The notes beneath the pieces are model-generated. The model was not told the DNA's origin. It saw only the letters and a program-made list of their open reading frames with translations, and made no database searches. DNA of 64,000 nt from Aureispira anguillae (GTDB taxonomy: Bacteria > Bacteroidota > Bacteroidia > Chitinophagales > Saprospiraceae), in NCBI RefSeq assembly GCF_026000115.1, contig NZ_AP026867.1, forward strand, positions 4,149,716 to 4,213,715, given 5' to 3'. Position numbers and translations under genes: made by a program. Below are positions 1 to 64,000 of this stretch, one piece after another (the first letter of the stretch is position 1; each line of letters starts with the position of its first letter).

Positions 1-3000
1 GTTACCGTATTGGTTCCAACAGGGAACGTTGAACCACTTGGCAATCCCGCTATTTGAGTAACAGTAAGAGCACCTGCTGCGCCAGAAGCAGCATTTACCT
101 GTGTCAAAAAGTTAACCACAGCAGATTGAATTTCTGCATTGGTATAAGCATATCCGCCTGTACCTGCTAATAACAAGTAATATAGACGGTCAAAATTATC
201 TAAATTGGATAAGGTATGTAAATCGTCGTTGGTGTTGGTTGCAAAAGTATGCGTTGGAGCTGGTGAAGTTCCGTTGTCTGGTATAATATAAACATGATTG
301 ATCGATGGATCGGATGCGCCATTAATTCGTTTTACAAACACATAATAATTCATACAACCTACTGTAACCGTGTACGTAAATCCATTGGCAGTTCCACTAC
401 CATCTGCTCCGTTATTTCCCGTTGTAAAGAAACTAGATACTCCATTTAAATCGGCTACTGTTACCCAAAGATTATTTATTTTATGAGTAAAATAGCTTCC
501 ACCACCAAAGCCAGTATGGGTACTGATTGATCCGCCTGTGTAAGGTATCAAGGTCGCCAAATTAGTATTCAACTGGTTGCCACAATCGTACATATCACTC
601 CCTCCATCACTAACACAAGTTCCTGTTATCCCATCTGTCATATTAAAACCATTTGGGACACTATTGGCAACGGCTGCTCCATTGCTATTAAAACCTGACA
701 ATATATCTGCAAGAGGTGCAGAAGTACAAGCAGGATTACAAGGATCTGAAGCAATAGGATTTACAAAAGATACAACTGGATTACATACAGACACTGTAGT
801 ATCAGGGCGACAATTAATAACAGGTCCAGTCCCTGGTTGTACAATAATATCAAAACTACAAGTTGATGTTCCGCCAGTACCTGTTGCTTCAAAAGTAATC
901 GTATTTGTTCCTACAGGAAAAGTCGAGCCGCTTGGCAAACCTGCTATTTGAGTAACAGGCGCTTGAGCTGTCCCCCCTCCTGTTGGATTGGCTTGTGTCA
1001 AAAAGTCAACTACTGCTGCTTGAATTTCAGCATTGGTATAAGCATATCCACCTGCACCAGCTAACAACAAATAATATAAGCGGTCAAAATTATCTAAATT
1101 GGATAAGGTATGTAAATCGTCGTTGGTGTTGGTTGCAAAAGTATGCGTTGGAGCTGGTGAAGTTCCGTTGTCTGGAATGATATAAATATGGTTAATCGAT
1201 GGATCAGATGCTCCGTTGATTCGTTTTACAAATACATAATAGTCCATACAACCTACTGTAACCGTGTACGTAAATCCATTGGCGGTTCCACTACCATCGG
1301 CTCCGTTATTTCCTGTGGTAAAGAAACTAGATACCCCATTTAAATCGGCTACTGTTATCCAAAGATTGTTTGCTTTATGGGTAAAATAACTTCCACCACC
1401 AAATCCAGCATGGGTACTGATAGATCCACCTGTATAAGGTATTAAGGTCGCCAAATTAGTATTTAACTGGTTGCCACAATCGTACATATCACTTCCTCCA
1501 TCACTAACACAAGTTCCTGTTATCCCATCTGTCATATTAAAACCATTTGGGATATTACCAGCAATTGTTACTCCATTGGTATTAAAAGCAGATAAAACGT
1601 CTGCAATTGGGCTAGATACACAAGGAGATGCGGCACAATAATCTAAGGCAATTGGAGTATTAAATGTTACAACAGAATTACAAATAGACACGGTTGTATC
1701 CGCTCGGCAATTCATTACAGGTCCCGAAGTTGGGGTTACTGTAACTACTGCTGTATCAATAGCAGAACAAGTTCCTAAGGTTACCGTCACATAATAAGTC
1801 GTTGTAACCAATGGGCTTACAGTAATATCTGATGTAGTTGCCCCTGTACTCCAAGCATACGTTCCGCCTCCATTTGCGCTTAAGGTTGTAGAAGAACCAT
1901 TGCAAATTGTAATGTCTGATAAATTAGGTGTGACCGCTGTACCAACAACAACCGTTGCCGTATCGTATGCTTCGCAGCCACCTGAAAAATTAGTTACAAT
2001 TACACTATAGTCCATTGTACTTGTAGGCGAAACGGTGATAGAAGCCGTGGTTTCTCCTGTACTCCACAAAAACATAGATCCTCCAGTAGCGGTAAGTGTA
2101 TTAGATCCTGAACCACAAATTCCTACATTTCCTGAAATCGTCGCTGTTGGCGGTACATTTTCTACCGTAACTGTTACTTGATCAGTATTGCTACATCCCC
2201 CTCCTAGGGCTCCTGTTACGGTATAAGTTGTGGTAACAGGAGGATTAGCAACGGGATTAGGGCAATTCGTACAACTCAACCCTACTGCTGGTGTCCAATT
2301 AAAGACAGAACCTCCTGTTGCATTCAATTGTACAGGTACTCCGTTACAAACGCTAACATCGGGTCCAGCATAAACTCCTTGAATAACATCTATGGTTACT
2401 CCAAAACTATTTGTCCCTCTTACTGGACAGCCATTATCTTCTGCATTAAATGTTACAATTGTTCCTGTATTACCAGGCACAGCAGTCCAACAAAAAGTCC
2501 CTGTTACGGGATTTACACCAGTTTGTGTAAAGGTAGCTCCTGGAAATAGAGTTAGCCCATCCGTTGAAATGGTTACAGTATCATTAATATCTATTAAATC
2601 TTCAAAGGTGACATCAAAACAGAACGACTCCCCCAAACAAGCAGCCATTCCGTTTGGTCCTGTTTGTGATCCACTTCCCGAAACATTGGTAATGCTACCT
2701 ATAGGGTTACTTGGTGGTGTATTCGTACAGTTAATTACTTGTATTTGGAAATCGTGAATTATTTCTGAAACTAAGTTGCCTGCTGCATCATATTCTTCTA
2801 TTGCAATTGCTACTACATAGTTTCCAACATTAGGTTCATTCAAGGTAAAACAACCTGTTAATGGATCCAAAACAAAATTAGTTAATGGAGAATTAACAGA
2901 AAAGCCCGCCAAATGAGAAATTGGTGTTCCTCCTGCATTGCCAGGGGCCACCATTCTAAAATACACGCTATCGCCTTCTAAATCTGCTGTTGTTAAACAG

Positions 3001-3563
3001 TAGCTAAAAGGAGTATTCGTACAAGCATAAGGAATAGGCGCTGATGTAACAGTTGGAGAATTATTACAAGGAGCAGTGCTTGTATTTAAGGTTGTAGAGG
3101 TATACATGGTATTCCCCGACCCTCCTGACATATTGCTAGAAGCGTCTCTACAACACAAGCTATATGCCATATGCCAACCATCACAGTTAGCAGGTAGAGT
3201 AATTGTTGCCTCATAGGTGTACAACCAAACTCCTGGTTGAGTTCCTCCCGAACAATTACTGGTTACAGAAGCGCACAATTGGTTTACATCTTGTGCTACC
3301 CCCACCTGATTAAATGTTGGTATAGTAGGGTTGGTCAATCCGCAATCATTCGTTAGGCTAAATCCTGACATTGTTGCTGGATGTGTTCCAGGGCATCTAC
3401 GAAAAACGGTTAAAGTAAAGGTATATTCCAGCGGATTAGCTGGGTTGCAAGTGTAGGTGATGTTTGCTCCAGGAATATGGGATGCTTCTACAGCAGTGGA
3501 CAAAGAGCAAAGCAGGATAACGACAAAAATCATTATTCCTTTAAAGGGGTAAAAGTGTTTCAT
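1..3563 (-). CDS. Large secreted modular HYR/PKD-like surface protein, 3' end cut by window edge
   Basis: The reading frame is open from the ATG at 3563 to the left edge, about 1187 residues without a stop, so the protein is longer. A signal peptide is visible at residues 1-23 (KGIMIFVVILLCSLS core). Residues about 24-290 begin with a motif of the SHIPGANITYTC type, which is common at the N-terminus of large Bacteroidota adhesin-like proteins. Residues about 290-620 contain several Ig/PKD-like modules (for example VTTTYTVTG and STGATTSDITV). From about residue 620 a module of 298 residues is repeated and ends in a HYR-type domain (GLPSGSTFPVGTNT). Proteins of this kind usually carry a T9SS C-terminal signal; that end is not visible here. 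Adhesin or surface filament is the likely role, inferred from composition and architecture only. Confidence 0.85.
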   Translation of the reverse strand, partial: MKHFYPFKGIMIFVVILLCSLSTAVEASHIPGANITYTCNPANPLEYTFTLTVFRRCPGTHPATMSGFSLTNDCGLTNPTIPTFNQVGVAQDVNQLCASVTSNCSGGTQPGVWLYTYEATITLPANCDGWHMAYSLCCRDASSNMSGGSGNTMYTSTTLNTSTAPCNNSPTVTSAPIPYACTNTPFSYCLTTADLEGDSVYFRMVAPGNAGGTPISHLAGFSVNSPLTNFVLDPLTGCFTLNEPNVGNYVVAIAIEEYDAAGNLVSEIIHDFQIQVINCTNTPPSNPIGSITNVSGSGSQTGPNGMAACLGESFCFDVTFEDLIDINDTVTISTDGLTLFPGATFTQTGVNPVTGTFCWTAVPGNTGTIVTFNAEDNGCPVRGTNSFGVTIDVIQGVYAGPDVSVCNGVPVQLNATGGSVFNWTPAVGLSCTNCPNPVANPPVTTTYTVTGALGGGCSNTDQVTVTVENVPPTATISGNVGICGSGSNTLTATGGSMFLWSTGETTASITVSPTSTMDYSVIVTNFSGGCEAYDTATVVVGTAVTPNLSDITICNGSSTTLSANGGGTYAWSTGATTSDITVSPLVTTTYYVTVTLGTCSAIDTAVVTVTPTSGPVMNCRADTTVSICNSVVTFNTPIALDYCAASPCVSSPIADVLSAFNTNGVTIAGNIPNGFNMTDGITGTCVSDGGSDMYDCGNQLNTNLATLIPYTGGSISTHAGFGGGSYFTHKANNLWITVADLNGVSSFFTTGNNGADGSGTANGFTYTVTVGCMDYYVFVKRINGASDPSINHIYIIPDNGTSPAPTHTFATNTNDDLHTLSNLDNFDRLYYLLLAGAGGYAYTNAEIQAAVVDFLTQANPTGGGTAQAPVTQIAGLPSGSTFPVGTNTITFEATGTGGTSTCSFDIIVQPGTGPVINCRPDTTVSVCNPVVSFVNPIASDPCNPACTSAPLADILSGFNSNGAAVANSVPNGFNMTDGITGTCVSDGGSDMYDCGNQLNTNLATLIPYTGGSISTHTGFGGGSYFTHKINNLWVTVADLNGVSSFFTTGNNGADGSGTANGFTYTVTVGCMNYYVFVKRINGASDPSINHVYIIPDNGTSPAPTHTFATNTNDDLHTLSNLDNFDRLYYLLLAGTGGYAYTNAEIQSAVVNFLTQVNAASGAAGALTVTQIAGLPSGSTFPVGTNTV
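13..1730 (-). repeat. Near-identical 894-bp intragenic tandem repeat in the surface-protein gene
   Basis: The stretch from about 13 to 834 recurs at about 907 to 1730 with an offset of 894 bp (298 codons, in frame). For example, the run beginning aaggtatgtaaatcgtcgtt sits at 211 and again at 1105. Long blocks are almost identical, while a spacer around 660-800 against 1560-1690 differs more. The left copy touches the window edge, so further copies may exist outside. The repeat encodes a module with DMYDCGNQLNTN and DNFDRLYYLLLAG motifs plus a HYR domain. Confidence 0.9.
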
Positions 3564-3958
3564 AAAAATTTGAGATATGATGTTACAAAAAAGAATTACT
3601 TAATATATGGCGCATAGGAATATCCTTAATGAAGAAGCAGGCTTCTCATTTGAAGGAGTATATTTAGTAAAATTTAGTTTCGTACGTTTTTCCTCTTTTG
3701 TCCAAAATAGACAACCAGCTCCTCTAGAATTTTAAATTTAAATGATATATAGACTATAAACTATCTCTAATGCTCAAAATAGGCATGCAGATAGCTAATG
3801 TATTGTAGGTATGGTTGTTACATCCAGCTACATTACATTTTTTTAGTTCACTTCCAAAAGCAATTCAAGTATGTGTGTGTTTTCTATCTCAAACAAAAAT
3901 CATTTATACTGTTATAAGAGTATCTTCTCCTCTTTCCTTTAATAAATAGAAGAAAAAT

Positions 3959-4090
3959 AAAAGCTTAAATCTTATTGTTAAATAATTTAGTTAGAGGCTT
4001 AGCATAAAAGCCTACTTCGCTCCTTGACAAGAGTGAAGTAAAAGTTTAGATTTGATTATTAGATAATTTAGTTAAACTCTTAGCATAAAA
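3959..4090. repeat. Imperfect 51-bp direct repeat with a hairpin between copies
   Basis: Copies at 3959-4009 and 4040-4090 share the pattern aaaag-tta-at---att, then ataatttagtta, and end in cttagcataaaa. Between them, around 4014-4040, ACTTCGCTC and GAGTGAAGT can pair to form a nine-pair stem around CTTGACAA. The function is unknown. Confidence 0.6.
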
Positions 4091-4551
4091 AAAAAGTTCA
4101 ATTCAAACTTATTAAAAATATTTTAATACTAAAAATATTTTTTCACAATCATGGATTAAAACACTATAAAATTTTGTGTTTTGAAGGGAAAAGCATCAAA
4201 AAATAGCAGTCCTTATTTTTTGATGGCTATAAAATTAGAAAAAAAACAACTAAGATCAAAGCTTTTTTATAACTTAAACAAGAAGAGGGATTTTTTGAAT
4301 CTTAAAACAAAAGTAACAAACAATAGTTAACTCATTCATTTTCTGAACCTTAAACAAAGTGACAACTTAGTAAATATTTTTATTTCATTTTTCACAAAAG
4401 GTTGCATATAATATTGTTTTGTTTACTAAAAAATCAATTTCATATACTAACAATACTTCTCAATTTAAAATTTAACATAAGTGTATTATTCCTTTGTTCA
4501 TTCATTTAACAATCATAAATACATGCTATCACAAGCTAATTTTCAAGCTAC

Positions 4552-4584
4552 TAAAAAAGTCACCCTCGAAAAATTCGGGATGAC
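4552..4584 (-). terminator. Rho-independent terminator for the DUF2490-CotH operon
   Basis: The arms gtcaccctcgaa (4559-4570) and ttcgggatgac (4574-4584) form a stem around a three-base loop. On the minus strand it is followed by a run of T (4552-4558). It lies about 75 bp after the CotH stop codon. Confidence 0.75.
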
Positions 4585-4659
4585 TTATCGTTAAAATTAC
4601 TAGCTTATTTAGCCTATAACAAGCTTTATTTTTCCATTAAGTATAGGATTAACTGATTT

Positions 4660-6048
4660 TTAATTTAGGTATAAATCTGCCGCCGTATACCTCGTTGAGG
4701 TATGGTTAATAATTTCGGTAACAGCATTGTCAAAATCATTGGCTCCTTTCAAATAAGTATAACCACTAACCTCCTTATTAACAGATGCTTGAATTATTGT
4801 TTTTAAACCATTATACTGTGTCTGCATTTTGTTAGGTTCAAATGTCGTATTAATAAAATCCTGTATATAAGCATTGTATTGAGCCCGATAACTAGGTATA
4901 TTAGCAATATAAGCGATTAATGGCCAATCTTTTTCAACTACGTCGTCTAGCTCAAAAGATAGTGATCCTCCCATCTTTCCATCTTGAAAAGCTTCATTGT
5001 TATCCCATGGTATCCAACTTATTAAGTTGGTAGAAGGGTTGTTGTAGAGATAATAATTGTGCGTCATTCGTCCATAAGTATCCCAATTTTGAATCGTTGT
5101 ATTCACTGCCAAATATTTTAAAAACAAGTCTACATCAAAAACTGCTTCTAAATTTGCTTTATACAAACTAGTATCTGCTGTCCTAGAGGGGGCATGCAAA
5201 GCATCATAAACAGCTTGAATATCAGACCAATCACTATTCGTCTCGTTGGTTTTCTTTTCAAAATCGGCTAGACTAAAATTAGAAGTAGACCATGCTGCTC
5301 CATTGCCATCAGGTTTGTAACAATTTCCTGTATTATTCCCAAATTGCTTTTCAAGCATGGTATCAAATACCACTTCTACAAAGGTATACAAACCAAAATA
5401 AACAGGTCCTTCTCCATAATCAATATAAAGTTGATAATAAGCCGTTTGAGGGGCTGGAACGCCAAATTCTCGAAATAAATCTGTAGCCACTTTCTCCCTC
5501 ATAAAAGAGGGATCATCATAATTACTGCTCAAAGACAAATCCGTAAATCCATAAAAGGTTTGCCCTGTTATTTCAGGAAATTCATCTTCGTAATAATCAA
5601 ACTTAACTCGAAAAGGAAGTTTTCCGTTTCCTGACTGATAACCAGAGCTCAAGCTAGAGTTTCCTTTATAACGAATCCCTACATTGTACCATTCCTTTCC
5701 GTTAAAAAACCAACTACAAGGAACATAAATAGGTGTCTCTTCCGAAAAACCGCCCCCTCCTCCTGGTCCACCAGCAGGTCTGCCGCCTCCTGATGTTCCA
5801 CTGCCATAAATATCATTTATATTAGAAGATAAAATTGCCCAATATCTAGCATCAATAACAAGATCTACCCGATTGACTTTTGTTTGGTCAAATACAACGT
5901 CATAATCGGGTATTGCTAAAGCCGAATGAGAAGCTGAAGACCAATCGCTTAAACCTGTTCCTGCTGCAACAAAAGTTTCCTTATAACAAGAAGAAAAAAC
6001 AATGCTTAAACCTACGATAATAACAAACGCTTGAAATTTATTTTTCAT
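4660..6048 (-). CDS. CotH kinase family lipoprotein
   Basis: This 462-residue protein has a lipoprotein signal (VFSSC lipobox near residues 18-22), so it is probably membrane-anchored outside the cytoplasm. The body matches the CotH family, atypical protein kinases first known from spore-coat assembly. Visible signs are VGIRYKGNSS, KLPFRVKFD, a FMREKVATDLFREFG helix, HNYYLYNN and the WIPWDNNEAF segment that carries likely metal-binding acidic residues. A glycine-rich stretch (about residues 84-98) lies in the N-terminal part. Its start overlaps the end of the upstream DUF2490 gene by 11 bp, so the two are probably co-translated. Many Bacteroidota carry CotH proteins of unknown substrate; kinase activity here is inferred from family only. 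Confidence 0.85.
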   Translation of the reverse strand: MKNKFQAFVIIVGLSIVFSSCYKETFVAAGTGLSDWSSASHSALAIPDYDVVFDQTKVNRVDLVIDARYWAILSSNINDIYGSGTSGGGRPAGGPGGGGGFSEETPIYVPCSWFFNGKEWYNVGIRYKGNSSLSSGYQSGNGKLPFRVKFDYYEDEFPEITGQTFYGFTDLSLSSNYDDPSFMREKVATDLFREFGVPAPQTAYYQLYIDYGEGPVYFGLYTFVEVVFDTMLEKQFGNNTGNCYKPDGNGAAWSTSNFSLADFEKKTNETNSDWSDIQAVYDALHAPSRTADTSLYKANLEAVFDVDLFLKYLAVNTTIQNWDTYGRMTHNYYLYNNPSTNLISWIPWDNNEAFQDGKMGGSLSFELDDVVEKDWPLIAYIANIPSYRAQYNAYIQDFINTTFEPNKMQTQYNGLKTIIQASVNKEVSGYTYLKGANDFDNAVTEIINHTSTRYTAADLYLN

Positions 6049-6787
6049 ACTTGTCCTTTTTTTTGATTTTGATGGTATAAATATAACCTAGTCCTAGAAC
6101 TCCTGTTGTTTTAGGGTAATTCACAAAAAGCTCTTGTTCAACCCTATAAAACAGCTTCACCTTTCCAAACTTCTTAAAATCATAGGCTAAAGAAGCGGTA
6201 AATCTCAATTTATCAAATACAGGCAACTGATACTTTTCCAATTGATTAAATAATTCTACAGAGAGTTGGGGTTCCAATGGAATCTTTTTGATATTATAAC
6301 CAACTCCTGCTCGCAAACGAAAACGGTGCTTAAGGTAATCCCCCTCTGTTGTTGTTTTTCCTATTTCATCTCTAAATTGATATCGCAATCGATATTTAAA
6401 TGATAGTCTGCTGATTTTGTGTCGATAAGCAACATCAAAATGAAGACGATAATGAGGGGAATATGTTCCTTCGCCTTCTTCCATTTGAGTAAATCTAAAT
6501 CCAGCTCCCAACTGCAAAAATTTAATAGGAGCATACTTTACATCTAAATTTGTAAAATACTGATCTAGCTCAGAAATATTCTTTTTAAATCGAAACTCTT
6601 CCTTTAACTCAATTGTCCACTTTTTGTGTATTTTAAGACGTATTCCTGCAAAAAACCACCCTTCAAGATCAGATGTTACTACACTCGTTCCCAATGTTTG
6701 AGCCTTGCTTTCTGGATAACCAAATACCATAAACAATAATAGGAACAGAAAAGTACTGGGGCGCACTTGGTTCTCTAATTTTTTCAT
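6038..6787 (-). CDS. DUF2490 family predicted outer-membrane beta-barrel protein
   Basis: The start at 6787 (MKKLENQ) is chosen because it is an ATG directly before a signal peptide that ends near ESKAQ; the longer frame to 6835 begins only with TTG. The mature part has alternating strands with many aromatic and basic residues (WTIELKEEFRFKK, LGAGFRFTQ, FKYRLRYQFRDEIG), typical of DUF2490 proteins, which are predicted small outer-membrane barrels of unknown function. It overlaps the CotH gene and shares its transcription direction. The two products may work together at the cell envelope, which is inference from gene order. Confidence 0.8.
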   Translation of the reverse strand: MKKLENQVRPSTFLFLLLFMVFGYPESKAQTLGTSVVTSDLEGWFFAGIRLKIHKKWTIELKEEFRFKKNISELDQYFTNLDVKYAPIKFLQLGAGFRFTQMEEGEGTYSPHYRLHFDVAYRHKISRLSFKYRLRYQFRDEIGKTTTEGDYLKHRFRLRAGVGYNIKKIPLEPQLSVELFNQLEKYQLPVFDKLRFTASLAYDFKKFGKVKLFYRVEQELFVNYPKTTGVLGLGYIYTIKIKKKDKYEK

Positions 6788-7039
6788 GCAATTACTTTTT
6801 TCGTTCTTTGACATATCGTGTAGAATATTAAACAACTCGGCTCTCTTATTACTACTTTTGTTATAAGTTATAGGTCGTAAGTCGTAAGTCCTGTATTAAC
6901 AGAGACTAAACATACGACTTACTACCTATAAACTTTCTTCTAAACCACGTAGTAGCAGAAAGCTTACCCTTTGTTAGTGCTTGTCACACAATTTGTCAAA
7001 GAACCACTTTTTTAATTTATTGATCCATTTAAATTATTG

Positions 7040-7088
7040 TCGCCCTAAAAAAACAAAACCCCTACAAATTTAGAATTTGTAAGGGGGG
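7040..7088 (-). terminator. Orphan terminator-like hairpin
   Basis: The arms cccctacaaatt (7059-7070) and aatttgtaagggg (from 7074) pair with one bulge. On the minus strand the hairpin is followed by TTTTGTTTTTTT. No protein gene on that strand ends just upstream, because the carbonic anhydrase already has its own terminator at 7326-7377. Confidence 0.6.
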
Positions 7089-7325
7089 CTTTAATAAGTC
7101 TTGGGAATGGACTATATCAAAGTATATAAAAGCATAATTAGTTTAAAAGTTGCCAAAACGGACAAAAACAACGCTTGGCTATGTGTCGCTATTTTGTAAT
7201 AAAAATAAAATGTTTACTTACATTTCACCCCCTTGACAAGAAAAACTATAAATGGTTGGAAAAAAATTTACATTTTTTTCACATAAAAAAAAATCAACTA
7301 ATTGGATTCTTTTTTAAGGGCACAA

Positions 7326-7377
7326 AAAAATCTCTAAAATAAGCTGAATAGAGTATCAACAAATCCTAGAGATTTTT
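7326..7377 (-). terminator. Terminator of the carbonic anhydrase gene
   Basis: Perfect 11-bp arms AAAAATCTCTA (7326-7336) and TAGAGATTTTT (7367-7377) lie 27 bp after the stop codon and are A/T-flanked, so termination could work on either strand. Confidence 0.65.
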
Positions 7378-7403
7378 ATTAAACGGGTACTAGTACTATC
7401 GTA

Positions 7404-7985
7404 TTAGTCCTGTATAAAGTCAACCACACCACTTCCCAAATTATAAAAAGCAGGGATTATCTTAATGTCTTTCTTTTTGGTAGCCTCTTCAATAATTGCA
7501 GAACGAGACAAAATTTGCTTGCAGGTCAAATGTGCATTTACTTTCACTACTGCATTGACATCTTTGTCTTCTGATGCATTCATTGCTGGTGTCACATGCC
7601 CCAACAAATGATTAAGGTTATACCCATTATCTCCCCCATCCAAAGCAGCAGTGATCGCACCACAACTTTCATGTCCCATTACGACAATTAAGTTAACTCC
7701 TAAATGAGCAACTGCATATTCTATACTAGCAATGGTAGAAGTATTGGCTACGTTACCCGCCACACGAATAACAAACAACTCTCCCAAACCAGTATCAAAA
7801 GCCAATTCAGGAACAACACGACTATCTGCGCAACTTAAAACAATAGCAAAGGGAGCTTGTCCAGAAACTAGCTCACCTCGACGAGAAGAATTTTGAAGTT
7901 TGCCATCCAAATGATCGGCTACAAAATTAGCATTTCCTTTCTTTAATCGACTTAAGGCATCTTGCCATGATATATTATCAACCAT
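7404..7985 (-). CDS. Beta-class carbonic anhydrase
   Basis: This 193-residue enzyme should interconvert carbon dioxide and bicarbonate in the cytoplasm. The beta-class zinc ligands and catalytic dyad are visible: CADSR (Cys and the Asp-Arg pair) at about residues 52-56 and GHESCGA (His and Cys) at about residues 103-109. The length is normal for the family and there is no signal peptide. It is divergent from lepA and ends in its own terminator, so it is probably transcribed alone. Confidence 0.93.
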   Translation of the reverse strand: MVDNISWQDALSRLKKGNANFVADHLDGKLQNSSRRGELVSGQAPFAIVLSCADSRVVPELAFDTGLGELFVIRVAGNVANTSTIASIEYAVAHLGVNLIVVMGHESCGAITAALDGGDNGYNLNHLLGHVTPAMNASEDKDVNAVVKVNAHLTCKQILSRSAIIEEATKKKDIKIIPAFYNLGSGVVDFIQD

Positions 7986-8288
7986 TATAATAAGTTTTAT
8001 ATTGAAGTTGTTAAAAAATTAGATTTTCTATAAAATCATTCAATGAACGTAGCTAAGGTAATAATTTATTTTTCTATACAAAAAACTGCACTTTGGTAAG
8101 TCTGATATTTTCTATAAAATATTCGATTATCTGTCTTCAAAATAAAAGCCATCCTATTTTATTGCTCCGTTTTATAACCAAGAATAATTAATTCAATGTT
8201 GGTAAGTATGATTATGCGTTAAATTTACAATCATTAGTTTCCTTCATTACTTATAATTACAAATTAAAGACTAAGTGCTTGTCTAAAG

Positions 8289-8319
8289 TTTGTAATACCA
8301 AGATAAAGCCCTATTTTTG
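8289..8319 (+). promoter_or_regulatory. Bacteroidota-type promoter of lepA
   Basis: TTTG (8289-8292) and TATTTTTG (8312-8319) are separated by 19 bp, fitting the Bacteroidota -33 TTTG and -7 TAnnTTTG pattern. Transcription would start near 8326, leaving a leader of about 28 bases before lepA. The rest of the 7986-8354 gap shows nothing I can name. Confidence 0.7.
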
Positions 8320-8354
8320 CAAACTGTTAAGAATTAAAAAGAAATTAAAAATAA

Positions 8355-10142
8355 ATGAAGAATATTAGAAACTTTTGCATCATCGCTCATATTGATCATG
8401 GCAAGTCTACTTTAGCCGATCGTATGTTAGAAATGACACAAACCATTTCTGAGCGAAAAATGCAAGATCAGGCATTGGACAACATGGATTTAGAGCGAGA
8501 ACGTGGTATTACGATCAAGTCGCATGCAATCCAACTCAATTATCAACACAAAGGAGAAGAATACATCTTTAATTTGATTGATACTCCTGGTCATGTTGAT
8601 TTTTCATATGAAGTTTCTCGTTCTATTGCTGCTTGTGAGGGAGCATTGCTATTAGTAGATGCGGCACAAGGGGTACAAGCCCAAACCATTTCTAATTTAT
8701 ACCTAGCGTTAGAAAACGATTTAGAAATTATTCCAGTACTCAACAAAGTTGACATGCCTTCGGCTATGGTTGATGAAATGTCTGAAGAAGTTGTTGATTT
8801 ATTGGGCTGCGAATTAGAAGATATTATCTTGGCCAGTGGAAAAACGGGCTTAGGGTTAGAAAATATTTTTGAAGCTATTATTGAGCGTATCCCTGCCCCT
8901 GAAGGAGATCCTGAAGCACCGCTTCAAGCCATGATTTTTGATTCTATGTTTGACAAATATCGTGGGGTAATCGCTTATTTCCGTGTATTTAATGGCCGCC
9001 TAAAAAAGAATGATGCCATTCAATTTTTTAATACCCAAAGCGATTTCTTTGCCAATGAGATTGGTATTTTAAAGATGGATCAGGTGCCTCAAGAAATGGT
9101 AGAAGCAGGAAATGTAGGCTATGTCATCACAGGAACAAAGGATTCTAAGGAAGTAAAAGTTGGGGATACAATCACACTGCAAGAGAACAAATGCGAAGAA
9201 GCTATTCAGGGTTTTGAAGATGTTAAGCCCATGGTTTTTGCAGGTATTTTCCCTATTGAAAATGATGATTTTGAAGATTTGCGAGATGCCTTGGAAAAAT
9301 TGCAATTGAATGATGCTTCTTTAATTTTCCAACCAGAAACTTCTGTTGCCTTGGGTTTTGGGTTCCGTTGTGGTTTCTTAGGCATGTTGCATTTAGAAAT
9401 TATCCAAGAGCGTTTGGAGCGTGAGTATGACCAAAATGTACTGACTACTGTGCCCAACGTTAGTTACTTTGCTTATACCAAAAAAGGCGAAAAACTAACC
9501 ATCAATACGCCTAATGATCTGCCTGGTCCTACGATTCTTGATTATGTAGAGGAGCCTTATATTCGAGCACAAATCATTTCAAAACCTGAATATATTGGTG
9601 GCATTATCAAGTTGTGCATGGAAAAACGTGGTATTCTAAAAAATCAACAATACTTAACTACTTCTCGTTTAGAGTTGACCTTTGAGTTACCTTTGGCTGA
9701 AATTGTCTTTGATTTTTATGATAAATTAAAAACAATTTCTAGAGGTTATGCCTCCTTTGACTACACGCCATTGGATTATCGCCAATCGGACTTGGTTAAA
9801 TTAGATGTCTTGCTTAATAGCGAAAACGTAGATGCTTTTTCTAGTTTAATTCACCGCACCAAGGCGGTTGCTTTTGGCAAGCGTATGTGTGCTAAATTAA
9901 AAGATATTTTGCCCAAACAGCAGTTCAAAATTGCTATTCAAGCTGCTATTGGTGCCAAAATTGTCGCTCGTGAAAACATCTCTGCACTTCGTAAAGATGT
10001 TACGGCCAAGTGTTATGGTGGTGATATTTCTCGTAAGCGTAAATTACTTGAAAAACAGAAAAAAGGTAAGAAGAAAATGCGTGAGGTAGGTAATGTTCAA
10101 GTACCTCAAAAAGCATTCTTGGATGTCTTAAAATTGGATTAG
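8355..10142 (+). CDS. lepA: Elongation factor 4 (LepA), ribosomal back-translocase GTPase
   Basis: The 595-residue length is standard for LepA. The GTPase motifs are in order: AHIDHGKST (residues 11-19, P-loop), DTPGH (about 77-81) and NKVD (about 129-132). The family-specific C-terminal region is present ([20 protein letters not shown] and a basic end). LepA is a translational GTPase related to EF-G that acts on ribosomes and helps under ionic or other stress. The gene has a good promoter just upstream and ends in a hairpin shared with the convergent neighbour; in this window it stands alone, without lepB. Confidence 0.97.
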
Positions 10143-10166
10143 AAAAGCATCCAGTCCAAGATTTTA

Positions 10167-10230
10167 GATTTGAAGATTTGAAAACTTAGTAGTTAGACCA
10201 CTTTCTACTTTTCAAATCTTCAAATCTTTT
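10167..10230. terminator. Bidirectional hairpin between convergent genes
   Basis: Perfect 18-bp arms, gatttgaagatttgaaaa (10167-10184) and its complement (10209-10226), lie between the lepA stop and the stop of the convergent gene at 10258. A short T run follows on the plus strand. The same GAAGATTTGAA core appears in the hairpin at 52959-53002. Confidence 0.7.
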
Positions 10231-10257
10231 ATAAAGTTAGTCCACCCTAGCCCACCA

Positions 10258-11325
10258 TCAAAGCAATTTACCATTCTTTAATACTTCCTTGGTTCTAGCC
10301 AAAATATCGTTTTCATAATACAAGTGCCGCTCATCGTATTTTTTATCCGCCCGATAAGAACCTTCCACTTTTAGATAACGTTCCTTCTCTCCTCTTAGCT
10401 CCTTTAGCTCCCAAAAGGAACCCTCTAATTTGCCCTGTTGAAACTGATAAACACTAATGCAAATTCCTTGTTCATTAAAGCGTTTTTCGATGCCGTGACG
10501 CAAGCCATTTTCATAGCCAATGTTCTTCTGTTTTAGCTGATTGTTGTAATAAAAATATTCTACTAAAGTATCTGCTCCTACAATATACTTGATTTGATTT
10601 TTGAACAAGCCAGTGAGACTACTGTCCATTGCTAATAACTGGTACGTTCCTGTTTTTTGATGATAAGCCCCTGTTATAATTTGATCTAGAATGCAATAAC
10701 TCTTATCATTGGTATGATAAAAATATTCCCATTCACCTATCTCTTCTCCTGCTTTATAGTGCCCTTTTATTTGCAATTCACCACTCTTAGAATAATATTT
10801 CCACTCTCCTACAGGTAAGCCATCTTTTAGCATCCCCTCTGCCCATTTTCGACCAAAAATAGAATATTCCACCAGATAGCCCGTATGATGAACAGGAATT
10901 TGAAAAAGAAAACGATGAACATCGATTGCTTCTTGATCTGCGGTATTAAAGCCTTTCTCACATATCAAAAAATCATAGCCTACTTTTTCATTGGCATAAA
11001 TTAAGTAGCGTTCTCCAGCCTTAAAATCGGCATATAAACCAGGTTGTACCCCTATTATTAACTCTTCCTTTACCAATGTATTTTTGTAGTTTTTAATTAC
11101 TTCAAATTTTACAAAAATACTTCTAAGTCCTGTCTCCTTATCTTCAAAAGAAAGTTTCTTTTGGTGCAGTTTTCCCACCCGTATAGCCTTGCCTTCAAAT
11201 ATTTTTTTAGCATGATTATAGTGGTTCAATACAGAATGATGTTCACTGGTATTACAAGCCAATATTTGGGTGTTTCCAAGTAGCAATAGTAAACATAAAT
11301 AACAATAATAGTTTTTGATTTGCAT
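10258..11325 (-). CDS. Secreted protein with NTR/TIMP-like N-terminus and MORN-like repeats
   Basis: The 355-residue protein starts with a signal peptide ending near ILACN. Residues about 25-140 look like a bacterial NTR/TIMP-type domain: a cysteine right after the signal, IFEGKAI, and FKAGERYLIYANE. Residues about 150-340 hold repeats of the form GEWKYYSKSGELQIKGHY and GEWEYFYHT, resembling MORN/YwqK-type repeats (a G-W-Y-G pattern of beta hairpins). Such proteins are common in Bacteroidota and their role is not known to me. The combination is read from sequence pattern alone, and the NTR assignment is the weaker half. Confidence 0.6.
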   Translation of the reverse strand: MQIKNYYCYLCLLLLLGNTQILACNTSEHHSVLNHYNHAKKIFEGKAIRVGKLHQKKLSFEDKETGLRSIFVKFEVIKNYKNTLVKEELIIGVQPGLYADFKAGERYLIYANEKVGYDFLICEKGFNTADQEAIDVHRFLFQIPVHHTGYLVEYSIFGRKWAEGMLKDGLPVGEWKYYSKSGELQIKGHYKAGEEIGEWEYFYHTNDKSYCILDQIITGAYHQKTGTYQLLAMDSSLTGLFKNQIKYIVGADTLVEYFYYNNQLKQKNIGYENGLRHGIEKRFNEQGICISVYQFQQGKLEGSFWELKELRGEKERYLKVEGSYRADKKYDERHLYYENDILARTKEVLKNGKLL

Positions 11326-11482
11326 AGGGTTAAAGATACAACAGTTTGACTGAATAAAAAATTTGATAAAATTCAGTGCAATTATTAAAGGTTATGTAAA
11401 TAGAATAACAAAGGAATAGTCAAATTATTTTTTGATTTTTTTACAAAAAGGATTATTTAAATCTTTTGTTGTTCTTTTCTTG

Positions 11483-11764
11483 ATAAAAGAACCAAAATCA
11501 AGACCAGACACTTCGATTGGATGATTTTAGCTGCTTGTTTGCTGAATTTGTTTGAATGCTACGCCAAACAAATTCGGACGCAAAGCTTCGCAGAAATCAT
11601 TTCCCAATCTTCGTTAACGGTCATTTTTTATGCCCTTAATAAATTTACTTACATAATGCTTATTGTACAAATAATAAATTGGGTCATTTATTTCCATTAC
11701 TCCGCAAAAAAATGAAGGAGGCATCCCGTTACCAAATGCTTTTTTATATTTTTGGTTCTTTGAT
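11483..11764. repeat. MITE-like segment bounded by inverted repeats
   Basis: ATAAAAGAACCAAAA (11483-11497) is matched by the inverted copy ttttggttctttgat (11750-11764) with 14 of 15 positions identical, enclosing 282 bp without a credible gene. An open frame at 11521-11715 exists, but its composition does not look like a protein. The remainder of the 11326-11866 gap is featureless AT-rich DNA. Confidence 0.4.
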
Positions 11765-11866
11765 AACGCTCGCATAAATGTAATAAACTATACGTGAAAT
11801 TAACAAGCAACATTGTATTCCACACAAACGGGCTGTACAATCATAAGTTAAATATAACCAAATTTG

Positions 11867-12658
11867 ATGATGAACAATTACTTTTTTTATAGCTTAATCT
11901 GTATTATACTAACGACCCACCTAATAAGTTGCACCGAAAAAACCAAAAAGTTTAACGATTGGCAACGAATGAATTTAAAAGACAAAGTTCAGCAAATTGA
12001 CGAACTAAACTATCCTAGTTATCAAGATTTAATGCAAAAGAGCAATGCTAAAAAAAGTTTTACTCGTTTTAATGAGGAGGGGCTCATTATTAATAGTGCC
12101 ATCTACAACAACAACAATACTATGCTCTGGATGAAATACCTATATCAAGGAGACTCTATCTGGATCAATGAAACAATAGAAGTTGCTAACAAAGTAGAAC
12201 ATCCCCAAGCTTATTGGTTGTATCAACTTGATAAAAATGGCGCCCAGAAATCAATCACTTCTATTCTTATTGATAGCTCGGTCAACTTCCACATTGATTT
12301 GGAAGTTAATTCGGATGGGAATGCAACTAACATTGCCTATAGCCAACAAAAGCATCCTGCCCATGTCCCTTGCCAAATCACAAAAACTTATGATGCACAG
12401 GGGCAAATAAAAGAAGAATTGAGTTATCATTATGATGATATACGGAAGCGTTGTAGAGAACAAGCTACTCAATCCTTATTTAAAGTCAACGAACAAGGCG
12501 ATATTATACGAGAAATCATTACAACTTATGATGGTAGAAAACGCAACCATTCTTATACTTACACCTACGATAAAAAAGGAAATTGGACTCAGCGTCTTCA
12601 TTATTTAGGCGATGATGTTCAAGAAGTAATTATCCGAGAATTTACTTATTATGACTAG
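11867..12658 (+). CDS. Hypothetical lipoprotein with YD-like repeats
   Basis: The start is taken at the first ATG (11867); the codon before it is TTG. A lipobox (HLISC near residue 22) marks it as a lipoprotein. The body has wide-spaced motifs of the type YDAQGQIKEELSYHYDD, VNEQGDIIREI and YDKKGNWTQRLHY, resembling the YD/RHS-like beta repeats found in many Bacteroidota lipoproteins of unknown function. I do not recognise a specific function. The gene is convergent with the HTH ORF at 12672, with only 13 bp between the stops. Confidence 0.7.
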   Translation: MMNNYFFYSLICIILTTHLISCTEKTKKFNDWQRMNLKDKVQQIDELNYPSYQDLMQKSNAKKSFTRFNEEGLIINSAIYNNNNTMLWMKYLYQGDSIWINETIEVANKVEHPQAYWLYQLDKNGAQKSITSILIDSSVNFHIDLEVNSDGNATNIAYSQQKHPAHVPCQITKTYDAQGQIKEELSYHYDDIRKRCREQATQSLFKVNEQGDIIREIITTYDGRKRNHSYTYTYDKKGNWTQRLHYLGDDVQEVIIREFTYYD

Positions 12659-12671
12659 TCTGATTGGTTCG

Positions 12672-13115
12672 TTATACGTCCTTCCCCAAATCATAACCCA
12701 TTTTTTTTAGTAATAGTCCAACCTGCTTAAAGGATATAGAATCCACAATTCCTAGCTCAACAATTCTACTCGCTAAGAGGCGTAAACTCCATCTCGTATG
12801 ACCTTCTGGTGGTTTACTATCAACTAGAATTGCAATTTTTGCTAATTCTCTATCTCCTAACTCACTTGGGCGACCAGATCTAGGTTTGTCATCCAAAAAA
12901 AATAAGCCACCTGACTTGTATTTGGTTGCCCAACTAGAGATTGTTACATAACTTATATTTATCCGTTTAGAAACATCTTGATAGCTCTTTCCTTTATCCA
13001 ATTCTAACAAGGCATAAGCTCGTTTTTGTTTCCGTATTTCTAATCTACTTTTCGACAATAAGGTCTTTAGGTAATCTCTATCCGAATGTGCTAGATTAAT
13101 GTGCTGTTTCTTCAT
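12672..13115 (-). mobile_element. Lone IS630-type transposase helix-turn-helix ORF (no catalytic half)
   Basis: The ATG at 13115 (MKKQHINL) is preferred over the upstream TTG. The 147-residue product matches the N-terminal DNA-binding half of IS630-family transposases: a homeodomain-like segment (SYQDVSKRINISYVTISSWA), then KSGGLFFLDDKPRSGRPSEL, then a second winged-helix region (EGHTRWSLRLLASRIVE). The DDE catalytic domain that should follow is missing; the next gene begins 13 bp downstream on the other strand. I see no terminal inverted repeats, so this is either a remnant or a domesticated DNA-binding protein. Confidence 0.75.
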
Positions 13116-13288
13116 GCTTTTTTCTTTTAAAACTAAAACAAACAATATCTAATTACTTATTACACAGCACTTTATGTCTTAAAAAATTTAATTTTGTGTA
13201 TTTTTCCTTTACCTTAGTAAAACTTCTTTTCATCCTATATAATAGGCTTATTTATTCTTCAATTTACCCAATTATAAAAATAATAATT

Positions 13289-13624
13289 ATGAAGTTTTTA
13301 AAGAAAGGTTTTCCTATATTTTTAGCACTTACTCTAGCTAGTATCTTTGCAATGAGTTTTGCAACAAAGAATAACGAAGTTTCACCAACTGTAACCAATT
13401 CTGAATTAACAGCGAACAGTAATAATACCTGTTGCCCTGACAAATGGACTCGATTGAGTATTAGTAGTAGTGATCCAGCTATAAAATGGGATATAAATGG
13501 AGATAACTACGTTTGCTTTAAAGGAACATGGATAGGTGGAGGTACTACCCCACAAGGAAATGGAAATGACCCATTATTCGATGAAAGTAATGTAAAGGAT
13601 AACAACAATCCTTGTGACGAATAA
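13289..13624 (+). CDS. Small secreted cysteine-containing protein, unknown function
   Basis: The start is taken at the ATG at 13289 (MKFLKKGFPIF), which opens a clear signal peptide; the upstream extension begins with GTG and encodes an unlikely hydrophobic leader. The 111-residue product has a mature part with a CCPDKW motif, a further Cys in YVCFKGTW and a C-terminal PCDE, so disulfides are possible. It resembles the short Bacteroidota secreted peptides often seen next to transport genes, but I do not recognise a family. Confidence 0.6.
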   Translation: MKFLKKGFPIFLALTLASIFAMSFATKNNEVSPTVTNSELTANSNNTCCPDKWTRLSISSSDPAIKWDINGDNYVCFKGTWIGGGTTPQGNGNDPLFDESNVKDNNNPCDE

Positions 13625-13670
13625 TTTTAGTTTAGATAAAAAGGAGTCGAATAACGAAGGCTAAATAAGC

Positions 13671-13707
13671 TCAATGCATTATTAGAGTTGCTCTAATAAT
13701 GCATTGA
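13671..13707. terminator. Perfect hairpin between convergent genes
   Basis: A 17-bp perfect stem (13671-13687 with 13691-13707) around the loop TTG separates the small secreted protein gene and hemF. There is no strong T run on either side, so termination is probable but not certain. Confidence 0.6.
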
Positions 13708-13745
13708 TACTTTAAGGGAAACGATTTTGTGTGCAATAAACATTG

Positions 13746-14678
13746 TTACAACTTCACAGATAGTTTTTTTCCGACCCAATCTATATCTTTTTTGAGCAGC
13801 GCCAACGTTTCAGCTTCTGGTGAATCTTCCTTAGCTTCATAACAATAAGCCCAATCTGCCTGAGGAGGCAAACTCATTAAAATAGATTCTGTACGTCCAT
13901 TGGTTTCTAACCCAAACTTAGTTCCTCTATCCCAAACCAGATTAAACTCCACGTAACGTCCTCTACGCAAACGTTGCCAATTTACTTCATTTTGTTCATA
14001 CTCCAATGCTCTCGTTTGGTTCACTTGATGACGATACAAATCAACAAAAGCATCTCCAACATCCTGTACAAATGCCCAACGTTGCTCTTTGGTATGATTA
14101 GCATCTGCTTTCAGGCGATCGAAAAAGATTCCTCCAATGCCACGTGTCTCATTTCTATGCTGAATAAAGAAGTAATTATCGGCCCACGTTTTAAATTCTG
14201 GATAATAATTTTTGTCATGTTGGTCACAGACCTCTTTTAGTTGTTGATGAAAATCGCTGGCCAATTGTTCATCAATATAATGTGGGGTTAAATCAATTCC
14301 TCCGCCAAACCACCAAAGCCCATTGCTCATTTCAAAATAACGAACATTCATATGGATAATAGGTGTCATTGGAGAGCGAGGGTGCAACACAATAGAAACA
14401 CCTGTCGCATAAAAAGTAATTGGCTCATCATGCGCTGTTTCTACTTTTAATACTTCGAGCAATTTGGCAGGCATATCGCCTTCTACTGCTGAAAAATTTA
14501 CGCCTCCTTTTTCGATAACATTGCCATTTTGAATCAGGCGAGTACGTCCTCCTCCCCCTTCTGGGCGTTCCCATAAATCTTGATGAAATTTGCCCAAACC
14601 GTCTAACTTTTCCAAGCCTTCACAAATACGATCTTGTAATGCTTGAAATCTTGCTGTAATTTTTTCTTTATTTAACAT
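13746..14678 (-). CDS. hemF: Oxygen-dependent coproporphyrinogen III oxidase
   Basis: HemF oxidatively decarboxylates coproporphyrinogen III to protoporphyrinogen IX in haem synthesis, using molecular oxygen. The 310-residue length is normal. Family motifs are clear: GGGGRTRLIQNG, FEMSNGLWWFGGGIDLTPHY, HRNETRGIGGIFFD, and RRGRYVEFNLVWDRGTKFGL followed by ESILMSLPP. Its presence indicates aerobic or facultative haem synthesis. No other haem gene lies nearby. Confidence 0.97.
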   Translation of the reverse strand: MLNKEKITARFQALQDRICEGLEKLDGLGKFHQDLWERPEGGGGRTRLIQNGNVIEKGGVNFSAVEGDMPAKLLEVLKVETAHDEPITFYATGVSIVLHPRSPMTPIIHMNVRYFEMSNGLWWFGGGIDLTPHYIDEQLASDFHQQLKEVCDQHDKNYYPEFKTWADNYFFIQHRNETRGIGGIFFDRLKADANHTKEQRWAFVQDVGDAFVDLYRHQVNQTRALEYEQNEVNWQRLRRGRYVEFNLVWDRGTKFGLETNGRTESILMSLPPQADWAYCYEAKEDSPEAETLALLKKDIDWVGKKLSVKL

Positions 14679-15033
14679 ATCTACTTAATTATAGTTCTTG
14701 TGCTTTGATAGAATACCTCTCGTTTTTTTGGGGCATGATTCTTAGAGCAGTTGATACAATAAATACTCACAAAGGACATTTTGTTAAGGTGCTCCATAAG
14801 TTCGTCACCACAACTCAAGTCATTCAGCAAAATTGATTGCTTAACTAAAATTCGCTCGAATCAGATTGCAAATTTACAAAAGCCTCAACAATGCTTTATC
14901 AAAAGTCCGTAAAAAATAGACAATTTGCATTAATTCTAGTAATTTAAAGGAAGAAGCATGAGTTGGTTGCTAAGAACGCCTCCCAATAACGAATTACTAT
15001 TAACTTACAGTGTACTTCGATTAATTTTACATT
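14679..15033. other. Divergent intergenic region
   Basis: This gap lies between hemF and the small gene at 15034. A 44-codon frame starting at an ATG at 14957, with an aaaggaagaa purine run before it, overlaps the start of the next gene in another frame; I do not think it is a gene. No promoter motif stands out. Confidence 0.4.
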
Positions 15034-15411
15034 ATGGATTTAGATCATTTATTACCATCATCTACCCAAGCCCCCCAAGGAACAATTTATAGCTATATAG
15101 ATGGTAGTGCGAATACTTATTATATAACCACTTCCCTTATTCAATATGATCCCATGACTAGAAAATGGAGTTCTAGTGGTTTTTATAGTGGAGGAGAACC
15201 CGCAACCGTAAGGATCAACAGTGAACAATTTGAACGCATAAAAGTTATTCTTGAACAAGCCATACAAAACACGCAAGATCATATTGCAAATCGTGTCAAA
15301 ATGTCGGGATTGCTTTATTCAAAAAAAAATAATAACCGTTATATTTTAGGTGCTAACACTACTTCTTTACAAGCTATTGAAGCTATTTTAGCCCATTCAC
15401 TAAAACAATAA
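15034..15411 (+). CDS. Hypothetical protein upstream of a metallopeptidase-like gene
   Basis: The 125-residue protein has no signal peptide and no family I recognise. The N-terminal half looks like beta strands (GTIYSYIDGSANTYYI, YDPMTRKWSSSGFYSGGEP), while the C-terminal half looks helical (FERIKVILEQAIQNTQDHI). Its stop is only 2 bp before the start of the next gene, so the two are almost surely one operon. A chaperone or inhibitor of the next product would fit, but this is speculation. Confidence 0.65.
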   Translation: MDLDHLLPSSTQAPQGTIYSYIDGSANTYYITTSLIQYDPMTRKWSSSGFYSGGEPATVRINSEQFERIKVILEQAIQNTQDHIANRVKMSGLLYSKKNNNRYILGANTTSLQAIEAILAHSLKQ

Positions 15412-15413
15412 TT

Positions 15414-16130
15414 ATGGGATTTGGTCAGCTATTATACGATAGTGTTTTCCCGCCTTCTTTTGCTCTCAAACTGAAAGAACGTCAATTATTAGAACAAATG
15501 TATCCTAATATTGATTGGGAGTACGTACGATGCAATTATAGGATGCCTTGGTTTATGCAACATACTTTTGCTATTGGCACAGCACTCCCCCATTCTTACA
15601 GTAGTCAATACCTAAACATTTACATTAGAACCCCAAATACCATGACCACTGACCAACGCCTTTCTATTTTAGTTCATGAAGCCTTGCATATTCAACAATA
15701 TCACGAACTAAATAGTATGGGGGAAAAAGCCAAGGGCTGGGGTTTTAATCGAAAATTTATGCATTATTATTTGGGTTGGTACTTGCAAGGGCTTTATCAG
15801 GCACTAATTAAAGATAGAAAACGGTGGAAAGCTGCGCTACAATATGCTTATTGGCAACATCCCATGGAAATCACGGCTTATCGACAAGAAAAACAATTTA
15901 GGCAACACATCAATTTATACCTTGAAACCCCTGTTCCAATATTTTTCAAACAAATCCCAACGTTAGTTTGCCACCAAACAGCAATACCACCAACGCCGTC
16001 TATATTTTTTTATAGTTTAGCAGCTCTATTGTCTATCCTAATTACCATTGCAAGACCTCTTATTGAGTTGTTACTCCTACCCATTGCATTTTTATTGGGA
16101 GGACGAAAAGCAACTAATCTATCAAGGTAA
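15414..16130 (+). CDS. Putative zinc metallopeptidase-like membrane protein (HEALH motif)
   Basis: The 238-residue protein carries LVHEALHIQQYHE at about residues 87-99, a HExxH zinc motif, and a downstream HPMEITAYRQE at about residues 149-159 whose glutamate is in the place of a third zinc ligand. This arrangement resembles short DUF4157-like (eCIS-core type) peptidase domains. The C-terminus (about residues 190-225) has one or two hydrophobic membrane segments, so the domain may be tethered to a membrane. Its 3' end overlaps that of the convergent potassium-channel gene by 17 bp. Peptidase activity is inferred from the motif. Confidence 0.65.
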   Translation: MGFGQLLYDSVFPPSFALKLKERQLLEQMYPNIDWEYVRCNYRMPWFMQHTFAIGTALPHSYSSQYLNIYIRTPNTMTTDQRLSILVHEALHIQQYHELNSMGEKAKGWGFNRKFMHYYLGWYLQGLYQALIKDRKRWKAALQYAYWQHPMEITAYRQEKQFRQHINLYLETPVPIFFKQIPTLVCHQTAIPPTPSIFFYSLAALLSILITIARPLIELLLLPIAFLLGGRKATNLSR

Positions 16131-17091
16131 ATTGATTCAATTTATCTAGTTCTAAAACTGTATCGCCATATTCATTAAAATAAAACGCAGGATCAAATTT
16201 AGCGTTCCAAATAATCTCGTTGTATTTATAAGAGCTGTGAGCACGGATAATGTTTGCAAAAGTATCGTCATATCCTTCCAAAATAACAATAAGCTCTAAA
16301 TCGACTTTATCACAACCATTTTTGGCGCAAATAGTTATTGGACTATCTTCTTCTAATGGATGCACAACTGTCCAACTTAATGGCAACATCGTTAATTTAT
16401 CCCGTTCTAATTCTAAAGGGCGATAGATTCGTTTTTCTCGACCACTTTTATCACGTCCCACCCAAGCAGCTATGACTTCAATATGTAAATTAGTCAACAT
16501 ATTTCTACGCTTATTTGCCAATCGAAACATCAATGCTTTCCCTTCATTGTAAGGAGCAATAATAGCATTTTCACTAAATAAAATACTAGCGCTTGGCATA
16601 GAAAAACGTGCAAATAACAAACCTGTAGCCAAGGCAAAGACCATTAATCCTGTCAAAGCTCCCATCGCTGCAATCAAGTTGGCCACAAACCCCATTGGGC
16701 TAACGCTACCATACCCTACTGTTGTCAAGGTTTGCACACTAAAAAAGAACGCCGTCCAAAAAGCATTGACTCCATCTTCTTCTGCCCCTCCAAGGTATTC
16801 TATTCCATTAAGTAAATACAACAAGGCAAAAAAACAGTTGATCATAAAATAAAACAACAAAGTTACCCCCATAAAACTAGACCACTTCATAGAGACCAAA
16901 GAATGATACACATGAAGGTCCCGAACAATTCCAACACTTCTCAGCACATTAAAACTACCATCTTTATTCACAAATCGTTTGCGATTTTTTATAGTAGAAG
17001 TGCTAAATCCTAAGTCGTGAAACTCAACGTCCCCATCTTTAGGTGCTGCATGACCTTTGGGTTGACGAGGAATGTAATTTCGCTTTGCCAT
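16114..17091 (-). CDS. Inward-rectifier potassium channel (KirBac type)
   Basis: The 325-residue protein has two membrane helices (about residues 75-95 and 135-160) around a pore loop with the potassium selectivity filter TTVGYG (about residue 125). The C-terminal 165 residues have the immunoglobulin-like cytoplasmic domain of Kir channels (FRLANKRRNMLTNLHIEV, WTVVHPLEEDSPI). The N-terminal slide-helix region is also present. It should conduct potassium across the inner membrane. It lies 14 bp downstream of the DUF1573 lipoprotein gene on the same strand. Confidence 0.92.
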   Translation of the reverse strand: MAKRNYIPRQPKGHAAPKDGDVEFHDLGFSTSTIKNRKRFVNKDGSFNVLRSVGIVRDLHVYHSLVSMKWSSFMGVTLLFYFMINCFFALLYLLNGIEYLGGAEEDGVNAFWTAFFFSVQTLTTVGYGSVSPMGFVANLIAAMGALTGLMVFALATGLLFARFSMPSASILFSENAIIAPYNEGKALMFRLANKRRNMLTNLHIEVIAAWVGRDKSGREKRIYRPLELERDKLTMLPLSWTVVHPLEEDSPITICAKNGCDKVDLELIVILEGYDDTFANIIRAHSSYKYNEIIWNAKFDPAFYFNEYGDTVLELDKLNQFTLID

Positions 17092-17105
17092 TTTATTGTA
17101 TAGTT

Positions 17106-17693
17106 CTATGAACCGACCTCTGCTTTGATGTACAAACGAGTATTTGCAGGATCTGTATTCGCTGTTAATGTTATTGATTTATGCTGCTTTCCCTTCTTTC
17201 CTCTAGAGTTAAAAATCACTTGAATCTCTCCTTCTTCTCCTGGAGCAATCGCCTCTTTTGGCCACTTGGGAACTGTACAACCACAACTCCCTCTGGCATT
17301 GCTTATGATCAATGGATGCTCTCCTGTATTTTTAAATTTAAACGTATAGGTTACCGATTCGCCTTCCTTTATTTTCCCAAAGTCATGGATTGTTTTTTCA
17401 AACACTAATGCAGTTGCATTGGCTGCCACCTGACTAGAGCCCCCTTGATGATTCAAAGGGCGAGCCCCTCCTTGATGAGCACCAGCACCTTTAGCTGGCT
17501 GGGGAAGTGTCTCTACTAATCTTTCAATTTGAAATTTTATAAATTCCAATTCATGTCTCATTTGTCTATTTTCTTGCTCCAAAGTAGAGATGCGAGCTTC
17601 CATTTGTTTTTTGCTCAATTTTTGAGCTGTTCCACAACTACTGCAAGTCATTACAATTAATAGAATTACTAAACTAAGCACTGATTGATGCAT
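17106..17693 (-). CDS. DUF1573 lipoprotein with N-terminal coiled coil
   Basis: The 195-residue protein starts with a lipoprotein signal (MTCSSCGTAQ). A short coiled coil (about residues 28-60) and a low-complexity linker follow, then a DUF1573 domain (about residues 100-195) with the typical FEKTIHDFGKIKEGESV opening and the SCGCTVPKWPKE motif. DUF1573 is an Ig-like fold common in Bacteroidota exported proteins and its function is unclear. The gene is transcribed with the KirBac gene, which it precedes by 14 bp. Confidence 0.88.
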   Translation of the reverse strand: MHQSVLSLVILLIVMTCSSCGTAQKLSKKQMEARISTLEQENRQMRHELEFIKFQIERLVETLPQPAKGAGAHQGGARPLNHQGGSSQVAANATALVFEKTIHDFGKIKEGESVTYTFKFKNTGEHPLIISNARGSCGCTVPKWPKEAIAPGEEGEIQVIFNSRGKKGKQHKSITLTANTDPANTRLYIKAEVGS

Positions 17694-17804
17694 AATGGTT
17701 TTATTTTTAATTTTTCCCGTTGTTACTCCTGCAACAAACTACAATATAAAATGTTTTATTTGCCAAAATTCTTTTGTGTTTTAGATTAAGTAATCTCCTT
17801 CTCC

Positions 17805-20237
17805 TTAATCTAAGTGAATTTTTTTTGATTTTATTAGTTTCCCTTTACTATTTCTCAACTTTAAAAAGTATACCCCTGATGCTTTTCCTTGAGTCGGGAT
17901 ATTGATGTACTTAGCTTTTTTTGAAAGCGTTACCAGTTTTTCATAACAACGCTCCCCTTTTAGATTGTACAGTTCTACGCAAGTTTTTTGAATTCCTGTT
18001 ACTCCAATATTCAAACGAAGTGCATGCTTTGTTTGAGACCAATCAAATTGAAGAAAATTGATTTTCTTTTGCGCTTCAAAGTATTGAGGCTTAACGGGAC
18101 CATTAGCCAAAGCATAATCCCCTTTTAGCAAAGTAAAGGCAAAAATTGTCTTCCCCAAAAAAAAGCTTCGAATAAAATTAGGGTGCACCTGCCAAGCAGC
18201 ATTAACATTGGGGCGATATAACAACACCAAACTATCCACTCCTACCTTTTGGGTTAGATCAGCATCTAACTTTCCATGTTCTGCGATAATTGCTTCAGCA
18301 TCAAAATCATGAGGCAAGACTCCATCAATCGTCCAATAATGCTGTTTAGAAAGGGTATAGCCCTTAGGCAGTTTATTAGTAGATGGTGCAACAACATGAT
18401 GTTCGAGATGCAACCACGCAGAATCGCTCTGTTCTTTGATCCATAAATTATCAATTCCCACTTCTCGATATTGCAATTTTGCTTTTATACTATCAGCAGC
18501 TCTTACGATTAATTGTTCATCATAACGTGCTTGATTAAGCCGATGCTCCTCGTTAACAATAATAGAAGTTGGCAAAAAAGGTACTAAAACAGTAGCCGTA
18601 TCTAAGGCATCAGAAACTTGAATAATAGCGCTATGTTTGTTCCAGTTATCATCCAAAAAAGTGAGTTGTAAGGGCACCGCTTTGCAATAAATGGTACGCC
18701 CTACTAATTTTTGTCGAACAGCAAGTGTTACCTTATAATCGTTGCCTTCAGGTACGGTAGTAAATTCCTCCACTTCAAAATGAGGAAAACCTCCCCTAAA
18801 TACCCAATCGTCAAAAAATGCCCCCATGTCAATTCCTGTAGCAGTTGTTAAAGCATCTCGAAAACCAGCGCTGGTCAAGTTCTTAAAGGCATAATTTTTA
18901 GTGATATAATGCAAGCCCTTACGAAAAGCGGTATCTCCCATATACCAACGCATGTTATGTACAACAGAAGCCCCCTTATTATAAACGTGCATTCCATAAG
19001 TATACTCATGTGGGACCCCAGCAATTGGGCGGTAGCCCTTCTCTTGTTGGTGCGCAATGCCCAATACTCTATAATGATTCTTTTTTACATCGTTGATATA
19101 ACGGTTCCAACCATAGGTATATTCCCAAAATAAATCTTCACTATAAGAAGCCATTCCCTCATTAATCCACATATCTTTTGCCGTAGCACAGGTCACTAAA
19201 TTCCCCCACCAGCTATGCCCCAATTCATGAACCATCAAATGTTCCCGCTTTAGCGTCCCATTCGCTGCCGAAATAGGGTAAGCTATATTGGTTGCATGTT
19301 CCATTGCGCCTGAACGAAAAGGAACCAAAGAATAGCCTACTTTTGACCAACGATGCGGACCATACCAATATTCATAGGCAGCAATTGCTTGATTAAGATG
19401 TTGAAAGGACTGTTTTAAATTAGCCGTATCGGCTGCATTGGCCACCAATTCAATTGGCACAAGCCCATTGGGGCTGTCATAACTCTGTTTAATTGTGGTA
19501 TAATTTCCTACTGCAATGCAAGCCAAATAGGTTGGAATAGGATCTTTTTGTTGCCAAGTTCGAGTAGTGAACCCATTTAGTGTATTTTCGGCTTGTAAAT
19601 AACCATTGCAATGCGCCCGCTGGTCGCTTTTGGTCTTAATGTGAAACGTATAAGTGGCTCGTTCTCGAAAATTATCAAAACAAGGGTGCCAAACTCTTCC
19701 ATAATTATGAGGATCAGCAGCAAATCCTACTCCCATATTATAAGCATAGTCTCCTTTATAATAAAAACCACCCCACGTTTCGTCTTCCTGTGGATTCCCT
19801 TTATAATAAATCGTTACCCGTTTCTCCTCTCCATTTGTCAAAGGATGCGCCAACTGAAGGGTCAATAAAGTATCATTATAATGATAAGATAACGGTTGTG
19901 TATCCATCAAAACAGAATCCACTTCCATTCGTAATAGATCGAGTGGCAACTCATCAACACCATCTTTTTTTGCTCTAAAATGAATCTCACAACTTCCCAT
20001 TACAAATGCCCCTTCGTGATTGGTCATATCCAATGCAACCGTATAATGCAAAATATCCAAGCTATCACATCGCTTGTTTGTATTTATTCCACTAGATTGG
20101 TTGCCCCATTGACGATTTGCCTCCAGCAGCATAGATTTGGTATGTTGGCAAGAAGGGTCGTTCAAACAATCTTCCTGCGCCCATAAAGGATTAGCAATTA
20201 GTAGTACTCCAATCCATAGTATTAAGGTTCCTCGCAT
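17805..20237 (-). CDS. Secreted M1-family aminopeptidase with T9SS-type C-terminal domain
   Basis: The start at 20237 (MRGTLILWIGV) is an ATG directly before a signal peptide ending near LWAQE; the longer frame starts with TTG. Zinc-peptidase motifs are clear: HELGHSWWGN, then WINEGMASY with the third ligand. The substrate-binding motif reads GAMEHATNIAY instead of the common GAMEN. The last 80 residues form a T9SS-type sorting domain (VELYNLKGERCYEK, ASGVYFLKLRNSKGKLIKSKK), so the enzyme is predicted to be exported across the outer membrane. It should trim N-terminal residues from peptides outside the cell. Confidence 0.93.
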   Translation of the reverse strand: MRGTLILWIGVLLIANPLWAQEDCLNDPSCQHTKSMLLEANRQWGNQSSGINTNKRCDSLDILHYTVALDMTNHEGAFVMGSCEIHFRAKKDGVDELPLDLLRMEVDSVLMDTQPLSYHYNDTLLTLQLAHPLTNGEEKRVTIYYKGNPQEDETWGGFYYKGDYAYNMGVGFAADPHNYGRVWHPCFDNFRERATYTFHIKTKSDQRAHCNGYLQAENTLNGFTTRTWQQKDPIPTYLACIAVGNYTTIKQSYDSPNGLVPIELVANAADTANLKQSFQHLNQAIAAYEYWYGPHRWSKVGYSLVPFRSGAMEHATNIAYPISAANGTLKREHLMVHELGHSWWGNLVTCATAKDMWINEGMASYSEDLFWEYTYGWNRYINDVKKNHYRVLGIAHQQEKGYRPIAGVPHEYTYGMHVYNKGASVVHNMRWYMGDTAFRKGLHYITKNYAFKNLTSAGFRDALTTATGIDMGAFFDDWVFRGGFPHFEVEEFTTVPEGNDYKVTLAVRQKLVGRTIYCKAVPLQLTFLDDNWNKHSAIIQVSDALDTATVLVPFLPTSIIVNEEHRLNQARYDEQLIVRAADSIKAKLQYREVGIDNLWIKEQSDSAWLHLEHHVVAPSTNKLPKGYTLSKQHYWTIDGVLPHDFDAEAIIAEHGKLDADLTQKVGVDSLVLLYRPNVNAAWQVHPNFIRSFFLGKTIFAFTLLKGDYALANGPVKPQYFEAQKKINFLQFDWSQTKHALRLNIGVTGIQKTCVELYNLKGERCYEKLVTLSKKAKYINIPTQGKASGVYFLKLRNSKGKLIKSKKIHLD

Positions 20238-20476
20238 GCTCTGGTAGTTATTGATCAACTAGATGAATGAATATTATGGCTTAATCTAAAAATTTCAGAT
20301 TCGTTCTTTTGTAAAAATAAGAATTCGTCTTAATTTAATCAAAATTATTTATTTGCTGATAATAAGTAAGAAAAGGGCAATAGATGTTCTTGCAAAACTA
20401 AGTTCCTACAATGATAGAATTGTTTCGCAATGTTCCATCTTGTCCATCCTTTTAATAAGTTTATAACAATTAATAG

Positions 20477-21964
<1,488 letters not shown>

Positions 21965-21975
21965 CAAGTCTTTAT

Positions 21976-22011
21976 AAGAACTTCACAAACTCTATTGTTT
22001 GTTCTTTTTTT
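21976..22011 (+). terminator. Terminator of glpK
   Basis: AAGAAC and AAAC on the left (21976-21990, with a five-base bulge) pair with GTTTGTTCTT (21997-22006), followed by a T run. It lies just after the glpK stop codon. Confidence 0.65.
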
Positions 22012-22041
22012 GATTTATTAGTACCTAGTAAAATACTTTAG

Positions 22042-22085
22042 CAACGCTCTTTGAATTGGTTATTTCATCCATCAAAAGAGCGTTG
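22042..22085. repeat. Inverted repeat before the small membrane protein gene
   Basis: Perfect 11-bp arms, caacgctcttt (22042-22052) and aaagagcgttg (22075-22085), are 22 bp apart and lie about 20-60 bp before the ATG at 22105. It may act as an operator or leader hairpin, and it argues that the open frame upstream of that ATG is not translated. Confidence 0.55.
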
Positions 22086-22104
22086 TTACAAAAAACAAAT
22101 AACA

Positions 22105-22572
22105 ATGTTGTTGTACATAATGTTAGGTTTTATCGGAATTTTAATCCTTGTTGCCATTGCAGGAAACAAAGATGCTAAAAATAAAGCATTAGATGCAGCT
22201 GCTCGTATAAAAACAATGGAACTTAAATATGAAGATTATATAGAAAAAAATATCCACGATCATCTCTTAGAAAAAAATGGGCTTCAAGTAGATCCTGAAA
22301 GACTCGCCCAAGACACCCTAAAACTCATTGCTCCAGATTTGAATGGTCTTATTACCCTAATTAATTCAACGACTTATTCTAATGTAGAAATAAATTATAC
22401 CGCTACTTATTTCCCCAATATTGTCAGCTTGACAGAAGATTATTTTCGCCAAAGCCAGAAAAATAAATCCAAACGACTTACAGAAATAGAAGAAGAGACA
22501 TTTAGAACGAATGCCTTAGATGCTATTCTAGCGGATATCCGCCGCCGATTGTTAAACATTGACGATTTGTAA
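22105..22572 (+). CDS. Small membrane-anchored hypothetical protein
   Basis: The start is taken at the ATG at 22105 (MLLYIMLGFIG); the longer frame begins with TTG and crosses an inverted repeat. The 155-residue product has one N-terminal membrane helix (about residues 1-20) and then a mostly charged, helical domain (IKTMELKYEDYIEKNIHDH, RLTEIEEETFRTNALDAIL). No family is recognised. It lies immediately before the gap that contains the seven-copy repeat array. Confidence 0.6.
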   Translation: MLLYIMLGFIGILILVAIAGNKDAKNKALDAAARIKTMELKYEDYIEKNIHDHLLEKNGLQVDPERLAQDTLKLIAPDLNGLITLINSTTYSNVEINYTATYFPNIVSLTEDYFRQSQKNKSKRLTEIEEETFRTNALDAILADIRRRLLNIDDL

Positions 22573-22893
22573 TCTCTCCGCTCCTTTTAGCAAACATTCT
22601 CTCTCTAACGATTAGTTATGTTGCTAGTTAGCCTTGTATCTATTGCTTTTAGTTCGTGCACTAGCGTTTATGTGCTCACAAAGCAAACGGTTTTATATTG
22701 TTGCCTCACACTTTGTACGACTATATTTCCATTATAAAATTCTTGTTTTTCTTTCCATTTTAGATATTCTATTCCATTTTGGAACAAAATACAAAAAACA
22801 ATAATATATAAACAACTGGAAAACAATATTTATTTTATTGGCACCAGTTTAGCTTATACTTAAGCGTATCAACAAGTGATAATAATTATTAAA

Positions 22894-23533
22894 GATAAAT
22901 TTGGGTTTTAATTGGGGTGATTTAGGATTCACATGAATGGGAATACATGTGAATCCTTATCTTTCTCTCTTGCTAAAATGGATGCTTTAATATAACGATA
23001 AATTTGGGTTTTAATTGGGGTGATTTAGGGTTCACATGAATGGGAATACATGTGAATCCTTATCTTTTCTCTCCGCAAAACACCATAACGATAAATTTGG
23101 GTTTTAATTGGGGTGATTTAGGGTTCACATGAATGGGAATACATGTGAATCCTTATCTTTTCTCTCCGCAAAACACCATAACGATAAATTTGGGTTTTAA
23201 TTGGGGTGATTTAGGGTTCACATGAATGGGAATACATGTGAATCCTTATCTTTTCTCTCCACAAAACACCATAACGATAAATTTGGGTTTTAATTGGGGT
23301 GATTTAGGGTTCACATGAATGGGAATACATGTGAATCCTTATCTTTTCTCTCCGCAAAACACCATAACGATAAATTTGGGTTTTAATTGGGGTGATTTAG
23401 GGTTCACATGAATGGGAATACATGTGAATCCTTATCTTTTCTCTCCGCAAAACACCATAATGATAAATTTGGGTTTTAATTGGGGTGATTTAGGGTTCAC
23501 ATGAATGGGAATACATGTGAATCCTTATCTTTC
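22894..23533 (+). repeat. Seven-copy tandem repeat of about 93 bp, each with promoter-like element and hairpin
   Basis: Copies begin at 22894, 22997, 23090, 23183, 23276, 23369 and 23462; the first spacing is 103 bp and the others are exactly 93. Each copy has TAAATTTG, then a conserved stretch, then the inverted repeat TTCACATG-N10-CATGTGAA, then CCTTATCTTT, a U-rich tail. The first copy has a fully paired GGATTCACATG arm; later copies have GGGTTCACATG, which keeps the stem with one G-U pair. No open reading frame spans the array. The remaining gap at 22573-22893 is AT-rich and shows nothing I can name. Tandem small-RNA genes or a protein-binding array are both possible. Confidence 0.9.
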
Positions 23534-23544
23534 TAGCAATTTTC

Positions 23545-23588
23545 AAAAAAAAAACATCTTTTACTGTGGGAGTAAAAGATGTTTTTTT
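23545..23588. terminator. Strong bidirectional terminator
   Basis: Perfect 14-bp arms (23552-23565 and 23571-23584) around GTGGG, flanked by an A run on the left and a T run on the right, so it can terminate both the cyclophilin gene and anything transcribed through the repeat array. Confidence 0.85.
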
Positions 23589-23610
23589 AATTATAGCCAC
23601 TCGGAAATAA

Positions 23611-24291
23611 TTAGCCTTTTTTAAGCTTCATTTTTAGGATCACATCCTTAATAGGTCTGCTATTTCTAACTTGCACTACAGCTATTTTATCTATAACGTC
23701 TAAGCCCTTTATTACACGTCCAAACACGGTATAACTACCATCTAAATGAGGAGTTCCCCCTATTTCTGCATAGGCCTTTTGCTGTTCTTCGGTATATTTT
23801 ATGTTATTACGAGCCTGCATTTGTTTTAAAATAGCAGGTTTTACCTTTTGTCCTTGAACAATATAAAATTGTGAACCTGAAGATTCCTTATTAGGATTGA
23901 CAGCATCCCCCATTCGAGCAGCCGCTAAGGCACCTTTGAGATGAATGAGAGAATCAACAAATTCGGCAGGAATGGTGTAACCTGGTCCTCCATTTCCTAA
24001 CATTACATTGGGTGCAGCCCCCTTAGATTCAGGATCGCCTCCTTGAATCATAAAATTGTTAATGACTCTATGAAATAACAAACTATCATAAAATCCTTGT
24101 TTTACCAACTTCACAAAATTATCTCTATGCTTAGGAGTACTAGCATACAATTGCATTTCTACGACACCATAGGTTGTGGTCATTTCTACAATTGGAGCAT
24201 ATTCAGGTGATTTGGGATTGTAAATACTTTTAGAGCAGGCTGTCCATAGACAAGCAAAGGCAAGAAATAAAAATAAAGTTTGTTTGTTCAT
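23611..24291 (-). CDS. Cyclophilin-type peptidyl-prolyl isomerase lipoprotein
   Basis: The 226-residue protein has a lipoprotein signal (CLWTACSK) and a cyclophilin domain. Visible motifs are VEMQLYASTPKHRDNFVKL, FHRVINNFMIQGGDP and SSGSQFYIVQGQ. It should catalyse proline isomerisation in the periplasm and aid folding of exported proteins. An insertion of about 25 residues before HLDGSYTVFGRV is typical of Bacteroidota versions. It is followed by a strong terminator and lies 108 bp after the epimerase gene on the same strand. Confidence 0.93.
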   Translation of the reverse strand: MNKQTLFLFLAFACLWTACSKSIYNPKSPEYAPIVEMTTTYGVVEMQLYASTPKHRDNFVKLVKQGFYDSLLFHRVINNFMIQGGDPESKGAAPNVMLGNGGPGYTIPAEFVDSLIHLKGALAAARMGDAVNPNKESSGSQFYIVQGQKVKPAILKQMQARNNIKYTEEQQKAYAEIGGTPHLDGSYTVFGRVIKGLDVIDKIAVVQVRNSRPIKDVILKMKLKKG

Positions 24292-24399
24292 TTTTCTAAT
24301 AAGTAGTATTAATGATTAATACCACGAAGATAACGAATTGTATAGAAAAAAGTCTAAAAATAACCTTTCTCAACCTTAAACGCTACAAAAGTTGCTTGT

Positions 24400-25299
24400 T
24401 TACAATTGCGCCAATTGCTCATCCAAACTAGGAGCAATATACAATAAAGTATCATTCGCTAAGCTACTGTCTAAACTAACATTTGATGGGCGTGGGGGAA
24501 TTAATTCTAATTCTTTTTGTTGAGTAGCTATAATAAGCGCTTCGTTTAATCCGAGTTTGGCGGCTAATTTTAAGGTAAAATCATATCTAGAACAAGACTC
24601 CTTTCCTCCTACATGTAACAAGCGTTCTTTCTTATTTTCTGGTATTGTGTCATCCAAGCTATAATTAATTAGCTTTTGAAGCCATTCACTTGCAATTTCT
24701 GTGCTAATCATACTACGGTATTCATCCGTAAAAACATAAATTTCCTCCCCTTCTTTTAATTTATCAATCGTTAGGGTATAAAAATTAGTAGCATACTCAG
24801 GAGATGGCCCAAACAACAAGGGGAATCTTGCTACAAAAACATGCTCAAAATCATTAAGAAGAAGCTCTTCTGCTGTCTGTTTTTGCATTCCATATTGAGA
24901 TAGAGGATAACAAAAATCGTCCTCTTGATAAGGAGCTGAGTTTCCATTAAACACTAAGTCTGTCGAAGAAAAAATCATTGGTATGCCAGCCCCTTTGGTA
25001 GCTTCTGCTAAGGCAACAGAGGTGTACACATTAATATGATGACTAAGTGCAGGATGTTGTTCACAAAACTTAGCATTAGCAATCGCTGCCAAATGCACGA
25101 CAACATCTGGTTTGGTTTCCTCGATCAAGGCAGGAATTTGGGTCGTCTCCAAAAGATTAATTCGCTTCCATTCTATATTGACATCAGTAGGTTGATTTCT
25201 AAAAAAAGTCCCCACTAATTCATAGTCGTTTAGCATTTTTTTGCAAAAATTCCATCCTAAAACGCCAGATGCCCCTGTTAATAAAACCTTTTTGGTCAT
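24400..25299 (-). CDS. NAD(P)-dependent extended SDR, RmlD-like sugar epimerase/reductase
   Basis: The 299-residue protein has the Rossmann motif TGASGVLGWNF (residues 8-18), a conserved HLAAIAN loop and the catalytic YGMQK (YxxxK, about residues 140-144) with an upstream FSSTDLVFNG. The overall pattern fits the RmlD-like group that includes dTDP-4-dehydrorhamnose reductase, but no other sugar-nucleotide gene is nearby, so the substrate is unknown. Its ATG overlaps the stop codon of the thioredoxin gene by one base (TAATG), so the two genes are translationally coupled. Confidence 0.85.
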   Translation of the reverse strand: MTKKVLLTGASGVLGWNFCKKMLNDYELVGTFFRNQPTDVNIEWKRINLLETTQIPALIEETKPDVVVHLAAIANAKFCEQHPALSHHINVYTSVALAEATKGAGIPMIFSSTDLVFNGNSAPYQEDDFCYPLSQYGMQKQTAEELLLNDFEHVFVARFPLLFGPSPEYATNFYTLTIDKLKEGEEIYVFTDEYRSMISTEIASEWLQKLINYSLDDTIPENKKERLLHVGGKESCSRYDFTLKLAAKLGLNEALIIATQQKELELIPPRPSNVSLDSSLANDTLLYIAPSLDEQLAQL

Positions 25300-25913
25300 T
25301 AGTGATTTGTGTTATTGGTAGTTGGTGATGCCATGTTTTTGTGTCCTGTCTGATAAGCCTTCTGAAAGTCAGCCCAAGGAGTTTTGAGATAATGTTCCTC
25401 TGCCAAATAATGCATAATCATATCAAATGTAGGTATGTTTAGATAGCCTGGTATTCGTTGCAACAATTGGAAATCTTCATTCAAGAAAATAACGGTTGGA
25501 TAACTCATTTTGCCAGCCAATAAAGCTGCCGCTAATTCGTGATAGCCTCTACGTCCATTTGAAATGTATTTAAAAACCTTTCCATCGAACGTAATCGGTT
25601 CCTTTTGCTCGGCATTAAATTTTACAGGATAAAAATACTTATTAAGGTAAGCTGATATTCTAGGCTGTTCAAATGTTTCACTATCCATTTTTTTGCACCA
25701 TCCACACCAATCTGTATAAATATCTACAAATACTTTTTTAGGTTCTTTTCCTGCTGCTTTAGCAGCAGCAGCAGCCTGTACTGCTTCATCCCATGTCATC
25801 CACTTCACATTTTTTCCTTCTACATGACTAAGACTGTCTGAGGGAACAATAGTAAAGGCATAAGCTGCCATAAAGAAAGAAAAGGTAAAAATGCTAAGTA
25901 AAATCTTTTTCAT
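25299..25913 (-). CDS. Exported thioredoxin-fold protein
   Basis: The 204-residue protein has a signal peptide (LLSIFTFSFFMAAYAF) and a thioredoxin fold with the active site DWCGWCKKMDSETF (CxxC, about residues 70-73). A segment with YPTVIFLN supplies the cis-proline. It should act in the periplasm as a thiol-disulfide oxidoreductase. An alanine-rich stretch (about residues 47-55) precedes the fold. It is the first gene of a two-gene unit with the SDR gene. Confidence 0.88.
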   Translation of the reverse strand: MKKILLSIFTFSFFMAAYAFTIVPSDSLSHVEGKNVKWMTWDEAVQAAAAAKAAGKEPKKVFVDIYTDWCGWCKKMDSETFEQPRISAYLNKYFYPVKFNAEQKEPITFDGKVFKYISNGRRGYHELAAALLAGKMSYPTVIFLNEDFQLLQRIPGYLNIPTFDMIMHYLAEEHYLKTPWADFQKAYQTGHKNMASPTTNNTNH

Positions 25914-26328
25914 ATTTTGCTCGTTTTATAAAACTTTATTTTGCTTTAAATAAGAAATAAGCATGAGAGAACTACCTATCATGATTAAATTCATCATGCA
26001 AATAAAACTCTATTTTATAGTAGAAGTTGCACTTCTTTCAAAATTTAAGATTTCTTTATTAATCCTTAAACAATGTCTTAAGTAAATCTTCCCAAATTGT
26101 TCTATCTGTATCTATCTTGAAGTACTGTTATTGGTATAACAATATTGAACGCTTTGTTCTAAGCATCATTCTAAATTCGCAATCTGCCAATACAACTAAT
26201 TTTTCAGTTTAATTTATTCAATTAAAAAATCGAATTATATTACCGATAAAAGTTAGCTTTAGAAATCCTTAAAACTATTCATCCATTCTTAATAGAAGTC
26301 AAAAACAATTCCAAAAATAACAAAAAAA
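25914..26328. other. Divergent intergenic region upstream of ubiX
   Basis: About 415 bp of AT-rich sequence with no credible gene, no strong hairpin and no clear TAnnTTTG element. Confidence 0.5.
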
Positions 26329-26886
26329 ATGAAGAAACTAATAATTGCTGTTGGAGGTTCTAGTGGTGCCATTTATACGAAAGTCCTATTAGACAAATTA
26401 GTAGACCTTCAACCCCAGCTTGAACGGGTCGGAATTGTGCTTAGTGATAATGCTAAATTAAATTGGCAATTGGAGCTAGATAACAACAACTATGAGCAAT
26501 ATCCCTTTGATTTTTATGATAAAAACGATTTTTTTGCTCCTTTTGCATCTGGGTCAGCCCAATACGATACCATGATTATTTGCCCCTGTTCTATGGGTTT
26601 ATTGGCTAGGGTTGCCATGGGTATCTCAAATGATTTAATTACTCGTGCAGCGGATGTTGTTCTAAAAGAGCGCCGCCGACTAATTGTCGTTCCTAGAGAA
26701 ACGCCCTATAATCTTATTCATATCAATAATATGAAAACCATCACTGAGGCGGGTGGAATTATTTGTCCTGCGGTTCCTTCTTTTTATAGCAAACCCCAAA
26801 CTATTGAGGAAGTTGTTGCCACTGTTGTTGATCGGATATTAGATTTGGCAGGTTTTAATTTAGAAAGCTATCGCTGGTCAGAGTAA
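26329..26886 (+). CDS. ubiX: Flavin prenyltransferase UbiX
   Basis: UbiX attaches a dimethylallyl group to FMN to make prenylated FMN, the cofactor of UbiD-type decarboxylases. The 185-residue product has the N-terminal FMN-binding GGSSGAIYTKVLLDKL, the CPCSMGLLARVAMGISNDLI segment in the middle and the C-terminal RETPYNLIHINNM loop with the family's catalytic residues. The length is normal. No ubiD gene is in the window. It ends in a strong hairpin shared with the next, convergent gene. Confidence 0.95.
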   Translation: MKKLIIAVGGSSGAIYTKVLLDKLVDLQPQLERVGIVLSDNAKLNWQLELDNNNYEQYPFDFYDKNDFFAPFASGSAQYDTMIICPCSMGLLARVAMGISNDLITRAADVVLKERRRLIVVPRETPYNLIHINNMKTITEAGGIICPAVPSFYSKPQTIEEVVATVVDRILDLAGFNLESYRWSE

Positions 26887-26933
26887 ACCAATCATACAGC
26901 TATAAAAGGCTAGTCCAAAAGGGATTAAGAAAT

Positions 26934-26975
26934 CATGCTAAAAAATAGATTCTCGAAAATTTATTTTTTAGCATG
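26934..26975. terminator. Bidirectional terminator between ubiX and the convergent gene
   Basis: Perfect 14-bp arms CATGCTAAAAAATA (26934-26947) and its complement (26962-26975) with a 14-base loop. Runs of A and T lie within the stem. Confidence 0.75.
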
Positions 26976-26985
26976 ACAACATAAG

Positions 26986-27342
26986 CTAGCCCATGGCAAC
27001 AACTTCTTCGATGATCGACATCCCCTCAGAATGGTCCCCACAAGTCCACCTCCATTTCTCAAACAATCGAATGCGCCCATTGGAACGGATTTCTGGTGTA
27101 GATTCGCAAAACCCTGTCATTAACTCCCCTGCTTCTGTTACATGCTGATAATTAAAGTTTAATTTGCCATTCTCTAAGACCTTACCCGTTATCGTACCAA
27201 TCTCAATTCCTCCTCCCTCGTAAGTCCCCCAAACCACATTTCCACGTTGTCTATAATAAAAAGTAGTTCCACTTGTAACAGCTCCATTATCGTGGTTAAC
27301 AATTACTTTAAATATTTTATTATTATAATTAATCTCTGTCAT
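26986..27342 (-). CDS. Small conserved hypothetical protein (family often labelled N-acetylglutamate synthase)
   Basis: The 118-residue protein has the pattern YEGGGIEIGTITGKVLENG, then FNYQHVTEAGELMTGFCES, then IRLFEKWRWTCGDHSEGMS. Small proteins of this kind are common in databases under the name N-acetylglutamate synthase, but that name rests on no motif I can see here and I do not adopt it. There is no signal peptide. The gap 27343-27738 upstream holds only the ftsZ terminator. Confidence 0.75.
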   Translation of the reverse strand: MTEINYNNKIFKVIVNHDNGAVTSGTTFYYRQRGNVVWGTYEGGGIEIGTITGKVLENGKLNFNYQHVTEAGELMTGFCESTPEIRSNGRIRLFEKWRWTCGDHSEGMSIIEEVVAMG

Positions 27343-27662
27343 AAACTATTCAAATCTAATAAATGGATATCCCCTAATTGGTTCCTCAATAAAAAACTCA
27401 ACGATGCTAGTCAACTTATACAGTAGAAAAGAATCCTTTAAAACAAATGAGAAATTTAATGGAACATGCATTTAGATAAAAATGCATCAAATTGGATAGA
27501 CCAATATACCATTTTTTTAACATTTCCTTAATGTTTTACTTTTCTTAATGGTATTGATTGGGCGTTTTTTTTTTCTTTTTAAGAAGTAAAATGCACAAAC
27601 AATTGACTATCAAACCAAAATTAAATTTCTTCTGATTTAATAAATTTTCCGCAACAAAAAGA

Positions 27663-27703
27663 AAGCGGTCATCCAGAGTTATTGATACTCAAGATGACCG
27701 CTT
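27663..27703 (-). terminator. Terminator at the end of the division gene cluster
   Basis: Arms AAGCGGTCATC (27663-27673) and GATGACCGCTT (27693-27703) pair perfectly, with an inner GAGT/ACTC extension; the minus strand continues with TCTTTTTGTTG. It lies 36 bp after the ftsZ stop codon. Confidence 0.85.
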
Positions 27704-27738
27704 AAAAATTATATTTATCGCAAAAAAATGCGCCGTAA

Positions 27739-29190
27739 TTAATCTACATTATCGTGTAAAAAAGAGTTATTGTCCTTTACTTCGGGTTCATCATCATCCG
27801 AAATTGTCCATTGAGAAACCTTAGAATCTGAAGAATGTTCAACATTATCCAAAGAAATACCCTTGCGGAGGTAAGCTGGTTTGTTTTCCAATTCGTTCAA
27901 AACCTCTGGATTATTCAGTTTTACGCTCAAATTTTTCAACCGTTGTCTGCGTTCTTCCAGTGTTTCTGTTTTTTCTACAATTTTAGGCTCTTCTTTCTGA
28001 ATATTAGGCTTTACAAAGGGTTCTTTTTCAATTGAATACTTCGGCTTGTTACCACTTTGTTTTTTTTTACTAAAATTGAACTCAATTGTCTCAGAGTTAT
28101 CTTCTAAATCCTTGTCAAAAAAGGAAGTTGACGAAGGCTTAGTAGTCGTTCTTTCGTCCTCTTCATCCAAAGAAACACGAACCTTCTTTTCAACAGGACG
28201 TTCTTCTTTAGCAGCTACTTTCTTTACCGTCTGCCCAGTTTCAAAACCAGTTGCGATAACAGTAACAGAAATTTGCTCTCCTAAAGATTCATCAAAACAA
28301 TTCCCCCAGATAAGGTCTGTACCATAACCTGCTTCTTCTTGAACATATTCGGTAATTTCAAATACCTCATCCATGGTTACTTCTTTGGTACCAGAAGTAA
28401 TGTTAAGCAAGATATGTTGAGCTCCTCTAATGTCATTGTCTTCCAACAAAGGAGATTGCAAGGCAGCTTCAACAGCACGAAGTGCTCGATCATCGCCCTC
28501 CATCGTAGCCGTTCCCATAACCGCAACTCCAGAATCACGCATAACCGTGTTAACATCTTCAAAATCGACGTTTACATAACCAGGAACGGTAATAATTTCA
28601 GCAATACCTTTGGCAGCAGTCATCAAGATATCATCAGCCTTAGAAAAAGCTTCACTAAGGTTTAGATTTCCGTGAATCTTACGCAATTTATCATTAGAAA
28701 TCACAATCAAGGTATCCACATTCTTTTTCAACTCTGCTAGACCCTCCATTGCTTGTTTCATACGTCTACGCCCTTCAAAAGTAAAGGGAACCGTAACGAT
28801 TCCTACCGTTAGAATGTCCAATTCTTGAGCAGCCTTAGCAATAACAGGAGCAGCACCAGTTCCAGTTCCACCACCCATTCCTGCTGTAACAAACAGCATT
28901 TTGGTTCCATCATTGAAGTATTGCTTCACATCGTCCAAAGACTCTATGCAAGATTCTCTACCAATGACAGGTTTAGATCCTGCACCACGCCCCTCTGTCA
29001 GGGTTGGTCCCAATTGAATTTTGTTGTGAACCGCACTAAGGTTCATGGCCTGATTATCTGTATTGCAAATAGCAAAGTCAACACCTTCAATACCTTTGTG
29101 GTACATGTAGTTAACCGCATTGCTACCACCACCACCAACTCCAATTACTTTGATTATTGGCTTTGAATCATCTGGCATATCGAATTTCAT
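27739..29190 (-). CDS. ftsZ: Cell division GTPase FtsZ
   Basis: FtsZ polymerises into the cytokinetic ring. The GTPase signature GGGTGTGAAP is at about residues 105-115, with NTDNQAM and the T7-loop region also present. After the core (about residue 320) there is a long charged linker, a KPAYLRKG segment like the conserved FtsZ tail motif, and about 45 further acidic residues. At 483 residues it is longer than E. coli FtsZ, as is usual in Bacteroidota. It is the last gene of the cluster. A hairpin and a likely promoter separate it from ftsA, so it can probably be expressed apart. Confidence 0.98.
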   Translation of the reverse strand: MKFDMPDDSKPIIKVIGVGGGGSNAVNYMYHKGIEGVDFAICNTDNQAMNLSAVHNKIQLGPTLTEGRGAGSKPVIGRESCIESLDDVKQYFNDGTKMLFVTAGMGGGTGTGAAPVIAKAAQELDILTVGIVTVPFTFEGRRRMKQAMEGLAELKKNVDTLIVISNDKLRKIHGNLNLSEAFSKADDILMTAAKGIAEIITVPGYVNVDFEDVNTVMRDSGVAVMGTATMEGDDRALRAVEAALQSPLLEDNDIRGAQHILLNITSGTKEVTMDEVFEITEYVQEEAGYGTDLIWGNCFDESLGEQISVTVIATGFETGQTVKKVAAKEERPVEKKVRVSLDEEDERTTTKPSSTSFFDKDLEDNSETIEFNFSKKKQSGNKPKYSIEKEPFVKPNIQKEEPKIVEKTETLEERRQRLKNLSVKLNNPEVLNELENKPAYLRKGISLDNVEHSSDSKVSQWTISDDDEPEVKDNNSFLHDNVD

Positions 29191-29281
29191 AATAATTACC
29201 TTTATGTTACAAGTTCGAGGGCTTGCGCCAATACGGATTATAGGGACAACCCTTCTCCGCTTTAAAATTTCATTTAAACTA

Positions 29282-29289
29282 CAAATATA
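29282..29289 (-). promoter_or_regulatory. Likely -7 element of an internal ftsZ promoter
   Basis: On the minus strand the sequence reads TATATTTG, an exact TAnnTTTG, about 92-99 bp before the ftsZ ATG and just after the ftsA hairpin. I see no good -33 TTTG at the expected spacing, so the call is tentative. Confidence 0.5.
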
Positions 29290-29312
29290 AAAATTCTCTG
29301 AGAGAATCCTTA

Positions 29313-29351
29313 ATTAAGAATTAAGAATGTTTTTAATTCTTAATTCTTAAT
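29313..29351 (-). terminator. Perfect 16-bp hairpin between ftsA and ftsZ
   Basis: Arms at 29313-29328 and 29336-29351 are exact complements with a seven-base loop, starting 3 bp after the ftsA stop. No T run follows on the minus strand. It may terminate part of the transcripts or protect an mRNA 3' end. A smaller palindrome, ATTCTCTGAGAGAAT, lies just beyond. Confidence 0.6.
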
Positions 29352-29354
29352 CGG

Positions 29355-30668
29355 CTAAAGGTCACCATCTGGCTCAGCTTCAAACCACTCTTTGGTGCGT
29401 TTAAATATTTTTTCATACCATTTGTTCCCTTCCTCTACTTCTACTGTTTGTTTGCTTTGAGTAGCAGGAACCGCATTGGAACTATAGTCTGAAGAACTTT
29501 CGTAGTTATAACCACGTTGCAATTCTTTAAATCCATTTAGGATTAGCCCTATGCTAGTAGCATAGATCGGGCTCGTAATTTCTTGGTCATAACCATGAGC
29601 TAGGCGTTCTGTTGGGATTCCCATACGAGCAGACATTCCTGTGTGCAATTCTACCAAATCGGTAATATTGCGCAACAAGGCACCACCACCCGTTAGAACA
29701 ATTCCACCAATTAGCTTACGCTCATAACCTGAACGGCGGATTTCCCAATAAATTAAATCCAAAATTTCTTCTACTCGTGCTTGAATGATGCGTGCCAAAT
29801 TAATTTCAGAAATTTCTTTGTGTGAACGCCCTCTCAAACCAGGAATTGTAATGATTCTATTTTCAGAAACAGCATTTGCCATAGCACCGCCAAACTTTAC
29901 TTTTAATTTTTCAGCTTGGTGTCCCATCACATTGCAGCCTTCTTTGATGTCCTTCGTGATAATATTTCCCCCCAAAGGCACCACTGCCGTATGACGGATA
30001 ATACCCTCGTGAAAAATCGCCAAATCGGTAGTTCCTCCTCCAATATCAACCAAAGCAACCCCAGCCTCCATTTCTTCTTCGCTCAAAACAGAAGAAGAAG
30101 AAGCAATCGGTTCTAAGGCCAAAGAGGCCATTTCTAAGCCTGCCTTTTGTACACACTTAGCTATATTTTTGGTAGCTGTTGTTTGTCCTGTAATAATGTG
30201 GAAATTTGCTTCCAAACGAATTCCAGACATTCCAATAGGATCAACAATGCCTTGCTCATTATCCACAATATATTCTTGAGGAATTACATGGATAATTTTG
30301 TCACCAGGAGGCAAAACCAACTTATACATATCTGAGATCAAATCATCAATATCCTCTTGAGAGATTTCATCGTGCAAGCTATCACGAGTCAAAATACCAC
30401 GGTGTTGCAAACTCTTGATGTGTTGTCCTGCAATCCCTACATTAACAACGCCAATTTCTACTCCCGAACGACGTTCTGCCTCAGCAATGGCATCAGAAAT
30501 AGCCTTCACCGTTTTTTCAATGTTAGACACCACACCTCTTAAAACACCCACTGATTCTACTTTACCAGTTCCAAGTATTTCTAATTTGCCATGCTTGTCC
30601 TTGCGCCCTACCATAGCGCAAATTTTGGTAGTTCCTATGTCTAAAGCGACAACAATTTGATTTTCCAT
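29355..30668 (-). CDS. ftsA: Cell division protein FtsA
   Basis: FtsA is the actin-like protein that tethers FtsZ filaments to the membrane. The ATG at 30668 (MENQIVVALDIGTTKIC) is chosen; the longer frame begins with TTG. Visible motifs are the ATP-binding ALDIGTTK near the start, VDIGGGTTDLAIF in the middle, and IVLTGGGALLRN towards the end. The C-terminus carries an amphipathic membrane-binding helix (WYEKIFKRTKEWFE). It follows ftsQ with a 86-bp gap. Confidence 0.97.
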   Translation of the reverse strand: MENQIVVALDIGTTKICAMVGRKDKHGKLEILGTGKVESVGVLRGVVSNIEKTVKAISDAIAEAERRSGVEIGVVNVGIAGQHIKSLQHRGILTRDSLHDEISQEDIDDLISDMYKLVLPPGDKIIHVIPQEYIVDNEQGIVDPIGMSGIRLEANFHIITGQTTATKNIAKCVQKAGLEMASLALEPIASSSSVLSEEEMEAGVALVDIGGGTTDLAIFHEGIIRHTAVVPLGGNIITKDIKEGCNVMGHQAEKLKVKFGGAMANAVSENRIITIPGLRGRSHKEISEINLARIIQARVEEILDLIYWEIRRSGYERKLIGGIVLTGGGALLRNITDLVELHTGMSARMGIPTERLAHGYDQEITSPIYATSIGLILNGFKELQRGYNYESSSDYSSNAVPATQSKQTVEVEEGNKWYEKIFKRTKEWFEAEPDGDL

Positions 30669-30754
30669 AATAATCCGCAATTTATTTGGTTTCTTTATCT
30701 TTTTTGTTTTGAGTAGTCATCAAGGCAAAACCTTAAGACAACATTTCTTTTGTA

Positions 30755-31552
30755 TCATCTTTTTTTGGCCACTACCTGACCTTTGAAAGCCAAGTTAATG
30801 GTCTTAAATTTACTCCATCCCTCTACAGGCAATCCATCGTGGTAAAACACCTCCAAACGATGAAACTTGTCTTCTATATCTTCATCAGGAGCCCCAAACT
30901 TAATTTTATGATCTCCCAACTTCGGAATCAAAGTAGCTTCGCCACTATGATCAATATGTATTTGTTCGAATTGAGCCTTCCAAAATGGGTGTTGCTCAAT
31001 AAATTGAATCAACTTAAAGGTTCTATTTAGACGATGATGAGGAATATTTAAATAATTATCATCAAAATGTCCAATTTTGCCAGTTACCACCATAACTCTT
31101 GCTGTGAACTTAGGAGAAGTTCTAACCCTTGCCCCATCCTCGTCCAGATAATAACTAGGGTCCTCCTCGTCCATAATTCGTGCAATTGGGACACGCTGCT
31201 CGATCGTAATGTGAACATTATTTAAAGCATCAATATAAACATCTGCATTTTTAATAAAGATGTCCGACTCTAGCACTTCTTCAACTTCCTCAATATCGAT
31301 CAACTCCAAAGGCTGTCCTACAATAGCATGCCTAAATTCACGAAATAAAATTTCTGTCACATCTCGCTCTCTTACAAATTTATTTTGCACCTCATTTTCA
31401 ACAATTGTAATGGTCAATCCATCTTCTCCAACAACGCTCTTTTTGCGATATTGAACCGCTGCTATCACCAATAATAAAACAGCAAGCCCCCCTACTATCA
31501 ATGATAGTCGCTTAATAATCCATGACATTCTTTTGGGGTGCACGTTCATCAT
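30755..31552 (-). CDS. ftsQ: Cell division protein FtsQ/DivIB
   Basis: The 265-residue protein has a short cytoplasmic N-terminus, one membrane helix (about residues 13-32), a POTRA-like region with IEQRVPIARI (about residues 110-120) and a beta domain ending in FKTINLAFKGQVVAKKR. FtsQ links early and late division proteins in the periplasm. Position between murC and ftsA agrees with the assignment, which sequence alone would make less firm since the family is poorly conserved. Confidence 0.93.
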   Translation of the reverse strand: MMNVHPKRMSWIIKRLSLIVGGLAVLLLVIAAVQYRKKSVVGEDGLTITIVENEVQNKFVRERDVTEILFREFRHAIVGQPLELIDIEEVEEVLESDIFIKNADVYIDALNNVHITIEQRVPIARIMDEEDPSYYLDEDGARVRTSPKFTARVMVVTGKIGHFDDNYLNIPHHRLNRTFKLIQFIEQHPFWKAQFEQIHIDHSGEATLIPKLGDHKIKFGAPDEDIEDKFHRLEVFYHDGLPVEGWSKFKTINLAFKGQVVAKKR

Positions 31553-31656
31553 TTGCTTTTCTTATTTTGTATTTTTTATATTATAATTAATCTAAAAATT
31601 TGAACTCTATATATTATGTTACAAATCTTTAAATAGTTCCTTTAAATTTTAATTTT

Positions 31657-33006
31657 TTAGTTTTTAGCCAATATTTTTACAATATCAGGCACTAAAACCC
31701 CAATATCACCTGCTCCTAAGGTCATTAAAACCTCTATTTCTTTTGCTGCTAACGTCTCTAAAAGTGTTTCTTTTTTCTGCAACACTTTATTCTTATTTTG
31801 CATTTTATCAAAAATAATTGCCGAAGTAACCCCTTCTATAGGCAGCTCTCTAGCAGGATAAATATCCAACAAAATAACCTCATCCAAAGCGTCTAAAGCA
31901 GCCGCAAACTCTTGAGCAAAATCCTTTGTTCTAGAATACAAATGAGGCTGAAAAACTGCTGTTATTTGCCGATCTGGATACAAATTTCTAGCTGCGCCAA
32001 TGGCTGCTTTTAGTTCTTCAGGGTGATGGGCATAATCATCGATATAAACTTGATTGGCACTAGTATATTTGAACTCAAATCTGCGCTTAATTCCCTTAAA
32101 AGAAAGCAAGGCTTCACGAATTTTATCTTCTTCACAATTTAATTGTTTAGCCACTGCAATTGCAGCCGTTGCATTCAACACATTGTGATGTCCTGGCAAG
32201 CTAAATTTTAAGTTTTTTAACACGGTTCCCATCCCCTCCCAATCAAAAATAAAATAAGGCGCTTCTGCTCGAATATTCGTTGCACGAATACCTCCCTCCT
32301 CTATGCCATAATTTTCCAATTGAAGGTGATCTTTTTTTCGATCTTTTAATGGCAAATCATATTTGTAATAAACCGTATGATTAACCTGATTGACATAATC
32401 AAAAAAAGTTTGGTGCATGGCTTCCTTATTGCCATAAATATCCAAATGATCTGCATCCATGGATGTAACAATTGCCAACTCTGGATTTAACTGCAAAAAA
32501 GAACGATCAAACTCATCTGCTTCCATGACCACCCAATCTGACTTTCCTGCAACAAAATTAGAATTAAAATTCTCAGCAATTCCTCCCAAAAAAGCAGTAC
32601 AATCAATCCCACAAGTACGCAACAGATGAGTTAAAATAGCACTAGTTGTTGTTTTGCCATGTGTTCCTGCCACTCCAATTGTTTTCCGATTTCTGGAAAC
32701 AATTCCCAATACTTCTGCTCGTTTTTTGACTGGATAGCCTTGCTCCAAGAAATACGTCAATTCTTGATGCGTTTTTGGAATAGCTGGCGTATAAACCACC
32801 AAATCAATCCCATTTGGAATTAGAGATACATTATCTTCATAATGAATCTTCATTCCTTCTTGTTCCAATGTTTTTGTAAGAACTGTTTCTACTTTATCGT
32901 ACCCAAAGATCTCTATTCCCAAGCTATTAAAATAGCGTGCCAAAGCACTCATTCCAATTCCTCCAATCCCTACAAAATAGATTTTTTTAAGTCCGTCTAA
33001 TTTCAT
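31657..33006 (-). CDS. murC: UDP-N-acetylmuramate--L-alanine ligase
   Basis: MurC adds L-alanine to UDP-MurNAc, the first peptide step of peptidoglycan synthesis. The 449-residue enzyme has the N-terminal FVGIGGIGMSALARYF Rossmann motif, the ATP-binding VAGTHGKTTTSAILTHLL and the C-terminal IDDYAHHPEELKAAI that is specific for MurC. It lies 39 bp after ftsW. The murG gene expected between these two is missing. Confidence 0.98.
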   Translation of the reverse strand: MKLDGLKKIYFVGIGGIGMSALARYFNSLGIEIFGYDKVETVLTKTLEQEGMKIHYEDNVSLIPNGIDLVVYTPAIPKTHQELTYFLEQGYPVKKRAEVLGIVSRNRKTIGVAGTHGKTTTSAILTHLLRTCGIDCTAFLGGIAENFNSNFVAGKSDWVVMEADEFDRSFLQLNPELAIVTSMDADHLDIYGNKEAMHQTFFDYVNQVNHTVYYKYDLPLKDRKKDHLQLENYGIEEGGIRATNIRAEAPYFIFDWEGMGTVLKNLKFSLPGHHNVLNATAAIAVAKQLNCEEDKIREALLSFKGIKRRFEFKYTSANQVYIDDYAHHPEELKAAIGAARNLYPDRQITAVFQPHLYSRTKDFAQEFAAALDALDEVILLDIYPARELPIEGVTSAIIFDKMQNKNKVLQKKETLLETLAAKEIEVLMTLGAGDIGVLVPDIVKILAKN

Positions 33007-33045
33007 TTTTTATCATTAAAAGATTGTGCCTATAATTCGTCTTCT

Positions 33046-34224
33046 TTAACTGTCCAAAGCGACTTGATTTGCATCATTTGTTTTGGAGCCTTCTCCCACA
33101 CTTGTTTCTATATATTTGCTAACACTAAGAATAATTCCTAAGGAAATTCCTGTAAATAAAAGCGAAGTTCCCCCCATGCTTACAAATGGCAACGTTAGCC
33201 CTGTTACTGGCAACAAATTCACATTAACCGCCATGTGTACAAAGGCCTGAATGACCAAACTAAAACACAAACCTAAAGCTAACATCGCTCCAAATGCTTT
33301 GGGGCTACGGGTTACCAAACGAATGCAACGCAATAATAAAGTAATATAAAGTCCAATGATTACCATTGCTCCAACCGTTCCATATTCTTCTACGATAACA
33401 CAAAAGATATAATCAGAATAAGAGTGTGGCAAAAAATGCGCTTGCTGTGCATTTCCTGGCCCTACGCCCAAAAAGCCTCCTTGTGCAATGGCCATTTGCG
33501 CCTGTTCTACCTGAAACTGATCTCCTGTTGTTCCCAACCAAAAATCCCTCAAACGACTAATCCATGTTCCAACTCGTATAGAATCGGGGAAAAACTCAGA
33601 AAGCATAATCAAAATAGCAAAAGCTCCTACTCCTAACATCATTAAGGAAAATACATTCCTCATTTCTACTCGACCAATAAACATTAATAGGACACAAGTA
33701 AAAAATAAAATTAAGGCAGAAGACAAATCAGAAGGTGCTATTAAGCCACAAACTAACAACACAGGAATGATTAATTCTCCTAACGCTACCTTTTTGCTCT
33801 GCATCAACGACAAGGTTCTAGCCGTGTACATAATTAACGCAATCTTGGCAAAATCTGAGGTTTGAAACGTCACCCCAATAAAAGGAATTTTAATCCAACG
33901 AGTTGCCTGATTTAAGGTTTCCCCCAATAATTGGGTATAAACCAGCAAAGGAACTGCTATGACCAGAAAAATAACCGATAATCGCCCATATTTCACATAA
34001 TTTACCATGTGGCAAATATAAATCAATAGCATAGCTGCACAGAGCAAAACAATATGCTTTACCAAAAATGATTCTGTATCCACTCCTGTACGTAATGCCA
34101 AAGCCTCTGCTGAACTATAAACAGTTAGCACGGAAAATATAGCTAGTAAACCAATGACCAACCATATTACTTTGTCGCCTTGTAAAAGTGCGCCGACTTT
34201 GGTTTGTATAAATTTTACGTCCAT
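33046..34224 (-). CDS. ftsW: Lipid II-linked peptidoglycan glycosyltransferase FtsW
   Basis: The 392-residue polytopic membrane protein belongs to the SEDS family and polymerises septal glycan strands with FtsI. Visible features are about ten hydrophobic segments, the long extracellular loop with TWISRLRDFW and GDQFQVEQAQMAIAQGG, and the C-terminal signature VNLLPVTGLTLPFVSMGGTS. It sits between murD and murC. Confidence 0.95.
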   Translation of the reverse strand: MDVKFIQTKVGALLQGDKVIWLVIGLLAIFSVLTVYSSAEALALRTGVDTESFLVKHIVLLCAAMLLIYICHMVNYVKYGRLSVIFLVIAVPLLVYTQLLGETLNQATRWIKIPFIGVTFQTSDFAKIALIMYTARTLSLMQSKKVALGELIIPVLLVCGLIAPSDLSSALILFFTCVLLMFIGRVEMRNVFSLMMLGVGAFAILIMLSEFFPDSIRVGTWISRLRDFWLGTTGDQFQVEQAQMAIAQGGFLGVGPGNAQQAHFLPHSYSDYIFCVIVEEYGTVGAMVIIGLYITLLLRCIRLVTRSPKAFGAMLALGLCFSLVIQAFVHMAVNVNLLPVTGLTLPFVSMGGTSLLFTGISLGIILSVSKYIETSVGEGSKTNDANQVALDS

Positions 34225-34275
34225 TATTTATTTTTAATCCTCTGCCAATTTTTAGCTGAGTAATGTTATTTTGTA

Positions 34276-35688
34276 TCAATTGTCCGATTGATGGTCAACT
34301 GGATTCATGTTAATATTGAGGGTTAAATTCACCTGTATGCCCTCTGTCATAATTTTGTGCTGTTCGAACAATAAATCTTTAAATTGATTGCCTCTTGCTT
34401 TGTAATTTTCGAATAGATCAAAACTAGAACAAGCAGGTGCCAATAAAACAGCATCCCCTGGCTCTGCATACAAACTAGCGATCTTTAAGGCCTCTCCCAT
34501 ACTTCTGGATTCTACAATAATCTCATGAATGGGCTCAAAAGCTTTTTGTATCAAACTATTGTCCTTTCCTAAACAAACAATAGCACGAACTTTTTCTTTG
34601 ACCAAAGCAAATAAAGAAGTATAGTCATTGCCTTTATCTATACCGCCAACAATCCATACAATAGGTTTATCCATCGCTTCCAAAGCGTAATAAACAGCAT
34701 CTACATTGGTTGCTTTACTATCGTTAATGTATTCCACTTCGTTAAGGACAATAACCGATTCTAAACGATGGGGCTCATTTTCAAAGGTGCGAAGTCCTTC
34801 CATGATAGTCTCATTAGAAATTCCCATTTTGTTAGCCGCTCGAATGGCACAATGAATGTTAAAATAATTGTGTCGCCCCTTAATTGTCAAGGCAGATATT
34901 GGCATTTTAAAAGCGATTTCTGGCACGGTCAACCATTCTGTTTCTTGCTCCTCTTTTCCTATAGACACAGGAATTAGAGCTCGTTCTTCTCCCTTATAAT
35001 AATGTTCAAACCCATATTGAATGTTATGATCTGCTTTGTTGTATATAAAAACTTGTTCTGCATGATCATTTTGTACAATTCTAAATTTAGAAGCAATGTA
35101 TTGTTCTAATTTATAATCGTATCGATCCAAATGATCAGGAGTTATATTTAACAATACTGCTATTGCTGGATTAAAAGTAGTCATGTTGTCCAATTGAAAA
35201 CTACTTACTTCTACCACATAAAAAGCACAATCTTTTTGAGCGATTTGTTTTGCCAAACTAAAACCTATGTTTCCTGCAATTCCTACGTCTAAACCAGCTA
35301 CCGCCAAAATATGATGAATTAATCTTGTCGTTGTGGTTTTTCCATTGCTTCCTGTTATTGCTATAATTTTAGCCTTGGTATAACGGCTTGCAAATTCCAA
35401 CTCATCGATTAACTCGATGCCCTTTTCTTTTAATTCCTGAATAAAATCGATATGATCTGGAATACCAGGGCTTTTAATAATTAGATCCGCTGTCTCTAAA
35501 ATGCGCTGTTTGCTATGTCCTCCCTCTTCATAAGCAATCCCTTCCTCGTTCAATCTTTTTTTATATACCTCGGCAATTTGCCCTGCATCAGAAACAAACA
35601 CAGCAAATCCTTCCTTTTGAGCAAGCATAGCTGCCCCTACCCCACTCTCGCCAGCACCTAATATTACTATGTTTTTTACCTTGCTCAT
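34276..35688 (-). CDS. murD: UDP-N-acetylmuramoylalanine--D-glutamate ligase
   Basis: MurD adds D-glutamate to UDP-MurNAc-L-Ala. The 470-residue enzyme shows the N-terminal GAGESGVGAAMLA dinucleotide-type motif, the ATP-binding ITGSNGKTTTTRLIHHIL, and the EYINDSKATNVDA and LLAPACSSFDLFENYKARG segments of the family. It has a short extra C-terminal tail of about 20 residues. It starts 10 bp after the mraY stop codon. Confidence 0.97.
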   Translation of the reverse strand: MSKVKNIVILGAGESGVGAAMLAQKEGFAVFVSDAGQIAEVYKKRLNEEGIAYEEGGHSKQRILETADLIIKSPGIPDHIDFIQELKEKGIELIDELEFASRYTKAKIIAITGSNGKTTTTRLIHHILAVAGLDVGIAGNIGFSLAKQIAQKDCAFYVVEVSSFQLDNMTTFNPAIAVLLNITPDHLDRYDYKLEQYIASKFRIVQNDHAEQVFIYNKADHNIQYGFEHYYKGEERALIPVSIGKEEQETEWLTVPEIAFKMPISALTIKGRHNYFNIHCAIRAANKMGISNETIMEGLRTFENEPHRLESVIVLNEVEYINDSKATNVDAVYYALEAMDKPIVWIVGGIDKGNDYTSLFALVKEKVRAIVCLGKDNSLIQKAFEPIHEIIVESRSMGEALKIASLYAEPGDAVLLAPACSSFDLFENYKARGNQFKDLLFEQHKIMTEGIQVNLTLNINMNPVDHQSDN

Positions 35689-35698
35689 GCTTTTTATA

Positions 35699-36952
35699 TT
35701 ATCTAACCTTCAATGTTATAATTGTTAATACCGCCAAGAACACCCCAACAATCCAAAATCTAGCAACAATTTTAGATTCGTGCATTCCCTTCTTCTGAAA
35801 ATGGTGGTGCAAAGGAGACATCAAGAAAATGCGCTTCCCTGTTCCAGTTTTCTTTTTGGTATATTTAAAATAACTTACTTGCAGCATCACAGACAGGTTT
35901 TCTGCCACAAAAATGCCACACAACAATGGAATTAATAATTCCTTGCGAATCATAATGGCTAAGGCCGCTATAATTCCCCCCAATGCCAAACTCCCCGTAT
36001 CCCCCATAAATACTTCTGCTGGATAGGCATTGTACCACAAAAAGCCAATACAAGCCCCCAAAAAACAAGCAGAAAAAACAACCAACTCCCCCACATGAGG
36101 TACATAAAGTACTCCCAAGTATTCTGCTAAAACATTATTTCCTGACACATAAGCAAACAAGCCTAATACTGCACCAATAATAGCCGAAGTTCCTGCTGCC
36201 AAGCCATCAATCCCATCGGTTAAGTTCGCAGCATTTGATACCGCAGTCATAATAACGATAACAAAAGGTACAAAAATTAACCAAACCCAATATTTAGCAT
36301 TCTCTCCTAGAAACCACAAGAAGTACTGATAGTCAAACTCATTCCCTTTAAAAAAAGGCACATTTGTCATGGTTGTTTTGACATAATACATATCTTCCTT
36401 GTAGGTTATTTTATCCCCATTGCTATTTCTAGCAAATCGCTCTACAGGTACAGTTTTTACAATTTCATAACCATATTCCTTTGCTGTTGCCTGATCTACT
36501 CGAACAACTACATCATCATGAAACAACATCACAGAACCAATAATAGCCCCTAAGACTACTTGCCCCAAGATCTTGTAACGCCCCGCCAAGCCATCTTTCC
36601 CCTTGGTCAGTTTCATATAATCATCTACAAAACCAACCGTCCCCATAAATAGGGTGGTTAGCAACATCATTTGAATGTAAACATTCGTCAAATCTGCCAA
36701 TAATAAACAAGGCACTAAAATAGCCATGTGAATCATTAGCCCCCCCATCGTAGGAGTTTTGGCTTTCGTTTCCTCCCCTGGTAAACCCAATGCTCGCTGC
36801 TTTTCAATAATTTGCATTCGCTGAATCAATCCAATAATTTTTTTGCCAAAAACCAAGGTAATTAACAGCGAAATTAAAACAGCTATACCCGCTCGAAAAG
36901 TCAAGTATTGAAAAAGTCTAACATCCAGTATTTCAGCTAACCAGTATAACAT
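35699..36952 (-). CDS. mraY: Phospho-N-acetylmuramoyl-pentapeptide transferase
   Basis: MraY makes lipid I by moving phospho-MurNAc-pentapeptide to undecaprenyl phosphate in the inner membrane. Family motifs are TPTMGG, VDDYMKL, NLTDGIDGLA and the C-terminal SPLHHHFQKKG. At 417 residues it is longer than the E. coli enzyme because of a soluble insertion of about 60 residues (about 170-225), as is common in Bacteroidota. Confidence 0.98.
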   Translation of the reverse strand: MLYWLAEILDVRLFQYLTFRAGIAVLISLLITLVFGKKIIGLIQRMQIIEKQRALGLPGEETKAKTPTMGGLMIHMAILVPCLLLADLTNVYIQMMLLTTLFMGTVGFVDDYMKLTKGKDGLAGRYKILGQVVLGAIIGSVMLFHDDVVVRVDQATAKEYGYEIVKTVPVERFARNSNGDKITYKEDMYYVKTTMTNVPFFKGNEFDYQYFLWFLGENAKYWVWLIFVPFVIVIMTAVSNAANLTDGIDGLAAGTSAIIGAVLGLFAYVSGNNVLAEYLGVLYVPHVGELVVFSACFLGACIGFLWYNAYPAEVFMGDTGSLALGGIIAALAIMIRKELLIPLLCGIFVAENLSVMLQVSYFKYTKKKTGTGKRIFLMSPLHHHFQKKGMHESKIVARFWIVGVFLAVLTIITLKVR

Positions 36953-37026
36953 TATTCTATTAATTTGAAGATTTCCTTATTTAAAATTACGAGCCGATTA
37001 CAGCAAGTCTTTATTATCTAATTCCA

Positions 37027-38484
37027 TCATTCATTTAAAGCATTCCTTAATTCTTCCTTGTCATCAAAAGGATATTTCACCCCATTGATTTCTTGATATT
37101 TTTCGTGTCCCTTTCCTGCAATAAGCACAATATCGCCACGATTTGCCAAGCGACAAGCCGTACGAATTGCCTGTCGTCTATCTGCAATTATTAATGTCTT
37201 CCTAACCGCATAGGGCGGAACCCCTTGCTCCATATCTAGCAAGATTGCCTCTGGTTCCTCCGTACGCGGATTATCGGAAGTTAATAGAGTCTGTTGACTA
37301 TAGTCACAGGCAACCTTCGCCATAAGAGGACGTTTGTTTTTGTCCCGATCTCCCCCACAACCTACTACAGTTATAATCTGTTCATTGCCTGTTCTCAATT
37401 TATCAATCGTCTGCAATACCTTTTCTAAGGCATCAGGAGTATGTGCGTAGTCTACAATTCCCACAATCCCCTCTTTTTCATTTTGTATATAATCAAAGCG
37501 CCCTTCTGGAGCTCTTAAATTACTCATTACCGCCAAGACCTCTAATTTATCAGCCCCTAACAATCTAGCTGTTCCATAAACTGCCAATAAATTATACGCA
37601 TTAAAACCACCCACCAAGCGAGCAAAAAATGCCTCGCCATCCAAATCTAAAACCAATCCCGTCAGGTTATTCTCAATTACTTTTGCTTTATAATCTGCCA
37701 TCTGGCGCAGGGCATACGTAACCTTTTTAGCGGCTGTATTCTGCAACATCACCTCTCCTCTTTTGTCGTCCAAGTTCGTTAGTGCAAAAGCCGTTTTTGG
37801 CAAGGCGTCAAAAAAGCCCTTCTTGGCATAAATATAATTTTTAAACGTCTTGTGATAATCCAAATGATCGTGTGTTATATTTGAAAACACCGCTCCTTCA
37901 AAATGAATACCAGCAATTCGTTTTTGGTCTACCGCATGTGAACTAACCTCCATAAAAGCGTATTCACAGCCTGCATCATTCATTTTCACCAACAACTGAT
38001 TTAAGGTAATCACATCTGGTGTCGTATGCGTACTCGGAATCACTTCCGTACCAATTTTATTTTCTACCGTAGAAATTAAACCAACAGTATATCCCAACTG
38101 AGTAAATAAATCATACAACAAAGAAACTGTTGTAGTTTTTCCGTTGGTTCCAGTAATTCCTACCAGCTTAAGTTTTTGGGATGGAGCACCATAAAATCGG
38201 CTTGCCAACTCCCCTAATACTTGAGCACTATCATTGACCTGTATATAAAGAACATTTTCTTTGGGCTTATCCACCTTTTCGCACAACACAACACAAGCTC
38301 CCCTTTCAATGGCTTTATCAATAAACAAATGCCCATCTGTTTCCACCCCATTGATCGCTACAAATAAAGCCCCATCTTCCACCTTTCTAGAATCAAACTG
38401 AAGACTTTTGATGGTTGGATTATCAAAAGGTCCTATTGATCGGTATTGGATTCCTTCTAGTAATTTATTTAATTTCATACGCAT
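37027..38484 (-). CDS. murE: UDP-MurNAc-tripeptide synthetase, probably meso-diaminopimelate adding
   Basis: The 485-residue enzyme adds the third amino acid to the peptidoglycan stem. The ATP-binding loop GITGTNGKTTTVSLLYDLF and EVSSHAVDQKRI are present. The specificity motif reads SDNPRTEEP; DNPR marks enzymes that add meso-diaminopimelate instead of lysine. Two ATGs (38484 and 38478) are possible starts. It lies 20 bp after ftsI. Confidence 0.97.
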   Translation of the reverse strand: MRMKLNKLLEGIQYRSIGPFDNPTIKSLQFDSRKVEDGALFVAINGVETDGHLFIDKAIERGACVVLCEKVDKPKENVLYIQVNDSAQVLGELASRFYGAPSQKLKLVGITGTNGKTTTVSLLYDLFTQLGYTVGLISTVENKIGTEVIPSTHTTPDVITLNQLLVKMNDAGCEYAFMEVSSHAVDQKRIAGIHFEGAVFSNITHDHLDYHKTFKNYIYAKKGFFDALPKTAFALTNLDDKRGEVMLQNTAAKKVTYALRQMADYKAKVIENNLTGLVLDLDGEAFFARLVGGFNAYNLLAVYGTARLLGADKLEVLAVMSNLRAPEGRFDYIQNEKEGIVGIVDYAHTPDALEKVLQTIDKLRTGNEQIITVVGCGGDRDKNKRPLMAKVACDYSQQTLLTSDNPRTEEPEAILLDMEQGVPPYAVRKTLIIADRRQAIRTACRLANRGDIVLIAGKGHEKYQEINGVKYPFDDKEELRNALNE

Positions 38485-38504
38485 GATCTACTCCACATTT
38501 AACA

Positions 38505-40724
38505 TTATCCCAATACCAATTCTATGGTATGGGCTTCATTGACCGAACGCCCAGGTTTAATCGATTGCGATTTTACTTTTCCTGAACCTCTAACCTTTAC
38601 TCGTATATTTCTATTTTCCAACAAATACAAAGCATCTCTTAAGCCCATGCCCACTACATTCGGTACTATTTTGTCCTGTACGTTTCGAGTCATTAATGCC
38701 AAAGTATCATTCTTGACACGGCTAACCGCCCAACGAGTGGTCGATTGATCTTTATAAGGCATCTTTAACGATTCCATTAATATTGTAAAATCATTCTTAA
38801 ACCCAACCTGTAAATCAGGCATTCTAGCACTTACATAAGCCGTTGCAGTATCATTAATTGCATTGTGGACATCTATAATTTTAGAATAACACTTATCAGC
38901 AATTTCCTTAAATACAGGTGCAGCTACTCGACCACCGTAAAAGCCAACCCTAGGATTGGTTACCACAACAATACAAGAATAAATAGGCTTATCCGCAGGA
39001 AAATATCCCGCAAAAGAAGAACGGTACTTTTTAGCGACGCCCTTATTTCGATAAGCTTTATAATTAATAATTGCCGTACCTGTTTTGCCTGCAATGGAAT
39101 AATGTTCTGGTTTAATATTTTTTGCCGTTCCATTCTTTCCTGCCACTACACTCTCTAACAATCCTCTTACATAGCCAATTGTCTTTTCACTTACCAAACT
39201 ACGATTAACAATGTCAGGTCTAAATTGCTGTTCTACCTTTCCAAACGATCGAATTTCTTTCACAATATGTGGCTTCATCATCTGACCATTATTCGCAATT
39301 GTATTGTATAAATTTAGGGTTTGAAGAGGTGTTAAGTACGACTCGTACCCTATCGACATCCATGGAACTGTAATACCACTCCAATCTCTGTATTCAGGGT
39401 CTTTAATAAAAGAGGAACCTTCGCCAGAAAAACCTAATTTTGACATTTCAAATTTCAGCCCTCTCAAATACTCAATAAACTTTTTTTGAGATGCTTTATC
39501 TTTGTTGTAATATTGATTGGCCAATCGAGCAACCCCTACATTAGAGGACAACTCAAACGCCTTTTGAACAGAAGTATTTGTCAATCCATGATAAGAAGCA
39601 TCTTCCATTGTTTCTTCATAGAATTCAATACGTCCCTTATTCAAATTAACGGTATCGGTAGGTTTTACATAACCATGTTCAAACAAAGCCATCATTGTAG
39701 CCAATTTGAAGGTAGAACCAGGTTCAGCGGCCTCTGCAATGGCATAGTTTTTAGTTTCCCAATAGGTCGTACGTTCTTTGTTAAAACCAATGTTAGCAAT
39801 GGCCTTAATTTCTCCTGTAGCTACCTCCATTACAATAGCACAACCATGATCTGCCTGATTGTCTTGAAGTGTCTTCAACAAAGCCTCCTCTGTAATATCC
39901 TGAATATTAACATCCAAGGTAGTAACAATATCTTTTCCTGCCTTGGGCTCTATCTGAGACATATCAGTAAGTGGCACCCAAATATTACTGCCAATACACT
40001 TCATTGGTTTCAAGGTTTCTTCTCCTGACAAAACATGGTCAAAAGCTTCTTCCAAGCCCACTCGCATAGTATCAACTACCGCCATTCCATTGGCATCCTT
40101 AATCGTATCTCCTCTTTCTGTTACTTTTACATACGATCGAATATACCCTACAGTACGATGTGCCAACATCTTAAAAGGATATTGGCGCTTGCTCATTTTA
40201 TCAATAATTAGCCCACTTTTGTACTGCCCTCCTTTATTGAATAATGGAAATTTTTTAATTTCTTCCAGTTCCAAATATCCTACGTTTTTACGAATAGGAA
40301 AATAACGATGCCCCGCATCCCTAGCAGCTTTTAATCGATTTCGATAAGCACCAACGGTATACTCATTGTCTACATATTTTGCCAAACAAGCAGCCAAGGT
40401 ATCGACATACTTCATAAAGGTATCCTTGGGCACTACTTTGGTGTCAAAATGTAGTTTAAAATAAGGCAAAGATGTAGCTAATAAGCTTCCACTTTCCGCC
40501 AAAATATTTCCTCTAGGTGCTTCAACAGGACGCAATGCAATATAGATACTATCTGCTCTAGCTCTTAGTTCGTCCCCATCCATATACTGCACCTTTCCGA
40601 TCTTTAGTATAATCACTAAAGCGGCTATAATAGTCATTAACATGACTACATAGATGCGCCATAAAATAGCGTTTTTGACATCTACAGTTTTAGCTATATT
40701 TTTGGTTTGGTCTTGTCCTGACAT
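38505..40724 (-). CDS. ftsI: Septal peptidoglycan transpeptidase FtsI (PBP3) with PASTA domain
   Basis: The 739-residue protein has one N-terminal membrane helix (about residues 23-43), a dimerisation domain, and a class B transpeptidase domain with the active-site motifs STFK (in EPGSTFKLA), SSN (in LSSNVGVARL) and KTG (in AGKTGTAI). The last 55 residues form a PASTA domain (PNVVGMGLRDALYLLENRN). It crosslinks peptides at the septum together with FtsW. PASTA tails on FtsI are usual in Bacteroidota. Confidence 0.97.
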   Translation of the reverse strand: MSGQDQTKNIAKTVDVKNAILWRIYVVMLMTIIAALVIILKIGKVQYMDGDELRARADSIYIALRPVEAPRGNILAESGSLLATSLPYFKLHFDTKVVPKDTFMKYVDTLAACLAKYVDNEYTVGAYRNRLKAARDAGHRYFPIRKNVGYLELEEIKKFPLFNKGGQYKSGLIIDKMSKRQYPFKMLAHRTVGYIRSYVKVTERGDTIKDANGMAVVDTMRVGLEEAFDHVLSGEETLKPMKCIGSNIWVPLTDMSQIEPKAGKDIVTTLDVNIQDITEEALLKTLQDNQADHGCAIVMEVATGEIKAIANIGFNKERTTYWETKNYAIAEAAEPGSTFKLATMMALFEHGYVKPTDTVNLNKGRIEFYEETMEDASYHGLTNTSVQKAFELSSNVGVARLANQYYNKDKASQKKFIEYLRGLKFEMSKLGFSGEGSSFIKDPEYRDWSGITVPWMSIGYESYLTPLQTLNLYNTIANNGQMMKPHIVKEIRSFGKVEQQFRPDIVNRSLVSEKTIGYVRGLLESVVAGKNGTAKNIKPEHYSIAGKTGTAIINYKAYRNKGVAKKYRSSFAGYFPADKPIYSCIVVVTNPRVGFYGGRVAAPVFKEIADKCYSKIIDVHNAINDTATAYVSARMPDLQVGFKNDFTILMESLKMPYKDQSTTRWAVSRVKNDTLALMTRNVQDKIVPNVVGMGLRDALYLLENRNIRVKVRGSGKVKSQSIKPGRSVNEAHTIELVLG

Positions 40725-40777
40725 TGAGTGTTGTATCCTTGTGTAAATAGAGTAATAAACCTATTTTGTGCGCTTTA

Positions 40778-41155
40778 TTACCTATTTCTTTTGTCTTTGT
40801 TTATAATTTTTTTGGGATTGGTCTCTAACTCCTCTAATCCCATCTTTTTTACTTTCTTTGCTACAATTGATTCCATACTCTGATACATAAGATCTGATTT
40901 TTTGGAATTGCTTTCCCAGCTAATTGATCTCAAGTCTTTTTGTATGGCTTTAATCTCTTTGATTGTCTGTACTGCATAATGAGAATTAGCAATATAAATA
41001 ACTCCTAAAAAGGCTAGATAGAAGATAAAATGAATGTTATTAAATAAATAAAAGGCACTCATATTTAAACCATTCATAAAAGCAGGCTGCTTTCTAGGCT
41101 TGGATTGGCGCTTGGGCGCTGCAGTTGTGGATTGTTTTAATTTATTTTCAGCCAT
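40778..41155 (-). CDS. ftsL: FtsL-like cell division protein
   Basis: The 125-residue protein has a basic cytoplasmic N-terminus, one membrane helix (about residues 38-58) and a periplasmic helical segment with heptad-like spacing (IKEIKAIQKDLRSISWESN). This layout and the place between rsmH and ftsI fit FtsL, whose sequence is poorly conserved; the call rests mainly on context. Confidence 0.85.
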   Translation of the reverse strand: MAENKLKQSTTAAPKRQSKPRKQPAFMNGLNMSAFYLFNNIHFIFYLAFLGVIYIANSHYAVQTIKEIKAIQKDLRSISWESNSKKSDLMYQSMESIVAKKVKKMGLEELETNPKKIINKDKRNR

Positions 41156-41260
41156 TTCATTCCTTCACTTTATGCTCTTTTGGGTTTCGTTTTTTAGTTG
41201 TATATTCTTTGCTTGTTTTCTCTTTGTTCTTGTTTTATTCTTTCTGCTATTTTTATTCTT

Positions 41261-41362
41261 TTATTTGCCGTGGGCGAATCTTCTTATTTGCCGTGGGCGA
41301 ATCTTCTTATTTGCCGTGGGCGAATCTTCTTATTTGCCGTGGGCGAACACTTTGGTTCGCCC
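41261..41362 (-). repeat. Four 23-bp tandem repeats with competing hairpins between rsmH and ftsL
   Basis: Units start at 41261, 41284, 41307 and 41330; the first three are identical and the last diverges in its final bases. Each carries GGGCGAA on the plus strand. A single inverted TTCGCCC (41356-41362), just after the rsmH stop, can pair with any of the four copies. In the minus-strand transcript this gives one GGGCGAA followed by four UUCGCCC segments. Confidence 0.85.
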
Positions 41363-41367
41363 GTACG

Positions 41368-42300
41368 TCAAATAAATAATAGCGGTTTCTTGTCTGTCCG
41401 TTCTGCTATTCGCATTTTAGCGGATCTAGCTCTTGGATTTTCTTTTATTTCTTGTTCCGTCGGAAGAATAATTTTTTTATTTATTGCTTTTAAAGGTTGG
41501 TAAAAATTGCCATAATCATCTTTTTCAGGTTCTTTTTCAAAAGTCCCTTTCTTAATCAAATTTTTAGCCAGTCGATCTTCTAAGGAATGATAAGAAATGA
41601 CCACCAATCGTCCTCCAGTATGCAATACCTCTGTTGATTGCCAAAGCATTTCTTTTAATACCTCTATTTCCTCATTCACCTCCATTCTCAAAGCTTGAAA
41701 TACCTGAGATAAATAACGATTTTTTTTCCCTTTTATACACTTATCAATCGCAGCAACAAAATCACCTATTGTCTTTAGCACCACCCCTGATTCTCTAGTT
41801 TTGACAATTAGCTGAGCCAAAGTTTTTGCGTTTCTGACCTCACCATACATTCCAAAAATATGCTGCAATTGTTGGGCATTATAACTATTAATCACCTTTT
41901 CGGCTGTCAATTCGGCTCCTTGATTCATACGCATATCCAACCGTGCATCAAATCGAAATGAAAAGCCTCTATCTGCCGTATCAAACTGATGAGAAGAAAC
42001 GCCTAAATCAGCCAAAAGCCCATCAATTTTTCGCACTCCTTCTAATCTCAAAAAACGTTTTAAGAATCTAAAGTTATGCGGCAACAATCGAAACCTAGAG
42101 TCATCGATAATGTTCTCAGCAGCATCTGCATCCTGATCAAAAGCATAAAGGCGACCATTTTCGCCCAACCGTTTTAATATTTCAGTAGAATGCCCTCCAC
42201 CACCAAATGTAACATCTACATAAACTCCATCAGGCTTAATATTTAAGCCTTCAATACTCTCTTGTAATAAAACAGGATTATGATAATTCAATTTCTCCAT
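41368..42300 (-). CDS. rsmH: 16S rRNA (cytosine-1402-N4)-methyltransferase
   Basis: RsmH methylates cytosine 1402 of 16S rRNA in the ribosomal P site. The start at 42300 (MEKLNYHNPVLLQESI) is preferred because it agrees with the family N-terminus; an ATG at 42315 is also possible. The SAM-binding DVTFGGGGHSTEIL, the DGLLADLGVSSHQFD motif and VVISYHSLEDRL are present. It overlaps the end of mraZ, so the two are probably translationally coupled. Confidence 0.97.
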   Translation of the reverse strand: MEKLNYHNPVLLQESIEGLNIKPDGVYVDVTFGGGGHSTEILKRLGENGRLYAFDQDADAAENIIDDSRFRLLPHNFRFLKRFLRLEGVRKIDGLLADLGVSSHQFDTADRGFSFRFDARLDMRMNQGAELTAEKVINSYNAQQLQHIFGMYGEVRNAKTLAQLIVKTRESGVVLKTIGDFVAAIDKCIKGKKNRYLSQVFQALRMEVNEEIEVLKEMLWQSTEVLHTGGRLVVISYHSLEDRLAKNLIKKGTFEKEPEKDDYGNFYQPLKAINKKIILPTEQEIKENPRARSAKMRIAERTDKKPLLFI

Positions 42301-42760
42301 CTTGACTTCCTCCATTCAAATTACCCATGACTTCTTCTGCCAAAACATCAAAATCCATTGGTTCATCATTTAATAAAGCTTCATAATTTTCTTTAGACCA
42401 AACCTCGATTTTGTCAAAATAAGCAAAAAGCACCAGCTCTTTGTTTACTTGTCCATAATCCAATAAGGTTCTAGGGAAAAGCAATCTAGAATTACTATCT
42501 AACTCTAACTCAGTTGCTCCTCTAAAAAAATAACGAACAAAATCTCTATTCTTTTTTACGTATTGATTTAGCTTTTGAATATCTTTGGAGATTGTGTCCC
42601 AAGCTTGTCGAGGGTACAACACCAAACATTTTTCAAAACCTCGGTTTAATACAAAGCCATCCTGTGCCAAATCACCTAGCTGTTTGAGCAAGGGAGCTGG
42701 CAATCTTAGACGACCTTTTGCGTCAATTTTGCAATTGTATTCACCAAGAAATTGTATCAT
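42278..42760 (-). CDS. mraZ: Transcriptional regulator MraZ
   Basis: MraZ is a DNA-binding protein with two AbrB-like domains that controls the dcw cluster, including itself. The 160-residue product has both DxxxR motifs (DAKGRLRLP at about residue 13 and DSNSRLLFP at about residue 92). It is the first gene of the cluster, and a matching triple repeat lies about 50-75 bp before its ATG. Confidence 0.96.
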   Translation of the reverse strand: MIQFLGEYNCKIDAKGRLRLPAPLLKQLGDLAQDGFVLNRGFEKCLVLYPRQAWDTISKDIQKLNQYVKKNRDFVRYFFRGATELELDSNSRLLFPRTLLDYGQVNKELVLFAYFDKIEVWSKENYEALLNDEPMDFDVLAEEVMGNLNGGSQDGEIELS

Positions 42761-43454
42761 TTAGAGTTTTTTGTTAGTTATAACAAATCAAAAATACCAT
42801 TTTTCCCCACTTTTTACCACTTTCTACCACTTTTTGTAGAAAATAATTCCCCCTATTTACAATTTTCTTTTTTTTATTTGCCAAATTGTGTACTATTCTC
42901 ACAGAAATCAGTGCCTTAGACACCTTTATTTATAGGCTTTTCTAGACTTCTTATAATTTTTTTGCTTACAAACCTAGAATTTGTGGGATTTTTTGGCTTT
43001 TTTTTATAGAAAGTGGAAAAATCAACCTTTTTTTCTGGAGAAAAAGAAGTAAGTGGTAAAAATCAACCAACGAAGTGGGAAAGTGTGGGAACTGATTCAG
43101 CTTAACTATTGAGCAATAGCTAATCACAAAATTTTGACCTTCATTTAACATAAAACACAGTAGCTACAAACTACTGCTATAGAAGCTTTTAATAAAACGC
43201 AAACGATTTTTAATTAATTCCCGTCCCAATACAGCTAGATCGTTAAAAATTTCACCTTTATTAATAGAAAAATATAGACTTCTATAAACGCAACATCTCA
43301 CTAGCTTTCAAAGCCTTAGCACTTTAGCAGCAAAAAACATATAATACCAATAACCTAGCTTTGCTAGCTCATGCAATAATGTGCTGCTATCAGCTACGTC
43401 ACTGTCACTTGATTTTCAACGAAGTAATAAAAATAAACAAGGAAGCAAAAGTAA
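42761..43454. other. Long intergenic region upstream of mraZ
   Basis: About 700 bp hold no convincing gene; a 61-codon frame at 42966-43151 lacks protein-like composition. Besides the MraZ box there is a second cluster of AGTGG motifs on the plus strand at 43010-43090, including two copies of AAGTGGNAAAAATCAACC and a GAAGTGGGAAAGTGTGGG stretch. These could extend the operator region. The remainder is AT-rich and featureless. Confidence 0.5.
42807..42833 (-). promoter_or_regulatory. Probable MraZ box
   Basis: On the minus strand AAAGTGG occurs three times with a period of exactly 10 bp, separated by three bases. This fits the known MraZ operators (AAAGTG or GTGG repeats spaced by one helical turn) and lies 47-73 bp before the mraZ ATG. 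Confidence 0.8.
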
Positions 43455-44261
43455 TTATAACAAGCCTTTGATTTGGTACATTTCTAACCACAATGCACGA
43501 CCTGACACATCCCCTTCCGACCATTTCTCTAACCATTCCAACATCGTCGAATGATGCTTCCAAACACAAGATTGCCAAGTACTATTTTCTTTTTTTAGGT
43601 TTTTGTCCAACACATAAATCGCCCCATCAGGGCTTGCACAGTCTACTAGAGAATAAATATCTGCCCCCCAATACAAAAAAGGAACTAACAATTTAGACAG
43701 CTCCCAATCCCAATCTTTAATTTTAGCCGTATGAATATCCTGATAAGCCTGAGCAATAGTAAGCTTATCTATTTTAGGGTCTTCTGCCAAGAGAAAAAAG
43801 CCATAATCGGGACCAAAATCGCCATTCCCTAAAGACAGATACAATTGCTTTACAATAGAAGGTAAAATCAACCCAATTTTGTTTTCTAAATTTTTAAATT
43901 GATACTTTATTGTACTCTTTTCTAAGCCCGTAGTCGTTTTATTAAATTTATTAGACAACTGTTTTACAACAGCAGCTTCCTTGGTCAAACTATAAGACAA
44001 TTTGACCATTCGGATATGCCCATTTATTTCAAACAATTGATAGACTCGTGTCTCTGAATACCAGCCCTGTTGCAAGGCAAAATCAATCCATACCTTAATC
44101 TGTTGAGGAGTACAAGTAGCAGAGTCTGTACCTTTTTGAATAATAACCAAACACTCTGTCGGGTCTATGATATTATAAATTGTACATTCCACAACATTCA
44201 GCCAATTAAACACCTTCAATTCCCAACGATAATGTTGTTGTCCTATCGTAATTGTATTCAT
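43455..44261 (-). CDS. Hypothetical protein with SUKH (SMI1/KNR4)-like C-terminal domain
   Basis: The 268-residue protein has no signal peptide. Residues about 110-260 resemble the SUKH superfamily: ILPSIVKQLYLSLGNGDFG followed by YGFFLLAED, then FLYWGADIYSLVDCASPDG and a final EWLEKWSEG. SUKH proteins often give immunity to secreted toxins in bacteria, but no toxin gene is adjacent. The first 110 residues (HYRWELKVFNWLN, CTPQQIKVWIDFALQQGW) are not recognised. It stands alone on the minus strand. Confidence 0.65.
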   Translation of the reverse strand: MNTITIGQQHYRWELKVFNWLNVVECTIYNIIDPTECLVIIQKGTDSATCTPQQIKVWIDFALQQGWYSETRVYQLFEINGHIRMVKLSYSLTKEAAVVKQLSNKFNKTTTGLEKSTIKYQFKNLENKIGLILPSIVKQLYLSLGNGDFGPDYGFFLLAEDPKIDKLTIAQAYQDIHTAKIKDWDWELSKLLVPFLYWGADIYSLVDCASPDGAIYVLDKNLKKENSTWQSCVWKHHSTMLEWLEKWSEGDVSGRALWLEMYQIKGLL

Positions 44262-44456
44262 TTTTTTATGCGTATTCCTTGATACAAAACTCTTATTCTC
44301 TCAAAATTAATCCAAAGAATGGGGCTAATAAATATACTTTCCTATAATAAATTTCACTTCAATCGAATTAAATCAAGCCCTCGAATAAAATCTAAGCTTT
44401 TTTTTTTACTTTAGACCCCAATAGCCAAAGTTTTTCTACAAAAAAAATCAATCACT

Positions 44457-45113
44457 ATGCCTGTTATTAATTTATCTGCTCAGAACTCCCTTATTCATCA
44501 ATTTATTACAGAACTTAGAGATATTGACATTCAAGCTGACCGCATGCGGTTCCGAAAAAACTTAGAACGCTTGGGAGAAATTTTTGCTTACGAAATTAGC
44601 AAAACACTAAGCTATGGAGAATTGGAAGTAGAAACCCCAATGGGAATCGCCAATTCCAAAATTATAGCGGTTCAACCTGTATTGGCCACTATATTACGAG
44701 CGGGTATTCCTATGCACCAAGGGCTACTTAATTTTTACGATCAATCAGACAATGCTTTTGTCACAACTTATCGCCGTCAACACAAAGATGGGACATTTGA
44801 AATCCATATGGATTATGTTTCTTGCCCAATTCTTGATGATCGTCCTTTGATTATTTGCGATCCTATGGTTGCTACAGGTATGTCTATGACGACAGCTATT
44901 GAAGGCATTCTCCAACATGGCACACCTTCTCATATTCATATTGTTACTGCAATTGCATCTACTGATGGAATAGAACACCTAGAACGCACACTCCCTAAGG
45001 CTACCATTTGGGCAGCAGCGATAGATGAAGAACTAACCGCTCGATCTTATATCGTTCCTGGATTAGGAGATGCAGGAGATTTAGCCTATGGAGATAAAAA
45101 TATAGACAGCTAA
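44457..45113 (+). CDS. upp: Uracil phosphoribosyltransferase
   Basis: Upp converts uracil and PRPP into UMP in pyrimidine salvage. The 218-residue product shows ILRAGIPMHQGLLNF, the PRPP-binding ICDPMVATGMSM and the C-terminal uracil-binding VPGLGDAGDLAYG. The length is normal. A terminator follows at 45136. No uracil permease gene is nearby. Confidence 0.96.
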   Translation: MPVINLSAQNSLIHQFITELRDIDIQADRMRFRKNLERLGEIFAYEISKTLSYGELEVETPMGIANSKIIAVQPVLATILRAGIPMHQGLLNFYDQSDNAFVTTYRRQHKDGTFEIHMDYVSCPILDDRPLIICDPMVATGMSMTTAIEGILQHGTPSHIHIVTAIASTDGIEHLERTLPKATIWAAAIDEELTARSYIVPGLGDAGDLAYGDKNIDS

Positions 45114-45135
45114 TAATTCGATCCATAAAAAATAG

Positions 45136-45173
45136 ATTGGAGGTGCATAAGGGCGCTTCCAATTTCTTTTTTA
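45136..45173 (+). terminator. Terminator of upp
   Basis: ATTGGAGGTGC (45136-45146) pairs over 11 positions with the right arm ending at 45162, including two G-U pairs, followed by TTCTTTTTT. It ends at the stop codon of the convergent phosphoesterase gene. Confidence 0.75.
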
Positions 45174-45174
45174 G

Positions 45175-46407
45175 CTATTTCTTTTTTAGTTCAAACAGTG
45201 TTATTTCAGGAAACATACCTACCCTACCCGCAAAACCTAAGAAACCAAAGCCTCTGTTGACATACAAAAGCTTGCCTGCCTCTTTGTATAAACCTGCCCA
45301 ATGTTTGTAAACATATTTAATTGGGCTCCACTTAAACATTGGCAAATCAATCCCCATTTGCAAACCATGTGTATGACCACTAAGTGTTAAATGAATATGT
45401 TTGTCATACGCTTTCACTTTGTCTTCCCAATGGGTAGGATCGTGTGACATTAAAATCTTAAACTCATTTTCAGCACAACCTGCTGTTGCTAAATCTAAAT
45501 CTCCTTTCTTAGGAAAATGTCTACTACGCCCCCAATTCTCAACGCCTATCAAACGAATGTATTCACCATTTTTTTCTAGCTTTGTATTCTCATTAAGCAA
45601 CAAATTAAATTCCATCTTTTTATGATGTGCTTTTATCTGCTCTAAGTTTTTCTGACCATGTTCGTCACTATCAAACATTCTTTTATACATGGGATAATCG
45701 TGGTTTCCCAAAACAGAAAACTTGCCATAAGGGGCTGTCAAATACCTAAAGTCCTCCAAATAAGGTTCTATTTCATGAGCATAACTATTCACCAAATCAC
45801 CTGTAAAAAGAATTAGATCTGCCTTTTGATTTTGTAGCAACTGAATACCTCTACGAACAGCAGTTGCATCGTCAAAACTTCCAGAATGTATATCCGAAAT
45901 TTGAGCAATCTTAAAACCATCAAACGCTGCTGGCAGATCGTCAAAATCAAGCACTTGGTGGTGTACTGTAAAATTGTACTTTCCCCAAGTAATTCCATAT
46001 AAAAAAGAAGCAAAAGGAATTCCCCCGATTAAGGTTCCTGCTTTTTTCAAAAATCCACGTCTATTTCCTCCCCCAGTTTCTCGCTCTCTCTTCCTCACAG
46101 AATGATAAACCCAAGCCAATATATTACCCAGATCATCTAAGACAAAAAAAGCGCCTACAAATAATTCGCAAACTAAAAAAGAAATCATTAACGCTAAGGA
46201 GTAATTAGAAAACACACTAACTTGGCTAATTCCCCCTGAAAAATTGTTAAATAAGGTATACAGCCCTCCTATCATTGATAAGATGGAAATCAGCCCTAGA
46301 CCGACCGCCAACCAGCGAAATAGCGGGCGCTTAAATAAACGAACTAGATTATAGTAGAGATAAAATTTAAGCACTAGTACTAATCCCCAAAAAGCAATTC
46401 CTCTCAT
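45175..46407 (-). CDS. Membrane-anchored calcineurin-like metallophosphoesterase
   Basis: The 410-residue protein has three or four N-terminal membrane segments (residues about 1-100), a twin-arginine-like RRGFLKKAGTLIGGIP stretch (about residues 115-130) and then a metallophosphoesterase domain. Metal ligands are visible in DIHSGSFDD, FTGDLVNSY, LGNHDYPMYK, MSHDP and SGHTHGLQMG. It resembles YkuE-type enzymes that act outside the cytoplasmic membrane; the substrate is unknown. It is convergent with upp and stands alone. Confidence 0.9.
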   Translation of the reverse strand: MRGIAFWGLVLVLKFYLYYNLVRLFKRPLFRWLAVGLGLISILSMIGGLYTLFNNFSGGISQVSVFSNYSLALMISFLVCELFVGAFFVLDDLGNILAWVYHSVRKRERETGGGNRRGFLKKAGTLIGGIPFASFLYGITWGKYNFTVHHQVLDFDDLPAAFDGFKIAQISDIHSGSFDDATAVRRGIQLLQNQKADLILFTGDLVNSYAHEIEPYLEDFRYLTAPYGKFSVLGNHDYPMYKRMFDSDEHGQKNLEQIKAHHKKMEFNLLLNENTKLEKNGEYIRLIGVENWGRSRHFPKKGDLDLATAGCAENEFKILMSHDPTHWEDKVKAYDKHIHLTLSGHTHGLQMGIDLPMFKWSPIKYVYKHWAGLYKEAGKLLYVNRGFGFLGFAGRVGMFPEITLFELKKK

Positions 46408-47158
46408 CCTAATGTAAATTGTAGTTTTTAGTCTTTGTTAATAATATTGATTTTTTTGTTCCTGATCCTTCGTATTCACAAAAGTTATAACACGGAATTG
46501 CATTAAGAGTTTAAGTTATCAGGTCTTTATCTTTTAAGAAAATCGTATATTTTTTGACTTCCTTAACAGTTCTCTTTTCGACAAAATAAAATATAAATCA
46601 GATAAACCTATCCCTCGATCTGTTTAACCCATCTATTCCTTCGAAGAATGCTCCTTTTATAGTTGATTTTTTTGGTTTACAACCTTAACATTTATTTAAA
46701 TACCAGGGTTTACATTTTTACAATTTCAGTAAGCATCCTTGCTTTATTTTTGTTCTATCATTTTGTCAGCGTTAAAAAAATAAGCATTATCATTTTAATA
46801 GAATAATTATATTTATAGAAAAAATGTTTTAAACCTATTTTTTCTACAAACTAGGATAAAATGATCGATTATTTTCAACAAAAACACTATAAAACTTACT
46901 TTATAAGTACTTTTTTATCAAAACCAGCAGTTGTCGTATTTTAACGATCATTAGTCGCAAAAAGTTGTTTGAACATATCTTACAGATTAATTTTGAATTA
47001 TGACGAATAAACAAAGGGAAATAATATAAAATTTAGAAACCTTATTTATACAGCCATATTCAAGCAAGTAATCTTATTTTTTAAATGATACATTTTCTAG
47101 TAATTTATTGTTTTTTAAACTTAAATTTCTAGACTTATCTGTAAGAAAAACAGCACCT
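46408..47158. other. AT-rich intergenic region, no gene seen
   Basis: Roughly 750 bp between divergent genes, with very high AT content, no credible reading frame, no tRNA and no clear promoter motif. An open frame starting at 47108 is only a TTG-initiated extension of the receptor gene. Confidence 0.5.
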
Positions 47159-49609
47159 ATGAAATTACTATTAACACATCTATTATTAGTAGGTATAATT
47201 AGCTCTAGTTTAGGGCAAGGTCAAGCTCCTCCTAGTGGTACTATGGAAGGAACTGTTCAAGATGCCCAAAGTAAAGAAGTCATAGAATTTGCGACTATTT
47301 CTATTCATCAATTGCCTGATTCTACCCTCATAACAGGAGGGATTACGAATGAAAAAGGTGTCTTTGAAATTAAAAAAATTCCCTTTGGGAACCATTATGT
47401 CAAAATTGACTTTATAGGGTATAAATCTAGTATTCAAAACATCAGTATATCCGCTCAAAAACCTAATATTAAATTGGCACCAACATTATTAATCATAAAC
47501 TCGACCAGCTTGCAAACAGCAGAAGTTACTGCCGAGACCAACATGATGCGTTTAGGCATTGATCGAAAGGTTTTTGATGTAGAAAAAAGCCAGCTTAATG
47601 ATGGAGGTAATGCAATTGATGTATTAAAAAATACTCCTACCCTAGATGTTGATATGAATGATAATATTAGCCTTAGGGGAAGTCAAGGGGTGAGTGTACT
47701 CATTAATGGCAAGCCTTCTGGTTTAAATGGAGCAAATCGTGCTGCTATTTTGAGACAAATTCCTGCTAGCATGATTAAAAATGTTGAAATTATTACCAAT
47801 CCCTCTGCAAAGTACGATCCTGAAGGGATGACAGGGATTATTAATATTGTACTTAAAAAAAATAAAATGCAGGGCATCAGTGGAAATATTGCTTATACCA
47901 TTGGTACCATGGCGAACAAACATAATGTAACAGCAGGGATCAATTTTAGAAATGAAAAAATAAATGTATTTGCCAATTATAATTTTAATTATAGGGGGTC
48001 TTATAACTCGGCGATTGCCAACCGCAAAAATATATTTAACGACGGTAGTTATAACTTTTTAGAGGAACATGCCATGGGTAACCATGTTAACTATGGGCAT
48101 TTTGCCAAGGTGGGCTTTGATTATTTCATCAATCCCAAAAACACCATCTCGCTCAATGCTTCTATTAACCCAGGAAAGGGAGTAGCAGCGGATAGTATTT
48201 ATTATACCTTTTTGGATCAAACTAAGGAAATTACTTCCAAGAGTTTACGATCTATCCCTAAAAAAGATGCCCCACTAGGCATGAATTATAACCTTAATTA
48301 TACTACTGTATTTAAAGACCCTAAACAAAAACTAGAGTTTGATGCAAACTATTCTTATTTCAACGATCAGATAATTAATCGTTATAAACAAGAAGATTTA
48401 TTGGTGCCTAGCAATAGTCCTGCATTGCAATACAATTCGGATATTAGAAACAACCACATTCTAAATATACAATTGGACTATACCCATCCTTTTAAGAACA
48501 AAGGAAAAATGGAGCTTGGTGCTAAAGGTGGTTATCGGTTGATCAACAATGATTTTGAGTTCCAAAATTATAATTATGCCAACCAAGATTATGAAACGGA
48601 CTTGGGCATTAGCAATAATTTTCAATATTCTGAACAGGTATATGCCGTTTATGGTACCTACGGGCAAAAAATTAAGAAGTTTAGTTTTCAAGCAGGGCTT
48701 CGTTTAGAACAGGCCTTAACAAGCTCTTATTTGATTACAACGAATGAGCGATATACCAACAATTATTTTAGCTTTTTCCCTAGTGCTCATATTGGCTACG
48801 AATTGCCTAAAACACAACAAATACAATTATCATATAGTCGACGAATTAATCGACCAAGAATACATTCTTTAAATCCATTCGGAGATCAGACCGATCCACA
48901 AAACATACGAATCGGAAATCCATATCTGAAACCTGAATACATCAACTCAATCGAATTAACATATGCAAAATACTGGAAAAAAGGCTCTTTCACAACAAGT
49001 TTATACTATAGACATACAACCGATGTTATTCGCAGACTGTATAATGTGGATGCCCAAGGAGCTGGTTATATCCAGTTCACCAACTTTGACGAAGTCCACT
49101 CCTATGGAGTAGAACTAGCAAGTAGTATTCAGTTATTAAAATGGTGGAGAATGAACGTGAGTATGAATGCTTATCGGATGCAAGAAGATGGAAGCAACCT
49201 AAGCGATCAATATAGAAATAGTTCTTTTGGAGGGCATGCTAACATAGGTTCATCCTTCCGTTTACCGCTAGATTTTGGTGCGCAATTTAATTTATCTTAT
49301 CGAGCACCTATGGTGCTAGTTATTGGCAATATCACAGGGATGTTTCGCAGTTCTTTTGCGATTAGCAAAAGCTTCTTGAAAAGATCGCTAAAAATCACCT
49401 TGAGTATACAAGATCCTTTTAATGTCATGCAATTTGGGTATGACTTAGCAGATACTAACTATAGTGTACAAGGAACACATCGTTGGGAATCCAGAGTAGC
49501 CCGTCTTAGCATCAGTTATGATTTTGGTAAGATGGACATGGGTACACGAAGACGAATGAATCAAAGAGGCTCCAACGCTGGAGGCGGCGGAGGAGGCGTG
49601 GGTTTTTAA
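47159..49609 (+). CDS. Outer-membrane beta-barrel protein (TonB-dependent receptor-like, CarboxypepD_reg N-terminal)
   Basis: The ATG at 47159 (MKLLLTHLLLVG) opens a signal peptide ending near SLGQG. Then come a carboxypeptidase-regulatory-like domain (about residues 25-110: MEGTVQDAQSKEVIEFA), a plug domain (VSVLINGKPSGLNG, NVEIITNPSAKYDPEGMTG, IINIVLKKN) and a large beta-barrel (about residues 230-800), ending in a glycine-rich tail. This is the architecture of the Bacteroidota outer membrane beta-barrel family related to SusC/TonB receptors. No SusD-like partner lies next to it. The substrate is unknown. Confidence 0.9.
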   Translation: MKLLLTHLLLVGIISSSLGQGQAPPSGTMEGTVQDAQSKEVIEFATISIHQLPDSTLITGGITNEKGVFEIKKIPFGNHYVKIDFIGYKSSIQNISISAQKPNIKLAPTLLIINSTSLQTAEVTAETNMMRLGIDRKVFDVEKSQLNDGGNAIDVLKNTPTLDVDMNDNISLRGSQGVSVLINGKPSGLNGANRAAILRQIPASMIKNVEIITNPSAKYDPEGMTGIINIVLKKNKMQGISGNIAYTIGTMANKHNVTAGINFRNEKINVFANYNFNYRGSYNSAIANRKNIFNDGSYNFLEEHAMGNHVNYGHFAKVGFDYFINPKNTISLNASINPGKGVAADSIYYTFLDQTKEITSKSLRSIPKKDAPLGMNYNLNYTTVFKDPKQKLEFDANYSYFNDQIINRYKQEDLLVPSNSPALQYNSDIRNNHILNIQLDYTHPFKNKGKMELGAKGGYRLINNDFEFQNYNYANQDYETDLGISNNFQYSEQVYAVYGTYGQKIKKFSFQAGLRLEQALTSSYLITTNERYTNNYFSFFPSAHIGYELPKTQQIQLSYSRRINRPRIHSLNPFGDQTDPQNIRIGNPYLKPEYINSIELTYAKYWKKGSFTTSLYYRHTTDVIRRLYNVDAQGAGYIQFTNFDEVHSYGVELASSIQLLKWWRMNVSMNAYRMQEDGSNLSDQYRNSSFGGHANIGSSFRLPLDFGAQFNLSYRAPMVLVIGNITGMFRSSFAISKSFLKRSLKITLSIQDPFNVMQFGYDLADTNYSVQGTHRWESRVARLSISYDFGKMDMGTRRRMNQRGSNAGGGGGGVGF

Positions 49610-49826
49610 TAACATAAAGTAGTTATAACAGAATAGATAAGTAAGAGAATAGCAAGTTTTATAGATTGATCTTTTTGTACTTTTTATCGATTTGCACATG
49701 TATTATTTGTTATTCCCTTTAGACTAGGCTTATCCAATTCATTTTACAGCACAATGTAGCTACTTTTATTCTTGCTCATACATTACTGAGGGGTAACATA
49801 GGCAAGCAAGTAATTTGTCCCCACAA

Positions 49827-49855
49827 CCTCCCAGAGCAATCTGGGAGGCTCTTTT
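49827..49855 (+). terminator. Terminator hairpin 1 after the receptor gene
   Basis: Perfect 9-bp arms CCTCCCAGA (49827-49835) and TCTGGGAGG (49840-49848) with a GCAA tetraloop, then a CTCTTTTT tail. It lies 218 bp after the receptor stop codon. Confidence 0.8.
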
Positions 49856-49969
49856 TAACGTTTAAAACAACATAGATTAACCATCATAAAGACGTACTTT
49901 AATTGCTACTTTAATACTAAATTAAATAATGAATTCGCAAAATAGTTATGATTAGTATCAGTAGTATTA

Positions 49970-50008
49970 AGCCTTCCTCCAGGAAAAGCTTGGAGGGGGC
50001 TTTTTTTA
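49970..50008 (+). terminator. Terminator hairpin 2
   Basis: AGCC and CCTCCA (49970-49981) pair with TGGAGG and GGCT (49991-50001) with a small internal loop, followed by seven T. No gene lies between this and the first hairpin. Confidence 0.7.
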
Positions 50009-50139
50009 ACGATCCCCCCCTTTTATAGGGTAAAAAATGCATTAGGTCGCCTTGCAACTATCCTAATGCTGTATAAACTACTATAGATTGCTAACATTAT
50101 GCGTTGTACAATCTGAAAAAACAGTACAGTAGTAGCTTT

Positions 50140-50176
50140 TCCCTTTGGGCTTTCTTAAGCCTGAGGGGATTTTTTA
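50140..50176 (+). terminator. Terminator hairpin 3
   Basis: A 13-position stem with G-U pairs (50140-50152 with 50157-50169) and a TCTT loop is followed by ATTTTTTATTTT. It overlaps the end of the convergent hydrolase gene region. The 49610-50173 gap otherwise has no credible gene. Confidence 0.7.
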
Positions 50177-51076
50177 TTTTCCTACTTGTGCCTCCAAAAT
50201 TGCAGCAAAACTTTCGTAGGCTTGTGGTGCTACTTCAATTCCATGCCCTATCTTAGACCAAAAGAAAGCCTTTTTAAAATTTGGAAGGATCTTTTTGGCA
50301 CGTGCTACTGTTTTTTTAGCATCTACCAAATGATCGTCTTCACAAAGGATCAGATAAACAGGTGTTTTTACATCACTTAATTCTTTATCCGAAAACTTAT
50401 AGGGGTAATCACAACCAAATTTAAAATTTTGAATGACGTAATATTGATACTCTGATAAGAACTCACGACAACCTTCTTTTAGTTTTAAGGCAGGATCTAA
50501 CACCATCTTTTCTAGGTACAAATCTATATTTTTATTGGACGGAAAAAGCATGTGTAATGCATTATACCACATTGCCCTAGGTCCTAAAGATATATATTGA
50601 ATTCCAACAGGATTAAAACCAATGAGACAGCTTACCCGTTCTGGTGCCGCTTTTGCCAATTTTAGCATCAATTGTCCACCAAAAGAAGCCCCTGCAACAA
50701 TCACCTTTTCTAACTTTAGTCCATCGATTACCTCTTTTAGCCAATTGCCATAACCATCTCCTTTTACGGCAGGTGTCTTTCCCGAACTCAAACTAGGCTG
50801 ACCGATCACATCAACCAAATAAATTCTATAATCCTTATAAAAAGGGGCTAAAGTTTGATTTAAGTCCCAAAACAGTCCACAGGTTCTAAAACCAGGTAAA
50901 AACAATAGAGCAGGTTTACTGCTGTCCTCATGAGATTTTGTCCAAACATGTGTTTTGCCATAGACAGTTTCTATAACTTGGGCTTGATAATCCAATTGAT
51001 TGTGCTTCATAAGTCGCTGGTTCCAATCGGCTAGCCAATCCTGCCCTTCTTTGGTTTTAAATTTAGATGCTTTCAT
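50174..51076 (-). CDS. Alpha/beta-hydrolase
   Basis: The 300-residue protein has no signal peptide. The fold is clear: LLFLPGFRTCGLFWDL, the nucleophile elbow GASFGGQLML (Ser at about residue 132), an acid near CEDDHLVDAKK (about residues 245-255) and the catalytic His in GHGIEV (about residue 280). The substrate cannot be told. It stands alone and is convergent with the receptor gene. Confidence 0.88.
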   Translation of the reverse strand: MKASKFKTKEGQDWLADWNQRLMKHNQLDYQAQVIETVYGKTHVWTKSHEDSSKPALLFLPGFRTCGLFWDLNQTLAPFYKDYRIYLVDVIGQPSLSSGKTPAVKGDGYGNWLKEVIDGLKLEKVIVAGASFGGQLMLKLAKAAPERVSCLIGFNPVGIQYISLGPRAMWYNALHMLFPSNKNIDLYLEKMVLDPALKLKEGCREFLSEYQYYVIQNFKFGCDYPYKFSDKELSDVKTPVYLILCEDDHLVDAKKTVARAKKILPNFKKAFFWSKIGHGIEVAPQAYESFAAILEAQVGK

Positions 51077-51261
51077 TTCCTAAGTTTTAGATTGAAGTCA
51101 ATAATAACCATTATTCCTCATTCAGCCAAGTAGCCATGTATAACTTTGCACAAATGAATAAAAATGAATATCTTAAATTCAATAATAAGGTGTTCTACTA
51201 TTAATGCCAATATTAATCTTATGTTTTATTAAACTTTATTTGCAGATAGTGAAGTTATTAT

Positions 51262-51780
51262 ATGCCCTCTAATATTTTCCAAGCACACAATTTTTCTAGC
51301 ATGCCAATCAATAGCAACAAAGCAGTAACAACAAAAACTACTTTTAGCAGAACTACTTCCATCGAAATTAATATCCAAGCCAACAAAACAATTGTTTGGA
51401 ACCTACTCACCAATGTTGAGGATTTTTCTCGATGGAATTCTACAATTATATCGCTAGAAGGAGAGATTCAAGAAGGCAAAAAAATTCAATTAAAATCTAC
51501 GACTGATCCATCTAGAACATTTAACTTAAAGGTGCATACGGTACAAGCCGAAAAATCCATGATTTGGTCAGATGGCATGGCTCCTTTTTTTAAGGGGGTG
51601 CGCAAGTATCAATTAATGGACAATCCCGATGGCAGTGTTACGTTTTCTATGCAAGAACGATTAGCAGGGATCTTTTTTGCTTTAGCAGCCAAACACATTC
51701 CTAGCTTTGATGCTCCTTTTGAACAATTTGCTGCCGATTTAAAACAAGAAGCAGAACTACTTCAACAGACTAAAAAATAA
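51262..51780 (+). CDS. SRPBCC-family (START-like) protein
   Basis: The 172-residue protein has the SRPBCC start (SIEINIQANKTIVWNLLTNV, EDFSRWN) and IQLKSTTDP; the fold binds small hydrophobic ligands. No signal peptide. The real start may be the ATG at 51262 or 51301, since the first residues lack conserved features. It lies 35 bp before the DUF2891 gene on the same strand. Confidence 0.8.
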   Translation: MPSNIFQAHNFSSMPINSNKAVTTKTTFSRTTSIEINIQANKTIVWNLLTNVEDFSRWNSTIISLEGEIQEGKKIQLKSTTDPSRTFNLKVHTVQAEKSMIWSDGMAPFFKGVRKYQLMDNPDGSVTFSMQERLAGIFFALAAKHIPSFDAPFEQFAADLKQEAELLQQTKK

Positions 51781-51815
51781 ACGTATATCTTCTACTTATC
51801 TACTAAAATACAACA

Positions 51816-52949
51816 ATGAAATCAACCGCAATTTTTCTAGTACTTTGCTTGCTTATATCTTGTACTCGTAAAGAAGAATCTGGCGCTCAAGAAGCAAATT
51901 TAGACCCTACTCCAAAAGACAGCATTGCACAAAATGTAACTACCCCAAATCTACAACTTGATTTACAAGAAGCCAACCGCCTTGCCCAACTCCCATTGGC
52001 TTGTATTCTTACCGAGTTTCCAAACAAACTCAATCAAGTACTGGCAAGTGAGTTCGATCTTCAAACACCTAGCGAATTGCATCCTGCTTTTTATGGTTGT
52101 TTTGATTGGCATTCGGCGGTACATGGTCACTGGTCATTGGTCAGTTTACTAAAGCAGTTCCCCGCTCTAGATAGTGCGACTTTTATCCGAGAACAACTAG
52201 CAGACCGACTTTCAAAAGAAAACATTCTTGCAGAAGTTCGTTATTTTGAACAAACACACAACAAGAATTTCGAGCGGACATACGGCTGGGCATGGCTGCT
52301 CAAATTAGCCGAAGAGCTGCACAATTGGGACGATTCTCTTGCAAGAGAATTAGAGAATAACCTCTACCCCTTAAGCAACCTCATTGCCAATAAATATATT
52401 GAATTTTTACCTCAATTGGTTTACCCTATCCGAGTAGGCACACATACCAACACTGGTTTTGGTTTAGCTTTTGCTTATGATTATGCGTTGACGGTTAACA
52501 ATAAAGCGTTAAAAGAAAGCATTGAAAAACGAGCAAAAGCGTTTTTCTTAAACGACAAAAACGGTCCCTTGGCTTGGGAACCCAACGGCTATGATTTTCT
52601 TTCTCCCTGCTTTGAAGAAATCGATATTATGCGCCGTGTATTATCCCCAGAAGAATTTTCTACTTGGCTCAAAAACTTTTTGCCAGAACTGTCTAAACCG
52701 AATTTTAAATTAGAACCTGGTATTGTTTCCAATCGAGAAGATGGTCATTTGGTTCATTTAGATGGGCTAAATTTTAGTCGTGCTTGGTGCCTCTACGGCA
52801 TTGCGAAAAGCTTGCCCAAAGAATATCGACACCTTGAAAAAATTGCTCAACAACACATCCAACATTCTCTGCTTGCCATTACAGATGGTAATTATGAGGG
52901 CGGGCATTGGCTGGCGAGTTTTGCTATTTATGCCCTAACTAGCAATTAA
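51816..52949 (+). CDS. DUF2891 lipoprotein
   Basis: The 377-residue protein has a lipoprotein signal (LLISCTRKE). The body matches DUF2891: FYGCFDWHSAVHGHWSL at about residues 88-104, FERTYGWAWLLKLAEEL, then HLVHLDGLNFSRAWC near the C-terminus. The aromatic and histidine-rich motifs suggest a glycosidase-like alpha/alpha toroid, but its activity is unknown. It follows the SRPBCC gene and ends in a strong hairpin. Confidence 0.88.
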   Translation: MKSTAIFLVLCLLISCTRKEESGAQEANLDPTPKDSIAQNVTTPNLQLDLQEANRLAQLPLACILTEFPNKLNQVLASEFDLQTPSELHPAFYGCFDWHSAVHGHWSLVSLLKQFPALDSATFIREQLADRLSKENILAEVRYFEQTHNKNFERTYGWAWLLKLAEELHNWDDSLARELENNLYPLSNLIANKYIEFLPQLVYPIRVGTHTNTGFGLAFAYDYALTVNNKALKESIEKRAKAFFLNDKNGPLAWEPNGYDFLSPCFEEIDIMRRVLSPEEFSTWLKNFLPELSKPNFKLEPGIVSNREDGHLVHLDGLNFSRAWCLYGIAKSLPKEYRHLEKIAQQHIQHSLLAITDGNYEGGHWLASFAIYALTSN

Positions 52950-52958
52950 CATTAAACC

Positions 52959-53002
52959 GTTGAAGATTTGAATTGGTGAAAATGCCAATTCAAATCTTCA
53001 AC
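52959..53002. terminator. Perfect 18-bp hairpin between convergent genes
   Basis: Arms 52959-52976 (gttgaagatttgaattgg) and 52985-53002 are exact complements with an eight-base loop, ending 4 bp before the convergent TPR gene. It shares the GAAGATTTGAA core with the lepA hairpin at 10167. Confidence 0.75.
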
Positions 53003-53006
53003 AACC

Positions 53007-53900
53007 TTACCCCAGTTGCACTTCTTCCCAAAGCGGATATTGTTTCGCCAATGCTTTTAATGCAGCTTTATTTTTGGTAATTCTATAAATCTGAAAATCG
53101 CAGATCAAAGCCAACTCTTCTGCTGAATCTAATTGCTCCCCATAATGTTCATTCAAACTATCAAAGTCTATAAACGCTGTGGATTTAACCACTGTACTTA
53201 ATTCCTTCAGCCATTCCCAAATTTCTTTGCTATTATAAATAGAAAACGGCATATAAAACCAATCCGCATAACTCAAATTCATACTTCCTTCAGCCGTTCT
53301 AATTTTTTGCCAAGTTTCTAAGAACAACGCCTTTTCTCCTTGTGCACCATAAGCTTGCGCCAAACATTGGAGCATCGTTCTATCTGGGTTTTCCAATAAT
53401 TGAATAGCAGCAATCACTGCTTCTATTTCTCCTGCGGCTAACTGCTCTGCATATTGCCAAGCCTTATTCTCTGCTGTTAAATAGGGTTCTGTTGTATAGG
53501 TTATGCTATCTTGAATGACTGCTTTATCCTCCATCAGCTCTTCATTGTCAGGCATTCGCTCTAACGCAAGATCAATATATTTTAAGGCCTCTGTATAACG
53601 TCCTACCTGCTCATACATATTTGCAATTTCTCGATAAGCGCCATCCACTTCATCATCATATTCCAGAGCCTTTTTATAACTTTCTACCGCTTTTAGAGGA
53701 GCTCCATTAAAATCATAGATGTCCCCCACCAAATACCAACAATCTGCTATTAATTCAACCGCATCAGGCAAAAGAGTATCTGCTAAGTTTAAGTAAGGCA
53801 AAAACTCACTCTTAAACCAAAGATAGCCTCTGCTGTGCAACATTGCTACTCCGTCTTGCTCTACTTTTACTAAAAAATCTTGTAATTGTTCCTTATCCAT
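53007..53900 (-). CDS. TPR-repeat protein
   Basis: The 297-residue protein has at least two clear tetratricopeptide repeats (about residues 48-115: WYLVGDIYDFNGAPLKAVES, AYREIANMYEQVGRYTEAL, KYIDLALERMPDNEE) and further helical hairpins. It is acidic and has no signal peptide. The rest (about residues 160-297) looks like degenerate helical repeats. The partner is unknown. Confidence 0.8.
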   Translation of the reverse strand: MDKEQLQDFLVKVEQDGVAMLHSRGYLWFKSEFLPYLNLADTLLPDAVELIADCWYLVGDIYDFNGAPLKAVESYKKALEYDDEVDGAYREIANMYEQVGRYTEALKYIDLALERMPDNEELMEDKAVIQDSITYTTEPYLTAENKAWQYAEQLAAGEIEAVIAAIQLLENPDRTMLQCLAQAYGAQGEKALFLETWQKIRTAEGSMNLSYADWFYMPFSIYNSKEIWEWLKELSTVVKSTAFIDFDSLNEHYGEQLDSAEELALICDFQIYRITKNKAALKALAKQYPLWEEVQLG

Positions 53901-54070
53901 TATTATTTATAGTTTAATCTACTCTACCACAACAAAAACTCATAAATCACCAATTATCAAGCAACTAGCTCAACAATTGAATCGTTTTATTTTATCACAA
54001 TTTCATTTTTTCATCTTGTAATTATTAATCCATTCATAGATCTTTGAATGTATTACCTCATTAAATACAA

Positions 54071-54931
54071 ATGACAATGGCAGAGATATTAAGTTATGAC
54101 TTGCTCAAAGAAATGAAATTCGCTGAATTTAAAAAAGCTTTTAAAGAAAAAACGCAGTGGAAAAAAGCCAAGGCAGCCATTTTTTTGATTGATTACAAAA
54201 TGGGCACTAAAAAGCTTCCTATTGCTATTCCCCTAAGAAAAACAACGGCACTAAAAGGCTTAATCAAACAAATTAAAGCTGATAAACACCCTAATCAAAA
54301 GCTTGCTGCTGGTTTTATAAAAATGGTCAAAACTAAAGACGGTCCACAACTTAATTTTAGCCTAACCAGTGGTGGTTATGCTGCTGAAGCATTAGAAGCT
54401 AAGGTCGCAACTTTGTTCAAGCAACTCTTAAAATTTAATTTTATAGTAGAAACGACTGCTACAGTAACAGAAGAAGAAGAAGATACCGCCCCGAATTCTG
54501 CAACCAGTGATTCCGCTACTCTCCCAAAAGAAAAAAATGCTGCCCCCCATTCCCCCTCTAGTGATTCCACTAATGATTTAAAAGCTATCCTTAGCCTATT
54601 TAATCAAGTTAAAGGCGACCTTAAACAAGAAGTAAAGGGCATTATAAAACGATTTAAGTCAAAAAATAATCACTTAAAAGATGCTTATGTATTGGATGAT
54701 GTTACCAATAACATCCAACGCTTTATGAACCAATACGCTCAACTCCCTCCTATTGCTCAAAAAAAATTAGCCGCTGCTAAACAAAAAATTGAGCAGCAAG
54801 ATCTTGTCCTTAAAAAATTATCCCATCAATTATCTCAAATTGATATTGTTCCTCAATCTGAAGAAGAAGTAGATTGGGCTATAACCAATATTGAGAAAAA
54901 AATCCAAGATCTCCTCCAAAAAGTTCAATAA
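54071..54931 (+). CDS. Hypothetical helical protein, first of a pair
   Basis: The 286-residue protein has no signal peptide. Residues 1-130 form a compact lysine-rich domain (FKKAFKEKTQWKKAKAAIF, LKFNFIVETT). A low-complexity linker rich in Ser, Thr and Glu (about residues 136-170) follows, then a helical C-terminus (NQVKGDLKQEVKGIIKRF, KKLAAAKQKIEQQDLVLKK). I do not recognise a family. The motif AQKKLAAAKQ recurs as AQKKIAAAKQ near the start of the next gene product, 26 bp downstream, so the pair is probably functionally linked. Confidence 0.65.
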   Translation: MTMAEILSYDLLKEMKFAEFKKAFKEKTQWKKAKAAIFLIDYKMGTKKLPIAIPLRKTTALKGLIKQIKADKHPNQKLAAGFIKMVKTKDGPQLNFSLTSGGYAAEALEAKVATLFKQLLKFNFIVETTATVTEEEEDTAPNSATSDSATLPKEKNAAPHSPSSDSTNDLKAILSLFNQVKGDLKQEVKGIIKRFKSKNNHLKDAYVLDDVTNNIQRFMNQYAQLPPIAQKKLAAAKQKIEQQDLVLKKLSHQLSQIDIVPQSEEEVDWAITNIEKKIQDLLQKVQ

Positions 54932-54957
54932 TCAATCACCAACAAACCAAAGAACAA

Positions 54958-56076
54958 ATGTTTGAAGAAATAGAAAAACTCGAAAAAAAGCTGGAAACAC
55001 TTGGTCAATACGCCAATGATAAAGCGCAAAAAAAAATAGCTGCTGCCAAACAGGACTTAGCTAAATTAAAAGCTAAAGGCAAAAATGTAGCCGCAGATTT
55101 AAAAGAAACCATTTCGGGTAAAGAGGCGGCTACGCTTGTCTCCACCATTGCAAAAGCCAACAAAACTTCCAAACAGCTCGTTGGAGTTATCCAGTCTTTG
55201 GTAAAAATCAAAAAGAACATTGATACCTTTGCCGAACAGCTTGTTGTCGAAGGACTGGATACAGAGGATAATAAAACCAAATACAATCGATACCTAAAAA
55301 TGTCGAAACTCATTGCTAGTTTTCTCACTGAATTGGGCAAATTAAAAACCAATTTGGATAAATTAGCTCAACTAAAAGACAGTCAATTAACTGCGGGAAT
55401 CTCAAAAACTGCTGATTACTTAACCAAACTCAATAAATTACTTCGTGCCGTTTTGTATTTAGCAGATGATTCTACGGTTAAGAATTTTGCCAATAATCCA
55501 GAAAGTTATGCTGCGGCTAAAGCCTGGGCTAAACATAGTGCTGATGGATTTAATATGATTGGTGATATTATTGAATCTATTCCTGTTCCTAATGGTCCAA
55601 TGAAAGATATTATAAAATATTTTAGTGGGGTTGCCAAAACAGGTCCTAAATTAATTGATGCCTTTATTGGTGCGGTAGATATTAAAATTAAAAAAATTGA
55701 AGAGTCCAGTGGCATTAAGTTATTCCATTCTACCAAACATTATTTTCACGAAGAGATTATTGACCCCAAAGATGGCAAAAAGAAAAGGTTATTTGAAGGG
55801 GCTTTTATTGGCTTATTTGCTCAAAGAACAACCATTAGTTCAGAGAATGAATCACTCAAAGATTTGATGCAAAAACATCGAGATGTGCTTACTGATTTTT
55901 CGAAGACGGCAGCATTTAGAATTGATTTTCTAAAAAAATTAATCCTCAAGAAAAAGGCTAACCCCAACCATCCTGAGGATGTTGAGATATATGACGAATG
56001 GTTAAATACCATAAACGAGGAAAAAGATAACATCTTAAAATTAGAACAAGGAGAGTCAGAATTTAGATTGTTATAA
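54958..56076 (+). CDS. Hypothetical alpha-helical protein, second of a pair
   Basis: The 372-residue protein is predicted from composition to be almost all helix, with coiled-coil-like heptads at residues 1-90. A hydrophobic, glycine- and proline-containing segment lies at about residues 195-225 (FNMIGDIIESIPVPNGPMKD, IIKYFSGVAKTGP). Long helices around such a hydrophobic hairpin resemble helical pore-forming toxins, but I see no specific family match. No signal peptide is visible. It ends in a hairpin at 56095. Confidence 0.65.
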   Translation: MFEEIEKLEKKLETLGQYANDKAQKKIAAAKQDLAKLKAKGKNVAADLKETISGKEAATLVSTIAKANKTSKQLVGVIQSLVKIKKNIDTFAEQLVVEGLDTEDNKTKYNRYLKMSKLIASFLTELGKLKTNLDKLAQLKDSQLTAGISKTADYLTKLNKLLRAVLYLADDSTVKNFANNPESYAAAKAWAKHSADGFNMIGDIIESIPVPNGPMKDIIKYFSGVAKTGPKLIDAFIGAVDIKIKKIEESSGIKLFHSTKHYFHEEIIDPKDGKKKRLFEGAFIGLFAQRTTISSENESLKDLMQKHRDVLTDFSKTAAFRIDFLKKLILKKKANPNHPEDVEIYDEWLNTINEEKDNILKLEQGESEFRLL

Positions 56077-56094
56077 CAATCAGCCCATTCAGCT

Positions 56095-56130
56095 CCTCAA
56101 TCATCCTCTAAAATTATAGGATGATTGAGG
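56095..56130. terminator. Perfect hairpin between convergent genes
   Basis: Arms CCTCAATCATCCT (56095-56107) and AGGATGATTGAGG (56118-56130) pair over 13 bp. No T run flanks it, so termination efficiency is uncertain. Confidence 0.6.
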
Positions 56131-56137
56131 GGGTGAA

Positions 56138-58150
56138 TTAATCTTCCATTAGCAAACATTTCTCTTGATTTATAAGTGCCTTAATTTGGGCTACCTCTCC
56201 CAAAATAGCCTGCAACTTTATGTTCTCAGCTTGTCGAATGGATGCTCGATAGTTCCGATACGTTTGATGTCGGTAAGCTTCCAAAGTCAAATCATAGGTT
56301 AAATATTGTTTTGCTTGCCGCATGCATTTGATTTCTTTGGATAACAAGCGTCTCCACTTTTGCTGAAAACCAAGATGTTTTTGCAAGGATAGTTGATAAA
56401 ACTTTAATTCCTTACTTAAATTTTCCACAATCCTTCTACATCGTTGTTTCCATTCTTTTCTGTTCCCAAACGGTTTATGTTGCGCTTCTTTTAGTAGCTT
56501 TAATTCCTGCTTAACCAAGCAGCAGTATACCTTAATATTCTGATGAGAAGCCAGTTGTTTTTTTCTCAGAGCCAATAAAGCAGTATAAACAACAGCTTGA
56601 TTAAGACTGTCTGCCTGTTGGCATTTTTCCACAAGTTGCCGTCTATCTTCAAAGACCTTATTTTCATAAACAAGAGGCAGCCTTAATTTTTTTTGGCGAA
56701 TCAATCGTTTTATTGTCTCTGAATTTTTTTCATAAACGTTGAGGATTTCTATTTCTTTTAGTTCACTCATGCGAAGTTTTTTAGCCTGCAATTGCGCTAT
56801 AAGAACATCTTTTTGATGATCTACTTCTTTTGCAATCGCCTCTAGAGAATCTATTGGTTCCAATAATCCCCCCATTTCCGTTACCTGTTTTACAATTGTA
56901 GCATTAGAATCACAGGGCAACGATCGCCTCTTTATCCATTGGGCAGCAGAATGCTGATGCCATAAATTTTCTTTTTTAATTTGCTGAACCAATTGCTGTG
57001 CGCTAAGATTTTTTTGAATTTGTTTTTGCAGCAAATCGATGTGCACTTTATTTTGCTTATTCAGCCGTTTTTCCCATTGTAAACTCTGTAATTGCTTTGA
57101 TTCAAACTCTCTATTATTGTTGGTAATCCCTTCCCTCAAAAAAGAATCTACCACCACAATATATTCCTCCAATTGTTCCAATTCTTTGAAAGAAACATTT
57201 AGACAATTGTTCTTTGAATCAAAAAAAGCCCGAAATAAGCTATCTAATGCTAAGTAATAATTCATTCCCTTCACACGGCAATTATCAGGATTGATCTGGT
57301 GCCCCTCTTCTCCTTCTTTTAGCCATTTTTGAATTTGAGAACGAGCTCCATAAGCCTCTATCTCTGGGCTTTCTTTTAGTGTTTTGTAATACCAAGATAA
57401 ATGCCCATGAATGACCCATCCACCTTGCTTAAATAATTTTAAGGACAGGGGCATTTTAAGCAATTGGTACATTTCGAGATTGGGGAAATGTGTAAAAATC
57501 ATTTCATCAGGGGGAACAAAAAACCATTGGGGATTAAATTGATGCACATACTTAAATTTAGGTCGATACTTTATCCCAAATGCTCTTGCCATTAATTTAG
57601 GCAAACCTTGCTTTTTGTGTGCAACATGCCCACTCCCATAGGTCAAATCCATTAAATACCACCTATTATCTATTTCGACAATTGACCAAGTATGTTCCGC
57701 TCGGTACAAGGTATCTGTTTCAACAAAGTCAAAACCTTTGGTATAACCATTTACGATTTCAGCTTGAATTCCTACACTAGTGCACATATCCTTAAACAAC
57801 TGAGCGTATTCCTTACACAGCGCCTTGCGTTTTCGAAGTACTTCTACAGAGGTTTTGTGGCCTACTATTTTATTTTTAAATGCCTTGTAATTGTATTTAA
57901 TATTCTGCGTAATCCAATAACTAATTGCCAAAACTTTGTGATAATCGTTCGGGCATTCCTTGGTTAGATAATAGGCTAGAATACTAGGTTCCTGTGTTTT
58001 TAGGCGAGGCACATGAGCTACTTTTTGAACAATAGCAGTCGTATCAAAGTCCCTTCCTTTTTGAGCCATCACATCAACAGTCCCCACTAACAATCCTCCA
58101 AAAAGGAACAGCCAGCCCCAAAAATACCAATATGCTATAAAATGATACAT
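56138..58150 (-). CDS. Secreted transglutaminase-like protein with long coiled-coil tail
   Basis: The 670-residue protein has an N-terminal hydrophobic signal (about residues 7-27). Residues about 50-180 form a transglutaminase-like domain with the catalytic Cys in RKALCKEYAQLF, His in RAEHTWSIVE and Asp in MDLTYGSGH. The remainder (about residues 290-670) is rich in Lys, Gln, Glu and Leu in long helices. This layout resembles KY-type transglutaminase-fold proteins in Bacteroidota. Whether it crosslinks or cleaves proteins cannot be told. Confidence 0.85.
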   Translation of the reverse strand: MYHFIAYWYFWGWLFLFGGLLVGTVDVMAQKGRDFDTTAIVQKVAHVPRLKTQEPSILAYYLTKECPNDYHKVLAISYWITQNIKYNYKAFKNKIVGHKTSVEVLRKRKALCKEYAQLFKDMCTSVGIQAEIVNGYTKGFDFVETDTLYRAEHTWSIVEIDNRWYLMDLTYGSGHVAHKKQGLPKLMARAFGIKYRPKFKYVHQFNPQWFFVPPDEMIFTHFPNLEMYQLLKMPLSLKLFKQGGWVIHGHLSWYYKTLKESPEIEAYGARSQIQKWLKEGEEGHQINPDNCRVKGMNYYLALDSLFRAFFDSKNNCLNVSFKELEQLEEYIVVVDSFLREGITNNNREFESKQLQSLQWEKRLNKQNKVHIDLLQKQIQKNLSAQQLVQQIKKENLWHQHSAAQWIKRRSLPCDSNATIVKQVTEMGGLLEPIDSLEAIAKEVDHQKDVLIAQLQAKKLRMSELKEIEILNVYEKNSETIKRLIRQKKLRLPLVYENKVFEDRRQLVEKCQQADSLNQAVVYTALLALRKKQLASHQNIKVYCCLVKQELKLLKEAQHKPFGNRKEWKQRCRRIVENLSKELKFYQLSLQKHLGFQQKWRRLLSKEIKCMRQAKQYLTYDLTLEAYRHQTYRNYRASIRQAENIKLQAILGEVAQIKALINQEKCLLMED

Positions 58151-58284
58151 GGTTTAGTGGTTTATTGCTCATTGCATTAGCCTCAATCGTACATAAGCTA
58201 ATACTTGCTATGGGTAGGTCAAAAATCGGATCAGATTACATAAAAAAGCTACATAAGCATCTATAAGTTCTACTACCAATAGAA

Positions 58285-59418
58285 TTAGTCAAAAACGAGT
58301 TCAAACGCCTTCCTTCCATAACTTTGACCATTGATTTGCAATTCTACAGCATGCTCTCCTTCATACAATATGCGGGTACTAAAATGTTTAAAAAGTTGCT
58401 TCTTTTGTATTTTAATAGACTTATTCCCAGCTAAGTCCAAGATTTTTAATTTAAATACTTTAGGGGATTGCATCCCATTGGCTTTTTTAAAATAGATGAT
58501 GTAATCAACTATTAACGGTTGCAATTCTGAAGTTTTAGAATTAATTTCAAAAGAAAACTCTAATTTTTCTCCTAGCTTCAACTCATTTTGGTGTACCTTA
58601 AAATTGCCTATTTCAACTTGTGGCGAATCTGAGAACCCCAAGAGCTTTAGCGCATTCGAATTACCTGCTTTTACCAAGGTTCTAAGTGCATGTTTGGTGA
58701 TCCATTCAATCTGTGCTGTTGTCTTTTTATTCCATTTTTCTAAGGTTTGAATCACGAGTTCTTTCCTATCTTTGGTTAGATCATTCAGGTGATTTGCAAC
58801 AGAGCGACGTACATATAATTCAGGGTCATTTCTGAGTGTAGCCAACAAAGCAATAATAACAGAATAATTATCATCATAAACGGTTACCCTAGGCGCCCAA
58901 GGCAAACGAGGGCGGGTTCCTTCTGACACCAATCTTCGTACGTGTTGGTTATCATCTTTTACCCACTGTTCCATTTTTTTAAGCATCCGACTAGGGTATT
59001 TTTCTAGGAAAGGGCGAATGGCAAATTCTGCACTAAACCGCTTGGTCATTTCGTATAAAAATTGAGTTGCCAACTCAAAATCTTTCTCTTCTAAACCATA
59101 CCAACTCACATAAACACCATAAGGCATGTATAAAAATACATTATCTTTTGCCGTTTCAGAACTTCCTAATTCATCGCCAAAAGCATCCAACAATATTTGC
59201 CCTCCTTCTGCAAAATCGGTTGGTAAAAATTCATGTAATTCTTGAGCAATCAAATTTGCCCGCTCCTTGAATGCCAAAGAAGCCAACTTAGGGCTAACCT
59301 TGGATTCAAAACGCTCTCGCTCAAATGGCTTCCAAACCTTTTTTATCGATTGTCCTATTTGTGCAACTACTTCGGGATTAAGGACGGCACTAAATTCAAA
59401 TTTCTTTTCTGGTTTCAT
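58285..59418 (-). CDS. AlkC-type DNA alkylation repair protein with C-terminal Ig-like domain
   Basis: The 377-residue protein has an array of HEAT-like helical repeats (residues about 1-255) that matches the AlkC/AlkD superfamily of DNA glycosylases, with the segment EGTRPRLPWAPRVTVYDDN (about residues 166-184) typical of the AlkC branch. Residues about 270-377 (FKVHQNELKLGEKLEFSFEI, GQSYGRKAFELVF) look like the Ig-like domain known for some AlkC enzymes. It should remove alkylated bases such as 3-methyladenine. It stands alone on the minus strand. Confidence 0.85.
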   Translation of the reverse strand: MKPEKKFEFSAVLNPEVVAQIGQSIKKVWKPFERERFESKVSPKLASLAFKERANLIAQELHEFLPTDFAEGGQILLDAFGDELGSSETAKDNVFLYMPYGVYVSWYGLEEKDFELATQFLYEMTKRFSAEFAIRPFLEKYPSRMLKKMEQWVKDDNQHVRRLVSEGTRPRLPWAPRVTVYDDNYSVIIALLATLRNDPELYVRRSVANHLNDLTKDRKELVIQTLEKWNKKTTAQIEWITKHALRTLVKAGNSNALKLLGFSDSPQVEIGNFKVHQNELKLGEKLEFSFEINSKTSELQPLIVDYIIYFKKANGMQSPKVFKLKILDLAGNKSIKIQKKQLFKHFSTRILYEGEHAVELQINGQSYGRKAFELVFD

Positions 59419-59482
59419 TTGGTGTATATTGTGTCATAATAATAAGGTCTTAGAACAACTTTAGTACACTGTCACAAAGATT

Positions 59483-59698
59483 ATGGATGGTTTTCGCAGA
59501 GAATTTCAGATGAGATTCGATGAAAATTACAGCCTGATAGCAGCGTTATCTAGGTAAAAATTTGAAAAAGAAGGTTGGCAAAACCCAGTAGAAAAAGGCT
59601 ACAGCTATCCATACAACTTTATTCGTGACAATCGTTATTTAGTTAAAAATAACTATTTCGTCTCAGAATTGAACTATTTTTGCGTTAGATGTTTTTAG
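59483..59698 (+). pseudogene. Possible gene remnant with one in-frame stop
   Basis: Starting at the ATG at 59483, the frame runs to the TAG at 59696 with a single TAA at 59555. Both halves look protein-like (MDGFRREFQMRFDENYSLIA before the stop; KFEKEGWQNPVEKGYSYPYN and FIRDNRYLVKNNY after it). It could be a decayed gene end or a chance frame; no family is recognised. The rest of the 59419-59881 gap holds an AGCCCTAAGGGCT palindrome at 59846-59858 before mutS2 and nothing else notable. Confidence 0.35.
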
Positions 59699-59881
59699 AA
59701 TGTGGGGCAGTTCTAAAATTAACAAGTTTAGTACAGTGATAAGCCCCTTAACAACAAGATTATAAATTTAACAAGTGATCTTCGAAAAAGAAAAGGGTTA
59801 ATGCAACAAGATCGCTTCATAATTAGTAATAAAAATAAGACAACAAGCCCTAAGGGCTGTATGATAAAGAAGTAAAGAGAA

Positions 59882-62284
59882 ATGAAACTTGCACCGAAAG
59901 ATTTGTATCAAACGTTAGAGTTTGATAAAATACTAGAAATTACTGAAAGTTACTGCTATGGAACCTTGGGAAAAGATTATTTTCGCAACCTCATTCCAAG
60001 TACCGAAGCCTCTCAAATTGAGCGTTGGCTCCTAGAGGTATTTGAATACACTCAAACCTATGAAAACAACCATAATTTTCCGATGAGCAACTATGCTAGT
60101 ATTGGAGAAGATCTAAAAATGTTGAGCATAGAAGGTTATGTACTCTCTGTTGAAAGCCTCCGAAACGTAGCCAAAACACTTTTAGTTTGTTATGATATTT
60201 ATGGTTTTTTCAGCAAACGAAAAAGCACCAAAACGCTTTATCCCACGCTCTATGACATTATTAGAATAGCAGATTTTGATAAAGAGCTCTTGAGTGAAAT
60301 ACAACGGGTTATTGATGAAGAAGGCAATATTCGCCCCAATGCATCCCCCGAATTGTTGCGTATTGCTAGAATGCAAAATAGCAAACGCCAAGAGTTGGAT
60401 AAAAAATTCCGCCAAATCATTGTCCATTATCAAAGCAAAGGTTGGCTAAAAGACAACAAAGAAAGTTTTAGAAATAGTCGCCGAGTATTGTCTGTTCCTT
60501 CGGAACGCAAACGCCAAGTGCGAGGAATTATTCACGATGAATCGGCTTCGGGAAAAACGGTTTTTATTGAGCCTGAAGGAGTCATTGATCTAAACAATGA
60601 TATTTTTGATTTAGAACGAGATTATCAACGAGAAATTTACCGAATTTTGCGGGATTTGAGCAATTTATTGCGTCCTTATATCGATCAGTTGCAGCAATAT
60701 GAAAACATTATTGTTCGCTTTGATACCATACAAGCCAAAACGCAATTGGCGACCCAACTGGATGCAACTAAGCCTAAAGTGATGCTCACGCCTCATTACA
60801 AAATACGCAATGTTATCCACCCTTTATTGGCCCTAAAAAACAAAACGGCTGGTGTAAAAACGGTTCCTTTTCATTTGCACTTCAAAAAGGATACTCGAAT
60901 TTTGGTCTTAAGTGGTCCTAATGCTGGGGGTAAGTCGGTTTGTATGAAAGCCATTGGACTGGTTCAATTGATGCTACAATCAGGGATGCTTATTCCTGCC
61001 AACGAAGGGGCTGAAATGGGAATCTTTGAACAGATTTTTGCAGATATTGGTGATCAACAATCCTTAGAAGATGAGTTGAGTACTTATAGCTCTCGATTGC
61101 AGAATGCTCGCTTTTTTATGGAAAACGCCAACGACAAAACATTGATCTTAATTGATGAGTTTGGTTCGGGAACGGATCCTAAAATGGGCGGTGCCATCGC
61201 AGAGGCCATTTTGCGAGATCTCAATAGAAAAAAAGCCTTTGGGGTAATTACCACCCATTATTCTAATCTCAAAGTTTTTGCTTTTGAAAACAAAGGTTTG
61301 ATTAATGGTTCTATGATTTTTGATAAAGATAGCCTCTCTCCTACTTATCAGATGAAGATGGGAAAACCAGGTAGTTCTTATGCCTTTGAAATTGCCACCA
61401 AAAGTGGGCTGCCCAATCAGGTGATTGGTTATGCTAGACGGAAGGTTGGAAAACAAAACCATAACTTGGATGAAATTCTAGTGGATTTGCAACGAGAACG
61501 CCAAAAAGCGGTTGAAGCGCATGAACAGGTATTAGAACATCAGAAACGCTTGGATCAATTGATCAAAAATTATGAGTCGGCGTTTAGGGAGTTAGAATTT
61601 GCTCGAAAAAAGCTAAAACTTCAAATCAAAGAGCAAGAATTAGTTGAAACGGAAAAAACCAACAAGGAGCTTCAAAAGGTATTGCGAGAGCTAAAAACAT
61701 CTAGTAATAAGGAAAAAGCAGCCCAAAAGGCTAAAACATTGTTGGAACAATCGCAAATAGAGCGCAAAAAAATAACCGATGATGTCAACGCCGTAAAAGA
61801 AGGCATTTATGAGGTCTATGAGCAAGCCGATGATGGGGTCATTGAAGTAGGTTCTTATGTTAAGTTGCGTTCTGGCGGTGGTATGGGAATTGTCAAGGAA
61901 ATCAAACGCAAAGAAGCTAAGGTAGAAATGGGCAATTTAAATCTGATGGTTAAGTTACGAGATTTACAATTGATCAAAAACCCTATTCTTTCTCAACAAA
62001 CCGCTATTGTCAAAACGGATACCCTCAGCAAAAAGGCACACTTTGAGCCTAAAATTGACATTCGTGGAATGCGTTATGAGGATGCTTTAGAACGCATTCA
62101 GGAGTTTATGGACAATGCCTTGATGGCTAGTGCCAATGAGGTCCGAATTATCCATGGCAAAGGCTCTGGTGCTTTGCGTAAGGTGGTCACTAAAAAACTA
62201 AGAGAATACAAAAACATTGTTCGTTCTTATCATCCTGAACCGCATCAAGGTGGCAATGGAATGACGATTGTTGAGTTGGGGTAA
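59882..62284 (+). CDS. mutS2: MutS2-family endonuclease/ATPase
   Basis: The 800-residue protein is a MutS2, which acts on recombination intermediates and, in some bacteria, on collided ribosomes. The MutS ATPase shows GPNAGGKSVCMKAIG (Walker A, about residues 345-360), ADIGDQQSLEDELSTYSS and LIDEFGSGTDP (Walker B). A coiled-coil region (about residues 530-650) and a C-terminal Smr nuclease domain (IDIRGMRYEDALERI, IIHGKGSGALRK) complete it. The mismatch-recognition domain of MutS is absent, as expected for this family. Confidence 0.97.
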   Translation: MKLAPKDLYQTLEFDKILEITESYCYGTLGKDYFRNLIPSTEASQIERWLLEVFEYTQTYENNHNFPMSNYASIGEDLKMLSIEGYVLSVESLRNVAKTLLVCYDIYGFFSKRKSTKTLYPTLYDIIRIADFDKELLSEIQRVIDEEGNIRPNASPELLRIARMQNSKRQELDKKFRQIIVHYQSKGWLKDNKESFRNSRRVLSVPSERKRQVRGIIHDESASGKTVFIEPEGVIDLNNDIFDLERDYQREIYRILRDLSNLLRPYIDQLQQYENIIVRFDTIQAKTQLATQLDATKPKVMLTPHYKIRNVIHPLLALKNKTAGVKTVPFHLHFKKDTRILVLSGPNAGGKSVCMKAIGLVQLMLQSGMLIPANEGAEMGIFEQIFADIGDQQSLEDELSTYSSRLQNARFFMENANDKTLILIDEFGSGTDPKMGGAIAEAILRDLNRKKAFGVITTHYSNLKVFAFENKGLINGSMIFDKDSLSPTYQMKMGKPGSSYAFEIATKSGLPNQVIGYARRKVGKQNHNLDEILVDLQRERQKAVEAHEQVLEHQKRLDQLIKNYESAFRELEFARKKLKLQIKEQELVETEKTNKELQKVLRELKTSSNKEKAAQKAKTLLEQSQIERKKITDDVNAVKEGIYEVYEQADDGVIEVGSYVKLRSGGGMGIVKEIKRKEAKVEMGNLNLMVKLRDLQLIKNPILSQQTAIVKTDTLSKKAHFEPKIDIRGMRYEDALERIQEFMDNALMASANEVRIIHGKGSGALRKVVTKKLREYKNIVRSYHPEPHQGGNGMTIVELG

Positions 62285-62378
62285 ATTCGTAATCTCTACA
62301 TCCTAAAAGGATTAATTGGAAGCGTTGAAGATATGATATTCGTATTTTTATAGCTTTCAATTCATCCTTATTGTAACC

Positions 62379-64000
62379 TCAAAAAGAATACACATAACCA
62401 AAATGCACCTTGCTATTGTTAAATAAAATAGGATTCCCCTGTTGTGTTCCTAAGGCATAGCTTAAGGCAAAAATTCCCACCTTGGTCTCCAAGGCTACTC
62501 CCACCCCAAAACCAATTGGAAAATCACTGTAAGCAGCACTACTAATCGTTTGTTTTTGAATATAAGCAAAGTCGCCAAATAAATAAGCGTATGAGTTCCG
62601 CCCAAATAAAAATCGCCATTCGAGACTCAGTACATTATACCAAGTTGCCAATAAAGCTTCTTCGTCAAAACCTCTAAGTAATTTGTTCCCTCCGATACGA
62701 AAAGTCTCATTGTCATAAATTGGATCTTTAGAGATAATAACCCCTCCCTTAAATCGAGCCATTAATGTACTCCATTTCAACAGTTGAAAGAAATGACTAT
62801 GTTCTACTAAAAACCGATACTGAAAGGTATTGGGTACAATGGTATCGTATAAGGAAGCAAAGTTAAAAGTGCTGTCTAGAGGATCTGAAATTTCCTCTAT
62901 GGTGTTGTTTTTTCGAACTCTCTTAAGAGAAAAGCTTGCTACTAATTTTGTTTCAAAGCCCTTGCGAGGATTGTATTTATAATCCAAATTATCATAATAA
63001 AAGGCTAACCCAAATGAAGTGTTGTCTATATCCAACATTGCAGGAAGTCGGCGAGTACTTTTAATCGTATTGGTGTCTATATTGATAAGATTGGTATTGG
63101 TATTGACCCAAAATGCCTTGATATAACTATTCCCATTAAATAAATACTGCAATCCAACATCTGTTATAATATCAATATAGGCAGAGTCTCGTTTGTACAA
63201 TTTAAAGGCTAAATCTACTCCTAAGGGCGTTTTTAATAAATAAGGCCACCCAAAACGCACCAACAAATCAGAAGTTCCTAAACTCAATTGTTGCCATTTA
63301 AACTGCAAGCGTTTTCCTGTTCCCAAAGGATTTATCAAATCAATATCAATATTCCCTGTAAAATCGAATTTCTGTTGTCCTGTAACAGCATCTTTGGTTG
63401 GTAAAAAACCCAGCAAGACATCAATTTTACTAGAAGGACGATCCATCAAAAAAAGATTAAGTTCGGCCTTTCTATCTCGAAAAATAACATAGGGGGTCTG
63501 ATAATTATTTAGATAGCGCAAGGCATTGATTCTGTTCTGAACTTTTTTGACCAACTTTTCGCTGTATAATTTATCCTTTCGAATGCCCAAATAACTCGCC
63601 ATAAATCCAGGAGTAATTCGCACCTTTTTTTTCTTATTTTGCCGCTTGGGGTTTCGGCTCCTACCTTTAATTTTAAGAGCATCAAAAAAAATCAACGGTC
63701 CTTTTTCAAAATAGATTTTTGCAGCGATTTCTGAAGCTTCAATTCGGACACTATCAATGTATACCTGTGCAAAAGGATAACCATGGTTTTCTAAATAGGT
63801 CAATAGCTTCTCTTGCAATTGCACGACCTCTTTATAATAAAAGGGCTGATTGGTATATAGACGTTCTCTAAAGCCAATTGCCGACAAAAATGCAGGAGCT
63901 ACATTGCCATTGGTCAAACTAGCCCATTCATAGCGTTCTCCAACAAAAAAATAAGCCGTATAATTGTTCTCATCTTGAAATAAGGTATCAACAGACGCCG
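62379..64000 (-). CDS. Omp85-family (BamA/TamA-like) outer-membrane protein, 5' end cut by window edge
   Basis: The frame stays open through the right edge, with no stop between 63918 and 64000, so the N-terminus is missing; the apparent start at 63917 is only a TTG inside the gene. The visible part begins in POTRA-like repeats (QLQEKLLTYLENHGYPFAQV, FEKGPLIFFDALKIKG) and continues into a 16-strand type barrel with DNLDYKYNPRKGFETKL and FRIGGNKLLRGFDEEA, the signature of the D15/Omp85 surface antigen group, ending in a phenylalanine (YVYSF). Proteins of this group insert or export outer-membrane proteins. The gene is convergent with mutS2. Confidence 0.9.
   Translation of the reverse strand, partial: ASVDTLFQDENNYTAYFFVGERYEWASLTNGNVAPAFLSAIGFRERLYTNQPFYYKEVVQLQEKLLTYLENHGYPFAQVYIDSVRIEASEIAAKIYFEKGPLIFFDALKIKGRSRNPKRQNKKKKVRITPGFMASYLGIRKDKLYSEKLVKKVQNRINALRYLNNYQTPYVIFRDRKAELNLFLMDRPSSKIDVLLGFLPTKDAVTGQQKFDFTGNIDIDLINPLGTGKRLQFKWQQLSLGTSDLLVRFGWPYLLKTPLGVDLAFKLYKRDSAYIDIITDVGLQYLFNGNSYIKAFWVNTNTNLINIDTNTIKSTRRLPAMLDIDNTSFGLAFYYDNLDYKYNPRKGFETKLVASFSLKRVRKNNTIEEISDPLDSTFNFASLYDTIVPNTFQYRFLVEHSHFFQLLKWSTLMARFKGGVIISKDPIYDNETFRIGGNKLLRGFDEEALLATWYNVLSLEWRFLFGRNSYAYLFGDFAYIQKQTISSAAYSDFPIGFGVGVALETKVGIFALSYALGTQQGNPILFNNSKVHFGYVYSF

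Follow-up and report, generated by a model that had tools for sequence, protein, structure and literature searches.

A tandem array of seven units lies on the 7.6-Mb chromosome of Aureispira anguillae (Saprospiraceae), within a stretch of 64,000 nucleotides that was analysed as a whole and is referred to below as the window. The array fills the gap between the F9 gene and a convergent cyclophilin gene, and the following features can be recognised at the locus (window coordinates):

22051..22572, + strand: left neighbour, conserved small protein F9, no Pfam match; members of the F9 family flank the array in 7 Aureispira genomes
22753..22784, + strand: a pair of enhancer-like sequences, TTCCATTTTAGA at 22753-22764 and TTCCATTTTGGAA at 22772-22784, where a sigma54 activator may bind; related palindromes or half-palindromes stand at a similar distance before many other arrays
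22838..22854, + strand: sigma54-type -24/-12 element TTGGCACCAGTTTAGCT (GG-N10-GC), with a predicted start at about 22865
22867..22881, + strand: small leader hairpin UAUCA-ACAAG-UGAUA, a predicted fold; a sequence of the TATCAAAAGTGATA type occurs in most leaders
22897..22961, + strand: unit 1, an unpaired conserved 5' part followed by a hairpin; 92.0 bits with covariance model R1, whose construction had included this unit
23000..23064, + strand: unit 2; R1, 90.5 bits
23093..23157, + strand: unit 3; R1, 90.5 bits
23186..23250, + strand: unit 4; R1, 90.5 bits
23279..23343, + strand: unit 5; R1, 90.5 bits
23372..23436, + strand: unit 6; R1, 90.5 bits
23465..23529, + strand: unit 7; R1, 90.5 bits
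23548..23588, no strand assigned: perfect 18-bp inverted repeat with an A-run and a T-run, which folds
23611..24291, - strand: right neighbour, cyclophilin-type peptidyl-prolyl isomerase (PPIase), convergent; PF00160, E 2.1e-41

A previous reading of this DNA, made from the sequence only, had counted seven tandem copies spaced by 103 and then by 93 bp. The unit starts, marked by AAATTTGGG, bear this out: they fall at 22897, 23000, 23093, 23186, 23279, 23372 and 23465, i.e., one spacing of 103 followed by five of 93, and positions 22992-23532 form a tandem repeat that is 99% matched. The 26-nt sequence TTCACATGAATGGGAATACATGTGAA occurs seven times without mismatch in the window, compared with no occurrence at up to three mismatches in 100 dinucleotide shuffles. 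The exact TAnnTTTG element (TAAATTTG) that had been noted in each copy is found in 7/7 units, which also have a U-rich tail (TTATCTTT), and the statement that no protein is encoded agrees with the lack of any ORF of at least 80 aa overlapping 22573-23610. Another, separate repeat of the window, at 41257-41347, consists of a 23-bp unit (TCTTCTTATTTGCCGTGGGCGAA) in four tandem copies.

All units are built on one plan: TAAATTTGGGTTTTAATTGGGGTGATTTAGG, an 11-pair stem, an A.A mismatch, two further pairs, a GGGA loop and then a G-poor linker (131 G among 1792 linker bases in the arrays of the similarity comparison). Seven single cores are more stable than their own shuffles (z -2.1 to -4.2). GGATTC in copy 1 becomes GGGTTC in copies 2-7 with pairing retained via G-U, a change that the sequence-only reading had already taken to suggest selection on RNA structure; covariation and the exchange of GGGA for UUCG loops now reinforce that view. 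In a plain MAFFT alignment of 24 units, 99.7% of the stem cells are paired, 37 cells have both sides changed, and the covariation score is 0.407 compared with 0.228 +- 0.016 in shuffled alignments (0/500 as high). Two of the five covariation measures do not exceed the shuffles in this alignment, namely pairs changed on both sides (6 vs 4.8, 103/500) and further pair types (11 vs 12.0, 489/500). With 47 distinct rows, other genera included, in an alignment that was fitted to the structure, 98.7% of the cells are paired, 100 are changed on both sides, double changes affect 12 of the 13 pairs, and the score rises to 0.582 vs 0.280 +- 0.015 (0/500 as high); four measures were reached in 0/500 shuffles and further pair types in 1/500. 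Judged by this strong covariation, the unit hairpin is under selection as RNA.

The hairpin loop is GGGA in most units; G002 additionally has UUCG or TTAG, and the relatives labelled g79 have TATG or AACA. In alignment A1 (24 internal units, hand-picked) the 5' stretch and the GGGA loop are invariant across all rows. The unpaired 5' part TTTAATTGGGGTGA is nearly constant, and invariant in the 24 rows of alignment A3, which include two genera beyond Aureispira; exceptions are unit 1 of L069, L064, and units of G003, G008 and G179 with an extra internal hairpin or an enlarged loop. Alignment A2 holds 29 of the 43 distinct cores, leaving out eight with an inserted hairpin and six others, while A5 omits L072, L075, L104, L105 and the window itself, the units of which are present in L035.

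Several units of G003, G008 and G179 contain an insertion of a roughly 24-nt palindrome, ACTGCGTGAGTGCGCAAGCGCAG, always at the same position within the conserved 5' stretch (L062:5116-5138, L063:5308-5330, L064:5237-5259, L066:5230-5252, L067:5282-5304 and others). Some units show an enlarged loop with an extra sub-hairpin, CCTGC...GCGG (L062:5099-5220; L034 at about 5000-5300, minus strand), and the own-genome array at locus B (described below) ends in a degenerate copy with a similar enlarged loop. Two additional pairings were considered and dropped. An outer helix between the variable linker and the conserved 5' stretch, suggested by single folds, was mostly no better than with dinucleotide-shuffled linkers (<=0.05 in 2/16 units), and pairing of the 5' stretch with the 3' end of 16S rRNA was judged weak.

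Beyond what the sequence-only reading had described, namely the window array without the leader element at 22838-22854 and the probable terminator at 23548-23588, the same genome contains five further arrays, so that six arrays comprise 33 units (5, 5, 3, 5, 7 and 8). DNA matches were obtained in 8 of 60 relatives (own genome counted), all belonging to this genus and representing eight of its nine genomes; the ninth, G007, gave no DNA match. With R1, matches at E <= 0.001 were obtained in 18 of the 398 family genomes, and the convincing matches outside the genus are the four g79 genomes (5.0e-8 to 1.3e-7), G106 (9.8e-13) and G179, whose contig carries a provirus-like element. Model R2, built with g79 units and hence matching g79 by construction, gave 13 matched genomes among 396 of the order and no convincing new one; the family and order sets overlap, and stricter filters were used. 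Weak distant matches in G071, G138, G157, G348, G434 and G598 were unconvincing on inspection by eye. Viral contigs (exact 20-mer), phages and plasmids had no match to the unit. When the window was compared with Rfam 15, no family reached the gathering threshold; the lowest-E match covering whole units was Bacteroides-1 (RF01694; 23.4 bits vs a threshold of 43, E 0.18). The array RNA probably constitutes a new RNA family.

The arrays occupy three kinds of loci, with 1 to 11 units each. Locus A, that of the window, has the order glpK, F9, array, PPIase and can be identified in eight Aureispira genomes. Seven of these have F9 on the left, and four have PPIase on the right, in G003 after two intervening genes; the remainder are cut by a contig edge except for G002, whose right side carries different genes. 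At locus B, present in four genomes of the genus, the array lies between a DUF3078 gene and an amidohydrolase gene. The genomes G003 and G008 are nearly identical. Locus C belongs to a provirus-like element that occurs repeatedly and encodes a D12 methylase, a topoisomerase, an LPD1 protein, an endolysin, a GIY-YIG protein and a P-loop ATPase, in which the array is placed between the LPD1 gene and variable cargo. The element keeps a fixed gene order in L031, L032 and L033 (own genome), L062-L066 (G003) and L073-L075 (G008). The segment from the RNA array to the F24/F1/F2 genes downstream varies among almost all copies, with 0 to 4 ORFs that are often oppositely oriented, and looks like a cargo slot. 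L030 contains a decayed remnant at about 5200-6170, where a 121-aa LPD1 fragment lies beside an array with leader and no other element gene was recognised nearby. Scattering of the unit at unrelated places, named beforehand as an observation that would refute the reading as transcribed cassettes, is seen only in part. Further copies of the unit do exist, but they form arrays headed by a leader. Two of these arrays occupy loci that are conserved between species, and the others belong to copies of a single provirus-like element or to its remnant.

Within one array, internal units are on average 94.8% alike (113 pairs, range 76-100%), a similarity that supports the recent expansion proposed earlier. 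Units of loci A and C are 87% (G000) and 91% (G003) alike in the same genome, whereas between G000 and G003 the figures are 76% (A-A) and 81% (C-C). Leaders behave in the opposite manner, with 80% for A-A (one pair) and 85% for C-C but 71% and 73% for A-C in the same genome. Units are therefore homogenised within a genome between the host locus and the element, while leaders follow the locus. Locus B stands outside this homogenisation (A-B 76% and 79%, B-C 76%). As judged from these similarities, the units are kept uniform by concerted evolution and shared with the provirus-like elements.

Some of these properties, i.e., a palindromic unit, the variation in copy number, several loci per genome and the presence beside variable cargo in provirus-like elements, would also suit an element that acts as DNA, either a mobile palindromic repeat of the REP/BIME type or a protein-binding array such as a partition site or recombination hot spot. 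We consider this very improbable. Exchange between GNRA and UUCG loops, G-U pairs and compensatory changes fit RNA, the arrays remain at conserved loci with a promoter-like leader and terminators, and the leaders evolve by locus, not with the units. REP/BIME repeats are scattered, lack a promoter of their own and have a cognate RAYT transposase. What is observed in Aureispira is a leader before the arrays and conservation of their loci.

A leader with a GG-N10-GC element precedes the first unit of nearly every array. In the own genome the element is found with correct spacing before 6/6 arrays, reads TTGGCA(C/T)-N4-TT(G/A)GC(A/T) and begins about 62 nt before TTTGGG. The corresponding pattern has 10 matches in this genome, six at the arrays and four inside ORFs of at least 165 codons, and the reversed-pattern control has none; because the pattern was derived from the array leaders themselves, the useful part of this count is how few other matches there are. 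In other genomes, TTGGCA is replaced by GTGGCA (L067, L068, L071), the -12 GC is altered (L061, L068, L070), or the element lies about 140 nt upstream (L069). A first sigma54 pattern with one base too many gave three matches (control 1), none at arrays, and an enhancer-site pattern was badly designed and matched only the window. Sigma54 promoters with typical -24/-12 elements are described for F. psychrophilum (PMC9723704). The own genome encodes rpoN and five strong activator genes (E below 1e-65), and palindromes of type TTCCATTTTGGAA or TTCTATTTTCAAAATAGAA are found about 120-165 nt before many arrays, a position where activator sites would be expected.

The sequence-only reading had instead made each unit a small gene with its own promoter (TAAATTTG), hairpin and terminator. 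The sigmaA -33 element is TTG or TTTG at a spacing of 17-23 nt. The -7 box of F. psychrophilum sigmaA is TAnnTTTG at -12 to -5 (PMC9723704). Among the 81 Aureispira units with an exact TTTGGGTTTTAATT, TAnnTTTG is present in 77, which favours separate genes, but a TTG 17-23 nt upstream in 0/81; in addition, the -7 box is broken in four units of G002 and in the G106 unit, and a leader element precedes each of the six own-genome arrays. The hairpin and U-rich tail of that proposal hold, while a promoter in each unit is not supported. As regards its terminators, T content after the hairpin averages 7.3/10 in last units (15 distinct rows) vs 4.5 in internal ones (50 rows, with the L065 row labelled internal being really a last unit with 9 T). 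Exceptions among the last units are L034 unit 8 (followed by a degenerate unit), L072 (at a contig end), L070 unit 1, L067 unit 11 and unit 7 of the window, whose own terminator candidate follows at 23548-23588. A strict consensus terminator scan of the window listed nothing at the unit hairpins, which its loop limit of 8 excluded since the A.A mismatch makes each a 10-nt loop, nor at 23548-23588. We take the latter inverted repeat as a probable terminator, serving the convergent PPIase gene as well as the array transcript. The tails of internal units are less U-rich in most other arrays, yet in the window they are fairly U-rich (7/10 T), and partial termination at each window unit is therefore possible. 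With a sigma54-type element before the first unit and U-tracts concentrated at last units, the array is probably one transcript, and we hold separate genes within it to be improbable.

Where the unit is single, the idea of a promoter of its own fares better. In G106, one unit with a sigma54-like leader lies between the DUF3078 and amidohydrolase genes (locus B). In the four g79 genomes, locus B has one unit 28 nt past the DUF3078 stop codon, with another gene downstream, and this unit combines the full promoter TTTG-N20-TATATTTG with a terminator in 4/4. The DUF3078 protein of the further genera is 53-60% identical to that of G000, and the amidohydrolase was found in G106 only. Judged by these elements, the g79 unit (in L100 at 5641-5703, minus strand) looks like an ordinary sRNA gene that stands alone, encodes about 50 nt and carries a sigmaA-type promoter and a terminator of its own. 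With a start placed relative to the -7 box as in F. psychrophilum, its RNA would begin at about UUAAUUGGGGUGA. The promoter proposed for every unit thus suits these single-copy relatives, but in the Aureispira arrays its place is taken by a shared sigma54-type candidate in the leader.

The g79 genomes also provide a candidate target. At least 12 nt of the predicted sRNA 5' end are complementary to one mRNA leader in 4/4: TCACCCCAATTA stands just before the ATG in all four genomes, 13 nt including the last A in 3/4 (the 13th base of the site is changed in G181), and TACCCCAATT just after the ATG of the candidate target, both sites being kept in all four. The complement TCACCCCAATTAA has exactly one occurrence elsewhere in G287 and one in G244, where it lies 9 nt upstream of the ATG that opens a 23S_rRNA_IVP-like gene (PF05635, E 2.9e-11). 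The predicted pairing energy was reached by only 2, 2, 8 and 3 of 1000 mononucleotide-shuffled targets in the four genomes, which are related, in a test made after the site had been seen. The candidate target protein was found neither in the six Aureispira genomes searched nor in G106.

Complementary sites are generally not enriched. Outside RNA genes, the 17-nt complement with up to two mismatches has 9 vs 6 control sites in G000, 9 vs 6 in G003, 6 vs 4 in G005 and 3 vs 8 in G287. For 13 nt with up to one mismatch, the counts are 16 vs 9 (G000), 9 vs 7 (G003), 9 vs 11 (G005), 11 vs 7 (G002), 2 vs 7 (G287) and 7 vs 7 (G244). Forty of these sites were inspected (G000 16/16, G003 9/9, G002 10/11, G287 2/2, G244 3/7, G005 0/9). 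In nine of the 40, the site ends no more than 40 nt upstream of a sense ATG with at least 60 open codons, vs 8 of 38 for permuted 13-mers, i.e., there is no start-region excess. The nine are L163 and L164 (both the g79 candidate), L171, L173, L179, L187, L188, L197 and L199. In L171 the site is 15 nt before the ATG of a GNAT acetyltransferase (PF00583), and in L188 (G003) a 156-aa ORF has 12 complementary nt placed 7 nt upstream of its ATG. The G000 site variants of L171 and L179 occur in other contexts in G003.

As a sponge or scaffold, a real transcript would use its repeated hairpins and G-rich single strands to titrate an RNA-binding protein instead of pairing with mRNAs, with copy number as dose. 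Tandem near-identical units homogenised per genome, the invariance of the 5' stretch and GGGA loop in A1, and complementary sites without excess either genome-wide or at start regions would all suit such a role. The swapped loops of G002 and the g79 relatives, the resemblance of the single-copy relatives to ordinary sRNAs, and the candidate mRNA site with its 12-13 nt of complementarity in 4/4 speak against it, and on balance we find it rather unlikely.

The reading we favour is a multimerised, sigma54-controlled, trans-acting sRNA whose 5' stretch pairs with mRNA leaders. We advance it tentatively, as possible rather than probable; it had stood at an even chance and was lowered slightly because start regions were not enriched relative to permuted 13-mers. 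A hairpin inserted inside the 5' stretch of some units also counts against it, as this would break a continuous seed. Unit structure, covariation, leader, end terminators, single-copy homologues and concerted evolution are read from the DNA itself, and from them we infer transcription, sigma54 dependence, processing and antisense action of the array. The window array would be one noncoding RNA gene, whose sigma54 promoter (22838-22854), turned on by an enhancer-binding activator, would give a transcript of about 0.7 kb ending at 23548-23588. The transcript would consist of seven sRNA copies, each an unpaired 5' stretch (UUUUAAUUGGGGUGAUUU) followed by the hairpin, with unstructured G-poor linkers between them. 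Many equal sRNA units could be supplied at once in this way, whether released by cleavage within the linkers or left joined as a multivalent strand, and their 5' stretch would block translation by pairing with mRNA leaders. A wider scenario, which we regard as doubtful, is that in one marine filamentous genus a lone sRNA gene gave rise to multimer genes that are switched by sigma54, have 1 to 11 units and lie both in provirus-like elements and at fixed loci of the host, with units kept alike across both by gene conversion while promoters stay distinct. The RNA would then be dose-tunable, and the mobile element would share it with the host or use it against the host.

How does this array compare with known systems? 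In type III toxin-antitoxin systems the toxin gene lies directly downstream of the ToxI repeats. At loci A and B no such gene was found there, the neighbours being the convergent PPIase (window) and the amidohydrolase (locus B). The CcsR or cuckoo RNAs have the loop motif CCUCCUCCC, which is absent from the unit loops (GGGA, UUCG, TTAG and others). Among the open-access titles and abstract starts listed for Aureispira and for Saprospira grandis with small RNA, none mentions such an RNA, and among those listed in a wider search none describes such an array RNA.

The FopS family of Bacteroides thetaiotaomicron is a multicopy sRNA of about 65-70 nt from the same phylum that pairs with mRNA start regions; its 14 members have sigmaABfr promoters, and the proposed targets are mostly SusC-type mRNAs of glycan loci (PMC11697453). 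The proposed working, a 5' seed plus a terminator, is alike, whereas FopS members lie at separate loci and Aureispira units in tandem. An unpaired 5' stretch, presumed to act as seed, and a terminator hairpin, as in FopS/GibS, are present in the single-copy units L099-L103 and in most last units. As to sequence homology with FopS/GibS at the Rfam level, no family reached threshold in the window. In layout the array resembles CcsR1-4 of Rhodobacter, homologous tandem sRNAs on one precursor with one promoter (RpoHI/RpoHII) and a 3' terminator, co-transcribed with ccaF1 and with RNase E processing reported (PMC10253847). The Aureispira counterpart, known from sequence, has one leader promoter candidate and an end terminator but reaches 11 units instead of four. 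The Pxr sRNA of myxobacteria has a sigma54-type promoter, is single-copy in most species of its suborder and forms tandem paralogs in one genus, each with its own sigma54 promoter and diverging (PMC5568312). The likeness, by description, concerns the sigma54-type promoter and the contrast of single with tandem copies; Aureispira units, however, are homogenised and have one leader element per array. The multicopy sRNAs found in print thus sit at separate loci (FopS) or are few tandem paralogs (CcsR1-4, Pxr), whereas in Aureispira a single sigma54-type leader precedes as many as 11 near-identical units. Since neighbouring genera have single-copy homologues, the stepwise multimerisation of an sRNA can be followed here, in a case that offers a concrete 5' stretch with one candidate target and in which host and mobile element carry the same regulatory RNA.
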